From positions 62,001-126,000 of the forward strand of contig JADHVL010000003.1 of NCBI GenBank assembly GCA_016784025.1: 64,000 bases of DNA, in the 5' to 3' direction. Both the position numbers and the translations under genes were made by a program. This document shows positions 1-64,000 of the stretch, piece by piece; the first letter of the stretch is position 1, and each line of letters starts with the position of its first letter. Source of the stretch: Fidelibacterota bacterium (GTDB taxonomy: Bacteria; Fidelibacterota; UBA8477; JABMPR01). Under the pieces are notes generated by a model that had not been told where the DNA came from, ran no database searches, and was given only the letters and a program-made list of their open reading frames with translations.

Positions 1-259
1 ATTGTCGCTTCCATGATGCCATATAGTCAGAGATTGTACCGCACTGTCCAATTTGAGCTACGAGATGGACATGATCAGAGTTGAGTTTAAAGGCAATCAC
101 CTGAACAGAGTGAATACTGGCCGCATAAAAAATAATATGTTCCAACAGATGTCCATATTCATACTGATCGAGAATGGAAAATCCCTCGCTCACATTGGTG
201 GTAATGAAATAATATCCAAAACGACGATAGGGCCGTCGCCGTGTATTGCGATGTCGCAT
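1..259 (-). CDS. REP-associated tyrosine transposase (RAYT), Y1_Tnp family, 5' part
   Basis: The first 86 codons of a gene that runs off the left edge of the window. It opens MRHRNTRRRPYRRFGYYFIT and contains NSDHVHLV, the HUH (His-x-His) metal-binding motif of single-strand transposases of the IS200/TnpA_REP type, followed by TISDYMASWKR, a typical RAYT stretch. The catalytic Tyr would lie beyond the edge. RAYTs are domesticated relatives of IS200 transposases that bind and process REP palindromes. The ATG at 257-259 on the minus strand is preceded by AAAGGA. Palindromes at 315-338 and 409-455 lie just upstream of the gene, as expected for a RAYT and its REP elements. Confidence 0.85.
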   Translation of the reverse strand, partial: MRHRNTRRRPYRRFGYYFITTNVSEGFSILDQYEYGHLLEHIIFYAASIHSVQVIAFKLNSDHVHLVAQIGQCGTISDYMASWKRQ

Positions 260-314
260 GGTGGATCCTTTTTATTGGGGTTACGGTAAGTTAAAATGGA
301 TTTGTGCCAGTCCT

Positions 315-338
315 AGGCTGGGATTCGAATCCCAGCCT
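315..338. repeat. Perfect 24-bp palindrome (REP-like)
   Basis: The 24 bases from 315 to 338 equal their own reverse complement, with a central TTCGAA. The outer bases 313/340 also pair. It lies about 55 bp upstream of the RAYT start. A diverged copy of its right half (TTCGAATCCTGGCCTGG) recurs at 444-460, inside the next inverted repeat. The likely role is a REP element recognised by the RAYT protein; this is inferred from position and symmetry. Confidence 0.75.
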
Positions 339-408
339 GGAATATCGCAATCCCGATATGATATGGCAATCCCGACCAGGTAAAACAAGTTCCATGAAAT
401 AAACAAAG

Positions 409-455
409 CCAGGATTGCCTGCGCTCCGCTCGGCTTACTCCGTTTCGAATCCTGG
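409..455. repeat. REP-like inverted repeat with conserved CTCCGCTCGG core
   Basis: CCAGGATT (409-416) pairs with AATCCTGG (448-455) around a 31-base loop. The loop holds CTCCGCTCGG at 424-433. The same 10-mer occurs at 20040-20049 and, in reverse complement, at 30712-30721. This links the RAYT-proximal palindrome to a dispersed repeat family in the same genome. No gene is visible between 260 and 569. Confidence 0.6.
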
Positions 456-569
456 CCTGGATTACCCCCTACCCTCATACTCCCGGCTTGGTGATACACC
501 CACAACAACCCTTGCCACGATTTCATTTCTGAGCATATTTTGAGGATAAATTTTATTCAGGAGAGCAGC

Positions 570-2372
570 ATGCGTTTTACGGTAAGATCTATATACTTTC
601 TGGTTCTGATCTCAACAGGTTTGTGGGGAAAAGGTGTTCATTACACACTTTCCATGTCAGAACCCCACACCCATCTATTTGAGGTTGAGATGCGGCTTGA
701 AGGAGCCAAGGGAACTGAAGTGGTTGCACTTCCTGTTTGGACACCCGGCTCCTATCTCGTGAGAGAATATGCCAAAAATGTCCAGGATATCAGTGCCCGA
801 AGTGAAGATGATACTGTTTTAAAGATCAAGAAGATTGACAAGAATCACTGGCAAGTCAAAGGTAAGGGCAGTCAAGATATCATTGTTTCTTACCGTGTAT
901 ATTCATACGAACACAGTGTCCGGACCAGTTATTTGAATGCTGATCATGCCCTAGTTGTACCGGCTAGCGTCCTTATGTACTGGCAGAAAAACCAACAGCG
1001 AAAACATCATCTTCATATCAATATGCCCCAGAACTGGTCAGAGATTACAACAGCCCTGGAACCGATTAATAAGCCGGGGAATGTGGACTTCATTGCAAAA
1101 GACTATGATGAATTGGTTGACTCTCCCCTTGAGTTGGGAAATCAGCATGTGGTGAATTTCGAAGTTCTGGGAAAACCCCATGTCATGGCTCTGTACGGAG
1201 CCAGCAATTATGATGATTCGGTGCTGGTCGGTGATATTACAAAAATTATTGAAGCTGAAACAAAAATCTTCGGTGACCTGCCCTATGAACACTACAGTTT
1301 CATCTTTCATGTAGAAGAAGGGCGCGGTGGTCTGGAACATGCTAATTCCTCAGTCAACTTTATTAGACGCTGGTCTTTTAATGATGAGAAACGCTATAAA
1401 AGCTTTCTGTCTTTAGTAGCTCATGAATTTTTCCATACCTGGAATGTGAAACGCATTGTTCCAAAGGGCGTGGCCAGTTTTGACTATGACAAAGAAAACT
1501 ATCTGGAGGAGCTCTGGATGGCTGAGGGATTTACCAGCTACTATGATGAACTCATACTTCAAAGGATTGAGCACATCGATAGAGAAGCATATCTGGAAGT
1601 TTTGAAGGATGAAATCAATACACTGGAAAGCCGTCCTGGAAGGCTTCACCAATCCGTGGCAGAAGCCAGTTATGATGCTTGGATCAAATATTATCGCTCG
1701 AATGAGCACTCCAGCAACTCAACCATATCCTATTACAATAAGGGACACTTGCTGGGACTGCTTTTGGATATCAAAATCATTGCTGCAACAGATGGCAAAT
1801 CCAGTCTGGATGATGTCATGTTCAGATTGAATCGCGATTTTGCCCAGAAACAGAAGGGCTATACCAGTGATGATGTACGTAAGGTCTGCGAAGCTGTGAG
1901 CGGCTTGAAGTTGACCAGCTTTTTCGAAGATTTTGTGTTTGGTGTCGAGCCTCTGCCCTATGATGATGTCTTTGCTCTGGCCGGTCTGGATGTAGACTCA
2001 ACCACAGAGAAGAGTTCCTATCTGGGAACAACGCTACGTGACAGAAGTGGTCGCATTGTGATCACCTCGGTAGTCGAGAATTCGCCGGCCTGGGATGCCG
2101 GTCTTAATGTTCATGATGAATTGGTAGCCATTGATGGCTTCAGAGTGAAAAGTTCAAAACCAGACTACTTCAGAGAAAAGGTCCCAGGTGACAGGATTAT
2201 CTGTACGGTGAGTCGCAATGGCATTCTGGTAGATATTCATCTTACGGTTGGGTTTGAACCCACCACCATTTCAGAACTCAAACAAATCGAGAAGCCGGAT
2301 GAACATCAGAAGCTGGTTTTTGAGAAGTGGTTGGGATTACCCTGGGAGGCGGAAATCCTGGATGAAGAGTAA
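570..2372 (+). CDS. M61 family metallopeptidase with PDZ domain
   Basis: A 600-residue exported zinc aminopeptidase of the glycyl-aminopeptidase (M61) type. The zinc site is HEFFHTWN (His285, Glu286, His289), and the third ligand is probably Glu319 in LWMAEGFTSYY; both blocks are M61 signatures. A PDZ-like domain occupies roughly residues 480-570. I chose the ATG at 570 over an in-frame ATG at 540: CAGGAGAG lies just upstream, and the protein then opens with a signal peptide (basic MRFTVR, then a hydrophobic stretch ending near STGLWG). The probable site of action is the periplasm or cell surface. The substrate cannot be told from sequence. A degraded copy of this gene's 3' end lies at 6172-6225. 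Confidence 0.9.
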   Translation: MRFTVRSIYFLVLISTGLWGKGVHYTLSMSEPHTHLFEVEMRLEGAKGTEVVALPVWTPGSYLVREYAKNVQDISARSEDDTVLKIKKIDKNHWQVKGKGSQDIIVSYRVYSYEHSVRTSYLNADHALVVPASVLMYWQKNQQRKHHLHINMPQNWSEITTALEPINKPGNVDFIAKDYDELVDSPLELGNQHVVNFEVLGKPHVMALYGASNYDDSVLVGDITKIIEAETKIFGDLPYEHYSFIFHVEEGRGGLEHANSSVNFIRRWSFNDEKRYKSFLSLVAHEFFHTWNVKRIVPKGVASFDYDKENYLEELWMAEGFTSYYDELILQRIEHIDREAYLEVLKDEINTLESRPGRLHQSVAEASYDAWIKYYRSNEHSSNSTISYYNKGHLLGLLLDIKIIAATDGKSSLDDVMFRLNRDFAQKQKGYTSDDVRKVCEAVSGLKLTSFFEDFVFGVEPLPYDDVFALAGLDVDSTTEKSSYLGTTLRDRSGRIVITSVVENSPAWDAGLNVHDELVAIDGFRVKSSKPDYFREKVPGDRIICTVSRNGILVDIHLTVGFEPTTISELKQIEKPDEHQKLVFEKWLGLPWEAEILDEE

Positions 2373-2410
2373 TGCTTAAGCAGGGGGATCTTAGGTACTA
2401 TACACGTCCT

Positions 2411-2451
2411 TAGCGCTGAAATAGCGTTTTTAAAACGAACAGCGCTACTTT
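2411..2451. terminator. Bidirectional terminator between convergent genes
   Basis: TAGCGCTG (2411-2418) pairs perfectly with CAGCGCTA (2440-2447). Inside it CGTTTT pairs with AAAACG. CTTTT follows on the plus strand. It lies between the M61 gene and the convergent lipoprotein gene, so it may serve both. Confidence 0.55.
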
Positions 2452-2459
2452 TGTATCAA

Positions 2460-2879
2460 CTATAATGAATACAAGCTGATTACATCAATATTCTCAACAT
2501 CAGAGTCAGCGACTGTAACGAGGTCGGGTTCCAAATCCAAGTCCTGGGGATTGACTCCATGAAAGCCCAGCCGATCGGTGTCAGCATCAAATTCTAGATT
2601 TCCATTGCTATCATCTACTGCTAGCAGATAATACTCACCAGCCTCTACACCTAGAATCGTGTAGCGACCGCTATTATCTGTAATACTTCCATTTGAAAGA
2701 TTGAGCCCCTCAGCAATGGTTGTCCCTTCAACTAAAAGGACAAGAGCTCCAGCCACAACATTGCCATCGTGGCTTACTTCACCAGATATATCGATGATTG
2801 CCTTATCCAATTCCTCCTCAAGTCCACAGGATAACAGACTTAGTGTCATTACTGCAAGAAACGTGGTCACTATTTTCAT
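2460..2879 (-). CDS. Small lipoprotein with carboxypeptidase-regulatory-like fold
   Basis: 139 residues starting MKIVTTFLAVMTLSLLSCG, a clear lipoprotein signal with lipobox LLSC. The mature part (ISGEVSHDGNVVAGALVLLVEG, split here by family features: ISGEV, GALV, GRYTILGVEAGEYYLLAVDD) is one CarboxypepD-regulatory/transthyretin-like beta-sandwich with the typical gly-xx-tyr-tyr-leu pattern. An in-frame ATG six codons upstream exists, but AAGGTGAT sits directly before the chosen ATG. No enzymatic domain is attached, so the role is unknown; surface display or scaffolding is a guess. The Shine-Dalgarno region forms one arm of an 11-bp inverted repeat (2879-2940). Confidence 0.65.
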   Translation of the reverse strand: MKIVTTFLAVMTLSLLSCGLEEELDKAIIDISGEVSHDGNVVAGALVLLVEGTTIAEGLNLSNGSITDNSGRYTILGVEAGEYYLLAVDDSNGNLEFDADTDRLGFHGVNPQDLDLEPDLVTVADSDVENIDVISLYSL

Positions 2880-2940
2880 GATATCACCTTCATTCAATAT
2901 TTAACTATTCTCAAATAGAAACAAATTTCAGGTGATATCA
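2879..2940 (-). promoter_or_regulatory. Inverted repeat that could sequester the lipoprotein RBS
   Basis: TGATATCACCT (2879-2889) and AGGTGATATCA (2930-2940) are perfect reverse complements, separated by 40 bases. In the minus-strand mRNA the 3' arm covers the Shine-Dalgarno AAGGTGAT and the A of the start codon. Pairing would close the ribosome site if transcription starts upstream of 2940. The rest of the interval to 3182 shows no gene. Confidence 0.45.
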
Positions 2941-3182
2941 AACGAGTAATTCATTCAATTGCCACGACTCGACATAATGCAATTCGCCTGATCACTCATT
3001 TGCCCAATCGGGGTCACATTCGGGATACCGATTTATTGACCAGTGGTCATATCACTACATTCTTACATAAAATTAACTCAAGACCTAAAAACCTGCATTT
3101 GTAAAGGTTTTGTAGGGGTGACGGATAGGCCATTTTTCGTAAATTTAGGCAATGAACTTTGGAATCAAAAGGGGAGATAGTC

Positions 3183-6143
3183 ATGAAAAACAGAATCAGC
3201 ACCATCATGAGGACCAACGTCATCCTGATCCTTGCAATCATGTTGTCCAATATCTGTGCCTTTGGACAGGATTTTGACAATGTTGAAGTGGATTGGATGC
3301 AAACATATGGTTCAGAACTTATTTCAGCTGACAATAGAAGCGTTGATATGGTTCTTGATGTAAATGGGAATGTTTATGTTCTGGGCATAAGTGATCTAAG
3401 CTCTTCTTATTTTCCAAGTACAGAGAAGAATTACTCCGTCACCAAATTTACCCCCAATGGTGATTTTATCTGGGAGGCTCAATATAATGGACCAGCGAAT
3501 GAGCACGATTTAGCATCAGCTCTGACAGTAGATGAAGTAGAAAATGTCTATATCACAGGTAGAAGCTATGGATTGAATGGCAATTATGAAATTGCCACGG
3601 TCAAATATACATCAGATGGTACTGAGGCGTGGGTGGCAAGATATAATGGTCTGAATAACAATGGAGCAAGAGCGAAAACACTACGCGTAGATTCTGCCGG
3701 AAACATCTATGTCATGGGACTGAGTAATGGAATATCAGGGGGAATAAATGAACCAATTATCATCAAATACGCCTCGGATGGTAATGAAATGTGGGTAACT
3801 AGTGCAAATAACTCTGAGGTAGAGCTGTTTGACGCAAGGGAAATGGTATTGGATAGTGCTGGCAATATCATTATTACAGGTGAAACTATATCAGATAGCA
3901 GCTCTGCATTTAAGACTATTCGGTATACACCAGATGGTATCCAGATGTGGGCTGCTATATATAGTGGCAATGGCATTGGTTGGAATTCGCCAATAGATAT
4001 GGTTGTTGACAACGAGGGCACTGTCTATGTGGTTGGTACCAGTATTGAATCGGACAGTGTGGGCAAAGCTATCACAATAAAATATTCATCAAATGGAGTT
4101 GAAACCTGGGTCGTTGAAATTAATGAACATGGAAATGATTGGGTTCAACCATCAGCACTAGCTGTTGATGCAAATGCAAATGTATATGTAACAGGCCATG
4201 CTTTTGAAAATGACAGTCTTATCAGCTACTCGACAGTAAAGTATTCTTCAGATGGTATTGAAGCCTGGGTTGCTGCATATAGTACGTCAGAAAATAGCTG
4301 GACTCAGCCCACAGCAATGGCTTTAGACGCCGATGCAAACATATATGTTACTGGTATTACAAGTGATAGTCTTCTCAAATATTCAACGATAAAGTATTCT
4401 CCTGATGGAACTGAAATCTGGGTAGCTGAAAATAGTGATCCTGGAAATAATTGGGAAGGCCCCGTCGGATTGGCTGTTGATGCAATTGGAAATGTTTTTG
4501 TAACTAGTACTGCTCAGGATGCAAATGGTCATTCAAATTCAGTAACAACCAAATATTCAGCAGAGGGTAATGAGCTGTTGATCATCAGATATGCTCGAAA
4601 ATACAGTTGGGATAACATCTCAGACCTAGTTTTGGACACAGATGGTAATATTTATGTGACTGGTAGAAGTGAAGGCGCTGAAGGGAACCAAGACTATGCA
4701 ACGGTAAAATATTTTCCAGACGGTAATGAGGCTTGGACAGCCAGATACAATGGACCGGGAAATGGATTTGATTGGCCGCAAGCATTGGTTGTTGACCTGT
4801 TGGGAAATGTCATAGTTACGGGCAGGAGTCCTGGGTCCAGTGATGATAACGACTATGCGACCATCAAATATTCACCTGACGGCAATGAAGTGTGGGTAGC
4901 CAGATATAATGGGCAGGGAAATGATGATGATAACGCAACTGCTCTAACTGTAGACGCCCAAGGGAATATCTTTGTGACTGGTTATGGCTATGGATTAGCC
5001 GGCAATGAAGATTACGCTACAATCAAGTATTCACCAGAAGGTGATGAAATATGGGTTGCCGGATATAATGGAACTGGAGATGATCGAGATGTGGCATTCT
5101 CCTTGACAACCGACTCTGAAGGCTATGTGTATGTGACTGGATACAGTAAAGGATTAGATAGCAATTCGGATTATTTAACCATCAAATATACTCCGGATGG
5201 TACTGAATTGTGGGTAGCTAGATACAACGGTCCAGGGAATGGTTGGGATATTGCAAAAAACGTGGTTGTTGATGGAGGAGGAAATGTCTTCATAACTGGT
5301 GGTAGTGTAGGGCTGGATGGTGGTTATGATTATGCTACAGTAAAATATAATTCGATTGGTGTTGAGACCTGGTTGAGTAGATACAATGGACCTGTATCCG
5401 GGTTTGATATAGGGTGGTACCTGAGTTTGGATTCAACAGGAAACCTCTTAGTGTCCGGAACTAGTGATGCATCTGAAACTGATTGTGATTTTGTCATAAT
5501 CAAATACTTACCCGATGGTAGTGAAGCCTGGATTACAAGATCTGAGGCAGGAAACAACTGGGATGTAGCAAGTGGTATGGAAATTGATCCTGAAGGGAAT
5601 ATTTATGTGACTGGCACTAGTATTATATCGGAAACCGATAGAGATTTTGTGACGATCAAATATTCGCCAGAGGGTGACGAAATCTGGATGACCAGTTTTA
5701 GTGAAACAGAGAATAGTTGGGATGAAGCTGACTGCATAGCCCTGGATGCAGATGGCAATGTTTATGTTGGTGGAACATCGAGCTATGGTGAATCATCATT
5801 TTTTAAAACGATCAAATATTTTCAATCAACCCTAACTACTTCAGGAAGTGTTGGTTACGTTCCAGAAAGTTTTCAGCTCCACCAGAATCACCCCAACCCC
5901 TTCAATCCCACTACAACCATCATCTACTCACTTCCTGAACAATCCTCAACCAAACTGACAGTATTCGATATTAAGGGTCAGGAAGTCACGGTTCTCAGTG
6001 AATCAGAAAAACCACCAGGCTTCTACGAAGTTCAATGGAATGGGATGGATCAGTCAGGAAATCAGGTGAGCACAGGCGTGTATTTCTGTCGACTGGAAGC
6101 GGGGGAATTTAGCCAGACTATAAAGATGGTTTACTTGAGATAA
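3183..6143 (+). CDS. Secreted SBBP beta-propeller repeat protein with T9SS-type C-terminal domain
   Basis: 986 residues. After a signal peptide (MKNRISTIMRTNV, hydrophobic core, ending near CAFGQ) come 16 recognisable copies of a roughly 50-residue SBBP-type repeat. Each has a core like GNVYVTGxS, then YATIKYSPDG and WVARYNGPGN. The last 85 or so residues form a FlgD/Por-type sorting domain: HPNPFNPTTTI, then VFDIKGQEV, then STGVYFCRL and a basic end. In FCB bacteria this domain directs type IX secretion or surface attachment. The ATG at 3183 follows GGGGAGAT and is preferred to one 24 bases upstream. The protein is probably extracellular; its ligand is unknown. Confidence 0.85.
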   Translation: MKNRISTIMRTNVILILAIMLSNICAFGQDFDNVEVDWMQTYGSELISADNRSVDMVLDVNGNVYVLGISDLSSSYFPSTEKNYSVTKFTPNGDFIWEAQYNGPANEHDLASALTVDEVENVYITGRSYGLNGNYEIATVKYTSDGTEAWVARYNGLNNNGARAKTLRVDSAGNIYVMGLSNGISGGINEPIIIKYASDGNEMWVTSANNSEVELFDAREMVLDSAGNIIITGETISDSSSAFKTIRYTPDGIQMWAAIYSGNGIGWNSPIDMVVDNEGTVYVVGTSIESDSVGKAITIKYSSNGVETWVVEINEHGNDWVQPSALAVDANANVYVTGHAFENDSLISYSTVKYSSDGIEAWVAAYSTSENSWTQPTAMALDADANIYVTGITSDSLLKYSTIKYSPDGTEIWVAENSDPGNNWEGPVGLAVDAIGNVFVTSTAQDANGHSNSVTTKYSAEGNELLIIRYARKYSWDNISDLVLDTDGNIYVTGRSEGAEGNQDYATVKYFPDGNEAWTARYNGPGNGFDWPQALVVDLLGNVIVTGRSPGSSDDNDYATIKYSPDGNEVWVARYNGQGNDDDNATALTVDAQGNIFVTGYGYGLAGNEDYATIKYSPEGDEIWVAGYNGTGDDRDVAFSLTTDSEGYVYVTGYSKGLDSNSDYLTIKYTPDGTELWVARYNGPGNGWDIAKNVVVDGGGNVFITGGSVGLDGGYDYATVKYNSIGVETWLSRYNGPVSGFDIGWYLSLDSTGNLLVSGTSDASETDCDFVIIKYLPDGSEAWITRSEAGNNWDVASGMEIDPEGNIYVTGTSIISETDRDFVTIKYSPEGDEIWMTSFSETENSWDEADCIALDADGNVYVGGTSSYGESSFFKTIKYFQSTLTTSGSVGYVPESFQLHQNHPNPFNPTTTIIYSLPEQSSTKLTVFDIKGQEVTVLSESEKPPGFYEVQWNGMDQSGNQVSTGVYFCRLEAGEFSQTIKMVYLR

Positions 6144-6171
6144 TATCGTGGATTAACCAGCTATTCCCAAT

Positions 6172-6225
6172 CTGGTTTTTGAGAAGTGGCTGAGCATTCC
6201 ATAGCTCGATGAACCTGATGATTAA
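6172..6225 (+). pseudogene. Relic of the 3' end of an M61 peptidase gene
   Basis: CTGGTTTTTGAGAAGTGG at 6172-6189 is identical to 2313-2330 near the end of the M61 gene. The reading continues LVFEKWLSIP, stop, LDEPDD, stop, against LVFEKWLGLPWEAEILDEE in the intact gene. The match stops abruptly upstream. This looks like what remains of a second or recombined M61 copy. It cannot be functional because of its length and the internal TAG. Confidence 0.7.
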
Positions 6226-6287
6226 GCATTTTTTAGGAATATGTTGAATGTATCGGAAGTAGTGCTAGATAAAGCTTCAAAACCAAT

Positions 6288-7094
6288 CTAGGTTTCGTTT
6301 TTGTCAATTGCCCTCATGACTTTGCGCTGAAGAAATCCCTTAAAGAATGTGTTTAGAAAAGGTATCAGACCAAGCTTACCTGGAATGTAGACAGTTTTTT
6401 TATCTCGCTCAATGGCCTGGATAATTTGGGCCACACAAACCTCAAGACTGACAGATTCGCTGGTATGTTTCCTTGCGGAATGAGCGTGTTTTTTTCCATC
6501 TGCCCCAAAGGCGTTATCCCTGAGATTGGTACCCCTGATCCAGCTCAACACCGCTTCGAGAATAGTGATTTCACCTCTTTGCTCCATATCCAGAGTTTCT
6601 AAAAAACCATGTAAGGCATGCTTTGATGCAACGTAACCAGAGTGATTGGGGAATCCCATGATGGCTTGAGCTGTTGAACAACTTACAATTTTTCCGTTGG
6701 TCTGTTTCAATGAGGGCAGAGCAGCATGACAACAGTTTACTGCTCCATGATAATTGACATCCATCAAATCCTGGAAAAATGAGAGATCGGTAATATCCTC
6801 AAAACGACTCCACATACTGATACCAGCATTCAGGATAAGCCCATCAAGTTTGCCGTAAGCATCCACGGTAGCTTTAACCATGTTGTGGCAAGCATCAAGA
6901 TCAGTGATATCGGTTTGAACAGCTAGAGCAGATCCACCTGAGGCGTTGATGGAATCACACACCCGTTTGAGCTCATCCGCTCTCCGGGCAGCACAGACAA
7001 CCCTGGCACCCCGTTGAGCGAGTACACGCGCTAGCGCTTCCCCAATACCAGAAGAAGCCCCGGTGATAATAAAGACCTTTCCTGCTACGTTCAT
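6288..7094 (-). CDS. Short-chain dehydrogenase/reductase
   Basis: 268 residues, a classical SDR. The NAD(P)-binding motif TGASSGIG is at residues 12-19, the NAG motif is LILNAGIS, and the catalytic set is Ser (SCSTAQ) and Tyr-x3-Lys (GYVASKHAL). An Arg pair after the glycine motif (AARRADEL) suggests NADPH. It is the last gene of a four-gene minus-strand run, 29 bases after the AGPS-like gene. In that setting, reduction of acyl- or alkyl-dihydroxyacetone phosphate, or of another lipid ketone, is plausible; this is inference from neighbours only. Confidence 0.85.
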   Translation of the reverse strand: MNVAGKVFIITGASSGIGEALARVLAQRGARVVCAARRADELKRVCDSINASGGSALAVQTDITDLDACHNMVKATVDAYGKLDGLILNAGISMWSRFEDITDLSFFQDLMDVNYHGAVNCCHAALPSLKQTNGKIVSCSTAQAIMGFPNHSGYVASKHALHGFLETLDMEQRGEITILEAVLSWIRGTNLRDNAFGADGKKHAHSARKHTSESVSLEVCVAQIIQAIERDKKTVYIPGKLGLIPFLNTFFKGFLQRKVMRAIDKNET

Positions 7095-7123
7095 TCCTGA
7101 ATCAATCTGAAAGTCTGTTTAGC

Positions 7124-8893
7124 TTATTCAGCGAAAATATTGTTCCGGACACCAAAAATATTTTTCGGGTCGTGGGAGGTCTTGATTTTCTTCAGCCAAT
7201 CTATACTGGCTGGGGAAATAGTCCCCTTCATGAAATCCTTACGCAGTTTGCCAACACCGTGATGATGGGAAATTGATCCACCATTTTCCATAATGGCATC
7301 TCGCATGGCATGTTCCATTGAAGTAAAAACCTCGATGGGATTGCTCACCCCTTTGACATTAATGGCGAACATGAAATAAATGCAAACACCGGTATGGTAG
7401 ATTTGAGGAACACGATAAGAAAGATATGGCCTTCCAGGGACATTATGCTTTTTGTGGAGCTCCGTTAATCGATCATTTGCAGCCTTACACACATCGTCGA
7501 TTTTACTCCAGGGAACAGAAGTCTCCATGGTCTCACCAACAATGTGGTAGCGGGTCATAAAGTCTCTGATATAGGCTATGGCAAAAGTAAGGTTGTAGCC
7601 TTTCTTACCATTTTCAGAACCACCAATCATCCCATTATATTTTTTTGTCAGTCTTTTTATCGTTTTCTGCTGGAAGGCTACCTCATCACGCGATCCCTCT
7701 AATTTAAAAGAGGTAACGACCATTTTATATGGATCGAATTTCTTCACATTTAAGACAACGAATTTTTCAATTTTTTTGATCCAAACCTTCATTCCTGTTG
7801 CTTTGGCATTCAAGGCCTGTCCAAAACGGAATTGGGCATTGTCCATGAGTCGAGCACTGGCAGGTACAGCTCCTGTTTGCGAAAGTTCATTCATGAAAGC
7901 CACACCTATTTTCCAATCGTGGAAAAGAGCAGAATTAAAATCTGAGGCTTCAGGGAGTGCGAACACCTTTAAAGTGGCTTTGGTGATGATCCCGAAGTTT
8001 CCTTCGGAGCCGATAAGTATGTTTCGTGGACTAACTCCAATGGATGCCCGGGTAATGGGCTCGATCTGTTCTACGATGCCAGTTGGCGTAATCATGGTTA
8101 CATTTTCAACAATGTCTTCAATGTTACCATAGCGATTTTTTTTCATCCCACTGGCATTAGTGGAAATCCAGCCTCCCAGAGTAGATAGCTCGATACTGTC
8201 TGGTTCATGACCTGTGGTCAGTCCCTTGGCTTCCAGGAGTTCTTCCAGTACGCTACCCGTGATGCCAGCCTCAACAACGACGCGTCGGTTTTCCTCATCA
8301 ATTGATAGTATTGCATCCATACGTCGCGTATCTACGGCAACAACCATACGATCCTCTATCTCAGGAACCTGGAGTGCATTACTAACGCTTGTGCCACCGC
8401 CATAGGGGATAAGACACACATCATGCTCCAGTGCGAGCTTAATCAAATTTTGGGCTTCATCTTCGGACTCAATGTAAAAAACCATATCAGTTGCTCTGTC
8501 AAGTTTGGCAAAGACGACTTTATACACTTCATCTGTGGTCTGACCCTGGCTGTGCATGAGTCTCTCTTCACTACCAAAGGAAAATCTATCAACAGGAAAT
8601 TTAGATTTGACAGCATCTACAAAAACCTTGTTGATATTGGCCTCCTGTACCGGCTTATCTACAACTTCCTCTAAAACATCATCGACCTCGATCTTCATTT
8701 CCAGCATCTCTTCCACATAGGGAATGAAGTCTGGCATATCGAATCCACAGAGCTCATAGCGGTCGCCAGTCATACTTACTGTACGATCCTGGTTCAGAAT
8801 AAATTCTGAATCCCTAAAACCCCATTTGTTTCCCCAGTTGGCACTATTGACAGCGTAAAATTTTTCTTTCTTGGGAGGTGTACTATTTTTCAT
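7124..8893 (-). CDS. FAD-binding oxidase, alkyldihydroxyacetonephosphate synthase-like
   Basis: 589 residues. The N-terminal half is an FAD-binding type 4 (VAO/PCMH) domain with IPYGGGTSVSNAL and ELSTLGGWIST. The C-terminal half ends with GSISHHHGVGKLRKDF, the His-rich active-site block of alkylglycerone-phosphate synthase (AGPS), followed by KNIFGVRN. AGPS swaps the acyl chain of acyl-DHAP for a fatty alcohol, giving the ether bond of ether lipids. Length and motif order fit AGPS better than glycolate oxidase or lactate dehydrogenase subunits. It overlaps the acyltransferase gene by 11 bases, which suggests translational coupling. The true substrate is unproven. Confidence 0.8.
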   Translation of the reverse strand: MKNSTPPKKEKFYAVNSANWGNKWGFRDSEFILNQDRTVSMTGDRYELCGFDMPDFIPYVEEMLEMKIEVDDVLEEVVDKPVQEANINKVFVDAVKSKFPVDRFSFGSEERLMHSQGQTTDEVYKVVFAKLDRATDMVFYIESEDEAQNLIKLALEHDVCLIPYGGGTSVSNALQVPEIEDRMVVAVDTRRMDAILSIDEENRRVVVEAGITGSVLEELLEAKGLTTGHEPDSIELSTLGGWISTNASGMKKNRYGNIEDIVENVTMITPTGIVEQIEPITRASIGVSPRNILIGSEGNFGIITKATLKVFALPEASDFNSALFHDWKIGVAFMNELSQTGAVPASARLMDNAQFRFGQALNAKATGMKVWIKKIEKFVVLNVKKFDPYKMVVTSFKLEGSRDEVAFQQKTIKRLTKKYNGMIGGSENGKKGYNLTFAIAYIRDFMTRYHIVGETMETSVPWSKIDDVCKAANDRLTELHKKHNVPGRPYLSYRVPQIYHTGVCIYFMFAINVKGVSNPIEVFTSMEHAMRDAIMENGGSISHHHGVGKLRKDFMKGTISPASIDWLKKIKTSHDPKNIFGVRNNIFAE

Positions 8894-9614
8894 AAAGTTC
8901 CGTGGCCTTTTTTGTAATAGCTTGTTCCAACGCAGATATCATTTTCTTTGAGGCGAGTCTCAAATCATCCTCGCTGGGATTATCGTTTTCCATAAAGGAA
9001 TCAGGATAAATTGGTTCAAGAATATAGACGGCAATAGGAGTTGGACGCATTAAAAAATTACCTCGTGGCCAGGCTTTATGGGACCCATGTATTACTGCGG
9101 GTAAAATGGGTGTCTTTAAATCCAGGGAGAAACGGGCAGCCCCTTTTTTAAAGGGTAATATTTTGCCTGGAGTGCCTCTTGTACCCTCAGGGAAAAAGAT
9201 CAAACTGCGTTGTTTATAGTTCATAAAGGACTTGCACAATTTTATGGTGTCCTTGATTGAAAATTGACTAACCCCATTAATTTTGCGATCAATTGGAATC
9301 AGGTTCATCACCGTATTTATCAAGGTTCGTCTTGTCCAGCTATCAAACCAATAGTCTTTAGCTGCCATCATGCCAAAATGATTAAAACTTTTTTGTGCAG
9401 CAGCAGAAAGGAGCGCCACATCCATATGGCTATTGTGGTTGCTGCAAAAAATAAAGGATGAGTCGGGGATATTTTCGCGACCATGAACCTTCAGGGGTGT
9501 GTAAAATGTGAATACAGTTTTACTATAATAGTAAAATAAGGTTTTCCATATTTTATAGTAAAACGGCTGTTTCCCTACGAGGTAGGTGTATTTCGGATTG
9601 TCTAGCACATCCAT
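8883..9614 (-). CDS. 1-acyl-glycerol-3-phosphate acyltransferase family (PlsC-like)
   Basis: 243 residues with the family's catalytic HX4D motif (CSNHNSHMD) and the glycerophosphate-binding block FPEGTRG, followed by KKGAARF. These acyltransferases move an acyl group onto (lyso)phosphatidate or DHAP at the inner membrane. The gene starts 8 bases after the HMG-CoA reductase gene and runs 11 bases into the AGPS-like gene. Making the acyl-DHAP or acyl-glycerolipid used by its neighbours is a reasonable inference. Confidence 0.85.
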   Translation of the reverse strand: MDVLDNPKYTYLVGKQPFYYKIWKTLFYYYSKTVFTFYTPLKVHGRENIPDSSFIFCSNHNSHMDVALLSAAAQKSFNHFGMMAAKDYWFDSWTRRTLINTVMNLIPIDRKINGVSQFSIKDTIKLCKSFMNYKQRSLIFFPEGTRGTPGKILPFKKGAARFSLDLKTPILPAVIHGSHKAWPRGNFLMRPTPIAVYILEPIYPDSFMENDNPSEDDLRLASKKMISALEQAITKKATELYEK

Positions 9615-9622
9615 AAGGGACT

Positions 9623-10783
9623 CTATTTTCTACCATATTTCATATGTGCATCATTCCAGGTATGGGAGCCAATTGCACAGATGAGCGATATTTCTAGAGC
9701 AAGGGTAGCTGCGGCGATAATTTCCGCCAGTTTTCTGGATGAGTTTTCACCTTCTGCGCAACCTAGCAATTCCAGGTTTCTCTGCTGCATTTTCAGACGT
9801 GTACCACCACCAACAGTTCCAACGGTGAGGGAAGGTAGAGTCAATTTGAATTTGATACCATCATCTTGCTTTTCCAGCCCTAGATGTGCAATACTGTTTT
9901 CGGCAGCGCAAGCGGTGTCCTGACCAGTAGCCAGATAAATTGCAGTAATTGAATTTGAGACATGCAATCCATTTCCATGGGTGCCAGCCAGGCTTGACAC
10001 TGTGGGGAAAAATCCCCAGGAATCAAACAAGATATCTGGATCCATTTTGAGGATTCTTTTGAGAACGCTATTCTTTATTGTGGTTTCAGCATGAACAGCA
10101 TGACCTCGTCCCAGAAGCATATTTCTGCCAGAGGCTTTTTTATCACTATTAAAGTTGGATTCCAGAAAATAGTTATGGCCTGTCTCAGCCTGGATGTATT
10201 CACAAGCTACCTGGGCAGCCAGGGTAACCATGTTTTGTCCAGCGGCGTTCTTGGTGTCCAATACGAGATCCAGAACCACATAGTTTTGAACGGTAATCTG
10301 ATCAATTCTCAGGACTTTTCCATGTTTGGTTGTGCTCTCAGCCACTTCCATGATTTTGGCTTCGTTTTTTGTCACCCACTTCTGAAATTCGGCACTTTCA
10401 ATAATGTTGTCAAAAATAAATACAGGCGCCCGGGAGAGTTCCTGTCGGAAATGGCGTACTGTGGTTCCACCACTAAGAGTGGCAGCATAAATACCTCTGT
10501 TCATAGAGGCTGCAAGGGTTCCCTCCAAAGTACAAAGTGGAATCATGAAGTCACCATTTGCATAGGCACCGTTAATGTTCAGTGGTCCCACCACAGCCAT
10601 GGGTATTTTCATACTTCCCACATGGTTTTCAATGATGCCCTTCAGATCTTCCACTTCATCTGTCAGGGTATCATCAAGCTCTACACCAGTATAGTTTTTG
10701 ACCCAATCCCGTCGTGCCTGGGAGTCTTCAAGACTGTAACCCCGAGGGAGAAACGAATTGCGTCCATTGTTTATTTCAGACAT
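9623..10783 (-). CDS. Hydroxymethylglutaryl-CoA reductase family protein
   Basis: 386 residues, the length of an HMGR catalytic domain without a membrane anchor. The family blocks are present: ENHVGSMKIPMAVVGPL, TLEGTLAAS (catalytic Glu87), NSDKKASGRN (Lys215), LATGQD (Asp289), VGTVGGGT, and a late His380 in NDAHMKYGRK. The four catalytic residues of HMGR therefore appear conserved. The nucleotide-binding DAMGMN region is diverged (NAAGQNMVT). HMGR reduces HMG-CoA to mevalonate. It heads a run with PlsC-, AGPS- and SDR-like genes, and the same window holds MEP-pathway genes ispF and ispE, so its role in this organism is not obvious. Confidence 0.85.
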   Translation of the reverse strand: MSEINNGRNSFLPRGYSLEDSQARRDWVKNYTGVELDDTLTDEVEDLKGIIENHVGSMKIPMAVVGPLNINGAYANGDFMIPLCTLEGTLAASMNRGIYAATLSGGTTVRHFRQELSRAPVFIFDNIIESAEFQKWVTKNEAKIMEVAESTTKHGKVLRIDQITVQNYVVLDLVLDTKNAAGQNMVTLAAQVACEYIQAETGHNYFLESNFNSDKKASGRNMLLGRGHAVHAETTIKNSVLKRILKMDPDILFDSWGFFPTVSSLAGTHGNGLHVSNSITAIYLATGQDTACAAENSIAHLGLEKQDDGIKFKLTLPSLTVGTVGGGTRLKMQQRNLELLGCAEGENSSRKLAEIIAAATLALEISLICAIGSHTWNDAHMKYGRK

Positions 10784-10949
10784 AAATCACCCCTTTGAAA
10801 TGATAAATAAATGGTATTCTTACCTTTAGGGCACTTATATAATACTGAACAGGATAAAAACAATCATCAATATGGTGCCCAGCAGGATGCAACAAAGCGT
10901 AGTGGGAAACTAAACAACCCAAGCAAAGCGCGGGTTTTTAAAAGAAACA

Positions 10950-10977
10950 AAAAACCCCAGGAGGGCCCGGGGTTTTT
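10950..10977. terminator. Intrinsic terminator downstream of rpsU
   Basis: AAAAACCCC (10950-10958) pairs with GGGGTTTTT (10969-10977) around a 10-base loop. On the minus strand the stem ends in a T run, as needed to stop rpoD-rpsU transcripts. The U tract on both strands means it could also work in the other direction. Confidence 0.75.
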
Positions 10978-10998
10978 AATAATAACAGCGACTATTGA

Positions 10999-11190
10999 TT
11001 AATAGCGGCTGGTCTGACGACTGCGTTTGGCGGCTTTAGCCCGACGCAGACGGCGGTCTTCTGATGGCTTTAAATAGAAGGAGTTCTTCTTAACATCTTT
11101 AAGAATGCCGGCTTTCTCGTATTTCTTCTTGAAACGCCTTAGCGCTTTTTCAAAGGGTTCATCCCGTTTTACGGTAACCATTACTGACAT
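10999..11190 (-). CDS. rpsU: 30S ribosomal protein S21
   Basis: 63 residues, MSVMVTVKRDEPFEKALRRF followed by KKKYEKAGIL and a strongly basic tail RRLRRAKAAKR, matching bS21 in length and content. S21 sits near the anti-Shine-Dalgarno of 16S rRNA. AAGGAGGTGAG lies 12 bases upstream of the first ATG; a second ATG three codons in is possible. It follows rpoD after 24 bases, an association of the same two genes that also occurs in the E. coli macromolecular-synthesis operon, in a different order. Confidence 0.95.
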   Translation of the reverse strand: MSVMVTVKRDEPFEKALRRFKKKYEKAGILKDVKKNSFYLKPSEDRRLRRAKAAKRSRQTSRY

Positions 11191-11214
11191 AGTGCGATCT
11201 CACCTCCTTCTAAA

Positions 11215-12072
11215 TTAACCTAAATAGGTCTGCAGTTTGCGACTACGGGATTTATGCTGGAGACGCTTGATGGCTTTCTCCTTGATCTGACGAACACGTT
11301 CCCGCGTCAGGTTGAATTCTTCCCCAATTTCATTGAGGGTTAATGCATATTCACGATCGATACCAAAGTACATGCGGATAACTTCCCGCTCTCTATCTTT
11401 CAGAGTGTCCAGGGCTGATCGAATTTCTTTTTTTAATGAATCAGACATAAGATCGAAATCGGGAGCATCTTGATGCTCATCCTCAATCACATCCATGAGT
11501 GAATTTTTTTCTTCTTCCTGGAAAGGGGCATCCAGCGAGTGATGACGCTTGGAAATACGGATAGCGTCAGCTACTTCTTCTGGGGCCATGTCCAGCTCTT
11601 TGGCAATCTCACGCTCTGTGGGAGTTCTTTCCAGCTTTTGCTCCAAACGATCTGACGTCTTGGAAATTTTGGAAATGGTACCTACTCGGTTGAGAGGTAA
11701 ACGAACAATACGTGAATGCTCAGCCAGAGCCTGGAGAATGGATTGACGAATCCACCAAACAGCATATGAAATAAATTTGAAACCACGTGTCTCATCGAAA
11801 CGCTCAGCGGCCTTGATCAAACCAAGATTTCCCTCATTGATGAGGTCTGTCAATGGCAATCCTTGACCCTGATAATCTTTGGCCACGGAAACCACAAAAC
11901 GGAGGTTGGCTTCAGTTAATTTTTTCAGAGCAAGACGATCACCCTGCTTGACCCTCTGGGCCAGCGAGATCTCATCTTTTGGATCCAGCGGTTCATATTG
12001 ACCAATTTCCTCAAGATACTTACTGAGGCTGCGATTTGTGTCTCCACCGATCCTTTTAACTTTTTTAGCCAT
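11215..12072 (-). CDS. rpoD: RNA polymerase primary sigma factor (RpoD/SigA)
   Basis: 285 residues. Region 1.2 is [15 protein letters not shown]. Region 2 has [20 protein letters not shown] and the -10 recognition helix [13 protein letters not shown]. Region 3 follows, and region 4 ends with [20 protein letters not shown] and [14 protein letters not shown]. Region 1.1 is absent, as in the short primary sigma factors of Bacteroidetes and relatives. Its place beside rpsU supports the housekeeping rather than a stress role. Confidence 0.93.
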
Positions 12073-12399
12073 AGGCTCCTTCCGTTACTGCTTTGACCGC
12101 AATTGATGCAAAGCCAGCGAAATTAATTTTAACCCCTACACCTGTCAAGGGATAAGGACGCTTTAATTAGATTAAAAAAAGGAGCTAAAGTGACAAAAAT
12201 ATTATGATTTAAGTTTATTATCTCAATTCTGGGTAAATGGCTCAAGAATGTTAATTTGACCCTCTTTTTTGTATACGTTGGGCAGGGTTTCGAGTTTGTC
12301 GAAAGGTCACTCCACATATGAATTATCGACACAGATACATTCGAGCTTTCCCCTGGGGAGGCACAGAGAAAGGCATTAGGGGTCAGAGGAGTCACACAA
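12073..12399. other. Divergent intergenic region, no gene seen
   Basis: 327 bases between rpoD (minus) and the methyltransferase gene (plus). It must hold the promoter of rpoD-rpsU, but I cannot assign -10 and -35 boxes with confidence for this lineage. An A-rich stretch at 12173-12185 and several T-rich blocks occur; no inverted repeat stands out. Confidence 0.5.
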
Positions 12400-13038
12400 T
12401 TGGATAAACTGCCAGTGGAAACCCAGGCACAAAATCATTTTTATGATGGTTGGATATACAGGAACCTTTTGGATCCCTCTCTCAGGGGTATTCGAATAAG
12501 AATTTCACGACTCATCCCTGAAAACAGTACTGTACTTGATGTGGGTTGTGGAACTGGTGATCAATTGTTTTTCATCTCAAAACAAATAGAATCTGGCCTG
12601 GGTGTAGAATTGTCTGGAGCCATGATTAATACCTGTGAGGAGCAGGCTGGCCTGAGAAAAATCAAAAACTGTAAATTTTTGTTGGCTGATGCCAGTAACC
12701 TGGCGAATCTGGAGAACCAATCTTTTGACTACGCCATCACAAGCATGGTTATCCATGAAATGCCTGAAGAAGTCCGCATCCCTGTGCTTAAAGAAATGAT
12801 GCGGATTGGGAAGCAGCTTATTCTGGTGGATTGGATTTATCCCCAGCCGAAATTGATAAAGAAGTTCAGCACTCACCTGGTTGAACGAATTGCTGGCAAA
12901 GAACACTATGCTGGTTTTCGTTCGTTTATGGGACAGGGCGGAATGCCGGCACTTATAAAGACCCTTGGGCTTGATGTGATTGAAACCCAAATTACAGGCA
13001 AGGGCACCATTCAATTGTGGGTATGCAGAACCCCATAA
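12400..13038 (+). CDS. Class I SAM-dependent methyltransferase
   Basis: 212 residues. SAM-binding motif I is VLDVGCGTGDQ (about residues 45-55), the acidic end of strand 2 is GVELSGAM, and motif II is LADASNLANL. The fold is the UbiE/type-11 methyltransferase kind. The start is a TTG at 12400 with AGAGGAG about 9 bases upstream; no ATG gives a full domain. The substrate (small molecule, quinone or lipid) cannot be told. It is separated from the next gene by about 80 bases. Confidence 0.8.
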   Translation: MDKLPVETQAQNHFYDGWIYRNLLDPSLRGIRIRISRLIPENSTVLDVGCGTGDQLFFISKQIESGLGVELSGAMINTCEEQAGLRKIKNCKFLLADASNLANLENQSFDYAITSMVIHEMPEEVRIPVLKEMMRIGKQLILVDWIYPQPKLIKKFSTHLVERIAGKEHYAGFRSFMGQGGMPALIKTLGLDVIETQITGKGTIQLWVCRTP

Positions 13039-13121
13039 GAAACATTAGGGTGTATATTCGGTATAACAGATCAGTTATGATTGCCAAAGCTGGGTTACAA
13101 ATTTCAAAACGGGGGATCAAA

Positions 13122-15329
13122 ATGAAACGTCTACTTCTAGCACTTCTAGTTCTTGCCATGCCACTCATGTCAGCTTCCACTGGTGGTATTAAAGGGCGGG
13201 TAACCGATGCCAAGACTGGTGAGTCTCTTGTTGGTGTGAATGTGATCATAGAAAAGCATAATCTGGGTGCTTCAACAGACCGTAAAGGCAATTATAAAAT
13301 AATCAATATTCCTGAAGGTCTTTACACGGTTTCCGCCACCATGATTGGCTATACCCCTGAGTCAGTTAAAAAGGTGAAAGTAAAAGCCGGAAAAATAAAG
13401 AAAGTAAATTTTAAACTGAAGGCTCAAAAGATAAAGGGAGAATCGGTCACAGTCACAGCCACGAGACCACTGGATACCAAGGGTAGAACCTCATCAAAAA
13501 GCACAGGGTCATCCTCAGAAGTGATGACAGGCAGCTCTTCAGGCAAAAAACCAGCGAAAAAAGATAGTGAAGATACACCACCACCAAAACCGGGGAGGTT
13601 GACAAGACCTCGACCTTCCATACCTGTTGAAAGTGAAGAAACTGGAAGTTTGGACGAGGAACCGACCCATGATCTTTTTGATGCACCTGAATCAGGTGGT
13701 CATGCCCCTCCTCCACCTGCTTCGGACAGGACTAGTTTTATGGTCACCCCTTCTGATGGTAAAGCCAAACCTACATCTAGACCAGCGCCCCCGCAATCAG
13801 GAGGTTTGAAGGCAGGCTTTGCCGATGACAATCAGCAATTCAATTATTTTCTGAATTTTTTAAATCAATACAGATCATCAGTGAACAGCTATAGCTATGA
13901 TATAAGCGAGCGTATTCATTTGATGTTGGAAGACAAAGATGGCAAAAGCCTCCCTAATGTGAACATAAAGATTTTTGATGGTAAAGAGAGTCGACTTCTG
14001 GATGAGGGCAAAACTTATGCGGATGGTTCTTACTTTTTCTATCCCTCTGAAGTTGCAGCCAAAGACAAAACCTTTTATGTCGGTTACACTGTGAATGACG
14101 TTTATCAGACTGTAATGGTAAAACGCTATGGACCTCGTAAAATTACTATTCAGGGAGAAAAATCACGAGACCTGCAACCAGGTGTGCCGGTGGATATCGT
14201 TTTTATCCTGGATACCACTGGAAGCATGGGAGAGGAAATTAAACGTCTCATCGCTACCATAGATTTGATCCATATGAATCTATCCGCCCTTTCGAGTAAG
14301 GCGCTGATTCGATTTGGGATGGTGCTTTATCGAGATAAAGATGACAAATATCGCACAAAAGTGGTGCCACTTACTGCTGACATTGATGAATTTCGTGGAG
14401 CCCTGGAAGAGGTGAGAGCTGGTGGAGGTGGTGATACGCCTGAAGATTTACAGACAGCTTTACATAAGGCCATGCGGAATGTGGACTGGAATGAGGATGG
14501 TCTGCGCCTGGGCTTTGTCATTACTGATGCATCAGCACATCTGGACTACGGACAGAGATATACCTACATCTCAGCTGCCCTGGAAGCCAAAAAGAAAGGT
14601 ATCAAATTATTCACCGTGGGAACCGGCGGTCTTGGTTTGCGAGGTGAGTATGTGCTGCGGCAGATTTCTCAACTTACTTATGCCAAATATCTATTTTTAA
14701 CCTATGGAAAAGAGACTGGTGAAAATACAGGTGGAGTGACTGGTAGTGTGAGTCATCATACAGGATCCAACTATCAAACCGATAAACTGGAAGCCATTAT
14801 CATGCGACTGGCCAAAGAGGAAATCTCTAATTTTACCGATGATCCTCTGGAAATCGATGATGGCTACTTTGAAGCTGAGAAGGTGGACCATGAATCCAGA
14901 GAGGAAACCCTGTCGAAGCTCTTCAAGGATGCAATTTCCAACCTAATCGATTACTCCACACTCAAGATTGAGGACTCCAGGAGACTGGGAGTCCTGCCGA
15001 TCCACCCAAAAACAGAACATTCTGGGCTGAGTGCTGAATATTTCCAGGAACAGGTTCAGTTATCAGTGGCACAAAACAATCAGTTTATCCTCATTGCCCG
15101 CAAGGACCTCCAGGCCGTTCTGGAAGAACAAAAACTACAGCTGTCAGGTCTTCTGACAGAGGCACAGACCACTAAAATTGGGGAGCTATTGGGAGCAGAG
15201 CTTCTTCTGGCAGGCGAGCTTTATGAAAAGGAGGAAAGTTATGATCTTTTTCTCAAATTGCTGCGGGTGGAAACAGCTGAAATACTGGCTGTGACCAAGA
15301 TTATCATTGATAAGGATCTGGGGCTTTAG
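13122..15329 (+). CDS. Exported fusion: carboxypeptidase-regulatory domain, VWA domain, CsgG/FlgO-like domain
   Basis: 735 residues. After the signal peptide (MKRLLLALLVLAMPLMSAS) there is a CarboxypepD-regulatory domain (about 22-105), then a Pro/Ser-rich linker (118-235). A von Willebrand A domain begins near 353 with an intact MIDAS start, FILDTTGSMGEE. The last 125 or so residues (VAQNNQFILIARKDLQAVLE, then IGELLGAELLLAGELYEKE) resemble the CsgG/LpoB/FlgO fold of outer-membrane assembly proteins. The ATG at 13122 follows GGGGGA; an upstream in-frame frame would lack a signal peptide. It is probably a periplasmic or surface adhesion or assembly protein, perhaps working with the TonB receptor 157 bases downstream. 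The domain calls come from pattern recognition, and the C-terminal one is the least certain. Confidence 0.75.
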   Translation: MKRLLLALLVLAMPLMSASTGGIKGRVTDAKTGESLVGVNVIIEKHNLGASTDRKGNYKIINIPEGLYTVSATMIGYTPESVKKVKVKAGKIKKVNFKLKAQKIKGESVTVTATRPLDTKGRTSSKSTGSSSEVMTGSSSGKKPAKKDSEDTPPPKPGRLTRPRPSIPVESEETGSLDEEPTHDLFDAPESGGHAPPPPASDRTSFMVTPSDGKAKPTSRPAPPQSGGLKAGFADDNQQFNYFLNFLNQYRSSVNSYSYDISERIHLMLEDKDGKSLPNVNIKIFDGKESRLLDEGKTYADGSYFFYPSEVAAKDKTFYVGYTVNDVYQTVMVKRYGPRKITIQGEKSRDLQPGVPVDIVFILDTTGSMGEEIKRLIATIDLIHMNLSALSSKALIRFGMVLYRDKDDKYRTKVVPLTADIDEFRGALEEVRAGGGGDTPEDLQTALHKAMRNVDWNEDGLRLGFVITDASAHLDYGQRYTYISAALEAKKKGIKLFTVGTGGLGLRGEYVLRQISQLTYAKYLFLTYGKETGENTGGVTGSVSHHTGSNYQTDKLEAIIMRLAKEEISNFTDDPLEIDDGYFEAEKVDHESREETLSKLFKDAISNLIDYSTLKIEDSRRLGVLPIHPKTEHSGLSAEYFQEQVQLSVAQNNQFILIARKDLQAVLEEQKLQLSGLLTEAQTTKIGELLGAELLLAGELYEKEESYDLFLKLLRVETAEILAVTKIIIDKDLGL

Positions 15330-15422
15330 CCAGAGAAAACCTATAGCCATGCAGGAAATGTATAGGAATTATATCATTATTATATAACCCCAACCCCTCT
15401 ACAGCTTCAAAATCTGTCATGA

Positions 15423-15444
15423 GTACCATTTCTTTAAATGGTAC
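15423..15444. promoter_or_regulatory. 9-bp hairpin/operator-like palindrome upstream of TonB receptor
   Basis: GTACCATTT (15423-15431) and AAATGGTAC (15436-15444) are perfect reverse complements with a 4-base CTTT spacer. It lies 43 bases before the receptor's ATG. No T run follows, so an operator or a 5'-UTR hairpin is likelier than a terminator. Confidence 0.45.
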
Positions 15445-15486
15445 AGAGTTTGGCACTATGTCGCGCAAAAGCGGAAGGATGCGACC

Positions 15487-17874
15487 ATGTTCAAACTCAA
15501 CAGTGCTGACTCAAATCAACGATTTCTAGGTTTTCCTCTCTTCACAAATATGCTTATTCTTGTGTGTTCCATTTCCCTGGCATGGGCTCAACCCCTTACT
15601 CAAACTATCAAAGGAAAAGTGTTAGATCAGGACACTCAAGAACCATTAATTGGAGCAAATGTAATTGTGCTTGGAATTGAGCCTGTAAGGGGGGCAACCA
15701 CGGATCAAAATGGACTTTTCTGGATAGACCGAATCCCTGTGGGCCGCTACGATCTAAAAACCAGCTATATCGGTTTTGAACCACAGGTCTTGCCGGAAAT
15801 ATTGGTTAGTTCAGCCAAAGAAGTCGTGGTGAACTTCCAGCTTGTCCAATCCATCTTGGAAACCGAACAGGTTATCGTTGAGGGCACAACCAGCAAGGAA
15901 ATCCCTCAAAACTCAATGGCTGTGGTCAGTGCCAGGACCTTTACCGTTGAAGAGGCGCGCAGATATGCAGGGGGGATGGATGATCCTGCCCGCCTGGCGT
16001 CTTCTTTTGCTGGGGTATCTACGGGTGCTGCCCAGGACAATGCCATTATCGTTAGAGGAAATTCTGCCAAGGGCTTGTTGTGGCAGGTAGAGGGTGTTCG
16101 TGTTCCCAGTCCCAATCATTTTCCCGATATAAATGTGGCAGGGGGCGGATTTGTTTCTGTCTTGAGCAGTCATGTCCTGGGAAATTCAGATTTTTATACA
16201 GGGGCATTTCCGGCGGAGTATGGTAACGCCCTGGCAGGTGTGTTTGACATGAAATTACGCGAGGGGAATACTGAAACTACTGAGTACACATTTCAAGCCG
16301 GAGTCCTGGGTATAGATGCTGCTGCTGAAGGACCCATCCCCGGTAGTGAGAAAGCATCTTACCTTTTCAATTATCGCTATTCAACTTTTGCTCTGATCAA
16401 GGGGCTCATACCTTCTGAACAGATTCCAGAATATACTGATTATGCTTTCAAGTTTGTCCTGCCAACAAAGAACTTTGGAAAGTTTTCTATATGGGGTCTC
16501 GGATCAAATGATTTAAATGCCGAACCTGAGGAGGCTGACTCAAGTTTATGGACAGTTCCATGGGATAGGGTATCCTATGATTTAGAGATGGGAATGGATG
16601 TGTTGGGTCTTACCCATAAATATCTGGCAACCCAAAACACTTATATTAATACAAATATTGTTCGGACTGAGCAGCATTCCGCGATGAATATGTATCGTCT
16701 TAATGATGAGCTCATCCTTCAAGATAATTATTTGGCGGAGAACAAGTCTGGGACCGTGACTCTATCCTCCTATGTCAATACACGATTCAGCCGGAGACAC
16801 ACCAATCGCACCGGTGTCATTTTTGACAGATTGAATTACCATTTTGACCAGCAAGCAGCTCTAGACAATACCTTGCCGTTGACAAGGCTGGTTGATCAAA
16901 ACGATGTGGCTTACCTGACACAGGTATATTCTCAATCTCGCTTTGGGTTGAGCCCAAAACTTGAACTCAATACAGGGGTACACATTCAACATTTTAGTGT
17001 AAATGATGAGATGACAATTGAACCCAGGCTAGGTGTGACCTGGAAGATTGACCCTACTCGTTTCCTGAGTCTTGGATATGGTGATCACAGTCAAATGGAG
17101 GAGCTTAGGGTTTATTTTATTGAGCAATTCAAGAATGGTGTAACCATAAAACCCAATCAGAATTTGGGTCTATCAAAAGCTCATCACCTTGTTCTGGCAT
17201 ACCAGCAGAAGTTATCACTGAACACAATTATTAAAGTCGAGCCGTATATTCAACTCGCTTATAACGTCCCTGTTATTCAGGACAGCTCATTTTCAATGTT
17301 GAATTTTACACAGGATCTCAGCTTTAATAGTCCCCTGGTGAATGACGGGCTTGGCCATAACTATGGTTTAGATGTGACTTTGGAAAGATACTTGAGCAAT
17401 AACATGTATTTTCTGATAACTGCCTCAATGTTTGAATCCAAATACACAGGGGGTGATGGAATAGAACGGGAAACACGATATGCCACGAAATATGTAGTGA
17501 ATGGATTAATGGGGAAAGAATACCTGTTGGGCAGAACAAAGGAAAACATATTGGGTCTAAATTTTAAACTGAAAGTGGCAGGGGGCGCCAGAAGGTCACC
17601 CACTGATATCCTAAAAACGATAGCTGCTCAAGAGATCATTTCAGATGAATCCCGTGCTTTTGAAGAACAGGATACTGACAAAGCAATGCTGGATATCAGT
17701 GTCACCTTCCGCAAGAACAAAGCGAAGTATTCAAGCGTGTGGGCTCTACAGCTGATGAACGCTCTGGGCAGTCCAACAGCCTCATGTTATGAATTTGACT
17801 ATGAATTAGGCCAGGTTCAATTGGTTGAAGAGGTGATCGTTGTTCCTTCTCTCAGTTACAAGATAGAGTTTTAA
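15487..17874 (+). CDS. TonB-dependent receptor with N-terminal carboxypeptidase-regulatory domain
   Basis: 795 residues. There is a signal peptide up to about AWAQP. A CarboxypepD-regulatory domain follows (TIKGKVLDQDTQEPLIGANV, about 38-120). Then comes a plug domain (VVSARTFTVEEARRYAGGMD, DNAIIVRGNSAKGLLWQVEG) and a beta-barrel ending in SLSYKIEF with a C-terminal Phe, as usual for outer-membrane proteins. These receptors import or handle ligands with TonB energy. The ligand is unknown. GGAAGGATG lies before the ATG. The receptor sits between the VWA fusion gene and acpH. Confidence 0.88.
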   Translation: MFKLNSADSNQRFLGFPLFTNMLILVCSISLAWAQPLTQTIKGKVLDQDTQEPLIGANVIVLGIEPVRGATTDQNGLFWIDRIPVGRYDLKTSYIGFEPQVLPEILVSSAKEVVVNFQLVQSILETEQVIVEGTTSKEIPQNSMAVVSARTFTVEEARRYAGGMDDPARLASSFAGVSTGAAQDNAIIVRGNSAKGLLWQVEGVRVPSPNHFPDINVAGGGFVSVLSSHVLGNSDFYTGAFPAEYGNALAGVFDMKLREGNTETTEYTFQAGVLGIDAAAEGPIPGSEKASYLFNYRYSTFALIKGLIPSEQIPEYTDYAFKFVLPTKNFGKFSIWGLGSNDLNAEPEEADSSLWTVPWDRVSYDLEMGMDVLGLTHKYLATQNTYINTNIVRTEQHSAMNMYRLNDELILQDNYLAENKSGTVTLSSYVNTRFSRRHTNRTGVIFDRLNYHFDQQAALDNTLPLTRLVDQNDVAYLTQVYSQSRFGLSPKLELNTGVHIQHFSVNDEMTIEPRLGVTWKIDPTRFLSLGYGDHSQMEELRVYFIEQFKNGVTIKPNQNLGLSKAHHLVLAYQQKLSLNTIIKVEPYIQLAYNVPVIQDSSFSMLNFTQDLSFNSPLVNDGLGHNYGLDVTLERYLSNNMYFLITASMFESKYTGGDGIERETRYATKYVVNGLMGKEYLLGRTKENILGLNFKLKVAGGARRSPTDILKTIAAQEIISDESRAFEEQDTDKAMLDISVTFRKNKAKYSSVWALQLMNALGSPTASCYEFDYELGQVQLVEEVIVVPSLSYKIEF

Positions 17875-17899
17875 ACAGAGAAAATTCGTATTAGACTGG

Positions 17900-18511
17900 G
17901 TGGTGAATTATCTCGCTCATTTATTGATCTCTCCTGATGACGGTTTATCTCGACTGGGAAATATCATGGCCGACTTTATGCGAGATGTTGACCTGGAGAC
18001 CTTGCCTGACGAGGTGTGGAAGGGGATCCAGCTTCATCGTTCAGTGGATAGTTTTACAGATTCCCATGCGGTAGTCAAGGATTTGCGCAAGCAGTTCAGC
18101 CCTTCAAAAAGAAGATTTTCGGGTATCGTTTTAGATGTGGTATTTGATCACTTCCTTATCAAGCACTGGGATAAATATTCATCAAGTGAGTTCCATGGTT
18201 TTGTAGACCATTGTTATGAGGATCTCTGGGGGCATCGTGAGCTTATGCCGCCGCGCATGGAGATGGTGGTGGGTTGGATGATTAAGCGGGACTGGATCAG
18301 ATCCTATGCTGAACTGGACCATGTGGGAAGAGCGTTAGATGGACTGGCTGGCCGCCTGAAGCTGAAACACGATTTTCACGGTTCCATTGAGGAAGTACAC
18401 CATCACTACTATCTCATAGAATCTGGTTTTTTGGAGTTTTTCCCCGAGCTGCTTCAACATATCAATCAGGGAGATTCCCAATTATCTGCCAAATCACATC
18501 TCACAAGATGA
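17900..18511 (+). CDS. acpH: Acyl carrier protein phosphodiesterase (AcpH/DUF479)
   Basis: About 203 residues. Family landmarks are NYLAHLLIS at the start, GNIMADFMRD, GIQLHRSVDSFTDSHAVV and VLDVVFDHFLIKHW; the His and Asp residues in these blocks build the metal site of this HD-like enzyme. AcpH removes the 4'-phosphopantetheine arm from holo-ACP. Two consecutive GTG codons (17900, 17903) can start it. The second gives MNYLAHL, which matches the family N-terminus best. Confidence 0.85.
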   Translation: MVNYLAHLLISPDDGLSRLGNIMADFMRDVDLETLPDEVWKGIQLHRSVDSFTDSHAVVKDLRKQFSPSKRRFSGIVLDVVFDHFLIKHWDKYSSSEFHGFVDHCYEDLWGHRELMPPRMEMVVGWMIKRDWIRSYAELDHVGRALDGLAGRLKLKHDFHGSIEEVHHHYYLIESGFLEFFPELLQHINQGDSQLSAKSHLTR

Positions 18512-18605
18512 AAAGTTATTAATTATATCACCAAATAAATCCATGATATGGGAGCTGTTTTATTCTATAATCTCCCGGCTAGAAAATTTATTGAAAGGGA
18601 CTAAA

Positions 18606-19331
18606 ATGCGTTTCAAACTATTTGTAATAACAATGATGGCAGTGATGGTAATTGTTGCCTGTGATTCAAGGGAAAGAGTCAAGGCTCCGGCCCATAATCC
18701 ACAAGCTGCAGCTCCTCAGCAGTCTTTGGGTAATGTGCACACTATTCTGGTAAAGGAAGTCATACAGGCTACGAGCTATACTTACCTGTTCGTTGCTGAA
18801 GGTGACAAGGAATATTGGATAGCCACGGCCAAGCAGCCCTTAGAAGTTGGTATGACGCTGCATTATGATCAGGGTCTGGAAATGAAGGATTTTACCAGCA
18901 AGGAAGCCGATAGAACCTTTGACAGTATTTTCTTTGTGGGTCAGATGCGTGGTACCTCCAGTGCTGCTGCCAGTGCCATGGGTGGCAAAAAAGCCACAGA
19001 ACCCGCCAAAGAGATATCCATTGAAAAAGTTGCTGGCAGCATCAGTATAGCAGAGCTCTATTCGAACAAAGCTGACTATGACGGCAAGGTAGTCACCGTG
19101 CGAGGTCAGGTCACCAAATTCAATGCTGGCATCATGGGTCGCAATTGGGTTCACCTCCAGGATGGTACAAAATCAGGAGATGCCTTCGATGTTACCATTA
19201 CCACTCAAGCTGTTGTCAAGAAAGATGATGTTGTCGTCTTTAGTGGCACCGTAGCACTGGATAAGGATTTTGGTGCAGGGTACTTGTATGGTCTCATTAT
19301 TGAAGAGGCGGATCTCTCTGCAGAGAGCTAA
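18606..19331 (+). CDS. Lipoprotein with OB-fold (nucleic-acid-binding-like) domain
   Basis: 241 residues. The lipoprotein signal MRFKLFVITMMAVMVIVAC ends in a lipobox (VIVAC). An Ala/Pro/Gln-rich linker follows. The C-terminal domain (about 145-235) reads DGKVVTVRGQVTKFNAGIMG, then NWVHLQDGT, an OB-fold pattern seen in many envelope lipoproteins of unknown role. An earlier region (HTILVKEVIQATSYTYLFV) may be a second small domain. AAAGGGA lies before the ATG. DNA binding is not implied by the fold in this location. Confidence 0.7.
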   Translation: MRFKLFVITMMAVMVIVACDSRERVKAPAHNPQAAAPQQSLGNVHTILVKEVIQATSYTYLFVAEGDKEYWIATAKQPLEVGMTLHYDQGLEMKDFTSKEADRTFDSIFFVGQMRGTSSAAASAMGGKKATEPAKEISIEKVAGSISIAELYSNKADYDGKVVTVRGQVTKFNAGIMGRNWVHLQDGTKSGDAFDVTITTQAVVKKDDVVVFSGTVALDKDFGAGYLYGLIIEEADLSAES

Positions 19332-19351
19332 ACACTCAAATTCTTGATATT

Positions 19352-19383
19352 AAAAAAGGGCGAGGGTATCCTCGCCCTTTTTT
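19352..19383 (+). terminator. Strong intrinsic terminator
   Basis: AAAAAAGGGCGAGG and CCTCGCCCTTTTTT form a perfect 14-bp stem with a GTAT loop, ending in a T run. It follows the OB-fold lipoprotein gene by 20 bases. Confidence 0.9.
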
Positions 19384-19507
19384 GTATCAAATCTTCCCCC
19401 AGATTCCGTTTGACTGAGCATCCCCTTCGACCGGCTTCGGGTCCCTCGTCTTACTCCACCCTAAGGGTTCCGTTTCTATATTGCCCATTCCTAATTAGAT
19501 TCACCCC

Positions 19508-19966
19508 ATGGCAAAGCTTGCAGCAGAAAAGAAACGAATTTTCATTATCCATGGTCCCAACCTGAATCTACTGGGAACTCGGGACCCTGAACAATATGGA
19601 ACCCTCACTCTGGACAAGGTCAACACAGCTATTCGCAAAAAAGCCCGTGAGCTTGATGTGGAGACCCGTATTATTCAAACCAGTCATGAAGGTCGCATTA
19701 TTGACCTCCTGCATCGTCGCAGGAAATGGGCTGATGGCATCATTATTAATCCAGGTGCCTTTACGCACTACTCCTATGCCATCCGTGATGCCATCGAGGG
19801 TATTCAAATTCCTGTGGTAGAAGCTCACCTTTCAAATATTTATGAACGGGAAGACTTTCGCAAAGTCTCTGTAACCAAAGACGTGTGCATCGCCCAGTTT
19901 TATGGAAAGAAAGTCGACTCATACTTGGAAGCACTGGAATATTTGAAGGTAAATATTAAAAATTAA
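19508..19966 (+). CDS. aroQ: 3-dehydroquinate dehydratase, type II
   Basis: 152 residues. The type II (dodecameric) enzyme makes 3-dehydroshikimate in the shikimate pathway. Family blocks are GPNLNLLGTRDPEQYG (with the catalytic Tyr), SHEGRIIDLLH, INPGAFTHYSYAIRDAI and PVVEAHLSNIYERE (catalytic His). The SHEG block has Ser where many family members have Asn. It stands alone between the terminator at 19352 and the repeat at 19979. Confidence 0.93.
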   Translation: MAKLAAEKKRIFIIHGPNLNLLGTRDPEQYGTLTLDKVNTAIRKKARELDVETRIIQTSHEGRIIDLLHRRRKWADGIIINPGAFTHYSYAIRDAIEGIQIPVVEAHLSNIYEREDFRKVSVTKDVCIAQFYGKKVDSYLEALEYLKVNIKN

Positions 19967-19978
19967 ATTCCATTGAAC

Positions 19979-20055
19979 GTCATCCTGAGCGGAGTCGAGG
20001 GATAGTGATATATCTTCTCCATAAATTTGTACCCCTCGACTCCGCTCGGGATGAC
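19979..20055. repeat. REP-like element: 23-bp inverted repeat
   Basis: The left arm (19979-20001, GTCATCCTGAGCGGAGTCGA plus GGG) and the right arm (20033-20055) are reverse complements with a single A/G difference that still wobble-pairs. The loop is 31 bases. The right arm carries CTCCGCTCGG, shared with the palindromes beside the RAYT gene. A third half-copy lies at 30706-30730. Confidence 0.8.
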
Positions 20056-20091
20056 ACAACGATTTCTATATGACATAGCCAAGGATTCCTT

Positions 20092-21498
20092 ATGCTCTCC
20101 ACTCTAGATTTCAGCATCATCATTCTTTTTCTAGTCGGTATTTCAGCTTACGGTATTTATAACAGCCGGTTCAATAAGACATCGGAAGACTACTTTTTAG
20201 CTGGTCGGGATATGCCCTGGTGGGCAGCCATGCTCTCTATTGTGGCGACAGAAACCTCTGTACTAACCTTTATCAGCATCCCTGGTCTTGCCTATCGAGA
20301 CAATTGGTTCTTTTTACAGTTGGCGCTGGGTTACATCCTGGGTCGTATTCTGGTGAGTATCTTTTTACTACCAGCCTATTTCAAGGGTGGCATTACTTCC
20401 ATCTATGAAGTACTGGGAGATCGATTTGGAATAAAAATTCAGAAAACAGCCTCTGGCATCTTTCTGATTACCCGTATCCTGGCTGATGGAATCCGATTTT
20501 TAGCTACTGCAGTCATTGTCCAGGTTGTGACGGGCTGGTCCCTACCTGTGGCTGTGTTGGTTATTGGCGTCGTGACCATTGTCTATACCCTTATGGGTGG
20601 CATACGCACAGTAGTCTGGGTCGACAGTTTTCAATTTGTACTCTATATCGGTGGTGGGCTTACTGCCATCATTTATATCCTCATACACTCTGATGCCAGC
20701 TTTGGTAGTATGATGGCGCAATTGAACGATGAGGGCAAGTTGGATATTGTCCGATGGGGTTGGGATTTATTCTCAAATCCCTGGTTGTTCTTCTCGGCCG
20801 TATTTGGTGGTATGTTGCTGTCCTTCGCCTCCCATGGCGCCGACTACATGATGGTTCAAAGGGTGTTATCTGTACGCAACCTGGCCGGTGCCAGAAAAGC
20901 CATGATTGGAAGTGGTATATTTGTCTTCATTCAGTTCTCAGTATTCTTGCTGGCAGGCTCGCTCATATATATTTATCTCGGTGGAATTGAACTGGAGAAG
21001 GACAGAGAGTTTTCAACTTTTATTGTAAGTGAACTTCCTGTTGGCCTTAAGGGTTTATTGCTGGCAGGCGTGCTGTCCGCAGCCATGTCAACCCTGAGCT
21101 CTTCAATTAACTCTCTTGCATCATCCACCACAACAGACTGGATGGGCAAAAAGGCGTCTATCAAGACATCACGTATAATCAGCTTTGGTTGGGCCATTGT
21201 CCTGATTGGTATTGCTCTGGTTTTTGATGAATCTGACAAGGCAATTGTGGTCATGGGGCTTGAGATTGCCTCATTCACCTATGGTGGATTACTGGGTCTC
21301 TTCCTGCTCACAAAAATTGATAAGGACTTTTCTCAGATAAGTCTGATTTGTGGACTTGTGGCATCCATGCTCATTGTCTTTTTGATGAAGAGTCAGGGTT
21401 TAGCCTGGACCTGGTTTATCGGTTTCTCTGTTCTGACCAACCTGATCGTTGTTTACCTGGTTGATGCCCTGGTAAAATTGCGAGTTAAAACAGACTAG
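20092..21498 (+). CDS. Sodium:solute symporter (SSF family)
   Basis: 468 residues and about 13 hydrophobic segments. The SSF signature near the start is SEDYFLAGRDMPWWAAMLSI followed by VATETSVLTF. The family includes carriers for sugars, proline, pantothenate and acetate, driven by Na+. I cannot name the substrate. AAGGATTCCTT precedes the ATG. Its stop codon shares the palindromic CTAG at 21495-21498 with the stop of the convergent gene. Confidence 0.88.
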   Translation: MLSTLDFSIIILFLVGISAYGIYNSRFNKTSEDYFLAGRDMPWWAAMLSIVATETSVLTFISIPGLAYRDNWFFLQLALGYILGRILVSIFLLPAYFKGGITSIYEVLGDRFGIKIQKTASGIFLITRILADGIRFLATAVIVQVVTGWSLPVAVLVIGVVTIVYTLMGGIRTVVWVDSFQFVLYIGGGLTAIIYILIHSDASFGSMMAQLNDEGKLDIVRWGWDLFSNPWLFFSAVFGGMLLSFASHGADYMMVQRVLSVRNLAGARKAMIGSGIFVFIQFSVFLLAGSLIYIYLGGIELEKDREFSTFIVSELPVGLKGLLLAGVLSAAMSTLSSSINSLASSTTTDWMGKKASIKTSRIISFGWAIVLIGIALVFDESDKAIVVMGLEIASFTYGGLLGLFLLTKIDKDFSQISLICGLVASMLIVFLMKSQGLAWTWFIGFSVLTNLIVVYLVDALVKLRVKTD

Positions 21499-22031
21499 TT
21501 TCCTGAAACAACGGCGATAATCACGATAATAATCGTGATCAACCAAATATTGATATAATGCTGAAGGTGTAGACCCAAAAGCAGCAAAATATCACGCTCC
21601 AATGCTGGCAAATCCTTTGCTGGACTTTCAATGGTTCCAGAGCGATGAAACGGACTATCTACGGTGAAGATATATTGCTCACTGGCGGCATCCTTCTTTA
21701 TCCAGCTCCAAACACCTCTCAACAAACTGAAAGAACGAAAATAGTATATGCTTCCGTTGCTTAGCTCAAGCTGACTCTTTTGGAAATCTTTCCAGTAAAA
21801 GTTGAATTTTCCCACCTGTTCCTGAGAAGAACCCTCAATAACCTTTAAGCTCATATTGGCTTTCCCGTTGGAGCTGAAACGCAGGGTGCGATCACCCATT
21901 TCGCCGAAACCATCAGGGCTCCACAAACCTTTACGTGTGATTATCCCCTGAAGTTTGGGGCTGAATTGAAAGTGATAGCTGCGTCCCCGGGAGTTGACTT
22001 TTGTCCAGGTATATATTTTTTTCTCAGTCAT
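21495..22031 (-). CDS. Hypothetical protein with C-terminal membrane anchor
   Basis: 178 residues, no family recognised. Residues 1-140 are beta-rich with alternating polar and aromatic residues (YTWTKVNSRGRSYHFQFSPK, SIYYFRSFSLLRGVWSWI). The last 25 residues (YINIWLITIIIVIIAVV) form one membrane helix ending in SGN, so the protein is probably tail-anchored with its N-terminus in the cytoplasm. It lies 12 bases downstream of the ABC permease gene on the same strand and is likely co-transcribed with that exporter. Confidence 0.6.
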   Translation of the reverse strand: MTEKKIYTWTKVNSRGRSYHFQFSPKLQGIITRKGLWSPDGFGEMGDRTLRFSSNGKANMSLKVIEGSSQEQVGKFNFYWKDFQKSQLELSNGSIYYFRSFSLLRGVWSWIKKDAASEQYIFTVDSPFHRSGTIESPAKDLPALERDILLLLGLHLQHYINIWLITIIIVIIAVVSGN

Positions 22032-22043
22032 GTATTGCCTCTC

Positions 22044-23363
22044 TTAACCTTTAGTCATCCAGCGCATAATGTTGGAAAATTTAAGTGGCACACCTTGCAT
22101 AAGAATTGCTGCACGGAAGATACGTGCTCCACCCCAAACAACAAACAGCGTAAAGATTATCACACCGGCAAGACCAGCCCAGGGTTGCCAGGCTGGGATG
22201 GTAACCGGTGAAGCCATTCTCAAGGTCATCACCATAGGGGTAAATGGAGGAATCAATGACATGACAGTCGCAAAAGTCGAAAGAGGTTCCTTCAGAACGG
22301 GCATCATGATAAACATGGGGATCATCATGGGAAACATAGCCGGGAAGGATAAGGACTGCGCGTCTTTGGCATCATTTGCCACAGATCCCAGGCTGGTCAT
22401 AAGTGCTCCCAGCATAAACAGGAGAATAACAAGATTCACAATAAACCAGGGCAGGATGTCATAGGGAATGTAAGCTTCAAATCCACGCCATTGCATGAAG
22501 GCTGTACCACCGCCTAGATAAACAAAGGTACTGGTGAGAGCCACTGCGAGACCGCCTAGAATTTTCCCCAGCATAAATTGGAAGGGAGTGATGGATCCCA
22601 GAATTACTTCAACAATGCGCTGGGTTTTTTCTTCCATAACTGCACTAAGCTGTGGCATGGCTCCCATCATGGACATCATAAACATGAGCATCATCATAAC
22701 CAGTGGGACGGCGATGGCGCGGATTTCATTGCTTGCGCCAGCATCTGTAACATTGCCGTCATCATCAACTTCAAGAAGACCCTTGGCCGTGACCCATGAC
22801 CAATGAAAGAGATCTGGAATATCAGCTTCATCAATACCGGCATATTCAAGCCTCAAGCGGCGGAGATGATTGTTTATGGGATCACGCAACCAGCCGCGTA
22901 TATCATCTAGGGCGGCACTTTCAGCATGATAGTTCACGAAGGCATTGCTTGGGTCTTCACCGGGGTGGACTATGGATGATCCGATGTGTAGAATGGCATG
23001 AATTTCCCCCTCTCGAACGCGATCAGATAGAGCGCCGAGTTGTACGAAGATGTTTGCAGTATCCACCTCCACAAACTCAATATGATACACAGGTTTCACC
23101 TGAGAGCTATCTTCTTCGTCAAAGATGTGTTGGGTGTTGCGAATGGAAGCAGCCTCTTGGAGCATCTCGCTAAATTGACCAGCTTCATCAACCACAACGA
23201 TGTGGCGCTCGCGGATATCGACGTGATCTTTCAAGAGAGCCATAGCAATAATGCTACCACTCATAAAAACGGGTAACATGATTAGACCGATAATGAAGCC
23301 CTTGGTACGGACCGCTGCATAGTACTCTCTGAGAGCAAGACGTATGACCTTATACATGATCAA
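22044..23363 (-). CDS. ABC-2 type exporter permease (NatB-like)
   Basis: 439 residues. The layout is one N-terminal membrane helix (GFIIGLIMLPVFMSGSII), a large extracytoplasmic domain (about 45-215), then five or so helices, as in the NatB/YhaP permeases. The phrase VMEEKTQRIVEVILGSITPF before the helices is a NatB hallmark. The gene overlaps the ATPase gene by 14 bases. Together they form an exporter; NatAB exports Na+, but relatives move other compounds, so the substrate is open. Confidence 0.85.
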   Translation of the reverse strand: MIMYKVIRLALREYYAAVRTKGFIIGLIMLPVFMSGSIIAMALLKDHVDIRERHIVVVDEAGQFSEMLQEAASIRNTQHIFDEEDSSQVKPVYHIEFVEVDTANIFVQLGALSDRVREGEIHAILHIGSSIVHPGEDPSNAFVNYHAESAALDDIRGWLRDPINNHLRRLRLEYAGIDEADIPDLFHWSWVTAKGLLEVDDDGNVTDAGASNEIRAIAVPLVMMMLMFMMSMMGAMPQLSAVMEEKTQRIVEVILGSITPFQFMLGKILGGLAVALTSTFVYLGGGTAFMQWRGFEAYIPYDILPWFIVNLVILLFMLGALMTSLGSVANDAKDAQSLSFPAMFPMMIPMFIMMPVLKEPLSTFATVMSLIPPFTPMVMTLRMASPVTIPAWQPWAGLAGVIIFTLFVVWGGARIFRAAILMQGVPLKFSNIMRWMTKG

Positions 23364-24255
23364 CCTCCTCGGCGCCGGCTATCCGAACAAAAATATCATG
23401 CAATGAGGGTTTCATGAGTTCAAAGCTTAGTACGGTATTGTCTTCCATTAATTTTTTCAGAATATCCTGAGGATCGGATCCAGGTGATATTCGCAACTCC
23501 TGTGATTGACCAAAGTCGTGTACTTTATCTACTCCAGCAATACGGTCAAGCCCAGAAGTTTTGTTTTCACATCTTATACGCAGGGTATCGCTACCATACT
23601 TATCCTGGATTTCGTGTAAGGTGCCATCGAGTACCTTTTTCCCCTTATGTATCATAAAAACATAATCACATACTTTCTCGGCAGTAGCCATATCGTGGGT
23701 GCTGAAGATCACGGTGGAACCATTCTTTTGTAACTCCAACATGGCCTGGAGAAGCACATCCGTATTTACGGGGTCGAGTCCACTAAAGGGCTCATCAAGA
23801 ATGACAAGCTTGGGGTGTGAGACCACGGTGGCAATAAATTGAACTTTCTGACTCATGCCTTTACTTAGGGCTTCCACCTTTTTGCTTGCCCACTCAGTGA
23901 GATCAAGCTTATCAAGCCAAAAGTCTACATCAGTTAAGACGCTATGACCAGTCTTGAGTTGGCCGTAGAATTGAAGCAGCTCGCGGATCTTCATCTTTTT
24001 ATATAGACCTCGCTCTTCTGGAAGATAACCAACCAGGTCATTGTCTATTGAAGCACGAGGAGAACCGAGTATTTGAATATCACCAGTATCAGGATGCAAA
24101 ATATTCATGATCATACGAATGGTAGTGGTCTTGCCTGATCCATTGGGACCAATAAATCCATATATACTGCCTTCTGGGACGTCAAGCGATAGCATGTCTA
24201 CCGCAGTAAAGTCATTAAAGGTTTTGGTAATATTGTTTAGCGTCAGTGCATTCAT
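23350..24255 (-). CDS. ABC transporter ATP-binding protein (NatA-like)
   Basis: 301 residues. Walker A is GPNGSGKTT, the ABC signature is LSKGMSQKVQ, Walker B is LVILDEPFSGLDP, and the switch His follows in STHDM. The roughly 80-residue C-terminal extension is typical of exporters of the NatA/DrrA type. I chose the ATG at 24255 (MNALTLNNITKTF, AAGGA upstream) over one 18 codons earlier. It overlaps the permease gene and is its energy partner. Confidence 0.9.
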   Translation of the reverse strand: MNALTLNNITKTFNDFTAVDMLSLDVPEGSIYGFIGPNGSGKTTTIRMIMNILHPDTGDIQILGSPRASIDNDLVGYLPEERGLYKKMKIRELLQFYGQLKTGHSVLTDVDFWLDKLDLTEWASKKVEALSKGMSQKVQFIATVVSHPKLVILDEPFSGLDPVNTDVLLQAMLELQKNGSTVIFSTHDMATAEKVCDYVFMIHKGKKVLDGTLHEIQDKYGSDTLRIRCENKTSGLDRIAGVDKVHDFGQSQELRISPGSDPQDILKKLMEDNTVLSFELMKPSLHDIFVRIAGAEEVDHV

Positions 24256-25239
24256 GCAGTGAATCCTTATTAATAATGCTTTATCAGATCGAATGAATAT
24301 AAGCGGCATGTCTCATTGGGGGGAATTTTTCGTTGAGTAGAAAATACTGACGCCAACCGGCTTAAGAAATCGATAGAATGCAAAAGCCGGGGAACAGGGG
24401 TAAACACAGTAACAAATCAGGATAAAGGAGAAGCATTAGTTTTATTTGCAATAATTAAAACTATAGACAGTTATAATTAAAACTAAATACTATCTATTGG
24501 GTAATGAGGCCGATTTTGAATTGATGTGTGCTGGGTGTCTCGCTTGATCTGGTATACTAGAGAAAAATGAACCAATCCCGCCAGAATTAGGCAATTTATT
24601 ATCAAATACCTGAGAATAATATGTTCAACCCTTGATTATCTCATTACGAGTACTGGTTGCCAAAAGCAGTGGTGCACAAACCGGCAAAAGGGCAAATTGT
24701 AGCGTTTTGAATCAGCACAAGTGGGTATATCCTTAATGTTGGTCAAGGAGTCCAAAAAATTGAAAAAAGCGAAGGACGCTGACCGCCGAGTCAATTGTCA
24801 GCAATATTTATTATACTATGGAGTCAAACTAGATGTCATACGGTTGTTGTATCTATTGTCATATTGTTCAGGAGGCATTGTGAATGCAGGAAAATGAAAC
24901 GTTAAAATCTGTAGAGAATTAGGTCACGTTTTGGATGAGTGACAGTCAGTTCTTCATTGAAATTAATGTTGATAACTATTTTCCATCAATCGCGCTATGC
25001 AAATATGGTAGAGTGATCAACATTTTTTGGCAGATCAACCTTGTTAAAGCAAATTATAAGCGCGCAACAAGGCGGGAAAGCGCGAGGTGCAAACATGAGC
25101 ACTTCAAGCATGTAGAAGTCAATAATCGTCACCTATCCAGTAGGCCGGGACTAAAATCCAAGAATATTCTAGAAAATACAAATTGTTCTTCCACCAGGCT
25201 AGTCCTTCAAATATCTTCAAAGTTTGAATTGAGGATTTT
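24256..25239. other. 984-bp region without a recognised gene
   Basis: No known family and no long coherent frame is visible. It holds a 13-bp direct repeat ATAATTAAAACTA at 24451-24463 and 24473-24485 (22-bp period). It also holds a 53-codon open frame (24736-24897), and a 12-codon frame (24884-24922) with AGGAGG 8 bases before its ATG. A further 107-codon frame at 24935-25258 has no family match and overlaps uvrA. The region may be decayed coding DNA, small genes or an RNA gene. Confidence 0.5.
24736..24897 (+). CDS. Possible small protein, low confidence
   Basis: A 53-codon frame (MLVKESKKLKKAKDADRRVN, then QQYLLYYGVKLDVIRLLYLL). The ATG has no ribosome site, but an in-frame TTG at 24760 has AAGGAG 8 bases upstream. 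It has a basic head and a hydrophobic middle. No family is recognised. It overlaps a 12-codon frame at 24884-24922 that has a near-perfect ribosome site. It may be a decayed gene rather than a working one. Confidence 0.2.
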   Translation: MLVKESKKLKKAKDADRRVNCQQYLLYYGVKLDVIRLLYLLSYCSGGIVNAGK

Positions 25240-28062
25240 ATGCGTAGTGAAAAATTAGTAGTACATGGTGCTCGCGAGCACAACCTGAAAAATGTAAACT
25301 TAGAACTTCCAAGAGATAAATTTATAGTAATAACCGGTCTGTCCGGATCTGGTAAAACTTCCTTAGCCTTTGACACCATATATGCCGAGGGGCAACGTCG
25401 TTATGTTGAATCACTCTCTGCTTATGCACGTCAGTTTCTCGGTCTCATGGAAAAACCAGATGTGGATTATATAGACGGCTTATCTCCAGCTATCTCAATT
25501 GAGCAAAAATCAGCTGGGCGCAATCCCAGATCAACTGTTGGAACTGTGACTGAAATTCATGATTATCTCCGACTACTGTTTGCGCGAATAGCTAAACCAG
25601 AATGTTATAATTGCGGACGACCAATTACCCGGCAAACTGTTCAGCAGGTGGTTGACTCGATATTAAATCTAAAAGCTGATGCCAATATCCAAATTCTATC
25701 TCCTATAGTACAGAGCCGTAAAGGCGAGTTTAAAGAAATATTTAAAGAGATTAAGAGAGAAGGTTTTGTTAGAGTACGGGTAGATGGTAAGATTCAAGAA
25801 GTTGGTAGATCCATAGTTCTAGACAAAAACAAAAAGCATAAAATCGAAATTGTTATAGATCGTCTTGTCATCAATGAAGAGTTTAAAGACAGATTAACAG
25901 ATTCAGTCGAGTTAGCGTTAAAACATGGTACCGGCATGGTTATCATCGATGTGGTTGGAGAAGAGGAGCATGTTTTCTCTGAGCATTATGCTTGTCCCTA
26001 TTGTGAAATAAGCTATCCAGATCTTGAGCCACGTTTGTTTTCGTTTAACGGACCGTATGGAGCTTGTCCCAGTTGTGATGGTCTAGGCATGCAAACCAGT
26101 ATGGATATAAATCTCATCGTTCCAGATAAACGAAAATCATTATTACAGGGGGCAGTAGCTCCACTTGGTGAACAGCCCCGAGGAAACTGGTATGCTGCTA
26201 TCCTTAAAAGCCTGGCATCTCATTATAACTTCAAGTTCACCCAGCCCTGGAGCAGCATTAGTGATGAGGCCAGGGAAGCCATTATGCGTGGTACTGGCGA
26301 TAAGAAGATAAAGATGGCTTATGAATCTGATCGCTGGAAGGGTGAGTACGAAGGTGGTTTTGAGGGGGTCATTCCAAATCTTGAACGTAGGTATAAACAA
26401 ACCACATCTCCTGGGGTAAGGAAATGGATTGAGGGCTATATGAGTTCTCTTCCTTGCGAGACCTGTGGTGGCTCACGACTACGTATCGAGGCAAATCATA
26501 TACTCCTCGGAAATAAAAGTATAACTGACTTGAGTTATTTGCCCATAAAAGAACTGCAAATATTCTTTAATGAATTAAAACTCACAGATACAGAAGAGCA
26601 AATTGGAAAACAAATCTTAAAAGAAGTTAAAGAAAGATTAAGTTTTCTGGTAAATGTGGGATTAGATTATTTAAACTTGTTTCGAACAGCAGGAACTTTA
26701 TCTGGTGGTGAAGCCCAGCGCATAAGACTGGCAACACAGATTGGTTCACAGCTAGTGGGAGTTCTATATATTCTAGATGAACCCTCCATTGGCCTCCATC
26801 AAAGAGACAACAGAAGACTTATTGAGACGTTAAAACATTTACGTGATCTGGGAAATACAGTTATCGTTATCGAGCATGATCAGGAAACCATGGAAGAAGC
26901 AGACATTCTGGTTGACATGGGTCCTGGTGCTGGTGAGCATGGTGGTGAGATTGTGGCTTTTGGTCCACCGAAATCTTTTTTGAAAAACAAAAAGTCTCTG
27001 ACAGCCAAATACTTGACAGGTGAGTTGTCCATCCCTGTCCCCATGCAAAGAAGAGAAGGTAAGAACAGTAAAATTTCATTAGTGGGGGCACGTGGCAATA
27101 ATCTGCAAAAAATTGACATTGATTTCCCCCTTGGAAAATTCATTTGCGTAACGGGTGTATCAGGTTCAGGTAAATCATCACTTATAAACCAAACCCTTTA
27201 TCCTGCAATGGCCCGCTCCATCTATAATACCAAGATTACAACCCTACCCTTTGATCGCGTTGAAGGTCTAGCTTATATAGATAAGGTCATCAATATTGAT
27301 CAATCCGCCATTGGTCGCACACCTCGCTCAAACCCGGCCACCTACACAGGCTCTTTTACCTTTATAAGAGATCTTTTCTCCCAGCTACCTGAAGCGAAGT
27401 TGCGTGGTTATAAACCCGGAAGATTCTCATTTAATGTGAAGGGTGGTCGCTGTGAAAGTTGTCAGGGCGATGGCATTCGTAAGATCGAGATGCACTTTTT
27501 GCCTGATGTATATGTTCAATGTGAAGACTGTAAAGGAAAGCGCTACAACCGGGAAACTCTCCAAATTCAGTATAAGAAGAAAAATATTTCTGAAATATTA
27601 GATATGTCTGTAGAGGAGGGCCTGGGATTCTTTAAGGCAATTCCTGCCCTGAACCGTAAACTTAAAACCCTGGTTGATGTGGGTCTTGGTTATATCAAAT
27701 TGGGACAACAAGCCACAACCCTTTCAGGTGGAGAAGCTCAGAGAGTTAAGCTGTCCAGCGAGCTCAGTAAGGTTGGCACCGGTCGTACTTTTTACATCCT
27801 CGATGAACCAACAACCGGGCTGCACTTTGCAGATGTAAACATGCTATTGACTGTTTTAAATCGCCTGGTGGATAAGGGCAACACTGTCTTAGTCATTGAG
27901 CACAATCTTGATGTCATCAAGTCGGCTGATCATGTGATCGATCTTGGCCCAGAGGGTGGCGATGGTGGTGGAGAGCTGCTCGCCTCAGGCACACCAGAGG
28001 AAATATCCAAGTCGGAGAGATCCTATACTGGCCATTACCTAAAAGAAATGCTCGCTAAATAG
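25240..28062 (+). CDS. uvrA: Excinuclease ABC subunit A
   Basis: 940 residues, full length. UvrA finds bulky DNA lesions with UvrB in nucleotide excision repair. It has two ABC modules, with Walker A GLSGSGKTS near the start and GVSGSGKSS near residue 640, and LSGGEAQR signatures in both halves. Zinc-binding pairs are CYNCGR, CPYC with CPSC, and CESC with CEDC. GAGGATTTT precedes the ATG. The following VOC gene starts 10 bases later, so they may be co-transcribed. Confidence 0.97.
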   Translation: MRSEKLVVHGAREHNLKNVNLELPRDKFIVITGLSGSGKTSLAFDTIYAEGQRRYVESLSAYARQFLGLMEKPDVDYIDGLSPAISIEQKSAGRNPRSTVGTVTEIHDYLRLLFARIAKPECYNCGRPITRQTVQQVVDSILNLKADANIQILSPIVQSRKGEFKEIFKEIKREGFVRVRVDGKIQEVGRSIVLDKNKKHKIEIVIDRLVINEEFKDRLTDSVELALKHGTGMVIIDVVGEEEHVFSEHYACPYCEISYPDLEPRLFSFNGPYGACPSCDGLGMQTSMDINLIVPDKRKSLLQGAVAPLGEQPRGNWYAAILKSLASHYNFKFTQPWSSISDEAREAIMRGTGDKKIKMAYESDRWKGEYEGGFEGVIPNLERRYKQTTSPGVRKWIEGYMSSLPCETCGGSRLRIEANHILLGNKSITDLSYLPIKELQIFFNELKLTDTEEQIGKQILKEVKERLSFLVNVGLDYLNLFRTAGTLSGGEAQRIRLATQIGSQLVGVLYILDEPSIGLHQRDNRRLIETLKHLRDLGNTVIVIEHDQETMEEADILVDMGPGAGEHGGEIVAFGPPKSFLKNKKSLTAKYLTGELSIPVPMQRREGKNSKISLVGARGNNLQKIDIDFPLGKFICVTGVSGSGKSSLINQTLYPAMARSIYNTKITTLPFDRVEGLAYIDKVINIDQSAIGRTPRSNPATYTGSFTFIRDLFSQLPEAKLRGYKPGRFSFNVKGGRCESCQGDGIRKIEMHFLPDVYVQCEDCKGKRYNRETLQIQYKKKNISEILDMSVEEGLGFFKAIPALNRKLKTLVDVGLGYIKLGQQATTLSGGEAQRVKLSSELSKVGTGRTFYILDEPTTGLHFADVNMLLTVLNRLVDKGNTVLVIEHNLDVIKSADHVIDLGPEGGDGGGELLASGTPEEISKSERSYTGHYLKEMLAK

Positions 28063-28072
28063 GGATGGTATA

Positions 28073-28459
28073 ATGATAGAGCAAGGCATGACCATTCTTT
28101 ATGTATCTGACCAAGAGGCTTCAAGGATATTCTATGAATCTTTACTCCAAGTCCAACCAAATCTAGATGTACCAGGTATGACAGAGTTTCACCTGGAAAG
28201 TGGTTTTGTTCTGGGATTGATGCCTATCGATGGAATCAAAAGGCTTCTGGGAAAGGATTTATTCCCCAATACAGATGGGGGGAACCCTCGTGCTGAGTTG
28301 TATCTCCATGTTGGTAATGCCCAGCAGTTCCTTGATCGGGCCATCCAAAATGGGGCAGAACTTATACTGAAAGTTTCAAAACAAGACTGGGGTGACCGTG
28401 TTGGTTATTGCCTGGATCCGGATCGGCATGTCCTTGCCTTTGCTGAAACGATTCAATAG
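28073..28459 (+). CDS. VOC (glyoxalase/bleomycin-resistance) family protein
   Basis: 128 residues, one vicinal-oxygen-chelate domain made of two beta-alpha-beta3 units: MTILYVSDQEASRIFYESLL and AELYLHVGNAQQFLDRAI, ending GYCLDPDRHVLAFAE. The YxxDPDGHxxxF ending is typical of the family. Reaction unknown; members range from glyoxalases to antibiotic-binding proteins. It lies in a same-strand run from uvrA to ruvB. Confidence 0.75.
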   Translation: MIEQGMTILYVSDQEASRIFYESLLQVQPNLDVPGMTEFHLESGFVLGLMPIDGIKRLLGKDLFPNTDGGNPRAELYLHVGNAQQFLDRAIQNGAELILKVSKQDWGDRVGYCLDPDRHVLAFAETIQ

Positions 28460-28598
28460 TTGCACAGATGAACAGCCTCGCGTGCCCTTCAAGGCTTCAC
28501 TTGGAAACAGCCTACCTCACCGACTATATTTGCCGGCACATTTTGAGAAGAAGTTCCAGAGACCAAAATTTAAAGAGAGACAAACGTAGATTGATTAG

Positions 28599-29633
28599 AT
28601 GAGTGATTTAACACAACCCCAACTTTTGACCGAAGAACAGGAATTTGACCGTGCTCTGAGACCACAGAGCCTGGAAGATTTTGTAGGTCAAGAAGATGTG
28701 GTTGCTCAGTTGAAGATATTTATTGAAGCTGCCAAGCAGCGCAATGAAGCTCTTGACCATGTCCTCTTATTCGGCCCTCCTGGTCTGGGTAAAACTACCC
28801 TGGCCATGCTGGTTGCAAAAGAACTTGGTGTAAATATCAAAATAACTTCTGGACCAGTTCTTGATAAAGCTGCTGATCTGGCTGGCCTCTTGACAAATCT
28901 TGAAGATAGAGATGTCTTCTTCATAGATGAAGTCCATCGTTTGAATCACGTCGTTGAAGAATATCTCTATTCAGCCATGGAAGATTATCGCATTGACATC
29001 ATGATTGATAAAGGTCCCAGCGCCAGGAGTGTTCAGTTGAATCTTGAGCCCTTTACCCTGGTAGGTGCTACCACACGGGCTGGATTACTCACACCACCTA
29101 TGCGTGCTCGTTTTGGAGTGGTGCTTCGAATGGATTTCTACGAAGCTGAACAATTGCAGCAAATTATAAAACGTTCAGCAAACATATTAAATGTTCCTTT
29201 AGATGATGAAGGTGCATTAGAACTGGCCCGTCGCAGCCGGGGTACGCCACGTATTGCCAATCGACTTTTAAGGCGGACAAGAGATTTTGCCCAGGTCAAA
29301 GGCAATGGCTCCATTGACAAACAAATTGCTGACGATGCGCTTGGTATGCTAAATGTCGATGAGTACGGTCTCGATGATATGGATAAACGCATTCTCAAGG
29401 CACTTATTGAAAAATTTGAAGGTGGTCCTGTGGGTCTCAATTCCCTTTCAGTGGCAGTTGGTGAGGAAGCCAATACCCTGGAAGAAGTTTATGAACCCTT
29501 TCTTATCATGGAAGGCTTTCTGGTAAGAACAGCCCGTGGTAGACAGGCAACCCCTCATGCATACAGACATTTAGGCTTTGTGTTAAAAGCCGAGTTATCC
29601 CAAACCAACATGTTCCAAAGAAAGAAAGAATGA
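28599..29633 (+). CDS. ruvB: Holliday junction branch migration helicase RuvB
   Basis: 344 residues. The N-terminus is the RuvB hallmark ([15 protein letters not shown]). Walker A is GPPGLGKTT, Walker B is [10 protein letters not shown], sensor 1 is LVGATTRAG, and the C-terminal winged helix has [12 protein letters not shown]. RuvB is the hexameric motor that moves Holliday junctions with RuvA. Neither ruvA nor ruvC is next to it. queA follows after 3 bases; ruvB-queA adjacency is common. Confidence 0.96.
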
Positions 29634-29636
29634 TAT

Positions 29637-30692
29637 ATGCTGTTTGATCGCGCAAAAGCCCTGACCCTCTCTGATTTCGATTATGAATTGCCAGAGGAGC
29701 TAATAGCCCAACATCCCACTGCAAAACGTGATGGATCCAAATTACTCGTCATGGATGCCCAGTCTGGGGAAGTTAAGCATACCAAGTTTTCCAATCTCGT
29801 GGATTCTCTGAAATCAGGAGATGTCCTCGTACTGAACAATACCAAAGTTTTCCCCTCAAGACTTTTTGCCCGTAAGGATAAAACAGATACTGAAATCGAA
29901 TTATTTTTGCTTCGTGAGCTGGGTAATAATCTCTGGGAAACACTGGTGAAACCTGCTCGAAAAGTGAGAGTAGGAAACAAGCTGGTTATCGAAGACAAAA
30001 TTACTTGTGATGTAGTTGACAATACTGTTTCCGGTGGCCGAGTGGTTCGCTTCGACAAAAATGGCGGTGATTTTTATAAAATTCTCGATGAGGTTGGTAA
30101 ATGGCCTCTTCCCCCTTACATCCTCAGAGAGGCTGATGACAAAGACAAGGATCGGTATCAAACTGTGTATGCAGAACATCGCGGTGCAGTGGCTGCTCCC
30201 ACAGCAGGATTACACTTCACAGAAGCACTGATTAAAAAAGCAAGGGCCAAGGGTGTAGAAATTCAATATGTGACACTCCACGTTGGCCTGGGAACCTTTA
30301 GACCAGTAAATGTTGAAGATATCACAAAGCATCAAATGGATGCAGAGTATTTTAATGTGCCTGAAGAGACAGTTACCGCTATCAAAAAAGCCAAGGAAGA
30401 AGGTCGACGGGTTATCGGTGTTGGAACGACAGTCGTTCGTGCTCTTGAGTCAGCGGTGATGTATCCACGTGAACTTGAACCTGGTGATGGCTGGACGAAT
30501 AAGTTCATCTATCCCCCCTATATTTTTAGAGTAGTTGACGGCATTATTACCAACTTTCATCAACCCAAATCAACTTTGCTTATGCTGGTGTCGGCCTTTT
30601 CATCAAAAGAGAAAATTCTTAAGGCATACAATGTGGCAGTTGAAAAGAAGTATCGCTTTTTCAGCTATGGCGATGCCATGTTTATTAGCTAA
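29637..30692 (+). CDS. queA: S-adenosylmethionine:tRNA ribosyltransferase-isomerase
   Basis: 351 residues. QueA transfers the ribosyl part of SAM to preQ1 in tRNA, giving epoxyqueuosine. Family blocks are FDYELPEELIAQHP, LVLNNTKVFPSRL, AAPTAGLHFT, VTLHVGLGTFRPV and NFHQPKSTLLMLVSAF. Its ATG is 3 bases after the ruvB stop, so the pair is co-translated or tightly coupled. Confidence 0.96.
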   Translation: MLFDRAKALTLSDFDYELPEELIAQHPTAKRDGSKLLVMDAQSGEVKHTKFSNLVDSLKSGDVLVLNNTKVFPSRLFARKDKTDTEIELFLLRELGNNLWETLVKPARKVRVGNKLVIEDKITCDVVDNTVSGGRVVRFDKNGGDFYKILDEVGKWPLPPYILREADDKDKDRYQTVYAEHRGAVAAPTAGLHFTEALIKKARAKGVEIQYVTLHVGLGTFRPVNVEDITKHQMDAEYFNVPEETVTAIKKAKEEGRRVIGVGTTVVRALESAVMYPRELEPGDGWTNKFIYPPYIFRVVDGIITNFHQPKSTLLMLVSAFSSKEKILKAYNVAVEKKYRFFSYGDAMFIS

Positions 30693-30705
30693 AAACATGT
30701 TTTTT

Positions 30706-30730
30706 GTCTTCCCGAGCGGAGTCGAGGGAT
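30706..30730. repeat. Solo half-copy of the REP-like element
   Basis: The 25 bases match 19979-20003 with two differences and carry the GAGCGGAGTCGAGGG core. No second arm is seen nearby. It lies between queA and ispF. Confidence 0.7.
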
Positions 30731-30776
30731 ACTGTCCTTTGATCTCAATGGGATTCAGGAAAAGAGTCCATATCAT

Positions 30777-31289
30777 ATGAGTAAAACATCTAATACCCAT
30801 CCCATAGCTCCCAACTTCAGAATAGGAACTGGTTATGATGTCCATCGACTGGTGGAAGGTCGCGATCTGGTGCTTGGTGGTGTTAAAATTCCATTTGAAA
30901 AAGGCACTCTGGGACACTCTGATGGTGATGCGCTAACACATGCTATTGCTGATGCTATTCTAGGTGCTCTGGCTTTAGGCGATATTGGCCAGCATTTTCC
31001 AGATACAGATCCTGAGTACGAAGGGGTTTACTCCATCGATCTTCTCAAACATGTGGCCTCTCTGATTAAAAAAAATGGCTTCATGGTTTCCAATGTGGAT
31101 GCAACTCTCATCCTCCAACGCCCCAAAGTTATGGAGTTCTTGCCTGAGATGCGTGAGAAATTAGCTGAAGCCCTTGAGGTTTCACCTGATCAGGTTTCTG
31201 TAAAAGCTACTACGACAGAAGGTATGGGTATGACAGGTAATGGAGATGCTGTAGCTGCCCAGGCTGTTTGTCTCCTTTCAACATTTTAG
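30777..31289 (+). CDS. ispF: 2-C-methyl-D-erythritol 2,4-cyclodiphosphate synthase
   Basis: 170 residues, about ten longer than usual at the N-terminus. IspF forms the cyclic diphosphate of the MEP isoprenoid pathway. The zinc ligands are in GYDVHRL (Asp21, His23) and DALTHA (His55). HSDGDALTH and [13 protein letters not shown] are family signatures. It is not fused to ispD. Its presence shows that the organism makes isoprenoids by the MEP route, which matters for reading the HMG-CoA reductase gene at 9623. Confidence 0.96.
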
Positions 31290-31304
31290 TACAGTTGTCC
31301 TGAC

Positions 31305-31928
31305 GTGTTGGATTCACTTTTTAGTTTTATTGAACAAGCGCCTCCCTGGTTGGTTTTTGTCACTGTCTTTTTGGCATCCTATATAGAAAATATTTTCCCA
31401 CCTGTTCCTGGCGATACCATCTTACTTTTTGGAGCATATTTGGTGGGTCGGGGAGACCTTTCCTTTGCCACAGCCATGGTGACAACCCTCTTGGGAAGTG
31501 TTCTAGGGTTTCTCACTCTATATATAGCTGGATACAAGTATGGCCGGGGCTTTTTCTATAGCAAACAGCAGACCTGGTTTTCACCAAACAGTATCCAGCG
31601 TGTTGAAGTCCTGTTTGAAAAGTGGGGTTACAAAGTGGTACTCATCAATCGATTTCTTGCAGGACTGAGAAGCGTGATTGGTCTATTTTCAGGCATTGGA
31701 AAACTCAATATCTGGAAGGTTATCGTCCTCTCCACAATTTCAAGTCTCTTGTGGAATGGTACCCTGATCTGGTTGGGCAGCACAATAGGTGAAAACTGGG
31801 AGCAGATCGGTGTCTATTTGAAACGCTACAATACTACAGTGACTATTCTTCTTCTTATCGTACTAAGCGCATTCTTGATTCATCGCTACGTGATCGTCAA
31901 AAAAAATCTGGCTGAAAAAGAGATCTAA
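31305..31928 (+). CDS. DedA family membrane protein
   Basis: 207 residues with the DedA/VTT pattern: ENIFPPVPGDTILLFGAYLV near the start, FEKWGYKVVLINRFLAGLR, then FSGIGKLNIWKVI and a C-terminal helix with a basic tail. DedA proteins are inner-membrane carriers now linked to flipping of phospholipids or undecaprenyl phosphate. The start is a GTG at 31305; the TTG next to it is an alternative. It is 16 bases after ispF. Confidence 0.88.
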   Translation: MLDSLFSFIEQAPPWLVFVTVFLASYIENIFPPVPGDTILLFGAYLVGRGDLSFATAMVTTLLGSVLGFLTLYIAGYKYGRGFFYSKQQTWFSPNSIQRVEVLFEKWGYKVVLINRFLAGLRSVIGLFSGIGKLNIWKVIVLSTISSLLWNGTLIWLGSTIGENWEQIGVYLKRYNTTVTILLLIVLSAFLIHRYVIVKKNLAEKEI

Positions 31929-32255
31929 TCAATCGTCCCAACACGAGTTACATGCTGGAAATATTTATATATTATTTAACGAGAGTTGTTTTTTTGCTGT
32001 CTAATGACTTCTATTCTACCAGCTGAGAATTAATCACTCCCAATAGTATCAACAGCAAAGATTTAACATTAAAAATATTTCATATTAGCAACATACATCT
32101 TGCGAAAACATCATTGCCAGATCAATTTATGCGCTAGAGGTCATAAATAGACTGTATGAATTTGTGAGGAGCGAACAGAGCTCTTTTTTTACCAAGAATT
32201 GTGACAATATATCTCATCAAAAGTTCTACATAACATGAATAGGAGTTCAAGCAAA
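31929..32255. other. Leader region of the nos cluster
   Basis: 327 bases without a gene, AT-rich. It should carry the nos promoter. A short hairpin at 32167-32190 (AGGAGC with GCTCTT, then a T run) could be a weak terminator or attenuator before the cytochrome gene. AAATATTT at 32073-32080 is a small palindrome. I found no convincing FNR box, and no NsrR site that I could define for this lineage. Confidence 0.45.
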
Positions 32256-32708
32256 ATGATTAAAAAAACGGGGATGGTACTGATTGCAGCTTTAATACTA
32301 ATGAATTGCGGGGGTGGGGATACTGAAGCGGCCAAAGAAGCCGCCGCACCAAAATTGAGCCCTGAAGGACTCACACAGGAACAGCTCAAACATGGTATCG
32401 GTCCCATTGGCGTACTTACTCTCGGTCCCCAGGACGAGGCGCTGGCTGCCAAGGGAGCAGAAGTTTTCGAGCTGAAGTGTGTGGCTTGTCATAAAATAAA
32501 TGAACGCCTGGTTGGACCACCACTGGCTGGCATTACAACAAAACGCTCACCGGCATTCATCATGAATATGATTCTGAATCCTGACGAAATGGTCAAGAAG
32601 CATCCTGAAGTTAAGGCGATGTTGGCTGAATTCTATGTGCCCATGACTTTTCAGAATGTCACCGAAGATGACGCACGCGCCATTCTTGAATATTTGAGGA
32701 CCCTATAA
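32256..32708 (+). CDS. Lipoprotein c-type cytochrome of the nos cluster
   Basis: 150 residues. The lipoprotein signal MIKKTGMVLIAALILMNC ends in a Cys, followed by Gly and an Ala/Glu linker. One haem site CVACH (Cys75-His79) is present, and Met130 in YVPMTF is the likely sixth ligand. The ATG at 32256 has AGGAG 10 bases upstream, which is better than an ATG 21 bases earlier. It lies just before nosZ and is probably the electron donor, or a link to one, for N2O reductase. The link is inferred from the order of genes. Confidence 0.85.
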   Translation: MIKKTGMVLIAALILMNCGGGDTEAAKEAAAPKLSPEGLTQEQLKHGIGPIGVLTLGPQDEALAAKGAEVFELKCVACHKINERLVGPPLAGITTKRSPAFIMNMILNPDEMVKKHPEVKAMLAEFYVPMTFQNVTEDDARAILEYLRTL

Positions 32709-32767
32709 ATCTTTTCCCTCAAGACACAAGTGAGAGAATTAATAAACAATACGTAGGAGGAAAACGT

Positions 32768-34714
32768 ATGAACAAAACGATGATGCGAGTAGTGGGAGTA
32801 ATTCTGGTAATTGCCACCTTTCTACTCATTTCAGAATGTGCAAAAAAAGACAAACCTATATTAGGCTCAAGTGATGCAGCCTCAGCCGTCTATGTTGCTC
32901 CTGGTGACTATGATGAATTCTATGCCTTTACATCAGGTGGATTTAGTGGCCAGCTCGGCGTATACGGATTACCCTCTGGACGTTTGTTTAGAGAAATCCC
33001 CGTCTTTTCCGTAGATCCGGAAAATGGTTATGGATTTAACGAAGAAACCAAAGACATGCTCAAAACATCTTTTGGTCACATCCCATGGGATGATTCTCAT
33101 CACCCAGAACTGTCACAGACAGATGGTGTTACTGATGGTCGATGGATTTTTATCAATGGTAATAACACCCCCCGTATTGCTCGGATTGATCTGAAGAACT
33201 TCGAAACAGCTGAAATCATTGAAATACCTAACTCAGGTGGAAATCATGGATCACCCTTCATCACTCAAAACTCTGAGTATGTCGTGGCATCAACACGTTT
33301 TAGTGTTCCTATTCCACAGGCTGATGTACCAATCTCCAGTTACAAAGAAAACTTCAGTGGAACGCTCTCATTCATCAAAGTGAATCCTGATGATGGGCAC
33401 ATGAACATTGAGTTCCAAATCATGGTACCTGGTTATGATTATGATTTAGCCAGTGGTGGTAAAGGTCCTTCACACGGATGGGCTTTCTTCTCCAGCTATA
33501 ATACTGAACAAGCCAACACCTTACTCGAAGTTAATGCATCAAAGAATGACAAAGATTTCATTGCTGCCGTTAACTGGAAATTGGCCGAAAAGTATCTGGC
33601 CGAAGGCAAAGGTCATAAACAACCTGCTGATTATTATCACAACTACATGGACCACAACTCCCATTCTGCAGTTTCTGAGCAGAAAAAGAGTGTGACCGTC
33701 CTGTATCCCGCAGAATGTCCTGGTTTGATTTATTATCTACCTACACCAAAATCACCTCACGGTGTTGATGTCGATCCTTCAGGTGAATACATCGTTGGTG
33801 GTGGTAAACTGGCGGCTGTTGTCTCTGTGCATTCCTTTTCTAAGATGATAAAAGCTATAGAAGATGAGAAATTTATTGGTGACGCTGGTGGTATCCCCGT
33901 GCTTGATTATGACGCCACGATTGCTGGTGAAGTTACCAATGTTGGTCTTGGACCACTGCATACGGAGTTTGATGGAAAAGGGTATGCCTATACATCTGCT
34001 TTTATCACTTCTGAAGTGGTTAAGTGGAAATTGGGAACCTGGGAAATCGTTGACCGAATTCCTTCCTATTATTCAATTGGACACTTGATGATTCCTGGTG
34101 GCGGAAGTATGAAGCCCTGGGGTAAATATCTGGTCGCGCTCAATAAAATGACCAAAGATCGCTATCTTTCTACTGGACCTGAGTTAGCCCACGCTGCTCA
34201 GCTGATTGATATTTCAGGTGAAAAGATGAAGCTTCTTCTGGATTTCCCAACAGTTGGTGAACCTCACTATGCTCAAGGAATCCCAGCAGATCTTATTCAT
34301 CCCAATACGACCAAGATCTACGAGCTGGAAAACAATACCCATCCATACCGCACACTCAGCGAGAAAGAAGCGCGTGTTGAACGGAAGGGGAATGAGGTTC
34401 ATGTCTACATGACCACCATCCGTACACACTTCAAGCCTGATAATATTGAAGGTATTCAAGTAGGTGATGTGGTGTATTTCCATGTGACAAACCTTGAACA
34501 AGATTGGGATATTCCACACGGTTTTGCCATGCAGGGAGCCATAAATTCTGAGCTGCTTGTCATGCCAGGAGCCACAAATACGCTTCGCTGGGAGCCTAAA
34601 AAGGTTGGTGTCTTTCCATTCTACTGTACCGACTTTTGTTCAGCGCTTCACCAGGAAATGCAAGGTTATGTGAGAGTTTCACCCAAGGGATCGAAAGTTC
34701 CCATCTCCTTTTAA
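32768..34714 (+). CDS. nosZ: Nitrous-oxide reductase, clade II (Sec-dependent)
   Basis: 648 residues. NosZ reduces N2O to N2 in the periplasm. The CuZ domain is a seven-bladed propeller; WDDSHHPELS (His111, His112) is a CuZ ligand block. The cupredoxin domain carries the CuA site CTDFCSALHQEM (Cys620, Cys624, His628, Met631). The N-terminus is a Sec-type hydrophobic signal without a twin-arginine motif, and the neighbours are of the clade II type. The signal ends LLISEC; Glu just before the Cys is odd for a lipobox, so lipidation is uncertain. AGGAGG precedes the ATG by 6 bases. Confidence 0.95.
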   Translation: MNKTMMRVVGVILVIATFLLISECAKKDKPILGSSDAASAVYVAPGDYDEFYAFTSGGFSGQLGVYGLPSGRLFREIPVFSVDPENGYGFNEETKDMLKTSFGHIPWDDSHHPELSQTDGVTDGRWIFINGNNTPRIARIDLKNFETAEIIEIPNSGGNHGSPFITQNSEYVVASTRFSVPIPQADVPISSYKENFSGTLSFIKVNPDDGHMNIEFQIMVPGYDYDLASGGKGPSHGWAFFSSYNTEQANTLLEVNASKNDKDFIAAVNWKLAEKYLAEGKGHKQPADYYHNYMDHNSHSAVSEQKKSVTVLYPAECPGLIYYLPTPKSPHGVDVDPSGEYIVGGGKLAAVVSVHSFSKMIKAIEDEKFIGDAGGIPVLDYDATIAGEVTNVGLGPLHTEFDGKGYAYTSAFITSEVVKWKLGTWEIVDRIPSYYSIGHLMIPGGGSMKPWGKYLVALNKMTKDRYLSTGPELAHAAQLIDISGEKMKLLLDFPTVGEPHYAQGIPADLIHPNTTKIYELENNTHPYRTLSEKEARVERKGNEVHVYMTTIRTHFKPDNIEGIQVGDVVYFHVTNLEQDWDIPHGFAMQGAINSELLVMPGATNTLRWEPKKVGVFPFYCTDFCSALHQEMQGYVRVSPKGSKVPISF

Positions 34715-34731
34715 ACAGATACATAAATCTG

Positions 34732-34759
34732 AAGCTGGGGGTCTAGGCCCCCAGCTTTT
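34732..34759 (+). terminator. Hairpin between nosZ and the rest of the cluster
   Basis: AAGCTGGGGG (34732-34741) pairs perfectly with CCCCCAGCTT (34748-34757), followed by TT. It sits 17 bases after nosZ and 23 before the next gene. It may end most transcripts, so that nosZ is made in excess over the accessory genes, or protect the nosZ mRNA 3' end. Confidence 0.7.
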
Positions 34760-34782
34760 CTAAATGAACGGATGGTATTGGA

Positions 34783-35367
34783 ATGAACAAAAACTCAAGG
34801 TGGATACTTGCGGTGGGCGCCTTACTCTTAGTGGGGACATATTTTTTCCCTCTTTGGTCCATTACTGTCGAAGCACCACAATACCCAGAAGGCTTGGGAA
34901 TCTATATTCGTATCAACACTGTGGATGGTCATGCAAAAAATGACCTGAAAAATTTAAATATTGTCAACCATTACATCGGCATGCAGGAGATCGTCCCTGA
35001 ATCTATCCCCGAGCTAAAATATATGCCTCCAATTGTGGCATTTCTGATCGTATCAGGACTGCTGATTGCCTGGAAGGGTGGCAAGAAAACTCTCTATCTC
35101 TGGTTGGCTTTCTTTTCACTTCTTGCGCTGGTAGGTTTGGTTGATTTTTATCTCTGGAACTACGATTTCGGTCACAATCTGGATACAGAGAACGCTGCTA
35201 TTCAAATTGAGGGTATGACCTATCAACCACCTCTCTTTGGTACAAAAACCATGTTAAATTTTGTTACGACATCACTTCCCTCGTGGGGTGGTATTGCTGC
35301 CTTTGCATCTATTTTTATGGGATGTCTGGCTGCATTCCTATCATGGAGAGACAAGCAATCAGCATGA
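34783..35367 (+). CDS. Nos-cluster membrane protein (NosB-like position)
   Basis: 194 residues. Hydrophobic segments lie at about 9-27, 84-101, 106-126 and 165-185. The first two frame an extracytoplasmic loop with conserved-looking NIVNHYIGMQEI and ELKYMPP. I do not recognise a characterised domain, but proteins of this kind are regular residents of clade II nos clusters next to nosZ, where a membrane protein is called NosB. Its stop overlaps the nosL start (ATGA at 35364-35367), so translation is coupled. Confidence 0.65.
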   Translation: MNKNSRWILAVGALLLVGTYFFPLWSITVEAPQYPEGLGIYIRINTVDGHAKNDLKNLNIVNHYIGMQEIVPESIPELKYMPPIVAFLIVSGLLIAWKGGKKTLYLWLAFFSLLALVGLVDFYLWNYDFGHNLDTENAAIQIEGMTYQPPLFGTKTMLNFVTTSLPSWGGIAAFASIFMGCLAAFLSWRDKQSA

Positions 35368-35822
35368 TCAAATCCATGGCTCCCATATCCGTATTTCTTA
35401 TAGCAATTCTACTGGTCAGTTGCGAACCAACTATCCAGGCCATCAATTACGGTCAGGATGGTTGTAGCTACTGCCGTATGACCATAGTCGAAGAACATTA
35501 CGGCTCTGAACTTCTGACCACCAAGGGCAAAGCTCATAAATTTGACTCCATTGAATGTCTGGCAGCTTTTGTAATTAAAGGCGAAGTAGCGACGGAGAAG
35601 ATACACGATTTGTATTTTACTGATTTTGAAGATGCTGGAAATCTCTATCCACTCCAGGATATGATTTTTGTTCAGGCTAAAAAATTGAAAAGTCCCATGG
35701 GCCTGAATCTGTCAGCCTTTCGTACCCAGAAAACTGCAGACGATGTAGCGCTCTTGTATTTTGGCGAGACTATGAACTGGGAGCAGGTTCAGATCTATGT
35801 GGAAACTGCCTGGTTAAAATAA
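35364..35822 (+). CDS. nosL: NosL, copper-binding lipoprotein
   Basis: 152 residues. The lipoprotein signal ends LLVSC. The copper-binding motif CSYCRM (CxxCxM) follows in GQDGCSYCRMTI, and KFDSIECLAAFV is a second family block. NosL hands Cu(I) to NosZ during CuZ assembly. The ATG at 35364 overlaps the upstream stop; frames that start earlier lack a signal peptide. nosD starts right after its stop. Confidence 0.93.
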   Translation: MIKSMAPISVFLIAILLVSCEPTIQAINYGQDGCSYCRMTIVEEHYGSELLTTKGKAHKFDSIECLAAFVIKGEVATEKIHDLYFTDFEDAGNLYPLQDMIFVQAKKLKSPMGLNLSAFRTQKTADDVALLYFGETMNWEQVQIYVETAWLK

Positions 35823-37055
35823 ATGCGCTTGTTCCATACCATATTGATTATCCCTATCATGAGTTCTGCTTTGTGGGCAGGCCTGGTGCAGGTCGGCTCT
35901 GATTATGGTTATGCCACAGTCGCGGAAGGTCTGGAGGCCTCCCTTTCTGGCGATACCGTTTTTGTCCATCCTGGCACCTATGTTGAAAGCGGTCTGACCG
36001 TCCCACACGCCCTCACTCTGATTGGTAAAGACAACCCCATTATCGATGGGAACCATAGCGGTGAAATCCTTACAGTAACTGCAGATGATGTAATTATTGA
36101 AGGCTTCACCTTTAAGGGCTCTGGCCTGAGTCATCTTGATGAAAATGCAGCTGTCCGTTTTGAAGAAGCCAACAATGGCAGGATCAGCCACAATCGATTT
36201 GAAGACAATTTTTTCGCCATCTATGTTTCAAAATCTGAGAACTGTCTCATAGATAATAACACCATCAGGGGCCTGGCTCAGACAGAATCCCGTTCTGGAA
36301 ACGGAATCCATCTCTGGTATTGCAAAAACATTAATATCAGTGGAAATAGCATTTCAGGGCACCGCGACGGGATATATCTGGAGTTTGTGGAACAGTGTGA
36401 AGTCACTCAAAACCATAGCACGAAGAATCTGCGTTATGGTCTGCATTTTATGTTCTCAAATCATAATGAGTACAATAATAACCGATTTGATAATAATGGT
36501 GCTGGTGTGGCTGTGATGTATTCACGGCATGTGGATATGCATAACAATGTATTTGCGGATAACTGGGGGAGTGCTGCTTATGGACTGCTTCTCAAAGATA
36601 TCTATGACAGCAAGATCACTGACAATCAGTTCAACCGCAACACGGTGGGGCTCTACTCTGAAGCCTGTAATAGGATACAGGTTGAAGGCAATAACTTTGA
36701 GAACAATGGCTGGGCTGTGAAAATCATGGCCAATTCCATGGACAACGTGTTTACCCATAACAACTTTATTGCCAATACCTTTGATATTGCCACCAACAGT
36801 CGTCAAAACTTTAACTCCTTCAACCAAAATTACTGGAATCGATATCGGGGTTATGATCTTGATAAAGACGGCATCGGAGACATCCCTTTCCACCCAGTAA
36901 AACTGTTCTCACTGCTCACAGAAAAAAACGAACCAGCCCTCATGCTTATGCGCAGCATCTTTGTAGAAATTATGGATCTCGCTGAAAGCTACATCCCCAT
37001 TCTCACCCCGGCCACCCTCATTGATGCCGAACCTCTCATGAGGATCAACTCATGA
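35823..37055 (+). CDS. nosD: NosD, periplasmic parallel beta-helix protein
   Basis: 410 residues. A signal peptide ends near LWAGL. Most of the protein is a right-handed beta-helix of CASH/PbH1 repeats, for example NGIHLWYCKNINISGNSISG and LKDIYDSKITDNQFNRNTVG. The last 55 or so residues are partly hydrophobic. NosD works with NosF and NosY to finish the CuZ centre. The start codon directly follows the nosL stop, and the stop overlaps the nosF start (37052-37055). Confidence 0.93.
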   Translation: MRLFHTILIIPIMSSALWAGLVQVGSDYGYATVAEGLEASLSGDTVFVHPGTYVESGLTVPHALTLIGKDNPIIDGNHSGEILTVTADDVIIEGFTFKGSGLSHLDENAAVRFEEANNGRISHNRFEDNFFAIYVSKSENCLIDNNTIRGLAQTESRSGNGIHLWYCKNINISGNSISGHRDGIYLEFVEQCEVTQNHSTKNLRYGLHFMFSNHNEYNNNRFDNNGAGVAVMYSRHVDMHNNVFADNWGSAAYGLLLKDIYDSKITDNQFNRNTVGLYSEACNRIQVEGNNFENNGWAVKIMANSMDNVFTHNNFIANTFDIATNSRQNFNSFNQNYWNRYRGYDLDKDGIGDIPFHPVKLFSLLTEKNEPALMLMRSIFVEIMDLAESYIPILTPATLIDAEPLMRINS

Positions 37056-37750
37056 TTAATATTAAGGGATTGAAGAAGCGTTTTGGTCGTCTCGAAGTTC
37101 TCAAAGAGTTGGATGCGCAAATTCAGGAAAATACAATTACTGCTATCGTAGGTCATAATGGTTCAGGTAAAACCACACTAATAAAATGTATGCTTGGTCT
37201 TGATAAATATGATGGTGGCGATATAAGCATCAAAGATTTTAAGCTCAATGGTGACTGGAATTATCGGAGTCAAATTGGCTATATGCCCCAGGTCGCACGT
37301 TTTCCTGAAAACCTCACTGCCTCTGAAGTAATTACCATGATCTCGGATTTGCGTACAGGATCATCAACTCAGGCAGAAGAATTAATCAGCTATTTCAGAC
37401 TTGTTGATGAGATGGAAAAACCGCTTAAAACACTTTCCGGTGGAACACGACAAAAAGTAAATGCAATCGTTGCACTCATGTTTAATCCGGATATTCTTAT
37501 TCTCGATGAACCCACTGCAGGCCTGGATCCCGTTTCAAGCAGTCTTTTAAAAGATAAGATCAATGCTGAAAAGACTGCCGGTAAGACGGTTATCATTACA
37601 TCCCATATCATGAGTGAAATCCAGGAGCTGGCTGACACTATTCTCTATTTACTTGATGGAAAAATATTTTTTGATGGCCCTGTGGATGACTTGATAGCAC
37701 AAACAGGCGAAAAGAACCTTGAGCGCGCCATCGCCAAAATGATGTCCTAA
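37052..37750 (+). CDS. nosF: NosF, ABC transporter ATPase
   Basis: 232 residues. Walker A is GHNGSGKTT, the signature is LSGGTRQKVN, Walker B is ILILDEPTAGLDP, and the switch His is in TSHIM. It powers the NosDFY complex. Its ATG overlaps the nosD stop by 4 bases, and nosY follows after 4 bases. Confidence 0.93.
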   Translation: MINIKGLKKRFGRLEVLKELDAQIQENTITAIVGHNGSGKTTLIKCMLGLDKYDGGDISIKDFKLNGDWNYRSQIGYMPQVARFPENLTASEVITMISDLRTGSSTQAEELISYFRLVDEMEKPLKTLSGGTRQKVNAIVALMFNPDILILDEPTAGLDPVSSSLLKDKINAEKTAGKTVIITSHIMSEIQELADTILYLLDGKIFFDGPVDDLIAQTGEKNLERAIAKMMS

Positions 37751-37754
37751 TGCT

Positions 37755-38537
37755 ATGACGACCTTACTCAAAATTATCAAATATCAACTCCACGACCTCC
37801 TGAGAGGCAAATGGTTTATCATATATACTGCCGTATTCTTTTTGCTCACAGATGGTCTGTTTCGATTTGGAGGAGATTCTGGTCAGGTGGCCCTGAGTCT
37901 CATGAATGTGGTTCTTTTCATCATTCCCCTGGTGAGCATTGTTTTTGGCACCATGTTCTTTTACAATTCCAGAGAGTTCATGGAGCTGCTTTTATCGCAA
38001 CCCATCAGCAGAGTCGCTCTATTTCTGGGTCTGTATCTTGGTCTCACACTCCCTCTTTCGGCTGTTTATCTCATCGGAGTGGGCATTCCATTTATGTATC
38101 ATGCCGGGATAATGACAGGCGGCTATTGGATACTGCTTCTGGTCGGTGTCTCGCTGACCTGGGTTTTCACCGCACTTGCTTTTCTCATCGCAGTTTTGTC
38201 TGAACAGCGCGTAAAAGGTGTTGGAATGACCATCGTGCTCTGGCTGTTTTTTGCCATTCTATATGATGGCATTATCCTCTTTATTCTATTTGCCCTGGAA
38301 GAGTATCCCCTGGAAAAACTGACTTTGATTTTATCCCTGTTTAATCCCATTGATCTGGGGAGAATATTGATGTTACTACAATTTGACATTGCTGCCCTTA
38401 TGGGGTATACCGGTGCCCTTTTTTCAAAGTTTTATGGAAATATGTTTGGATCTGCCGTAGCAGTATTTGCTCTCTGGACCTGGTGCGCGATACCAGCATG
38501 GCTTGGCTATCGAGCTTTTTCAAAGAAAGATTTCTAG
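37755..38537 (+). CDS. nosY: NosY, ABC-2 type permease
   Basis: 260 residues with six hydrophobic segments. The block FFYNSREFMELLLSQPISR is a NosY signature in the first cytoplasmic loop. NosY is the membrane partner of NosF and NosD. The Rrf2 regulator gene begins two bases after its stop. Confidence 0.93.
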   Translation: MTTLLKIIKYQLHDLLRGKWFIIYTAVFFLLTDGLFRFGGDSGQVALSLMNVVLFIIPLVSIVFGTMFFYNSREFMELLLSQPISRVALFLGLYLGLTLPLSAVYLIGVGIPFMYHAGIMTGGYWILLLVGVSLTWVFTALAFLIAVLSEQRVKGVGMTIVLWLFFAILYDGIILFILFALEEYPLEKLTLILSLFNPIDLGRILMLLQFDIAALMGYTGALFSKFYGNMFGSAVAVFALWTWCAIPAWLGYRAFSKKDF

Positions 38538-38538
38538 G

Positions 38539-38973
38539 ATGATATTATCTCGATCAACTGAATACGCCATCCGGCTCATTTTCTATCTGAGTGATCGTCA
38601 GCCATTACCTCAATATGTTCGCATCAAGGATGTCGCTGTTGATCTGGATGTTTCGTACCACCAGCTCGCCAAAGTGGCAAATGTCCTCATTACAAACGAA
38701 ATTTTAAAATCCAATACGGGCCCTACAGGTGGGATTGATCTCTGTGATCATGCCAATAGCCTGCCCCTTTCAGTGGTACTGGACATTTTTGGGGATGTTG
38801 ATATTTTTGATCGCTGTATTCTGGGTTTACATCAATGCTCAGATGAGAACCCCTGTCCCATTCACACAGTTTGGGGAAGTACTCGGAAGGAGTTGAGGTC
38901 CACTTTTTTTGACAAGACTCTAGGTGATTTAAAGACGGATGCATTAATCCCCATTTTTAAAAAGGTCGAATAA
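38539..38973 (+). CDS. Rrf2 family regulator with Fe-S cysteines (NsrR/IscR-like)
   Basis: 144 residues. The winged helix is MILSRSTEYAIRLIFYLSD, then VRIKDVAVDLDVSYHQLAKV and a wing ending GPTGGI. Three cysteines, Cys93, Cys100 and Cys106 (spacing C-x6-C-x5-C), match the cluster ligands of NsrR and IscR. The ATG at 38539 is one base after the nosY stop, so it belongs to the nos operon. Control of the cluster by NO or another cluster-sensitive signal is the likely role (inference). The choice between NsrR and IscR function cannot be made from sequence. Confidence 0.88.
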   Translation: MILSRSTEYAIRLIFYLSDRQPLPQYVRIKDVAVDLDVSYHQLAKVANVLITNEILKSNTGPTGGIDLCDHANSLPLSVVLDIFGDVDIFDRCILGLHQCSDENPCPIHTVWGSTRKELRSTFFDKTLGDLKTDALIPIFKKVE

Positions 38974-39016
38974 GTAATTATAGTGTTATAGCTATTAATC
39001 AAGTAGGAGGAATAAA

Positions 39017-39574
39017 ATGAAAAACGTAAGAATCATGCTGGTGTTAAGCCTCATTGTGATGGCTTTTGTCGCCTGCTCAACAAGTGAAGATACAGCAGCG
39101 GCAAAAGCAGAGAGCTTTGCCAGAGATCATAACCAGGCTGGTGTGAAGGATGATGTATCAGACCCAAATATACTCCAGATCGCCTTGGGAAGCCCTGACC
39201 ATACCACCTTGGTTGCAGGTGTTGTGGCTACTCAGTTGGAAAATGTTTTGGTCGGTGCTGGTCCATTGACAGTCTTCGCCCCAACCAATGCAGCATTTGC
39301 TAAACTGCCTGAGGGCACTCTGGAAACATTGTTAAAACCAGAGAACAAATCCAAACTGGCTGCCATTATCACATCCCACGCCTCTCCTGGAACCTATGCA
39401 GGCGATGGCTTGAAGGATGGTGACCAACTGTATATGGCCACCGGTCATTATGTTGATGTAAAGGTTACTGAAGAAGGAACCTTCGTCAATGGCAGTAAAA
39501 TTCTGGGCACTGTAGATGCTGTGAATGGCGTTGTTCATGTTATCGATGATGTCTTTCTGATTGCTGCTGGATAA
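39017..39574 (+). CDS. Fasciclin (FAS1) domain lipoprotein
   Basis: 185 residues. The lipoprotein signal MKNVRIMLVLSLIVMAFVAC ends in a lipobox (AFVAC). One FAS1 domain follows (about 48-183) with TVFAPTNAAFAKLPEGTLE, ITSHASPGTY and the closing NGVVHVIDDVFL. FAS1 domains act in adhesion and, in some bacteria, bind small ligands. TAGGAGGAATAAA precedes the ATG. It sits between the nos operon and the putative copper module, so it may share their control. Confidence 0.88.
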   Translation: MKNVRIMLVLSLIVMAFVACSTSEDTAAAKAESFARDHNQAGVKDDVSDPNILQIALGSPDHTTLVAGVVATQLENVLVGAGPLTVFAPTNAAFAKLPEGTLETLLKPENKSKLAAIITSHASPGTYAGDGLKDGDQLYMATGHYVDVKVTEEGTFVNGSKILGTVDAVNGVVHVIDDVFLIAAG

Positions 39575-39587
39575 GCATTAAAGCTGA

Positions 39588-39630
39588 GGTGGGAGTCGCA
39601 GGCACAGGTTTGTGACTCCCACCCCACTTT
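39588..39630 (+). terminator. Hairpin after the fasciclin gene
   Basis: GGTGGGAGTCGCA (39588-39600) pairs with TGTGACTCCCACC (39611-39623) with one G-T pair and a 10-base loop. CCACTTTT follows. It is a likely terminator 13 bases after the stop codon. Confidence 0.65.
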
Positions 39631-39707
39631 TCAAAACCCAGGTTTTTATTTTTTCTGAATTGAAAATCTGGTGACTGGGAACCAGTAGAACTAATTTGAA
39701 TTGAACG

Positions 39708-40094
39708 ATGAGACAGAACACAACACTTAGAAAATATTTTACCCTTTTTGTGCTAACCGGATATTGCATTGGGTTAAGTTCTGTATTCCTGCCCCTCATT
39801 GAATATGCCATTGACTACAAGCGGATTGTTGCGGAAAAGTGCGAGAACGTCGCAGTTGTCGAACTAGAGTGTAATGGGAAATGCTACCTTGCCAAACAAG
39901 TCACTAAGCTAGCTGCCCCTGAAACCACTCAGGCAGGATCAAATATTGTCGTATTAAACCTGGGGATAGATCCCCACTTTTCCATTGAAGCAAGTACAAC
40001 ACTCAGCTTCAAATATTCAGAATTATTCCTCACACAAAACATCCCCTTTTCAAACGTAATTATAGAGAAAGTTGGCCAACCTCCCGAGTGTTAA
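39708..40094 (+). CDS. Small Cys-containing membrane or exported protein beside a TonB receptor
   Basis: 128 residues. One hydrophobic segment (about 10-32) is followed by LIEYAIDYKRIVAEKCEN and LECNGKCYLAKQV. The pattern of PxxEYxxNYxxIxxxLC and CNGKCYL is one I know from small unnamed proteins of Bacteroidetes, usually coded near metal-linked TonB receptors. No enzymatic domain is seen. The CxxxC pair could bind a metal such as copper; that is inference. It precedes the YtkA-like gene by 55 bases. Confidence 0.65.
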   Translation: MRQNTTLRKYFTLFVLTGYCIGLSSVFLPLIEYAIDYKRIVAEKCENVAVVELECNGKCYLAKQVTKLAAPETTQAGSNIVVLNLGIDPHFSIEASTTLSFKYSELFLTQNIPFSNVIIEKVGQPPEC

Positions 40095-40149
40095 TAGGTT
40101 CTTTGAACCACCGATAACGACATTATTAACACAATTTGCAGGAGGTAAA

Positions 40150-40959
40150 ATGAAGCTGCGTATATTGCTTATCGCGCTGGCGGGATCATTAATTATGATC
40201 CTGGGGTGTGAAGATAGTGAAAAAGATATCGACGCTACAGAGGATCTGATCCTCATTGGTAGCGCTGTAGATAATGAATTAACCGTCGATCTGTATTCTG
40301 ATGAGGGGCTAAAAGTCGGCTTAAATAAACTCTATTTTGAACTTACTGATATTGCATCAGAAGACCAAATAACAGAGGCTCAAATAACTCAAAAACCCAT
40401 TATGCACATGGAGACAATGAACCATTCTTGCCCTGTTGCTGGACCAGAAAGTACATCCAATTCAGACGGATTGTTTGAGAGCGAGGTCGTTTTCATCATG
40501 GCCAGTGGGATGATGGGGACCTGGGATGATACTGTCTTTGTTGAGAACTACGATGCCAACACATTTCATACCGTAGTTTTTGAGAACTTGACAGTTCAGG
40601 AAACCGACATGAAGAAGAATCTGGTCTTTGAGGATGCTGATACGAACCAGGTGATTTATATCGTCACACTCAATGGGCTGGATGATCCAAAAGTTGGCTT
40701 GAATGATTTGGTCCTGACGGTTCACAAAAAGCAAACCATGATGAGTTTCCCTGAGGTCGCCGATCTGTCTGTTTCAATTAATCCTCAGATGCCTGACATG
40801 GGTCATGGCTCTGAAGGAAATGTTGATCCAGTCTACACAGAAAATGGCAAATATGAAGGCGGTGTTGCCTTTAGCATGACTGGATATTGGACTATCGACT
40901 TTACAGTATCCCAGGGGAGTGAGGAGCTGGGTACGGTTCAATATGCAGTTAATTTCTAA
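40150..40959 (+). CDS. YtkA-like lipoprotein, Met/His-rich, probable copper binder
   Basis: 269 residues. The lipoprotein signal MKLRILLIALAGSLIMILGC is followed by two beta-sandwich-like halves. The second half has INPQMPDMGHGSEGNVDP and YEGGVAFSMTGYWTIDF, the YtkA/FixH-like pattern. Met and His residues cluster in PIMHMETMNHSCP and MPDMGHG, as expected for Cu(I) binding. GCAGGAGGTAAA precedes the ATG. The 3' end overlaps the start of the TonB receptor gene, so the two are translationally coupled. Confidence 0.75.
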   Translation: MKLRILLIALAGSLIMILGCEDSEKDIDATEDLILIGSAVDNELTVDLYSDEGLKVGLNKLYFELTDIASEDQITEAQITQKPIMHMETMNHSCPVAGPESTSNSDGLFESEVVFIMASGMMGTWDDTVFVENYDANTFHTVVFENLTVQETDMKKNLVFEDADTNQVIYIVTLNGLDDPKVGLNDLVLTVHKKQTMMSFPEVADLSVSINPQMPDMGHGSEGNVDPVYTENGKYEGGVAFSMTGYWTIDFTVSQGSEELGTVQYAVNF

Positions 40960-43180
40960 ATTCCTCATTATCCTGATTCTGGGCGGCAGTCTTGTCGCCC
41001 AGACTGGGATGGTTGTAGGTCAAGTGGTTGATCGATCTACTGGCTTGCCTCTGGTTGGTGCAAATATTATGGTTCAGGCCTCAAATTTGGGAACTGCTGC
41101 TGATCTGGAGGGTCTGTTTATCATCATGCTTCCGGAAGGAAATGCCATCATCTCTTGTTCAATGATAGGGTATGCACCAGTTACACATCCCGTATCTGTT
41201 ATTACTGGCGAAACCAGGGACCTCACTTTTGAATTGAAGCCAGTTACGATTGAATCCAAACATTTCGTCACAGTTCAAGGGGAAAAAACCTCAGGACATA
41301 TGCTGGGACATCTCCAGCAGACCAATCTATCTACGACTGAGAACCTGATATCAATGATCGAGGGAGTCAGCCTGATTGCCCGAGGAAGTTATGCCCAGGA
41401 ACCAAGCATCCGGGGAATGTCCGGGGGACGGATGAATGTTACCATCAATGGTATGAAAAGTTTTGGCGCCTGTACAGATCGTATGGATCCCATCACTTCC
41501 TATGTTGAAGCCGATGCCCTCAATTCAATTGAAATCGGCAAAGGTGCCCTCTCTATTCAACATGGTTCCACAGTCGGTGGTTCCCTGAATTTGACCATGA
41601 ATCAGCCAAAATATGCCTCACAACAATCAACGCACTGGCAAATAAAGGGCGGTCTTGATCATGGATCCCGGGAAAGGAAATTTTCGTTTTCCTGGAACAG
41701 GACTTCTCCTGGAAGCGGTTTATCTTTGAGTGGTGCCTACCGCAAAGCAGAGGACTATGCTGCTGCGGATAAGCAGATCGTACCTTTTACAGGTTTTGAA
41801 AAGATGAATTTGAATTTTGGGTATAAGAAACGTCTTAATCAGAAAAGCCAACTCCTATTCGAATTGGTGAGTGATGATGCCTATGATGTGGGCTATTCTG
41901 CCTTGCCCATGGATGTTGGGTATGCCCGCCTAAGAATGGCTGGTTTTTCAATCAATACCAGTGGTATAAGTCCCAATATTTTAAAAGCTGAATGGAAAGT
42001 ATATGGCAATGCCATTGACCATTGGATGGATGATAGTAAACGAGAGTTACTGTTCATGGATATGCACATGGATATGCCGGGATTTACTCGTACTGCAGGT
42101 TCCTATATTGATCTACTACTAGGGAAAAGTGCCCAAAGTTTGCTCAAGTTGAGAAGTGACTTTTATTGGACCTCAAGCTATGCCGACATGGTGATGTACC
42201 CAGAAGGTTCAAGTCCGATGGAAATGGTCACCTGGCCCGGGGTTGAACGTTGGAATATGGGTCAGTTCATGGAGTATCAGTCTATAATTATACCTAAAAT
42301 TAACGTCAATCTGTCCCTGCGTTATGATTTGTTCCATTCCATGGCGACCAATGAAATGGGTCAGGATGAACTGCATATATTTTACCCTGATAATGATCTG
42401 GAAAGACTGGACCATCTGCTCAGCGCCAATGCCCATCTCGCCTATAATGTCACGAACAATTGGAACTCAGTGTTGTCATTTGCATCAGGTCAACGCATGC
42501 CCACGGTTTCTGAAGCCTATGGCTATTATCTGTACAATCCAGTTGATGGGTATCTGTATCTGGGGAATCCAGATCTCCCCGTTGAAGCCAGTCAACAGGT
42601 CGAATGGCAGAACAGCTTGACATCCTCCCACGGACGCATGAGTCTGAATCTGTATTTTTACAAATTTAGCCACTATATCTTTGGACAGATCATGAGTGAA
42701 GATGCTTTCAGCTATGCAAATGGCTGGAAAAAATATGTAGATGGGGGAGTCGCTCAGATTTCAGGTTTAGAATGGTCCATATTGCACCGGTTTTCCCCTC
42801 ACTTCATTTTCCAAGGAGGTGTGAATTATGAAGAGAGTTATCTGGATGATTTCCAGGATTTCCTGCCTCTTATTCCACCCTTGGAAGTTCATGGCTCACT
42901 GACCTATGAGAGCAGACGATTTTGGGTACAAATGGATACACGCGGCGCTGCGCTTCAGGCTAACAATTCTAAAGTAAGTGGTGAGAATCCAACGCCAGCA
43001 TTTCTGACTCTCAACCTCAAAGGAGAGCTTGATCTTCTGCCGGGGCTAAAACTGAATCTAGGGGTCAACAATTTGACCAATCAACTCTACCATGAGCATC
43101 TCGATTGGGGTGATGTTTACCGACCTGGTAGGAGTGGCTTTATCTCAATTACCCTGGACAATGGGATTATGGGGCAATAG
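40943..43180 (+). CDS. TonB-dependent receptor, OprC/NosA-like (probable copper import)
   Basis: 745 residues. The signal peptide ends near LVAQT. A CarboxypepD-regulatory domain (about 20-105) precedes the plug, which has EPSIRGMSGGRMNVTINGM and CTDRMDPITSYVEAD (Cys177, Arg180-Met181-Asp182-Pro183). An RMDPPTAY-type block is typical of the OprC/NosA copper receptors. A Met-rich run MDMHMDM (Met372 to Met378) lies in the barrel. NosA-type receptors supply copper for NosZ. The ATG at 40943 lies inside the end of the upstream gene; a GTG 24 bases earlier is possible. The copper role is inferred from these motifs and from the nos genes nearby. Confidence 0.8.
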   Translation: MQLISKFLIILILGGSLVAQTGMVVGQVVDRSTGLPLVGANIMVQASNLGTAADLEGLFIIMLPEGNAIISCSMIGYAPVTHPVSVITGETRDLTFELKPVTIESKHFVTVQGEKTSGHMLGHLQQTNLSTTENLISMIEGVSLIARGSYAQEPSIRGMSGGRMNVTINGMKSFGACTDRMDPITSYVEADALNSIEIGKGALSIQHGSTVGGSLNLTMNQPKYASQQSTHWQIKGGLDHGSRERKFSFSWNRTSPGSGLSLSGAYRKAEDYAAADKQIVPFTGFEKMNLNFGYKKRLNQKSQLLFELVSDDAYDVGYSALPMDVGYARLRMAGFSINTSGISPNILKAEWKVYGNAIDHWMDDSKRELLFMDMHMDMPGFTRTAGSYIDLLLGKSAQSLLKLRSDFYWTSSYADMVMYPEGSSPMEMVTWPGVERWNMGQFMEYQSIIIPKINVNLSLRYDLFHSMATNEMGQDELHIFYPDNDLERLDHLLSANAHLAYNVTNNWNSVLSFASGQRMPTVSEAYGYYLYNPVDGYLYLGNPDLPVEASQQVEWQNSLTSSHGRMSLNLYFYKFSHYIFGQIMSEDAFSYANGWKKYVDGGVAQISGLEWSILHRFSPHFIFQGGVNYEESYLDDFQDFLPLIPPLEVHGSLTYESRRFWVQMDTRGAALQANNSKVSGENPTPAFLTLNLKGELDLLPGLKLNLGVNNLTNQLYHEHLDWGDVYRPGRSGFISITLDNGIMGQ

Positions 43181-43282
43181 CCTGGATCCCCAAGAAGGTT
43201 ATTTAATTTGAGTGAGACCAATTCAAGAGTTTGGAGATGATAAAAGGGTAGTGTTTTTAATTTCCAAAACCAAATTTGGCGC

Positions 43283-44125
43283 ATGACCTTTTCACCCTTT
43301 TCAATTGAAGCTCATACAAAAGTAAATCTGGCCTTGCGTGTATTAGGCAAGCGACCAGACGGTTACCATGATTTAGATACGGTATTTCAGGAAATGGACT
43401 GGGGTGATGTTGTCCATTTTGAACCTGCTGATAAATTCACTTTCATAATGACCGGACTGAGCTTTGATGATGGTGGGAATAACATCTGTCGCCATGCCGA
43501 AAAATTGTTCAGAGAAGCCACCGGTGAAGCGCTCTCCGTAAAGATATCATTAGAGAAAAAAGTACCACCTGGCTCTGGAATAGGTGGCGGCAGTGCCGAC
43601 GGTGCTGCCGTACTCAAGGGCTTGAATCAAATCGCAGGATACCCGCTTTCCACAGGGCGCTTGGTGGAGCTGGCTTTGGAGCTAGGTGCTGATGTGCCTT
43701 TCTTTATTGAGGGTGGCCTGCAACATGGGCAAGGCGTTGGTGAGAAACTGGAGAAACTTGAGTTAGGCTTTGAGGGCTTCGTCCTGCTCGTTATTCCCCC
43801 CATTCATGTCTCTACAAAACAGGCATTTGAAGCATTAAAAATACCATTGACACCCCCTAAGGCTCCGTTTACTTTTGGCCGCCTTTTAGAGAAGGCAACA
43901 CTGGTACGGTTTTTTGATAACGAATTTGAATCTGTAGTTTTTCATATACATCCAGAAATTGGCGCGCTTAAAAGCGAGCTCCTTATGCTAGGAGCATATT
44001 TTGCCAGTTTGTCGGGTAGTGGCTCGACTGTGTATGGCATCTTTGACAGCCTTGATCAAGCCCGGGCTGCTCAATCGTTTTTTATAAACCGTTACCATAC
44101 CCAGATCACCCTCCCCGTCATCTAA
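43283..44125 (+). CDS. ispE: 4-diphosphocytidyl-2-C-methyl-D-erythritol kinase
   Basis: 280 residues, a GHMP kinase. AHTKVNLALRVLGKRPDGYH is the IspE N-terminus, and the ATP loop is PPGSGIGGGSADGA. The late block ASLSGSGSTVYGIF closes the fold. IspE phosphorylates CDP-ME in the MEP pathway. With ispF at 30777 it shows that the MEP route is present. tRNA-Gln follows 9 bases after the stop. Confidence 0.95.
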   Translation: MTFSPFSIEAHTKVNLALRVLGKRPDGYHDLDTVFQEMDWGDVVHFEPADKFTFIMTGLSFDDGGNNICRHAEKLFREATGEALSVKISLEKKVPPGSGIGGGSADGAAVLKGLNQIAGYPLSTGRLVELALELGADVPFFIEGGLQHGQGVGEKLEKLELGFEGFVLLVIPPIHVSTKQAFEALKIPLTPPKAPFTFGRLLEKATLVRFFDNEFESVVFHIHPEIGALKSELLMLGAYFASLSGSGSTVYGIFDSLDQARAAQSFFINRYHTQITLPVI

Positions 44126-44134
44126 ATATTGCCT

Positions 44135-44205
44135 TCCGGGATCGTTCAATGGTAGGACACCAGCTTTTGGAGCTGGTCATGGGGGTTCGAATCCTCCTCC
44201 CGGAA
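44135..44205 (+). tRNA. tRNA-Gln(TTG)
   Basis: A 71-base cloverleaf. The acceptor stem TCCGGGA/TCCCGGA has 7 perfect pairs. The D stem is GTTC/GGAC, and the anticodon stem CCAGC/GCTGG closes the loop TTTTGGA with anticodon TTG at positions 34-36. The T arm is GGGGG TTCGAAT CCTCC, with one G-T pair. The U1-A72 end pair is typical of tRNA-Gln. CCA is not encoded. It lies between ispE and prs. Confidence 0.95.
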
Positions 44206-44315
44206 CACTTTCTATTTCAAGTCAACATGTACCTGGTCCCTGACAAAAGTCAGAACTGGGACGACTTGAATAGTTACATACCAAAAACGCAAACCAACAA
44301 ACGGAAATCGAGCGA

Positions 44316-45248
44316 ATGAAACCAAAATTTTTTTGTGGCCGGTCCAACCCAGCGTTTGGACAGGCTGTCGCCAAGTATCTGGATATTGAGTTAGGGAAAA
44401 TGACAATTAAGCCATTTAGCGATGGTGAGTTGTGGATCCGCTTTGATGAGAATATTCGCGGTGAAGATGTTTTTATTATTCAAAGCACCAATCCGCCTGA
44501 TACCAACATGATTGAGTTGTTGCTAATGATGGATGCGGCCAAACGCGCCTCTGCCCGGCGTGTTACCGCGGTGATCCCATACTATGGTTATGCGAGACAG
44601 GATCGTAAAGATCAGCCGCGCGTTCCCATCAGTGCTAAATTGTTTGCTGACCTCATTCAAACTGCTGGAGCTGACCGTGTGGTCTCAATGGATTTACACA
44701 GTAGCCAGATCCAGGGCTATTTCAACATCCCATTCGATCACCTCTACTCAAAGAAGGTTTTGGTCGGTGCAATTAAGGATCTTGGTCTGGATAACCTGGT
44801 GGTACTGGCTCCTGATATTGGTTCTGTACCTATGTCACGCTCCTATGCAAAACTACTTGATGCCAGCCTGGCGATTATTGACAAACGACGACCAGCGCAT
44901 AACAAGGCCGAGGTTATGCACTTGATTGGTAAGGTTGGCGCGAAGAATGTACTCATCATGGATGATATGGTCGATACGGCCGGTACCATGGTTGCAGCTG
45001 CAAAAAAGGCTCGAGCAATGGGAGCGCTTTCAGTGAATGCTGCAGTTACTCATGGTGTGCTTTCAGGTCCGGCCATCAGACGCTTAAGTAAGGCGCCTAT
45101 TGATCGTATCCTGGTAACGGACACCATCAATATCGAGCCTAAAAAACGCATGGATAAACTGATACCCATAAGCGTGGCTCCAGTTTTTGGAGAGGCGATA
45201 CAGCGGATTCATAACGAAGAATCAATCAGTGTTTTATTTGATATTTAG
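44316..45248 (+). CDS. prs: Ribose-phosphate pyrophosphokinase
   Basis: 310 residues. PRPP synthase makes the ribose donor for nucleotides, His and Trp. Blocks: KPFSDGELWIRFDENIRGED, YGYARQDRKDQPRVPISAKL (the ATP-binding flexible loop), VVSMDLHSSQIQGYF, and the PRPP loop VLIMDDMVDTAGTM. The class I layout is complete. It starts the run prs-rplY-pth, a common bacterial order. Confidence 0.96.
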   Translation: MKPKFFCGRSNPAFGQAVAKYLDIELGKMTIKPFSDGELWIRFDENIRGEDVFIIQSTNPPDTNMIELLLMMDAAKRASARRVTAVIPYYGYARQDRKDQPRVPISAKLFADLIQTAGADRVVSMDLHSSQIQGYFNIPFDHLYSKKVLVGAIKDLGLDNLVVLAPDIGSVPMSRSYAKLLDASLAIIDKRRPAHNKAEVMHLIGKVGAKNVLIMDDMVDTAGTMVAAAKKARAMGALSVNAAVTHGVLSGPAIRRLSKAPIDRILVTDTINIEPKKRMDKLIPISVAPVFGEAIQRIHNEESISVLFDI

Positions 45249-45272
45249 TATAAAGAGATAAAGGAAGTAAAA

Positions 45273-45950
45273 ATGGCTCAAGCAAAAACAAAAGAACGTT
45301 TCGAATTGCAGATTGAGCAGAGAAGTGAATTTGGTCGGAAAGCTACAAAAGCACTCCGCAGGAATGGCTTTGTCCCCGTGAATTTCTATTCTGGTGGTGA
45401 AGAAGCTCAGTCCTATGTCATGACCGAAACACATCTCCGCGAAGCTATGCATTCAGGAGAACAAATTTTTAACATCACTATTGACGGCGAACCACGTCGA
45501 GCCATGGTGAAGGATGTCCAATGGCATCCAGTAACTGATAAAATCCTGCATATGGATTTCCTTGGTGTTCGTCTTCGGGATATCATTGAAATCCCAGTGG
45601 CAATACTTGCAGTTGGTTCTGCAATTGGTGTCCAGGAAGGTGGCGTTCTCCAGCAGCCCATCCACGAAGTAGTGGTTCGCTGTAAGGGTGAGGATGTACC
45701 TGACTCAATTGAAGTCGATGTATCTGCATTGAACATCGGTGATGGTATCCACGCCAGTGACATCCAGAATGATGACTATGAAGTGCTCCTCGCCGAAGAT
45801 ATCACCATTATCTCAGTTGTTATTCCACAGAAAATGGAAGAACCTGTTATTGAGGTTGATGAAGACGATCTGGAATTTGAAGATGAAGAAGGATCAGAAT
45901 CAGAAGACGGTGAGAAAAAAGAAGCTGAAGCAGATAGCGACGAAAAATAA
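45273..45950 (+). CDS. rplY: 50S ribosomal protein L25/general stress protein Ctc, with acidic tail
   Basis: 225 residues. The N-terminal L25 domain binds 5S rRNA (SEFGRKATKALRRNGFVPVN). The TL5/Ctc C-terminal domain (about 100-190) ends at EVLLAEDITIISVVIP. The last 33 or so residues are nearly all Glu, Asp, Ser and Lys. GGAAGTAAAA precedes the ATG. It follows prs by 24 bases. Confidence 0.93.
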   Translation: MAQAKTKERFELQIEQRSEFGRKATKALRRNGFVPVNFYSGGEEAQSYVMTETHLREAMHSGEQIFNITIDGEPRRAMVKDVQWHPVTDKILHMDFLGVRLRDIIEIPVAILAVGSAIGVQEGGVLQQPIHEVVVRCKGEDVPDSIEVDVSALNIGDGIHASDIQNDDYEVLLAEDITIISVVIPQKMEEPVIEVDEDDLEFEDEEGSESEDGEKKEAEADSDEK

Positions 45951-45971
45951 TCGGTATCAAGAAGACGTATT

Positions 45972-46571
45972 GTGCTGCGAGCAATCATTGGTCTTGGAAA
46001 TCCGGGGAGTCGGTATGCTAAAACCCGACACAACGCCGGTTTCATGGTCATTGATGAACTTGCCCAACGCTGGCAGGTCAGCTTTCGACCTGGCAAGGGC
46101 AATTATGTGTTCGCTAAAAGTACCCAGCGGGATGCAATCCTGATGAAGCCAACCACATATATGAATAACAGCGGTGAGGCCGTACGTCATTTGACAGATT
46201 ATTTCAAAATCGAAGTAGAAGACTGCATGGTCGTTTTTGACGATCTTGATATTCTCTTTCCGGAACTGCGTCTGCGTAAGCAGGGTGGTGCTGGAACTCA
46301 TAGAGGTATGCAATCGGTCATCCAGCACTTGAATGACATCAATTTTCCACGCACTCGCATGGGGATAGGTGGAGATCAGGGTCGGCGACTTTCTGAAGAT
46401 TTTGTATTGGAGAATTATTCTAAAGATGATTTAAATGTTCTCCCCGAGCAGTTGGGTAAAGCAGCTGATGCACTTGAATATTGGCTGAAGGACGATATTG
46501 ATAACACAATGAATCGCTTCAATATCAATCCCCGCAAAGCTCAGGCTGAGGATTTAGAGGAGGAAAATTAA
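45972..46571 (+). CDS. pth: Peptidyl-tRNA hydrolase
   Basis: 199 residues. Pth frees tRNA from dropped-off peptidyl-tRNA. Family blocks: [20 protein letters not shown] (with the catalytic His), [33 protein letters not shown] and [11 protein letters not shown]. The GTG start at 45972 gives the exact family N-terminus. A short charged C-terminal extension ([13 protein letters not shown]) is present. hppA begins one base after its stop. Confidence 0.94.
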
Positions 46572-46572
46572 T

Positions 46573-48735
46573 ATGAGTGAAATGATGATCTGGGTCCCTG
46601 TAGCGGGATTTGTTGCCTTGGCGTTTGCGTTTTGGAAAACAGGCTGGGTCAATAAACAGGACGAGGGTTCTGACAAGATGAAACTTATCGGCAAACACAT
46701 TGCTGATGGTGCCATGGCCTTCCTGAAAGCAGAGTATCGCGTTTTGGCGATCTTCATTGTTGCTGTGGCCATTCTATTGGGTGTTGCTAATAGCGGTGAG
46801 GGAAAAAGTCCTCTGGTAGCTGCATCATTTGTTGTGGGAGCTCTGGCCTCTGGTCTGGCTGGCTTCCTGGGAATGCGCGTCGCTACCAAAGCCAATTACC
46901 GTACATCACAAGCAGCCCGTACAGGTCTTGCTAAAGCCCTGGGTGTCGCCTTTGCTGGTGGTTCCGTTATGGGTTTGAGTGTTGTTGGTCTGGGCGTTAT
47001 TGGTCTGGGCGGATTGTTTTTAGTCTATCGCGAGATATTTACTGATATGAACATGGTAATGTCTGTGCTTTCCGGTTTTTCGCTGGGAGCCAGTTCCATC
47101 GCCTTATTTGCCCGTGTCGGTGGCGGTATTTATACCAAAGCTGCTGATGTTGGTGCTGACCTGGTTGGAAAAGTTGAAGCCGGTATTCCTGAGGATCATC
47201 CTCTGAATCCTGCAACTATTGCTGATAATGTTGGTGACAACGTTGGTGATGTTGCTGGAATGGGTGCTGATCTTTTTGAATCCTATGTGGGTTCAATTGT
47301 GGGTTCAATGGTTTTGGGAGCTACCATTATGGTGAGTGGCGCCCTGGCCCCTGAATTTGTGTTTCTGCCCTTGCTCATTGCTTCTGCAGGTATCATTGTC
47401 TCTATCATTGGTACCTTTATGGTCTCAGTGAAAGAGGGTGGTGATCCGCAAAAGGGTCTCAATATTGGTGAGTTCGGTTCATCCGGTATCATGGTTGTGG
47501 TGATGTTTTTCATGATCACCATGATGTTACCAGCGACCTTTACCCTCGGCGGTGTAGAATACACCAGCTATGGCGTATTCTGGGCTAGCACGATTGGCCT
47601 CGCAGCAGGTCTTGGTATTGGGTTTATCACCGAGCATTATACTGGAACCAACACGGGTCCAGTAAACTCCATCGTGAATCAATCAGCCACTGGCGCCGCC
47701 ACAAATCTGATTGCCGGTCTTGGCGTTGGAATGCAATCAACAGCTATTCCCGTACTGATTATCGCAGCCAGTATTATGGCAGCTTTTGAATTTGCAGGTC
47801 TCTATGGTATTGCCATGGCAGCCCTGGGAATGTTGGCTAACACTGGAATGCAATTAGCCATCGATGCCTATGGACCTATCTCTGACAATGCTGGTGGTAT
47901 TGCCGAAATGGCTCAAATGCCACCAGAAGTACGCAAACGTACCGATAAGCTGGATGCAGTGGGTAACACCACCGCAGCCGTAGGTAAAGGTTTCGCCATT
48001 GGCTCAGCAGCACTAACTGCTCTGGCTCTTTTTGCCGCCTTTCGGACCACAGTCGAAGTTATTCGTGGTGGAGACCCCATGAGTATCAGTATTACTGATC
48101 CTACAGTTATGGCTGGTTTGTTTGTAGGTGGTATGTTGCCCTTTGTCTTCTCGTCAATGGCCATGGGTGCCGTTGGTCGAGCTGCAATGGCCATGATTGA
48201 AGAAGTACGTCGTCAGTTCAAAACAATTCCTGAGCTCGCTGCAGCTTTGGTTGTAATGAACAAGTATGAAGAAGGTCAGGAAATGTCTACTGAAGACCAA
48301 AAGACTTTCGATGCTGCCGATGGTAAAGCCGAATATGGAAAATGTGTAACCATTTCCACTGAAGCTGCTATAAAAGAAATGATGATGCCGGGTCTGTTAG
48401 CCATTCTGACACCCGTCGTAGTTGGATACATATTTGGTGCTGAAGCTCTAGGTGGTTTATTGGCTGGTGTGACAGTAACAGGTGTTCTTATGGCCATTTT
48501 CCAGTCAAATGCTGGTGGTGCCTGGGACAATGCAAAGAAAATGGTAGAGGACGGAGTTGAAATTAACGGAATTAAGTATGGTAAAGGTTCCGAAGTTCAT
48601 AAAGCTGCCGTTGTCGGTGATACCGTAGGTGATCCCTTCAAGGATACCTCAGGACCATCACTGAATATTTTGATAAAATTAATGTCGGTTGTATCACTGG
48701 TCATTGCACCACTGATTGCAACCATAGGCCTATAA
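46573..48735 (+). CDS. hppA: Membrane-bound cation-pumping pyrophosphatase (probably K+-dependent)
   Basis: 720 residues with about 16 membrane helices. The PPi site is [20 protein letters not shown] and KEGGDPQKG; the second acidic block is [14 protein letters not shown] near the end. The sequence [10 protein letters not shown] has Ala where K+-independent enzymes have Lys, which points to the K+-dependent type. These pump Na+ or H+ using PPi; which ion I cannot say. AGGAGGAAAATTAAT precedes the ATG, inside the end of pth. Confidence 0.95.
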
Positions 48736-48747
48736 GGAGGTTCGCTC

Positions 48748-49431
48748 TTGAAAAAGTATGAGTGCCTTTATATTGTAAATATCAACTTTGATAGTGAAGG
48801 AATCTCCGCCGTTGTTGCAAGAGTGGAAGAAGTCCTAAAGAACGTAGGTGGTGAGCTTGCAAATACCCAACATTGGGGCAAGCGCAAACTGGCCTACGCT
48901 ATCGATAAAGAACGCTATGGAAATTATGTTTTAATGCATTTTCAAGGCGAAAACCCAGATATCTCAGAGCTGGCACGTGAGTTTGAAATTGAAACAGGTG
49001 TCCTTCATTATATGACGATACGTCTAGATGAATTTCCTGATTTTGAGACACTGGCTGTTCCACAGGCTTTTGAAGCTGATCGTGGAAGACGTCCAGGAGG
49101 TAGGGATTCTAGAGATTCAAGGGACGGTCACAGACCAAGACGCTATGAAGAGCAAGAAGCTGCAGCACCCGCACCGGCTGCTGAAGCCTCGGACGAAGTA
49201 GTTGAGGAAGACGCAGAAGTGGCTGAAGTTGTAGTTGAAGCAACTGAAGAAAAATCTGAAACAGCCGAAGTGAGTGAAGAGACACCGGTTGAAGTCGCAG
49301 AGGAAGCAGCTGAAGAAGTTGCTGAGGAAGTTGAAGTGGCTGAAGAGCCAGCAGCTCCTGAAGCAGAAGTTGAAGAATCCGCTGACGAAACACCTGAAGA
49401 AGAAGCTGAAAAGCCTGCTGACGCAGAGTAA
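48748..49431 (+). CDS. rpsF: 30S ribosomal protein S6 with long acidic C-terminal extension
   Basis: 227 residues; S6 is usually about 95-135. The S6 domain (1-95) has [40 protein letters not shown] and [12 protein letters not shown]. An Arg/Gly/Asp linker ([19 protein letters not shown]) follows. Then about 100 residues are mostly Ala, Glu and Val, with repeated [12 protein letters not shown]-like units. The start is a TTG with AAGGAGG 9 bases upstream. S18 follows. Confidence 0.93.
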
Positions 49432-49462
49432 TCGGCCGGATTAGAGAAAGAGAGTATTCTAT

Positions 49463-49696
49463 ATGAAAATGTTCACCTATAGAAAAAAGATTTGCAAATT
49501 CTGTGAAAACAAGAAAATGGAAATTGATTACAAAAACCCCTCTATGCTACGTCGCTTCGTGACAGAGCAGGGCAAAATTTTACCTCGTCGTATTACAGGT
49601 ACTTGCGCTCTGCATCAAAGAGGACTGGTCACAGCTATCAAGCGCGCACGGAATATTGCTTTATTGCCATATACCAATGACGTAAAGAACGCCTAA
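49463..49696 (+). CDS. rpsR: 30S ribosomal protein S18 (zinc-binding form)
   Basis: 77 residues: [40 protein letters not shown], then [19 protein letters not shown]. The four ligands CxxC and CxxH of the zinc (C+) version of S18 are present. S18 pairs with S6 on the 30S platform, in keeping with the rpsF-rpsR order. Confidence 0.96.
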
Positions 49697-49712
49697 GAGA
49701 GAGGATCTGATC

Positions 49713-50156
49713 ATGAAAATAATTCTACGTGAAGATGTCGAATCCCTGGGTCTGGCTGGTGAAACCGTCAATGTAAAAGATGGCTTTGCCCGCAATTATC
49801 TTATACCACAAAAACTGGCTTATCCAGCTACCCGTAGTTTCTCTCGTGTCTTTGAAGAAGAGAAGAAATTAAAGGACAATCGCGATGCCCGTGCTACCGC
49901 ACAGGCTGCACAACTGGCTGCCAAGCTTGGAAACCTTTCCCTGGAAACCTCAGTGAAGGTTGGTGAGGAAGATAAGGTCTTTGGTGCTGTAACTGCTGCT
50001 GATATAGCAGAACTTCTGGCCGGCAAAGGCTACGAGATTGACAAACGTGACATCCTGCTTGAGGAGCCCCTCAAGGCCTTGGGCATCTACAATGTCCCAA
50101 TCAAGGTTGCTACTGATATCAAAGCTGAAGTCAAAGTCTGGGTTATCAAAGAATAA
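49713..50156 (+). CDS. rplI: 50S ribosomal protein L9
   Basis: 147 residues. The N-terminal domain is MKIILREDVESLGLAGETVN, then VKDGFARNYLIPQKLAYPAT. A long helix and the C-terminal domain (KVFGAVTAADIAELL, ALGIYNVPIKVATDIKAEVK) follow. L9 binds 23S rRNA near L1 and helps keep frame. It is the last gene of rpsF-rpsR-rplI. Confidence 0.96.
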   Translation: MKIILREDVESLGLAGETVNVKDGFARNYLIPQKLAYPATRSFSRVFEEEKKLKDNRDARATAQAAQLAAKLGNLSLETSVKVGEEDKVFGAVTAADIAELLAGKGYEIDKRDILLEEPLKALGIYNVPIKVATDIKAEVKVWVIKE

Positions 50157-50180
50157 GCTGACTCCCTGACTGTTATGAAT

Positions 50181-50232
50181 GGGGTGAAAGTGATGGTTGT
50201 TCTCTCAACTTTCATTTTCACCCCGTTTTTTT
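50181..50232 (+). terminator. Intrinsic terminator after rplI
   Basis: GGGGTGAAAGTGATGGTTG and CAACTTTCATTTTCACCCC form a long stem with small mismatches around a short loop, followed by a run of seven T. It ends the ribosomal-protein transcript. Confidence 0.85.
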
Positions 50233-50266
50233 AGATACCACGAATTGATAAAAAAGATGGCATCCA

Positions 50267-51121
50267 TTGAAACGATTCTCATTTCATATTTTTAGTACAC
50301 GAGAAGCCTACTTCATGGTGGTCTCAAGCATGTTTCTTGGTTTGTTTGTGGGTCTCAGTCTACAGAATATGATATCTGGAATGGAGAATACTGCCCTCCT
50401 CGATCGGCTTATTATGTTTCTCGGAGAAGTAGCCATACTTGTTCCGCCACTCTTCATTTTAAGCCAGCGCAAAGTAGCCCTTCTTGATGTATTGCCCCTT
50501 CAAAAAGTATCACCTGTTACTGTTGGCATGTCGGTTCTGTTTATTTCAGGTGTGATTGGTTTGGTCTCAGTGTTTGAGGTTCTCATTTTGCCGTATTTTC
50601 CCATACCAGATTTTCTTCAGCAGATGGATGAGACCCTCTTTGATGGTGGCGTCCTGGCTAATGTGATCCTGATTTCAGCGGCAGTCCTGGTGGCTCCCAT
50701 TGTTGAAGAATTTTTATTCAGGGGGCTCCTTCAACAAAGTTTGTTTTATCATTTTGGATCAGTGATTCCAGCCATGGTCATACCAACTATCATTTTTGCC
50801 CTCTTCCATGTGGGATATCTCTTCTACTTTCCAGCAATGGTAGAACTCATCGCCCTGGGTCTATTGCTGGCATGGATCATGGCTAAAACGGGGAATATTC
50901 TTATCCCCGTGCTCACACATGCCTTATTTAATTTTTCAGCATTTTCAGGGCTGTTTCTGGGCCTGGATGAAGAGACTGCTTCTCTGGCTGATCTGGGGTG
51001 GACCTGGATCATCGTTTCCTCAATCCTTTTTATCGTGGGTTGGATATATTTTAAAAGTATGAAAACCGTGGTTTGCGATGAAGTCTATTTGATTCCGTTG
51101 CCCCATGATGTGGAACAGTAG
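50267..51121 (+). CDS. CPBP family intramembrane metalloprotease
   Basis: 284 residues with about eight hydrophobic segments. The ABI/CPBP motifs are APIVEEFLFRGLLQQ (motif 1, EExxxR), FALFHVGY (motif 2) and LTHALFNFSAF (motif 3). These proteases include Rce1 and bacteriocin-immunity proteins. The start is a TTG at 50267; no in-frame ATG gives the first helix. The next gene starts 1 base after its stop. Substrate unknown. Confidence 0.85.
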   Translation: MKRFSFHIFSTREAYFMVVSSMFLGLFVGLSLQNMISGMENTALLDRLIMFLGEVAILVPPLFILSQRKVALLDVLPLQKVSPVTVGMSVLFISGVIGLVSVFEVLILPYFPIPDFLQQMDETLFDGGVLANVILISAAVLVAPIVEEFLFRGLLQQSLFYHFGSVIPAMVIPTIIFALFHVGYLFYFPAMVELIALGLLLAWIMAKTGNILIPVLTHALFNFSAFSGLFLGLDEETASLADLGWTWIIVSSILFIVGWIYFKSMKTVVCDEVYLIPLPHDVEQ

Positions 51122-51122
51122 G

Positions 51123-51503
51123 ATGATGGATTTAAGCAAAATCCTGGCTATAGGAACAGGTGGTTTCCTTGGTGCCGTCGGTCGTTACTGGATCAGTGGT
51201 CTTGCCCAACGACTTGGCGATCGCTTTCCCTATGGAACCCTATCAGTAAATCTCCTGGGAAGTTTCATTCTGGGCCTCTTTGCCACGCTCTTCCTGGAGA
51301 AGATGATCGTGAATCAGGAGGTAAGATTATTCCTACTGGTAGGATTATTAGGGGCTTTTACCACGTATTCAACTTTCTCATGGGAGACACTCAATCTTGT
51401 GCGAAGCGGGGAATGGATGTTTGCCGGTTTAAATATTCTGGCCAATGTTGTGGGGACACTTATTGCTGTGTGGGCGGGAGTAAGTATCGCTAAATTGTGG
51501 TGA
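51123..51503 (+). CDS. crcB: Fluoride exporter CrcB/Fluc
   Basis: 126 residues with four helices. Signatures are GGFLGAVGRYWISG, FPYGTLSVNLLGSFILG, and GAFTTYSTFSWET, which carries the fluoride-pore Phe and the TTYSTF break. The CrcB dimer lets fluoride out of the cytoplasm. Two ATG codons at 51123 and 51126 can start it; an earlier ATG inside the protease gene is less likely. A DUF190 gene follows, a common partner. No fluoride riboswitch is seen upstream. Confidence 0.92.
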   Translation: MMDLSKILAIGTGGFLGAVGRYWISGLAQRLGDRFPYGTLSVNLLGSFILGLFATLFLEKMIVNQEVRLFLLVGLLGAFTTYSTFSWETLNLVRSGEWMFAGLNILANVVGTLIAVWAGVSIAKLW

Positions 51504-51637
51504 TTTATACCCAGGAGCTGTGATTAAACTCCATGAGTATCCCTTCGCTTCAAAGCTTTCTCTTTTTACATCGAAATAAACAAAATTAACGAAGTAATTT
51601 GATTTCTAGTTTCTAATTCGTATCATTCGTCCTGTTC

Positions 51638-51669
51638 GCCTGCCTTTACCGAAGCAGCTATGCGCAGGC
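51638..51669. repeat. Intergenic inverted repeat
   Basis: GCCTGC (51638-51643) and GCAGGC (51664-51669) pair around a 20-base loop. It lies in the 212-base gap between crcB and the first DUF190 gene, where no other feature is evident. Confidence 0.4.
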
Positions 51670-51715
51670 AAGTTGTGAAGTTTTAATGATCAACCACGAT
51701 GGTAGGCTGAGGACA

Positions 51716-52060
51716 ATGATGAATGAAGATTATACAGGAAAGAAACTTTGCATATTTATTGGAGAAGATGATAAGTATGACGGTCGAGCTTTGTATGAAC
51801 TCCTCCTTGAGGTAGCCCTGGAGAATGGGTTGTCTGGCGGCACTGTCATTCGGGGCAGAGAAGGTTTCGGCGCCCATGGTGAAATTCATTCAATGAAAAT
51901 ACTGCGTCTGTCTGAAAATTTACCTTTGATACTGGAATTTGTAGGAAGAGCCCAAAAAATTGATGCCTATCTTGATCAAATCAAACCCATGCTTAGCGAA
52001 GGGCTGGTTACCAGGACAGATGTTGAAATAAGTAAGTTCAGGAACGATGATGGCCTATAA
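51716..52060 (+). CDS. DUF190 family (PII-like) protein
   Basis: 114 residues. DUF190 proteins have a PII-like ferredoxin fold and are often coded beside crcB. Here the match is KKLCIFIGEDDKYDGRALYE, then SGGTVIRGREGFGAHGEIHS and LPLILEFVGRAQKIDAYLDQ. Their role is not settled; binding of a ligand or of the channel is suspected from the fold. GAGGACA precedes the ATG at 51716. Together with the next gene it shows a tandem duplication. Confidence 0.88.
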   Translation: MMNEDYTGKKLCIFIGEDDKYDGRALYELLLEVALENGLSGGTVIRGREGFGAHGEIHSMKILRLSENLPLILEFVGRAQKIDAYLDQIKPMLSEGLVTRTDVEISKFRNDDGL

Positions 52061-52127
52061 TGTTCTGGCTAGTGCTATGAAGCTGCTAATTGTTGTTTGG
52101 GCTGGCGTGAGCATCCCTACATTGTGA
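52059..52127 (+). pseudogene. Relic of a duplicated crcB 3' end
   Basis: Read from 52059 it gives NVLASAMKLLIVVWAGVSIP, then TL and a stop. The intact crcB ends NILANVVGTLIAVWAGVSIA, then KLW and a stop. The frame, the spacing to the next DUF190 gene and the stop position agree. It is therefore the tail of a second crcB copy left between two DUF190 genes. Confidence 0.8.
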
Positions 52128-52148
52128 TGATGAAAATGGAATTACAAT

Positions 52149-53465
52149 ATGCTTGAAAATTTCGCAGGACAGAAACTCTGCATTTTTATTAGTAAAAACG
52201 ATAAGTACGAAGGAATCGTCCTTTATGAGTTGCTTTTGGAGATCGCTTTCAACAGCCGCTTGTCAGGTGGAACTGTCACCATAGGTGATAAGGGCTTTTT
52301 TGGAGCTCAAGATGAATCCACAAAGTTAAAGATCCTGCGTTCATCTGAAAACTTACCTGTGGTGTTGGAGTTTCAAGGTAGGACGAATAGAATCAGTAGA
52401 TATATCGAACGTATCGAGCCTCTTATAAAAGAAGGTCTTTTCACTCTAGCGGACGTCCAGATCACCAAGTTCAACTTCACAGATGAAGACGCTGATGATG
52501 TTGAGGTTCAGAAGAACGAGGATCAGTCAAAAATATTTGATGAAGACAAAAATGTGTCAGATATGTCTGAATCACAACAGGAAGATACTGATGAATCTTT
52601 AGATGTTGATGAGAGTGATTCTGTTACCTCTGATTCTGAGGTACCGGGTGATGCAACCAGTCAGCCCGAAGACGACGAGCCAGATGAGAATCAAAATATA
52701 GAAGATGACCTTAATGATACTCCTGAACCTCATATTGAGACGCCCTCTATTGATGATGACGATAGCGATGGTATCCATGCCACACATGAATTAGAAACTG
52801 ATCAAGAGGAAATACCTGGGGATGGTGAAATTGAGTCCTCTGATCCTCCCTTTCAAACAGATTCGGTTAACGAAGAGGAGAGGGATGATGAATCAACTCC
52901 TCCGGCCTTCCAATCGCTAGATGACGATGAAATCCAGGATGAACCCGTAGAGGATGAATCTGAAGTGGAAAGTGACTCTTCAATAGACGAAGAAGATGAA
53001 GAGGATGCTCCAGCTTTACAATTGGCAGATCTGAGTGAAACCAAGGCTGAAGATGATGATGGGGACAGTTCGGAATTGGATGATCCAGACAAGACAGAAG
53101 AGGATACATCTGATAGTTCTGAATTTACAGAATCACAGACGGAAGATGAGTTTGACGAATTATTTGATGAGAGCAACGAAAAATTTGAAAGTAGCTTTGA
53201 CGATATGCTTAAACAGGCCGGTGAAGCTAGCGTAGATGATGCTGATTTAGATTCTGAGCATGAAAAAACACTTCATAAAGAGTATGAGGAAACACCTCGT
53301 GATGAGTCAAGTGGAGCTGATGCCGATTTAGATTCTGAGGATGAAAAAACAACTCAGCAAGAGGACGGGGAAACACCTCATGATGAGGCCAGTGAAAGTG
53401 CCGATGAAAAGAATAGCAAGGAAGAAGATATGAAGAACTATTTTTCCAAGCTTTTTAAAAAGTGA
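52149..53465 (+). CDS. DUF190 (PII-like) domain fused to a long acidic tail
   Basis: 438 residues. Residues 1-108 are a DUF190 domain (QKLCIFISKNDKYEGIVLYE, SGGTVTIGDKGFFGAQDEST, LPVVLEFQGRTNRISRYIER) close to that of the gene before it. From about residue 112 the chain is nearly all Asp, Glu, Ser, Thr and Pro and must be disordered and strongly negative. Near the end an 81-bp (27-residue) unit is repeated (53238 and 53319, DADLDSE). The last ten residues, NYFSKLFKK, are basic and amphipathic. Such a tail is unusual for this family. It could bind cations or basic proteins, or tether the domain. Confidence 0.8.
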   Translation: MLENFAGQKLCIFISKNDKYEGIVLYELLLEIAFNSRLSGGTVTIGDKGFFGAQDESTKLKILRSSENLPVVLEFQGRTNRISRYIERIEPLIKEGLFTLADVQITKFNFTDEDADDVEVQKNEDQSKIFDEDKNVSDMSESQQEDTDESLDVDESDSVTSDSEVPGDATSQPEDDEPDENQNIEDDLNDTPEPHIETPSIDDDDSDGIHATHELETDQEEIPGDGEIESSDPPFQTDSVNEEERDDESTPPAFQSLDDDEIQDEPVEDESEVESDSSIDEEDEEDAPALQLADLSETKAEDDDGDSSELDDPDKTEEDTSDSSEFTESQTEDEFDELFDESNEKFESSFDDMLKQAGEASVDDADLDSEHEKTLHKEYEETPRDESSGADADLDSEDEKTTQQEDGETPHDEASESADEKNSKEEDMKNYFSKLFKK

Positions 53466-53485
53466 TTAAACCAAAGGAGATATAT

Positions 53486-54079
53486 ATGAAAAAATTGATG
53501 ACACTGCTTGTAGCTTTGGGACTAATAGGGATGCTAAATCTTGCCTACGGGCAGACCTCCTATTCCACATCAAGGGCATCAGGAACCATCATGATTTCCG
53601 GATCCGGAACCTACCAGACTGACCTGAGTGAAGATTTAAGAGCATCCGACTGGGGGATTAACACGGATCTCGCCCTCTTTCTGTTTCCACAATTTGCTGC
53701 TGGAATTGATCTTGGTTATGGGAAGTCCATGCAGGAGCTGGATGACGTAGATGATCCAGATGTGGAGAAAATCATTACCTTGTCTCTGGGCCCAAGGGTT
53801 TATTTCTTTTTTGGTGGCAAGAAGAGTGAGTTAACCCCCTTTATCAAGGGTGGAGCCAACTATCTTGTGAATAAAAGACTCTTTAATGATGAAGAAATAT
53901 ATAGAGATGAATCTGAATTAGGTCTCGTTGCCAGCGCCGGTCTACTTTTAAACCTGGCCAAAAATGTGGGCCTCACAGTCGAAGCTGAATACAATTTTGA
54001 AAAAGGTACAGATGTTGATGATATCGATACCCAACAACTACTGGTAAAATTTGGCATTAGATCTTTTCTGGGAGAATAA
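53486..54079 (+). CDS. Outer-membrane beta-barrel protein (porin-like)
   Basis: 197 residues. The signal peptide MKKLMTLLVALGLIGMLNLA ends YGQT. The rest alternates hydrophobic and polar residues in about eight strands with acidic turns (GKSMQELDDVDDPDVEK). It ends LVKFGIRSFLGE, like OmpW/OmpA-barrel-type small proteins. AAAGGAGATATAT precedes the ATG, which lies 20 bases after the acidic DUF190 gene. It may share that gene's transcript. Confidence 0.75.
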   Translation: MKKLMTLLVALGLIGMLNLAYGQTSYSTSRASGTIMISGSGTYQTDLSEDLRASDWGINTDLALFLFPQFAAGIDLGYGKSMQELDDVDDPDVEKIITLSLGPRVYFFFGGKKSELTPFIKGGANYLVNKRLFNDEEIYRDESELGLVASAGLLLNLAKNVGLTVEAEYNFEKGTDVDDIDTQQLLVKFGIRSFLGE

Positions 54080-54084
54080 AATAA

Positions 54085-54119
54085 TTTCTGGACGTTGAGC
54101 TTGTCGACACGTCCAGAAA
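54085..54119. terminator. Hairpin after the outer-membrane protein gene
   Basis: TTTCTGGACGT (54085-54095) pairs perfectly with ACGTCCAGAAA (54109-54119) around a 13-base loop. There is no T run directly after, so it may be a repeat or an RNA-stabilising hairpin instead. A second, shorter stem with a T run lies at about 54167-54183. Confidence 0.45.
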
Positions 54120-54203
54120 AGAACCAATGGCTGAGCTAGCCAGTGCTGAGTTTATCGAAGTATCGAAGCCTTCGGCTCTTTTTATTAATTACTGGGATTA
54201 GAA

Positions 54204-55064
54204 ATGATATCAAGCTTTAACGAACTTCATCAACTGGTTAAGGGGTCCGCACCCAAACGGGTGGCCCTGGCTGCTGCTGAGGATCCAGTTCTCATTCAAG
54301 CGGCCATGAGAGCCCAGGAAGAAGGTCTTGCTCGCTTTGTCCTGTTTGGGGGTTCTCGAAAAATTGAATCCCTCATTCCCCCGGGAGTCACCAGCTTTGA
54401 AATCATCGATAGCCAAAATCCTGCAGTCGATGCGATTAAGTATATCCGCGCGAATAAAGCTGATTTGCTCATGAAGGGAAAAATTCAGACAGGAGATTTA
54501 CTGCGTGCCATTCTGGATCGGGATATGGGTTTGCGACAAGGTGAACTTTTAAATCATATAGCAGTCATCGAGTCTCCCCATTATCATAAATTGCTCTTTA
54601 TCAGTGATGGAGGGATAAATCTTCATCTAGATGAAAATGTGTACCGACAAATGGTCGCAAATATTACTCATTATCTCAAGTTGTTGGGTTTTGAAAGACC
54701 TCATTTTGGAATGATGACTCTGGTTGAAACGGTGAGCGAGAAAATTCCAGAGACGATTATAGCCCAAAAAGTAGTTGAAGCTTTGTCAAAAACGGTCTCG
54801 ATTGAAGGACCCATAGCACCTGATGTGGCACTATCCCGTGAGGCAGCCATCAAAAAGGGGTTGGATTCTGAAATCGCTGGAGAAATTGATGTCTTTCTTA
54901 TGCCCAATACAACAGCGGCCAATCATCTCGTGAAGGGGCTATCAGCTCTTGGGGGATGCAAGGTTGGTGGGGTAATCGTGGGAGCCAGCGTTCCAGTGAT
55001 TCTTTTAAGTCGCGCAGACGATGCAGAGACGAAATATCGCTCAATCCTGCTAGGCCTGGTATAG
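54204..55064 (+). CDS. ptb: Phosphate butyryltransferase/phosphotransacetylase family
   Basis: 286 residues. The family transfers an acyl group between CoA and phosphate. Blocks that fit Ptb: KADLLMKGKIQTGDLLRAIL, LNHIAVIESPHYHKLLFISD and GGINLHLDEN, then GPIAPDVALSREAAIKKG and DVFLMPNTTAANHLVKGL. The size fits Ptb (about 300) rather than Pta (330 or more). Butyrate kinase usually follows ptb but is absent here; an IS element begins 96 bases downstream. The acyl group used could be branched or straight. Confidence 0.85.
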   Translation: MISSFNELHQLVKGSAPKRVALAAAEDPVLIQAAMRAQEEGLARFVLFGGSRKIESLIPPGVTSFEIIDSQNPAVDAIKYIRANKADLLMKGKIQTGDLLRAILDRDMGLRQGELLNHIAVIESPHYHKLLFISDGGINLHLDENVYRQMVANITHYLKLLGFERPHFGMMTLVETVSEKIPETIIAQKVVEALSKTVSIEGPIAPDVALSREAAIKKGLDSEIAGEIDVFLMPNTTAANHLVKGLSALGGCKVGGVIVGASVPVILLSRADDAETKYRSILLGLV

Positions 55065-55160
55065 GGGAATAGAGGAACCCAGGTGATAGAGACTACACGA
55101 GTGACTTGAAACATGGCAATTAAGATTAGGCTGCATACTCTATTGAAGTGAGGTCCGGTT

Positions 55161-56486
55161 TCAAGACATGGGTAACACAATAATGTCAAGACATAGGTAA
55201 CACATTATTGGGTTAAACTGGGTCAACACCGATAAAAGGAGGTTGCCCATGCCCTGGAAGGAGCGGTTAATAATGGAGGAGCGCAAGAGATTCATTCACG
55301 CGATTATGGAGTCCAAGCAGTCATTTAATGCCACCTGTCTTGAGTTTGGGATCAGCCGAAAAACGGGCTATAAGTGGCTACACCGATTTGAAGATGGTGG
55401 ATACCCCGGTTTGGAAGATCAAAGCCGACGTCCCAACTCCGCCCCTGGTCAGTTGCCAGAGGGAATAGTCTGTGATCTGATCAAGCTAAAACTTGCTCAC
55501 AGCAGCTGGGGACCCAAGAAGATCCATACACTATTTTCTCGGATTCATGGGGAGACCACTCCCAGTCTAAGCAGCGTAAATCGGATATTTATGAAGGCCG
55601 GATTGGTTAAAAGACGACGTGTTCGTAAAACCTCCAGTGGTCGGTTGACAAGTAGTATTCGTATACAGTCACCCAACGATGTTTGGACCATTGATTTTAA
55701 GGGTTGGTGGCGAACTCGTGCCAGGGATCGGTTTGAGCCGCTGACAGTGAGAGATGCTTACAGTCGCTACTTGCTGGAGGCACGGTCATTACCTGACACG
55801 ACAACAACATCGGTGCAACAGGCCTTTGAGAGACTCTTCAAGGAGTATGGCTTGCCTCGGGTGATCCACAGTGACAATGGTGCTCCCTTTGCTTCCAGAT
55901 CCAATGTCCGAGGTATCAGCAAATTATCGGCATGGCTTATCTCTCTGGGCATTCATATTCATCATTCCCGACCAGGACACCCCCAGGACAATGGTGGTCA
56001 CGAGCGCATGCACAAAGATTTAAAGGAAGAAGTACAGGTCAGATATTTAGGGGATGCCAAGCTGTATCAGGCGGAGCTGGATAGGTGGCGGGATGAATTT
56101 AATACCATACGCCCCCACGAAGCCCTGGGGATGAAAACCCCGGCAGAAATCTATCATCCATCAGAACGAAAATACAAGGTGGCACCTGACCGAATTGAGT
56201 ATCCGAGTGATTATCAGGTACGGAAGGTCTCGGCGTATGGTGAGATAAAGATTAAGGGGAATAATTACTTTATTACAACAGCTCTACGAAAGTACATGCT
56301 GGGGTTGAAAGTGGTGAATGCATCTCAAATGGCAGTCTATTTTGCATCAGTATTCCTGGGCAAGGTCGATCTGGAGACTGTCTCATTTACACCCTATCAG
56401 AATGAAATGAGTTTTGAAAAATAAATGGATGACAAAATGAAAAGTGTTACCTATGTTGAGAGACAAAAGTGTTACCTATGTCCTGA
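55161..56486 (+). mobile_element. IS481-like insertion sequence, apparently intact
   Basis: 1,326 bases with one transposase gene. The outer ends are TCAAGACATGGGTAACAC (55161-55178) and GTGTTACCTATGTCCTGA (56469-56486), inverted repeats with few mismatches. Each end has a second inner copy exactly 25 bases in (55186-55203; 56444-56459). I could not identify a clear target duplication. It lies between ptb and a 7-bp minisatellite and breaks no visible gene. Confidence 0.85.
55249..56424 (+). CDS. IS481-family transposase (DDE)
   Basis: 391 residues. An N-terminal helix-turn-helix (FNATCLEFGISRKTGYKWLH) is followed by a second DNA-binding region (SSWGPKKIHTLFSRIHGE). The rve integrase domain has the catalytic acids in VWTIDFKGW (Asp), VIHSDNGAPF (Asp) and DNGGHERMHKDLKEE (Glu). 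A roughly 75-residue tail comes after the domain. All three acids are present, so the enzyme may be active. AAGGAGG lies 7 bases before the ATG at 55249; a TTG two codons earlier is less likely. Confidence 0.9.
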   Translation: MPWKERLIMEERKRFIHAIMESKQSFNATCLEFGISRKTGYKWLHRFEDGGYPGLEDQSRRPNSAPGQLPEGIVCDLIKLKLAHSSWGPKKIHTLFSRIHGETTPSLSSVNRIFMKAGLVKRRRVRKTSSGRLTSSIRIQSPNDVWTIDFKGWWRTRARDRFEPLTVRDAYSRYLLEARSLPDTTTTSVQQAFERLFKEYGLPRVIHSDNGAPFASRSNVRGISKLSAWLISLGIHIHHSRPGHPQDNGGHERMHKDLKEEVQVRYLGDAKLYQAELDRWRDEFNTIRPHEALGMKTPAEIYHPSERKYKVAPDRIEYPSDYQVRKVSAYGEIKIKGNNYFITTALRKYMLGLKVVNASQMAVYFASVFLGKVDLETVSFTPYQNEMSFEK

Positions 56487-56502
56487 TTTTACCGTGATTT
56501 TC

Positions 56503-56565
56503 CTTAGACCTTAGACCTTAGACCTTAGACCTTAGACCTTAGACCTTAGACCTTAGACCTTAGAC
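56503..56565. repeat. 7-bp minisatellite, nine perfect CTTAGAC units
   Basis: The unit CTTAGAC repeats nine times without a change over 63 bases. It begins 17 bases after the right end of the IS and ends 24 bases before the stop codon of the aldolase gene on the other strand. A tract of this kind can change length by slippage. Confidence 0.95.
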
Positions 56566-56589
56566 TTTCGCCCTTGTACCTCACCACCC

Positions 56590-57234
56590 TTAGTCCCTCT
56601 GAACCAGCCCAACTCCTTCAGTTTCAAACTGTTTAACGGCTTCATCACTTAAGGGATGTCGGGACATATCCATAAGCGTTGAATAGGGCAATGTGAGGTG
56701 GTGCGCTCCTGCTAAAAATGCCAGGGTCGCTTCATCAGGTGATTTCAAGCTGGCAGCCAGAAGCTTGGTTTGACTGTCTTTCAATATTGCAGCAATATCT
56801 TCAATCAATTTTAATCCATCACCCATAAGTCTTGTGGCTCTATTTACATAAACTGCCAGGTATTGTGCACCGGCTTCTCGTGCGACCAGGGCTTGGGCAG
56901 GTGAATAGATGGCTGTGGGACAACAGGGTATGCGAGAGGATAGTTCTGAACACAGTCTGAATCCTAAATCAGTGGGAGGTAATTTAATTACCAGTTGCTT
57001 CTCCAGGAGTTCCAGAGTCTGGTGGGCTTCGGCAATAGATGATTCAAAGCTATTTGAAGTCAATTGATAAAAGATAGGTCCATCATTCAATTTTCGAAGG
57101 GCTACGAATAAGGCTTTGAGCTCCAGATCTGATTGAGCCAGTAGCAGTGGGTTGGTTGTGATACCCTGAACCCACCCCAGTTCCAGAGCTGTTTTTATCT
57201 GTATCAGATTTGCTGAATCGATAAAAATGGACAT
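56590..57234 (-). CDS. Transaldolase / fructose-6-phosphate aldolase (TalC-like)
   Basis: 214 residues, the usual length for TalC/FSA. Class I aldolase residues: Asp6 in FIDSAN, GITTNPLL (Asn28) and the Schiff-base Lys84 in LVIKLPPTDLG. The next blocks, PTAIYSPAQALVAREAGAQY and LAVYVNRATRLMGDG, are in family order. It catalyses either transaldolase or F6P aldolase chemistry; the residues seen do not decide. The ATG is at 57232-57234 on the minus strand. Confidence 0.85.
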   Translation of the reverse strand: MSIFIDSANLIQIKTALELGWVQGITTNPLLLAQSDLELKALFVALRKLNDGPIFYQLTSNSFESSIAEAHQTLELLEKQLVIKLPPTDLGFRLCSELSSRIPCCPTAIYSPAQALVAREAGAQYLAVYVNRATRLMGDGLKLIEDIAAILKDSQTKLLAASLKSPDEATLAFLAGAHHLTLPYSTLMDMSRHPLSDEAVKQFETEGVGLVQRD

Positions 57235-57324
57235 ATCTCTTCTCTCCTCTTCTTTCAGCTTCGTTTCACTCCGTGGTTGTGTCCCAATCTTTCATCTCAG
57301 AGCATCAAATCAAAATATTATTTG

Positions 57325-58596
57325 ATGCCAGCCACGGATTACATTCCAGGCATGCAGAGTTCAAGTCCACAACAGATTCATACGCGCAATACCATACTTA
57401 ATGCATCTGGCGAGGGCTTGTGGGGTTTTGCCATGGCGTTTCATAATATGAATTCAGTCATCCCCATGTTTTTAGCTCAATTGGGGGCTTCGGCATTTGT
57501 CATTGGTCTCATACCCGGTGGATTTATTTTACTGGTGGCTGTACCACAAATACTATCTGCCACACTTTTTCGAAACTCTCCCCACATAAAAAAATTGAAC
57601 GTTGGTCTCCATTTTGCCATGGCTCCCATAGCGTTCATGATTGGTCTGGCTTTTTACCAATTTGAATTTGTCGGTCAAACAGGAATCATGGTTTATTTGA
57701 TTCTTTGGGTGATCTGGTCTCTGGGGGTGGGCTTTTTGGTGCCTGTTTGGGCTGATTTTCTGGCTTCGGTCACTGTTGCGGGACGCCGGGGACGATTTTT
57801 TGGAATTACATTCACAGTGAATGCCATTTGTGGAATGGTGGGAGGCTATGTTCTTAAGGAAGTATTGGCAATTGAGACCTTAAGCTTTCCACGAAATTTC
57901 GGTACAGCCTTTTTGATCATGACAGGGGCTGTTCTGGTTGGAAATGTCTTCTTTATTTTCATGCGGGTTATTCATCTTCCTTCAGTAAATACTGAAAAGG
58001 TTGAGAGATGGTGGCGGCGCTTGAAAGCCATTTACATGGATGATAAGAATTTTCGCCATTATGTATACAGCCGTGCGCTGGCAGCAGCCACGATGATGCC
58101 CCTGGCTTTCTATGGAGTCGATCTGCAGGATCGCTTTGATCTGCCCCTGAGCGCCGCGGGAACCTTCACCTTCTTCCTGGTGGTAGGTCAGGCCATCTTC
58201 AATATCGTCTTTGGGTATCTTGGAGACCTCTTCGGTCGTAAAATTGCAATCAGCGGGTTTTTTGTTGGTCATTTGCTGGCAGGTTTGACTGCCATCCTGG
58301 CCTCTGAACCCTGGATGGCATATCTGGTGTTTGTTTTTATAGGCATGGGCTTTGGAGCAGGACAGTCTTCGTTTATGGTTTTTGTCTATGAGTTCGCCGG
58401 GGAAAAGGGTGACCGGAAATTCTATTATGCTGCTCTGGATACAGCCATCGCGCCATTTATCATTATATATATCTCCATTGCTGGATTGATCGTCGAAACT
58501 CTGGGGACCACTTCTCTCTACACGCTAAGTCTGGGATGTGTACTTCTCGGCCTGTTTGTTTTTATTTACAAAGTCAAGGCTCCAGCTACCACCTAA
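57325..58596 (+). CDS. MFS transporter
   Basis: About 423 residues with 12 predicted helices. The loop between helices 2 and 3 (LFRNSPHIKKLN) and GRRGRFFGITFTVNAI fit the major facilitator superfamily. A later VFGYLGDLFGRKIAISGFFV block matches the A-like motif of the second half. The start is unsure: an ATG at 57325 or at 57352 is more likely than an upstream TTG. Substrate unknown. Confidence 0.8.
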   Translation: MPATDYIPGMQSSSPQQIHTRNTILNASGEGLWGFAMAFHNMNSVIPMFLAQLGASAFVIGLIPGGFILLVAVPQILSATLFRNSPHIKKLNVGLHFAMAPIAFMIGLAFYQFEFVGQTGIMVYLILWVIWSLGVGFLVPVWADFLASVTVAGRRGRFFGITFTVNAICGMVGGYVLKEVLAIETLSFPRNFGTAFLIMTGAVLVGNVFFIFMRVIHLPSVNTEKVERWWRRLKAIYMDDKNFRHYVYSRALAAATMMPLAFYGVDLQDRFDLPLSAAGTFTFFLVVGQAIFNIVFGYLGDLFGRKIAISGFFVGHLLAGLTAILASEPWMAYLVFVFIGMGFGAGQSSFMVFVYEFAGEKGDRKFYYAALDTAIAPFIIIYISIAGLIVETLGTTSLYTLSLGCVLLGLFVFIYKVKAPATT

Positions 58597-58660
58597 CCTC
58601 AAATACCAAAAACCTGGAGGGTATTGATAAGCAGAAGGATGCTTCGTTTTTATTGTTAAA

Positions 58661-58676
58661 ACGCGCATAACGCGCA
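58661..58676. promoter_or_regulatory. Direct repeat ACGCGCA x2, candidate operator
   Basis: ACGCGCA occurs at 58661-58667 and 58670-58676, a 9-base period, about 90 bases before the TonB receptor gene. A similar pair lies before the CarH-like gene (61056-61071). It could be the binding site of that regulator. Confidence 0.35.
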
Positions 58677-58766
58677 AATATGTTGTTCTGGAGCAATTCA
58701 TGTCTATATTTGTCATGTATAAAGAGAACAACTGACAGATTTGACAATGAATATCGGAGTTTGAAA

Positions 58767-61034
58767 ATGAAAAATTTAGTATTGAGCATCCTATTATTTA
58801 GCGCCACCACCCTTTGGAGTCAGGGAAGCAATTCCATCCAGGGCAAGGTGATGGATGAAACAACCCAACAGCCAATTATTGGTGCAAATGTAATTGTAGA
58901 AGATGCCAATCGCGGCTCGGCAACAGATGTAGATGGCAATTTTTATATCCCGTCCATATCAGTTGGTACCTATCGCTTACGTGTTGACTATATCGGTTAT
59001 ACCTCACGGATCATCAGTGACGTTGTGGTAAAGTCTAACAGACCAGCTGTGATCAATATTGAATTGCAGGAAACCATCCTTAAGCTAGAGGCTGCTGTGG
59101 TAGTTGCCGAATACTTTACCAAAAGTCCTGATACACCATCCAGCACACAGGTGCAGTCAAGTGAGGAGATCAGAAGATTGCCTGGTGGCTTTGAAGATGT
59201 TGTCCGGGCGATTTCAATACTCCCAGGTGTGGCCCAGGCTGATGGTGGCCGTAATGATCTAATTGTTCGTGGTGGAGCCCCAAGCGAAAACCTGTATATC
59301 ATCGACAATATTGAAGTCCCTAACATTAACCACTTTGGAACCCAGGGTGCCAGTGGGGGTCCCCAGAGTTATGTAAATCTGGATTTTGTGGATGAAACAT
59401 CTTTCTCAACCGGTGGTTTTACTGCTAAATATGGTGATCGCCTCAGCTCAGTTCTGGATATCTCATTGCGTGAGGGTCTCAGTGATCAACTCGCTTCCAA
59501 GATAACCATCTCAGCCAGTCAGTTTGGCTTCAACCTGGAAGGTGCTTTACCACAAAATGGTAATTTTCTTTTCTCAGCGCGTCGTAGTTATCTAGACTTT
59601 CTGTTTAAGGCTGCAGGATTTGGTTTTGTACCGGAGTATTGGGATTTTCTTACAAAAGCCACCTTCGATTTGAATCAAACAGATCAGATTACCTTCCTGG
59701 GTATTGCTGCCTTGAATAATGTGAAGTGGTTTAATGAAACCAAAGAGCAGCGCAATTCAAATAGCCAGATTCTGGGAAGTAACCAACAGCAGTTCGTCGC
59801 CGGAATCAACTACAGACATTTAATGAGTTCTGGTATCTTTACAACTAGCCTGAGTCAGGTAAATGTGGAATATGATTTTCTCCAAAGGAATGCTGATTTA
59901 ACCCCCATTTTCAGCAACAGCAGTTATGATCGTCAAACTTCCCTCAAATCAGATTTGACCTGGAAATTGAACAAATCGCTGCGCCTCAGTACAGGAGGAA
60001 AATTAAGCCGAGTAGATTTTTACTCAGATCTGGTTCTCAACCAAAACGATATCCCTGGGGTTGGCACCTTAAGTATTGAAGAGGAGTATGCAAAAGTCGG
60101 TTACAAATCGGGTGTTTATGGACAACTGTCCCAGCGATTCTTGCGCTTCAATTACACTGCCGGCTTGCGTGTAGATCACTCAACTTTTTTAGATGCAGCG
60201 CCAGTGCTTTCACCCCGTTTTTCCATGAACTATAAGTTGAGCGGTGATCTCTCGGTTTCGACCAGTGTGGGGAGATACAACCAATATCCAAGCACGATCT
60301 GGCTGGTTTCCAATGAGACCAACCGCGATCTTGATCCTATTCAAGCTGATCAGCTTGTTTTGGGTCTGGAATACCTCTGGCGTTCAGATACAAAAGTCAC
60401 TCTGGAAGCTTATACCAAACAATACAGTAAGTACCCAGTCAGCCTGACTCGCGATTATCTTGTCATGGTGAACACCGGTGCTGGATTTGGTGGTTCAACA
60501 GAGGGTTTTGCTTCCTTTGGTGTTGATCCGCTAAGTAGCGAAGGTACAGGCTGGGCACATGGTCTTGAATTCTTTGTCCAGAAAAAGATGTCTGAAGTTC
60601 CCTGTTACGGCACCATCAGTATGAGTTATAACCAATCCATGTTTAAAGCATTGGATGGCATCGAACGTCCAGGGAGTTTTGACCAGACCTGGATCATGAA
60701 TCTGGGTGGTGGATACGTTTTCAATGAAAAATGGGAGTTTAGCACTAAGTTCCGCTATGCTTCTGGTCGCCCCTACACACCCATAAATGATTCAGGAATG
60801 CAGATAACAGAAGCGTACAATGCCCTCCGCCTGGATGCTAATCATAATCTGGATGTTCGGTTGGATCGTCGCTGGACCAATAAAGGCTGGGGATTGATCA
60901 CTTACATTGATGTTCAGAATGTTTATAACCGCAAGTCATCTTCTGCACCATCATTTGACCCCAATACTGGTGAAGTGGCTGAGAATCAAGGCTTTGGAAT
61001 CTTGCCCACTATCGGAATAAGTGCTGAAATTTAA
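58767..61034 (+). CDS. TonB-dependent receptor with N-terminal carboxypeptidase-regulatory domain
   Basis: 755 residues. The signal peptide MKNLVLSILLFSATTLWSQG is followed by a CarboxypepD-regulatory domain (about 22-105). The plug has SSEEIRRLPGGFEDVVRAIS, NDLIVRGGAPSENLYIIDNI and VPNINHFGTQGASGG. The barrel then runs to a C-terminal LPTIGISAEI. The ATG at 58767 (GAGTTTGAAA upstream) is the start that gives the signal peptide. The CarH-like regulator starts 41 bases after its stop. The ligand is unknown; cobalamin would fit that neighbour, but the receptor has no feature that proves it. Confidence 0.88.
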   Translation: MKNLVLSILLFSATTLWSQGSNSIQGKVMDETTQQPIIGANVIVEDANRGSATDVDGNFYIPSISVGTYRLRVDYIGYTSRIISDVVVKSNRPAVINIELQETILKLEAAVVVAEYFTKSPDTPSSTQVQSSEEIRRLPGGFEDVVRAISILPGVAQADGGRNDLIVRGGAPSENLYIIDNIEVPNINHFGTQGASGGPQSYVNLDFVDETSFSTGGFTAKYGDRLSSVLDISLREGLSDQLASKITISASQFGFNLEGALPQNGNFLFSARRSYLDFLFKAAGFGFVPEYWDFLTKATFDLNQTDQITFLGIAALNNVKWFNETKEQRNSNSQILGSNQQQFVAGINYRHLMSSGIFTTSLSQVNVEYDFLQRNADLTPIFSNSSYDRQTSLKSDLTWKLNKSLRLSTGGKLSRVDFYSDLVLNQNDIPGVGTLSIEEEYAKVGYKSGVYGQLSQRFLRFNYTAGLRVDHSTFLDAAPVLSPRFSMNYKLSGDLSVSTSVGRYNQYPSTIWLVSNETNRDLDPIQADQLVLGLEYLWRSDTKVTLEAYTKQYSKYPVSLTRDYLVMVNTGAGFGGSTEGFASFGVDPLSSEGTGWAHGLEFFVQKKMSEVPCYGTISMSYNQSMFKALDGIERPGSFDQTWIMNLGGGYVFNEKWEFSTKFRYASGRPYTPINDSGMQITEAYNALRLDANHNLDVRLDRRWTNKGWGLITYIDVQNVYNRKSSSAPSFDPNTGEVAENQGFGILPTIGISAEI

Positions 61035-61055
61035 AAGTTACTAATTATCTTAAAA

Positions 61056-61071
61056 ACGCGCAAAAGGCGAA
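61056..61071. promoter_or_regulatory. Direct repeat ACGCGCA/AGGCGAA overlapping the RBS of the CarH-like gene
   Basis: ACGCGCA (61056-61062) and AGGCGAA (61065-61071) have the same 9-base period as the pair at 58661. The second copy overlaps the likely Shine-Dalgarno. Self-regulation is a possible reading. Confidence 0.3.
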
Positions 61072-61075
61072 TTTT

Positions 61076-61957
61076 ATGATGAAACCCTCAGAACAGTCCA
61101 GCTCCTATTTAAGCAGTGTTGATGTTGCCCGCATTCTGGACGTTAATGTGGCAACAGTGAAGCGATGGACTGAAGCGGGAAAACTGGATTGTGTAAAAAC
61201 TGCCGGGGGACACAGGAAGTTCCTCATGCGACATCTTGCGGCCTTCGCCATTGAGCACCAGAAGTATGCTCAACATCTGCCATTGATCCCTTTTGGAAGT
61301 GAACTGAATCTTGATCTAAATGCTGAATTACTCAGAGGTGAATTCAAAGAGCTGATTCCCTTTTTTCTTGAAAAAGCAATTCTTTGTGATTCCACGATCA
61401 TCCAAAATATTCTCAACAGCCTATATATGGTTCATCATGATCTAGTACTTATTTATGATGATCTCATCACGCCAGTTTTGCATGAAATCGGAAGCAAGTG
61501 GGAGCGAGGAGAACTCAGTATTACTGAAGAGCATCTGGCTTCACAAAGCATTCGAGATGCCATCATCAAAATGCAGGACATTGTTGTGAAACCCGAGATT
61601 CGTACCCAAAAAGCTTTTGTTCTGACCTTTAGTGAGGAGCTCCATGATATTCCAGCTAAAATGGTTCAACATCTTCTGGAAGTCCGTGGTTTTCAGGTAC
61701 TCTACAGTGGTCAAAGAACCCCTGCAGGAGAAACATCCAGTGTCTTTGAGTCTTTCCACCCTGAACGGGTTTATGTGTCCTCTATTTTTGTAGAAAATGC
61801 GGAGCAGTCTCAAGCCGAGTTCAAAGAACTTTTGGGATTGTGCCGAGCCAACAAGGCCGAGTTATTCGTTGGGGGTTCTGGGATTGACCAATTGAAAATA
61901 AAAGAAGATGATCAGTTACATCGCTTATGGACCTTTAAAGATGTCATGCAATCCTGA
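61076..61957 (+). CDS. MerR-type regulator with B12-binding domain (CarH/LitR-like)
   Basis: 293 residues. The MerR-like helix-turn-helix is YLSSVDVARILDVNVATVKR, then WTEAGKLDCVKTAGGHRKF. A helical bundle (about 85-170) has Trp142 and Glu152-His153, the Wx9EH motif of CarH that covers adenosylcobalamin. The Rossmann-like domain has ELHDIP with His190 in the place of the cobalt ligand of the (E/D)xHxxG motif; the last Gly is Pro here. CarH proteins repress genes in the dark and release DNA in light. B12 use is likely from these residues; light sensing is possible but unproven. Confidence 0.83.
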   Translation: MMKPSEQSSSYLSSVDVARILDVNVATVKRWTEAGKLDCVKTAGGHRKFLMRHLAAFAIEHQKYAQHLPLIPFGSELNLDLNAELLRGEFKELIPFFLEKAILCDSTIIQNILNSLYMVHHDLVLIYDDLITPVLHEIGSKWERGELSITEEHLASQSIRDAIIKMQDIVVKPEIRTQKAFVLTFSEELHDIPAKMVQHLLEVRGFQVLYSGQRTPAGETSSVFESFHPERVYVSSIFVENAEQSQAEFKELLGLCRANKAELFVGGSGIDQLKIKEDDQLHRLWTFKDVMQS

Positions 61958-61962
61958 ATGAA

Positions 61963-62760
61963 TTATTTGTAAAGCATCTGACATTCCGAGCAAAAATGGG
62001 TGCCTCTTTGTCCCACCTTTATCTTGGTGATTGATGTCTCACAAACCAGACATGGTTGATCCTTTCTCCCATAGACCTGTAAAGCTGCTTGATAGGTACC
62101 GCTTTGGTTGTCACCATGGCTAAAATTTAGAACCGTTGTCCCTTGAGCTTTGATGCTATCTATGAGGATTGATTGAATGGCAGCGTGGAGTTGGTTTGAC
62201 CGTTCTCTGGGTATGGAAGAGGCATTACTCAAGGGTTGAATACCAGATTGAAACAGCGCTTCATCCACATAAATATTACCAAGACCGGCTAGAAAAGATT
62301 GATCCAGGAGCAGGGGTTTGATAAGACGATTTTTACTCCTCAACATTTTGTAAAACGCCTGAGGTGTAAATCCATCACTGAGAGGTTCTGGTCCGATGTG
62401 ATCCAAGAGTTGCTCAGGATCGTCAGTATATTCCATACGACCAAATTTACGTGTGTCCTGAAAGTACAGACTGTTCCCTGATTCAAAATGCAGGATGACG
62501 GTGACATGCTTTTCTGGAAAAACCGGTGTGAGCTTCCCCGTCATTCGAAGATGAACAACCAGCGCTCCTTTAAGGAAGTGGATGATTATGTATTTGGCTC
62601 GACGCCGTACTCGAGTGATTGATTTTCCAACAATGGACTCATAGGGATTATCGGCCACCAGGGCCTTCTCCCAGGGGACTTCCAGATCCACGATGGATTC
62701 ACCCACAATAGTGTTCTGGAGACCTCTTACAACAGTCTCTACTTCAGGAAGTTCGGGCAA
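61963..62760 (-). CDS. mutM: Formamidopyrimidine-DNA glycosylase (Fpg/MutM)
   Basis: 265 residues. The N-terminus PELPEVETVVRGL has the catalytic Pro2 and Glu3. A helix-two-turn-helix (LAGLGNIYVDEALFQSGIQP) is followed by a zinc finger with CLVC and CSEC. The enzyme removes 8-oxoguanine. It is the second gene after xthA on the minus strand, 6 bases after its stop, so two base-excision repair enzymes are made together. The gene converges with the CarH-like gene with a 5-base gap. Confidence 0.94.
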   Translation of the reverse strand: MPELPEVETVVRGLQNTIVGESIVDLEVPWEKALVADNPYESIVGKSITRVRRRAKYIIIHFLKGALVVHLRMTGKLTPVFPEKHVTVILHFESGNSLYFQDTRKFGRMEYTDDPEQLLDHIGPEPLSDGFTPQAFYKMLRSKNRLIKPLLLDQSFLAGLGNIYVDEALFQSGIQPLSNASSIPRERSNQLHAAIQSILIDSIKAQGTTVLNFSHGDNQSGTYQAALQVYGRKDQPCLVCETSITKIKVGQRGTHFCSECQMLYK

Positions 62761-62766
62761 GGCGGA

Positions 62767-63531
62767 CTAAGCTTTAAGTACAAGGCTGATGGGACAGTGA
62801 TCAGACCCGGTGACATTGGGATGAATTCGAGAAGCCTCTACAAGGTCTGCGATTTTTTCACTCACCAGAAAGTAATCAATTCTCCAGCCCACGTTGTTTA
62901 CACGGGCGTTGGAACGGAAGCTCCACCAGGAATAATAACCTTTAGCCCCAGGGTGCTCCTGGCGGAAGGTGTCCACAAACCCAGTATCGAGATAGCGGTC
63001 AACCCAAACACGCTCTTCAGGAAGAAATCCAGAGGTCTTTTCGTTGGGTTTCGGTCGAGCCAGGTCAATATCTGTATGGGCGGTATTAAAATCTCCAACC
63101 ACGATCACAGGTTTGATTTTTTCTCTTTTCCTGATATGCTCCTGCAAAGCGCCATAAAATCGCAATTTATAATCGAGCCGATCCTGATCCTTTTGCCCGT
63201 TGGGAAAGTAGACATTGTATAAAAAGAATTTTTCGTGTTCAGTAAGGACTATGCGGCCTTCGCGATTAAAGGCATCATCCAAAATAGCTGTTTCCACAGA
63301 AAGGGGCTCAGTTTTACACCAGGTTGCCACACTGCTGTAGCCTTTGCGCTCAGCTGAATGATAATAGGCATGATATCCCAGAGGACTGGTCAGTGATTCA
63401 TCGAGTTGATCCGGTTGTGCCTTGGTTTCTTGAAAGCACATGATATCAGGTGTATCCATGTTAAACCAATCCCAAAAACCCTTTTTAACGACGGCACGAA
63501 TACCGTTAACATTCCATGAAACTATGCGCAT
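62767..63531 (-). CDS. xthA: Exodeoxyribonuclease III
   Basis: 254 residues, the AP endonuclease of base-excision repair. Blocks: MRIVSWNVNGIRAVVKKGFW, IMCFQETKAQ (catalytic Glu), VVGDFNTAHTDIDL, and the closing VTGSDHCPISLVL with the Asp-His pair. The Tyr in LYNVYFPNG is the usual active-site residue. mutM follows after 6 bases. Confidence 0.95.
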   Translation of the reverse strand: MRIVSWNVNGIRAVVKKGFWDWFNMDTPDIMCFQETKAQPDQLDESLTSPLGYHAYYHSAERKGYSSVATWCKTEPLSVETAILDDAFNREGRIVLTEHEKFFLYNVYFPNGQKDQDRLDYKLRFYGALQEHIRKREKIKPVIVVGDFNTAHTDIDLARPKPNEKTSGFLPEERVWVDRYLDTGFVDTFRQEHPGAKGYYSWWSFRSNARVNNVGWRIDYFLVSEKIADLVEASRIHPNVTGSDHCPISLVLKA

Positions 63532-63693
63532 TGAAGACTCCTATATTGCAATAAAAATACTCCGAATATGCTCTGGGGGAATTGAAATATGCTCCGAGAG
63601 CGTCCCGGGTGCACTGAGACACCAACACAGCTTTTGGTTAAAGTTTTGAACAGGGGTTTTGGATTCTAATAATTATATTTTGAGGGATTTTAA

Positions 63694-64000
63694 ATGAAAC
63701 ATATAACCATAAACAATAAGGTCACTGTCAATCCAGGTTCTCGTGCTATCTGGCGGAGCTGGTTGGAAAATCACCATACAGACCTTAGTGAAATCTGGTT
63801 GGTCTACTATAAAAAGCACACAGGCAAACCAAGCTTAACCAAGGCTGAAGCCAATATGGAGGCACTTTGTTTTGGATGGGTGGATAGTTTGATACAGGGG
63901 ATAGATGAAGAACGCTACATGCAAAAATTTACCCCACGGAAACCCAACAGCAGATGGTCCGAGCTGAATAAAAGACGTGTGATAGAGTTGCAGGCCCAGG
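63694..64000 (+). CDS. YdeI/OmpD-associated family protein, 5' part
   Basis: The first 102 codons of a gene cut by the right edge. The sequence has IWRSWLENHHTDLSEIWLVY, then KKHTGKPSLTKAEANMEALC, FGWVDSLIQGIDEERYMQKF and TPRKPNSRWSELNKRR. These are the order and landmarks of the YdeI family (about 190 residues). Its function is not established; the name comes from an E. coli relative. GAGGGATTTTAA precedes the ATG. The gene diverges from xthA. Confidence 0.8.
   Translation, partial: MKHITINNKVTVNPGSRAIWRSWLENHHTDLSEIWLVYYKKHTGKPSLTKAEANMEALCFGWVDSLIQGIDEERYMQKFTPRKPNSRWSELNKRRVIELQAQ

Follow-up and report, generated by a model that had tools for sequence, protein, structure and literature searches.

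In mammals, ether lipids are made by a peroxisomal pathway consisting of FAR1, GNPAT, AGPS and PexRAP/DHRS7B. Bacterial glycerol ethers, the end-product class predicted here, also arise through the anaerobic plasmalogen (PlsA/PlsR) and Ger routes, which convert an ester bond of the finished diacyl lipid and use neither AGPS nor the DHAP route. In MXAN_1676-1674, an operon of Myxococcus xanthus, AGPS is accompanied by a module for fatty alcohol and by a GNPAT-like acyltransferase (PMC9131029). There, a FAR1-like domain is fused to the acyltransferase and the third gene is of the epimerase/dehydratase type; the main ether-lipid enzyme of this bacterium is ElbD of the elb cluster (PMC9131029). 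FcrA, a fatty acyl-CoA reductase derived from HMG-CoA reductase (HMGR), was reported in 2025 and came to light in work on haloarchaeal wax-ester synthesis (Grossi et al., 2025; PMC11948995). The four catalytic residues of HMGR are retained in it, whereas Ser684 is replaced by Glu, Lys735 is lost and Leu862 gives way to a bulky residue (PMC11948995; the lost Lys is printed there as Lys795, but the paper's residue numbers for N. pharaonis fit 735). Purified FcrA reduces acyl-CoA of C14 or longer but not HMG-CoA and is insensitive to simvastatin, and genomes with fcrA can be without the mevalonate pathway (PMC11948995). In Ca. Promineifilum breve, AGPS lies nine genes from fcrA, and in Coxiella burnetii a PlsC-like gene lies beside it (PMC11948995). 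A Black Sea survey found AGPS homologues in 49 of 134 MAGs of Marinisomatota (PMC11868695), and our literature search found no paper on ether lipids in SAR406. The bacterium considered here belongs to the marine Fidelibacterota (SAR406 group), a phylum that is abundant in the ocean and barely cultured.

The window, a 64,000-nucleotide stretch of DNA from this bacterium, contains four minus-strand ORFs that overlap or lie less than 30 bases apart (Table 1), which confirms the four-gene operon given in the preliminary description. In operon order, the first two ORFs are 8 bases apart, the second and third overlap by 11 bases, and 29 bases precede the fourth. A strong hairpin, whose 12-pair stem leads into a T-rich tail (consensus match only), lies between the block and the rpsU-like ORF upstream of it.

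Table 1. Features of the four-gene operon and its upstream boundary (positions in the window).
Feature	Position	Strand	Remarks
HMGR-family ORF, FcrA-type fatty acyl-CoA reductase	9623..10783	-	386 aa; predicted long-chain fatty alcohol maker
PlsC-like acyltransferase	8883..9614	-	243 aa; predicted DHAP acyltransferase, alternatively sn-2 acyltransferase
AGPS, alkyl-DHAP synthase, FAD	7124..8893	-	589 aa; exchange of the acyl group of acyl-DHAP for fatty alcohol
SDR, short-chain dehydrogenase	6288..7094	-	268 aa; predicted NADPH-dependent alkyl/acyl-DHAP reductase
Terminator-like hairpin	10950..10977	-	ahead of the operon, after the rpsU-like ORF; upstream boundary

The operon very probably specifies every step of a eukaryote-type (DHAP) route that leads from acyl-CoA and DHAP to 1-O-alkyl-glycerol-3-phosphate (1-O-alkyl-G3P). 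With a genuine AGPS and a conserved operon, the eukaryote-type ether-glycerolipid route proposed earlier remains the best reading. In the proposed scheme, the FcrA-type HMGR-fold protein would reduce a long-chain acyl-CoA to a fatty alcohol with four electrons from NADPH, and the PlsC-like enzyme would convert DHAP to 1-acyl-DHAP. AGPS would then swap the acyl chain for the fatty alcohol, giving 1-O-alkyl-DHAP, and reduction of this product by the SDR with NADPH would yield 1-O-alkyl-G3P, from which alkyl ether phospholipids derive and to which a housekeeping PlsC would add the sn-2 chain. Ether-lipid production itself is predicted, as are the substrates of the individual steps, most of all for the second and fourth enzymes. 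The mammalian pathway comprises the same four steps, with a homologous AGPS (39% identity) and a reductase of the same SDR superfamily, but here the alcohol would be supplied by an unrelated HMGR-fold enzyme instead of FAR, the acyltransferase is PlsC-like, and all genes form one operon. The preliminary statement that no bacterial operon of this content had been described was nearly right; the Myxococcus operon, with its fusion of FAR and acyltransferase, is a relative (PMC9131029).

The gene order is conserved. Of all 245 Fidelibacterota genomes surveyed, 52 encode FcrA and 54 AGPS; both are present in 52, AGPS alone in two and FcrA alone in none, a co-occurrence well beyond chance (Fisher p = 2e-51, relatedness ignored). 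The two genes are adjacent in 51 of the 52 genomes with both, contrary to the concern that the four genes might never be found together in relatives, and four-gene blocks of this type are also present in six other phyla. In the clade of operon-linked FcrA proteins, one member, L116 (Planctomycetota), is encoded without an AGPS in its neighbourhood. One of the two genomes with AGPS alone is a contig fragment. In the other, G107, the FcrA slot before PlsC, AGPS and SDR is filled by a 563-aa FAR with NAD_binding_4 and Sterile domains, both above the Pfam cut-off (PF07993, 219 bits; PF03015, 54 bits). As a FAR screen, PF07993 yields epimerase cross-matches in nearly every genome, and only G107 stands out: its 220-bit match is the sole strong one across 149 genomes, and the runner-up has 80 bits. 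This natural replacement of FcrA by an unrelated, eukaryote-type FAR suggests that both do the same job. The G107 version (FAR, PlsC, AGPS, SDR) closely resembles what MXAN_1676-1674 would be without its fusion. The plasmalogen desaturase family PF10520 matches strongly in G107 only (E = 2e-44) and weakly in three genus mates; the window genome (86% complete) gave no match, and vinyl ethers are thus not claimed.

The PlsC-like protein, product of the second gene, matches PF01553 (E = 1.8e-23), one of four such matches in the window genome, and stays under the AGP_acyltrn cut-off (66.8 vs 102.95). It contains the motifs HX4D (H60-D65) and FPEGTR (141-146), and across 62 operon copies the key residues of both show at least 95% conservation. 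We propose that it is a DHAP acyltransferase, although DHAP as its substrate is not evident from the sequence. Alternatively, the pathway could be the same with this enzyme acylating 1-alkyl-G3P at sn-2, acyl-DHAP being supplied by another acyltransferase or by oxidation of 1-acyl-G3P. Its family model, which is PlsC-like and not GPAT/GNPAT-like, and the sn-2 role of PlsC in ordinary lipids speak for this alternative, which we regard as unlikely but worth serious consideration. Against it, DHAP acylation is the sole step that would otherwise be missing, and the other PF01553 proteins could serve sn-2. Moreover, nearly all copies of the operon have this gene flanked by AGPS and the reductase that makes the alcohol, and the acyltransferase fused to FAR in the Myxococcus AGPS operon is GNPAT-like (PMC9131029). 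The genome also encodes PlsY and further PlsC copies for ordinary ester lipids. The fourth gene product matches PF00106 (E = 8e-47) and exceeds the cut-off of NF004825 (246.5/215), a family model that is not functionally defined. Its Y154, K158, glycine motif and Arg37 are conserved in 51 operon copies, fitting the Tyr-x3-Lys and NADPH-type Arg pattern of alkyl/acyl-DHAP reductases (DHRS7B, Ayr1), and it is a predicted member of this group.

The first gene matches PF00368 (E = 3e-101) and is the only match in the window genome. The catalytic Glu559, Lys691, Asp767 and His866 are present in all 25 copies of the first sample and in 80 further relatives, barring one unreadable (X) and one truncated position. 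The HMG-binding residues are not kept: in 25/25 copies, Ser684 is replaced (Glu in 24, Asp in one) and Lys735 is replaced by Phe, Leu, Tyr, Val, Ile or Gln. Position 862 is bulky in all 25 (Phe in 14, Trp in 11). Positions 684 and 862 are also FcrA-like in the 80 further relatives (one truncated). The alignment column of Lys735 adjoins a gap; L104, a relative from Calditrichota, has a Lys aligned at this position. Position 657, Met in the human enzyme, is Gln in all 25 copies and all 80 relatives, and the HMGR cofactor motif DAMGMNM has mostly become NAAGQNM in the 25 copies. The predicted structure (pLDDT 91) has archaeal HMGR 6hr7 as its best PDB match in Foldseek, which confirms the HMGR fold and says nothing of the pocket. 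The operon-linked proteins group together with strong support (100/99) and separately from three canonical HMGRs, in a tree built without either characterised FcrA. Like published FcrA, the window protein thus combines the class-I HMGR fold and the catalytic four with the changes at 684, 735 and 862, in a genome that appears to be without the mevalonate pathway; unlike published FcrA, it has no N-terminal Lad or ACP domain and is encoded with a PlsC-like protein, AGPS and SDR (PMC11948995). The first gene product is almost certainly a fatty-alcohol maker of the FcrA type that feeds the ether-lipid route. The alcohol source that was to be sought elsewhere in the genome, as a fatty acyl-CoA reductase, would therefore be the first gene itself.

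The alcohol might instead be destined chiefly for neutral lipids such as wax esters, with AGPS using it only in passing, as FcrA is known from haloarchaeal wax-ester synthesis (PMC11948995). This is very unlikely, since FcrA never occurs without AGPS in Fidelibacterota; WS/DGAT had no match in 16 genomes of the phylum, which is weak evidence as no positive control matched. Also very unlikely is a true HMGR leading to mevalonate and to an ether lipid with an isoprenoid or mevalonate-dependent branched chain. The Pfam match, the conserved catalytic residues and the automatic annotation agree with it, and the preliminary description had both named the gene so and suggested such an alkyl part. Its identification of the PlsC-like protein, AGPS and SDR stands, but HMGR function does not: the substrate-binding residues are lost, the score lies below the NCBIfam HMGR cut-offs (283 vs 441.8), and the slot in G107 is filled by a FAR, not an HMGR. 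HMG-CoA synthase had no match in the window genome (a provisional absence at 86% completeness), where the MEP pathway enzyme IspG is present. Given these features and the FcrA marks of the sole PF00368 protein, HMGR of the mevalonate pathway was rejected, and there is no sign of an alkyl part based on mevalonate or isoprenoids. The protein almost certainly is not a functional HMG-CoA reductase, while retaining the catalytic residues of the fold.

The flavoenzyme carries PF01565 and PF02913 and matches guinea-pig AGPS (4bby) at E = 1.1e-140 (phmmer), with 473 bits compared with 255 to 2uuu and 89 to LctD. The residues that we take to mark the AGPS active site (His300, Arg419, Arg515, Tyr578 and His615-617) are conserved in both eukaryotic AGPS used and, together with T309, are kept here (8/8 checked). 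By its sequence, the protein is a bona fide alkyl-DHAP synthase. A glycolate/lactate-type oxidase in a cluster serving other metabolism, suggested by the shared Pfam domains and by GlcD as best NCBIfam name (140 bits, far under cut-off), was rejected as practically negligible on the scores to AGPS and LctD, on the active-site positions, nearly all lost in GlcD-like enzymes, and on an ML tree in which the flavoenzyme stands apart from GlcD/LctD-like enzymes (support 100/100). Clustering with such oxidases, which the preliminary description had named as a refuting outcome, was not observed.

Two AGPS lineages occur in FcrA-linked blocks across phyla. That of Fidelibacterota is much nearer to animal AGPS (473 bits vs 255 to Dictyostelium AGPS) and the Planctomycetota type is much nearer to Dictyostelium AGPS (457 bits vs 305 to animal AGPS); eukaryotes could therefore have acquired AGPS from bacteria twice. 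It is a rather doubtful idea that such bacterial operons are the origin of the eukaryotic peroxisomal ether-lipid pathway. What looks like a mevalonate gene in a MEP-pathway bacterium would become the missing alcohol source for making ether lipids in the animal manner. Bacterial genes annotated as 'HMG-CoA reductase' next to AGPS should in many cases be renamed. Besides its part in wax esters, FcrA would gain another, independent physiological context, and its exchange for FAR in G107 serves as a natural functional test. The operon predicts a definite product, 1-O-alkyl glycerolipids, and offers a candidate source for non-isoprenoid alkyl ethers in seawater. With the whole animal-type route apparently contained in one operon, an abundant, barely cultured ocean phylum could produce alkyl lipids of the animal type by means of an HMGR put to a new use.

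All four operon genes lie where the preliminary description had placed them, as minus-strand ORFs; the first gene and the PlsC-like gene are 8 bases apart, the latter overlaps AGPS by 11, and AGPS and the SDR gene are 29 apart. The host genome (3.5 Mb, 86% complete) has Candidatus Neomarinimicrobiota MAGs, here phylum Fidelibacterota of the FCB group, as nearest named relatives (98% for the first gene); Fidelibacterota we take to be synonymous with the marine SAR406 lineage.

Features of the putative ether-lipid operon and its surroundings in the window
Feature	Position	Strand	Basis
First gene (HMGR-fold, FcrA-type)	10783-9623	minus	ORF
PlsC-like	9614-8883	minus	ORF
AGPS flavoenzyme, 589 aa	8893-7124	minus	ORF
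SDR	7094-6288	minus	ORF
rpsU-like ORF, 63 codons, upstream of operon	11190-10999		read from sequence
Strong terminator-like hairpin, upstream of operon	10977-10950		
Next gene downstream of operon, convergent	3159-6143	plus	
One predicted secreted protein: carboxypeptidase-regulatory-like repeat N-terminal, von Willebrand-like middle, CsgG-like end	13017-15329	plus	by eye

The first gene, previously read as an HMG-CoA reductase with a mevalonate role, bears the marks of FcrA. It matches the class-I HMGR family (PF00368, E=3e-101; the sole match in its genome) but falls far under the NCBIfam HMGR cut-off (283 vs 441.8). FcrA is separated from HMGR by changes at positions 684, 735 and 862 with the catalytic residues kept (Grossi et al., 2025; PMC11948995). 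Among 25 copies from the first phylum sample (human HMGR numbering), Glu559, Lys691, Asp767 and His866 are invariant (25/25), Ser684 is replaced by Glu (24) or Asp (1), Lys735 by F, L, Y, V, I or Q, and Leu862 by Phe or Trp. The DAMGMNM motif becomes mostly NAAGQNM, and its Gln at 657 (25/25) is a mark added by the present analysis. The published lysine is printed as Lys795; the N. pharaonis numbering of that paper (Lys367=691, Gly411, Asp441=767) fits Lys735 (PMC11948995). The 684, 657 and 862 pattern recurs in 80 relatives from named genomes (one sequence truncated). In a tree whose characterised references are three canonical HMGRs, a 62-row clade, nearly all AGPS-linked, separates from canonical HMGR (support 100/99). 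The AlphaFold2 model is confident (pLDDT 91), with archaeal HMGR 6hr7 as best PDB match; as a prediction it demonstrates the HMGR fold, not the substrate. Purified FcrA uses NADPH to reduce acyl-CoA with chains of at least 14 carbons; HMG-CoA is not reduced, and simvastatin does not inhibit the enzyme (PMC11948995). In the 86% complete window genome a search for HMG-CoA synthase gave no match, and in three other genomes with the operon it gave matches below the cut-off only; the MEP enzyme IspG was found in 15/16 genomes searched. The HMGR homologue thus appears to lack a mevalonate pathway in which to act. For ordinary ester lipids there are PlsY and additional PlsC-like proteins.

The flavoenzyme matches guinea-pig AGPS over 565 residues (E=1.1e-140, 473 bits) and Dictyostelium AGPS at 255 bits, the only two eukaryotic references compared; the lactate dehydrogenase subunit LctD reaches no more than 89 bits. 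Eight positions that we take from AGPS structures to mark the active site (H300, T309, R419, R515, Y578, H615-H617) carry the same residues in both eukaryotic enzymes, the window protein and the other aligned operon copies, save for Ser at Thr309 in two; nearly all are missing from aligned GlcD-like enzymes of the same phylum. In the maximum-likelihood tree guinea-pig AGPS joins the window clade at 96/98. The GlcD-like enzymes stand apart there (100/100), so the first of the refuting outcomes named in the preliminary description, clustering of the flavoenzyme with glycolate or lactate oxidases, is not seen. A third group of AGPS-like proteins from the phylum (27-29% identity; genome:contig:position G132:C199:9250-10662, G221:C295:5118-6545 and G067:C96) departs at the catalytic histidines: both aligned copies (G132, G067) read HQH where AGPS has HHH.

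Across 245 genomes of the phylum, the first gene occurs in 52 and true AGPS (counted at >=50% identity) in 54, and no genome has the first gene without AGPS (co-occurrence, Fisher p=2e-51, ignoring relatedness). By coordinates the two are adjacent on one contig in 51/52 pairs; in genome G215 the first gene runs off the contig end. The distribution is scattered even inside the genus (9 genomes have the pair, 10 lack it), so gain or loss affects both genes together. The other refuting outcome named, that the four genes never stand together in relatives, is not seen either: all four occur at 50/61 operon-linked loci from named genomes, most others being interrupted by contig ends. The block is also found on contigs named Planctomycetota, Caldithrix (Calditrichota), KSB1, Gammaproteobacteria/Legionellales (order PlsC-AGPS-FcrA), Akkermansia (Verrucomicrobiota) and Cyclobacteriaceae. 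FcrA-like sequences have other contexts too. In Streptomyces bobili (L123:6955-11364) the domain (PF00368 at 704-1076) is the only Pfam domain found in a 1469-aa open frame that may be partly spurious; PPDK_N/PEP-utiliser proteins lie downstream in Dyadobacter (L124) and a Coxiellaceae bacterium (L131), the latter also with UbiA and DUF3419, unlike the putative ether-lipid operon.

The flavoenzymes of the Planctomycetota, KSB1, Calditrichota, Verrucomicrobiota and Legionellales operons are ~30% identical to that of the window. This second AGPS lineage (FcrA operons of other phyla at loci L102, L103, L104, L106, L108-L110, L112, L117 and L118) keeps the active-site positions, and the one copy tested (L106) scores 457 bits against Dictyostelium AGPS vs 305 against guinea pig. 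The Fidelibacterota FcrAs of L099-L101 and L111 group with the second FcrA set, but the AGPS of L099, L101 and L111, those with a full-length copy, groups with the first lineage; this conflict suggests that single genes were exchanged within the operon.

AGPS without FcrA occurs in two genomes, G211 (a fragment only) and G107. The G107 operon reads X-PlsC-AGPS-SDR, where X (L047:12303-13994, contig C11; 563 aa) pairs an NAD_binding_4 domain (219 bits) with a Sterile domain, as in a eukaryote-type fatty acyl-CoA reductase (FAR), and is the only strong match of this kind among 149 genomes. Of the independent evidence, this points most strongly to fatty-alcohol production as the role of the FcrA slot, since a protein unrelated to FcrA but predicted to have just that activity fills it. 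G107 also encodes a protein that strongly matches the plasmalogen desaturase family (PF10520, Lipid_desat; CarF/PEDS1; E=2e-44, L143:2658-3473, contig C17), so its ether lipids may be converted further to plasmalogens; G029, G065 and G080 have weaker relatives of this protein.

Mammals carry out the same steps with FAR1, GNPAT, AGPS and an SDR (PexRAP/DHRS7B, DHRS7) (PMC9131029, PMC13200781), exactly matching those proposed for the window operon, in which we infer the PlsC-like and SDR substrates. In Myxococcus xanthus, AGPS shares an operon with a FAR1-GNPAT-like fusion, and losing this fusion lowers ether lipids slightly (PMC9131029). That FcrA might serve ether-lipid synthesis was anticipated by Grossi et al., who noted an AGPS gene at a distance of nine genes in Ca. 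Promineifilum breve (PMC11948995); in the window FcrA is joined directly with the PlsC-like, AGPS and SDR genes. This direct joining, the breadth of the operon and the replacement of FcrA by a FAR are what is new here.
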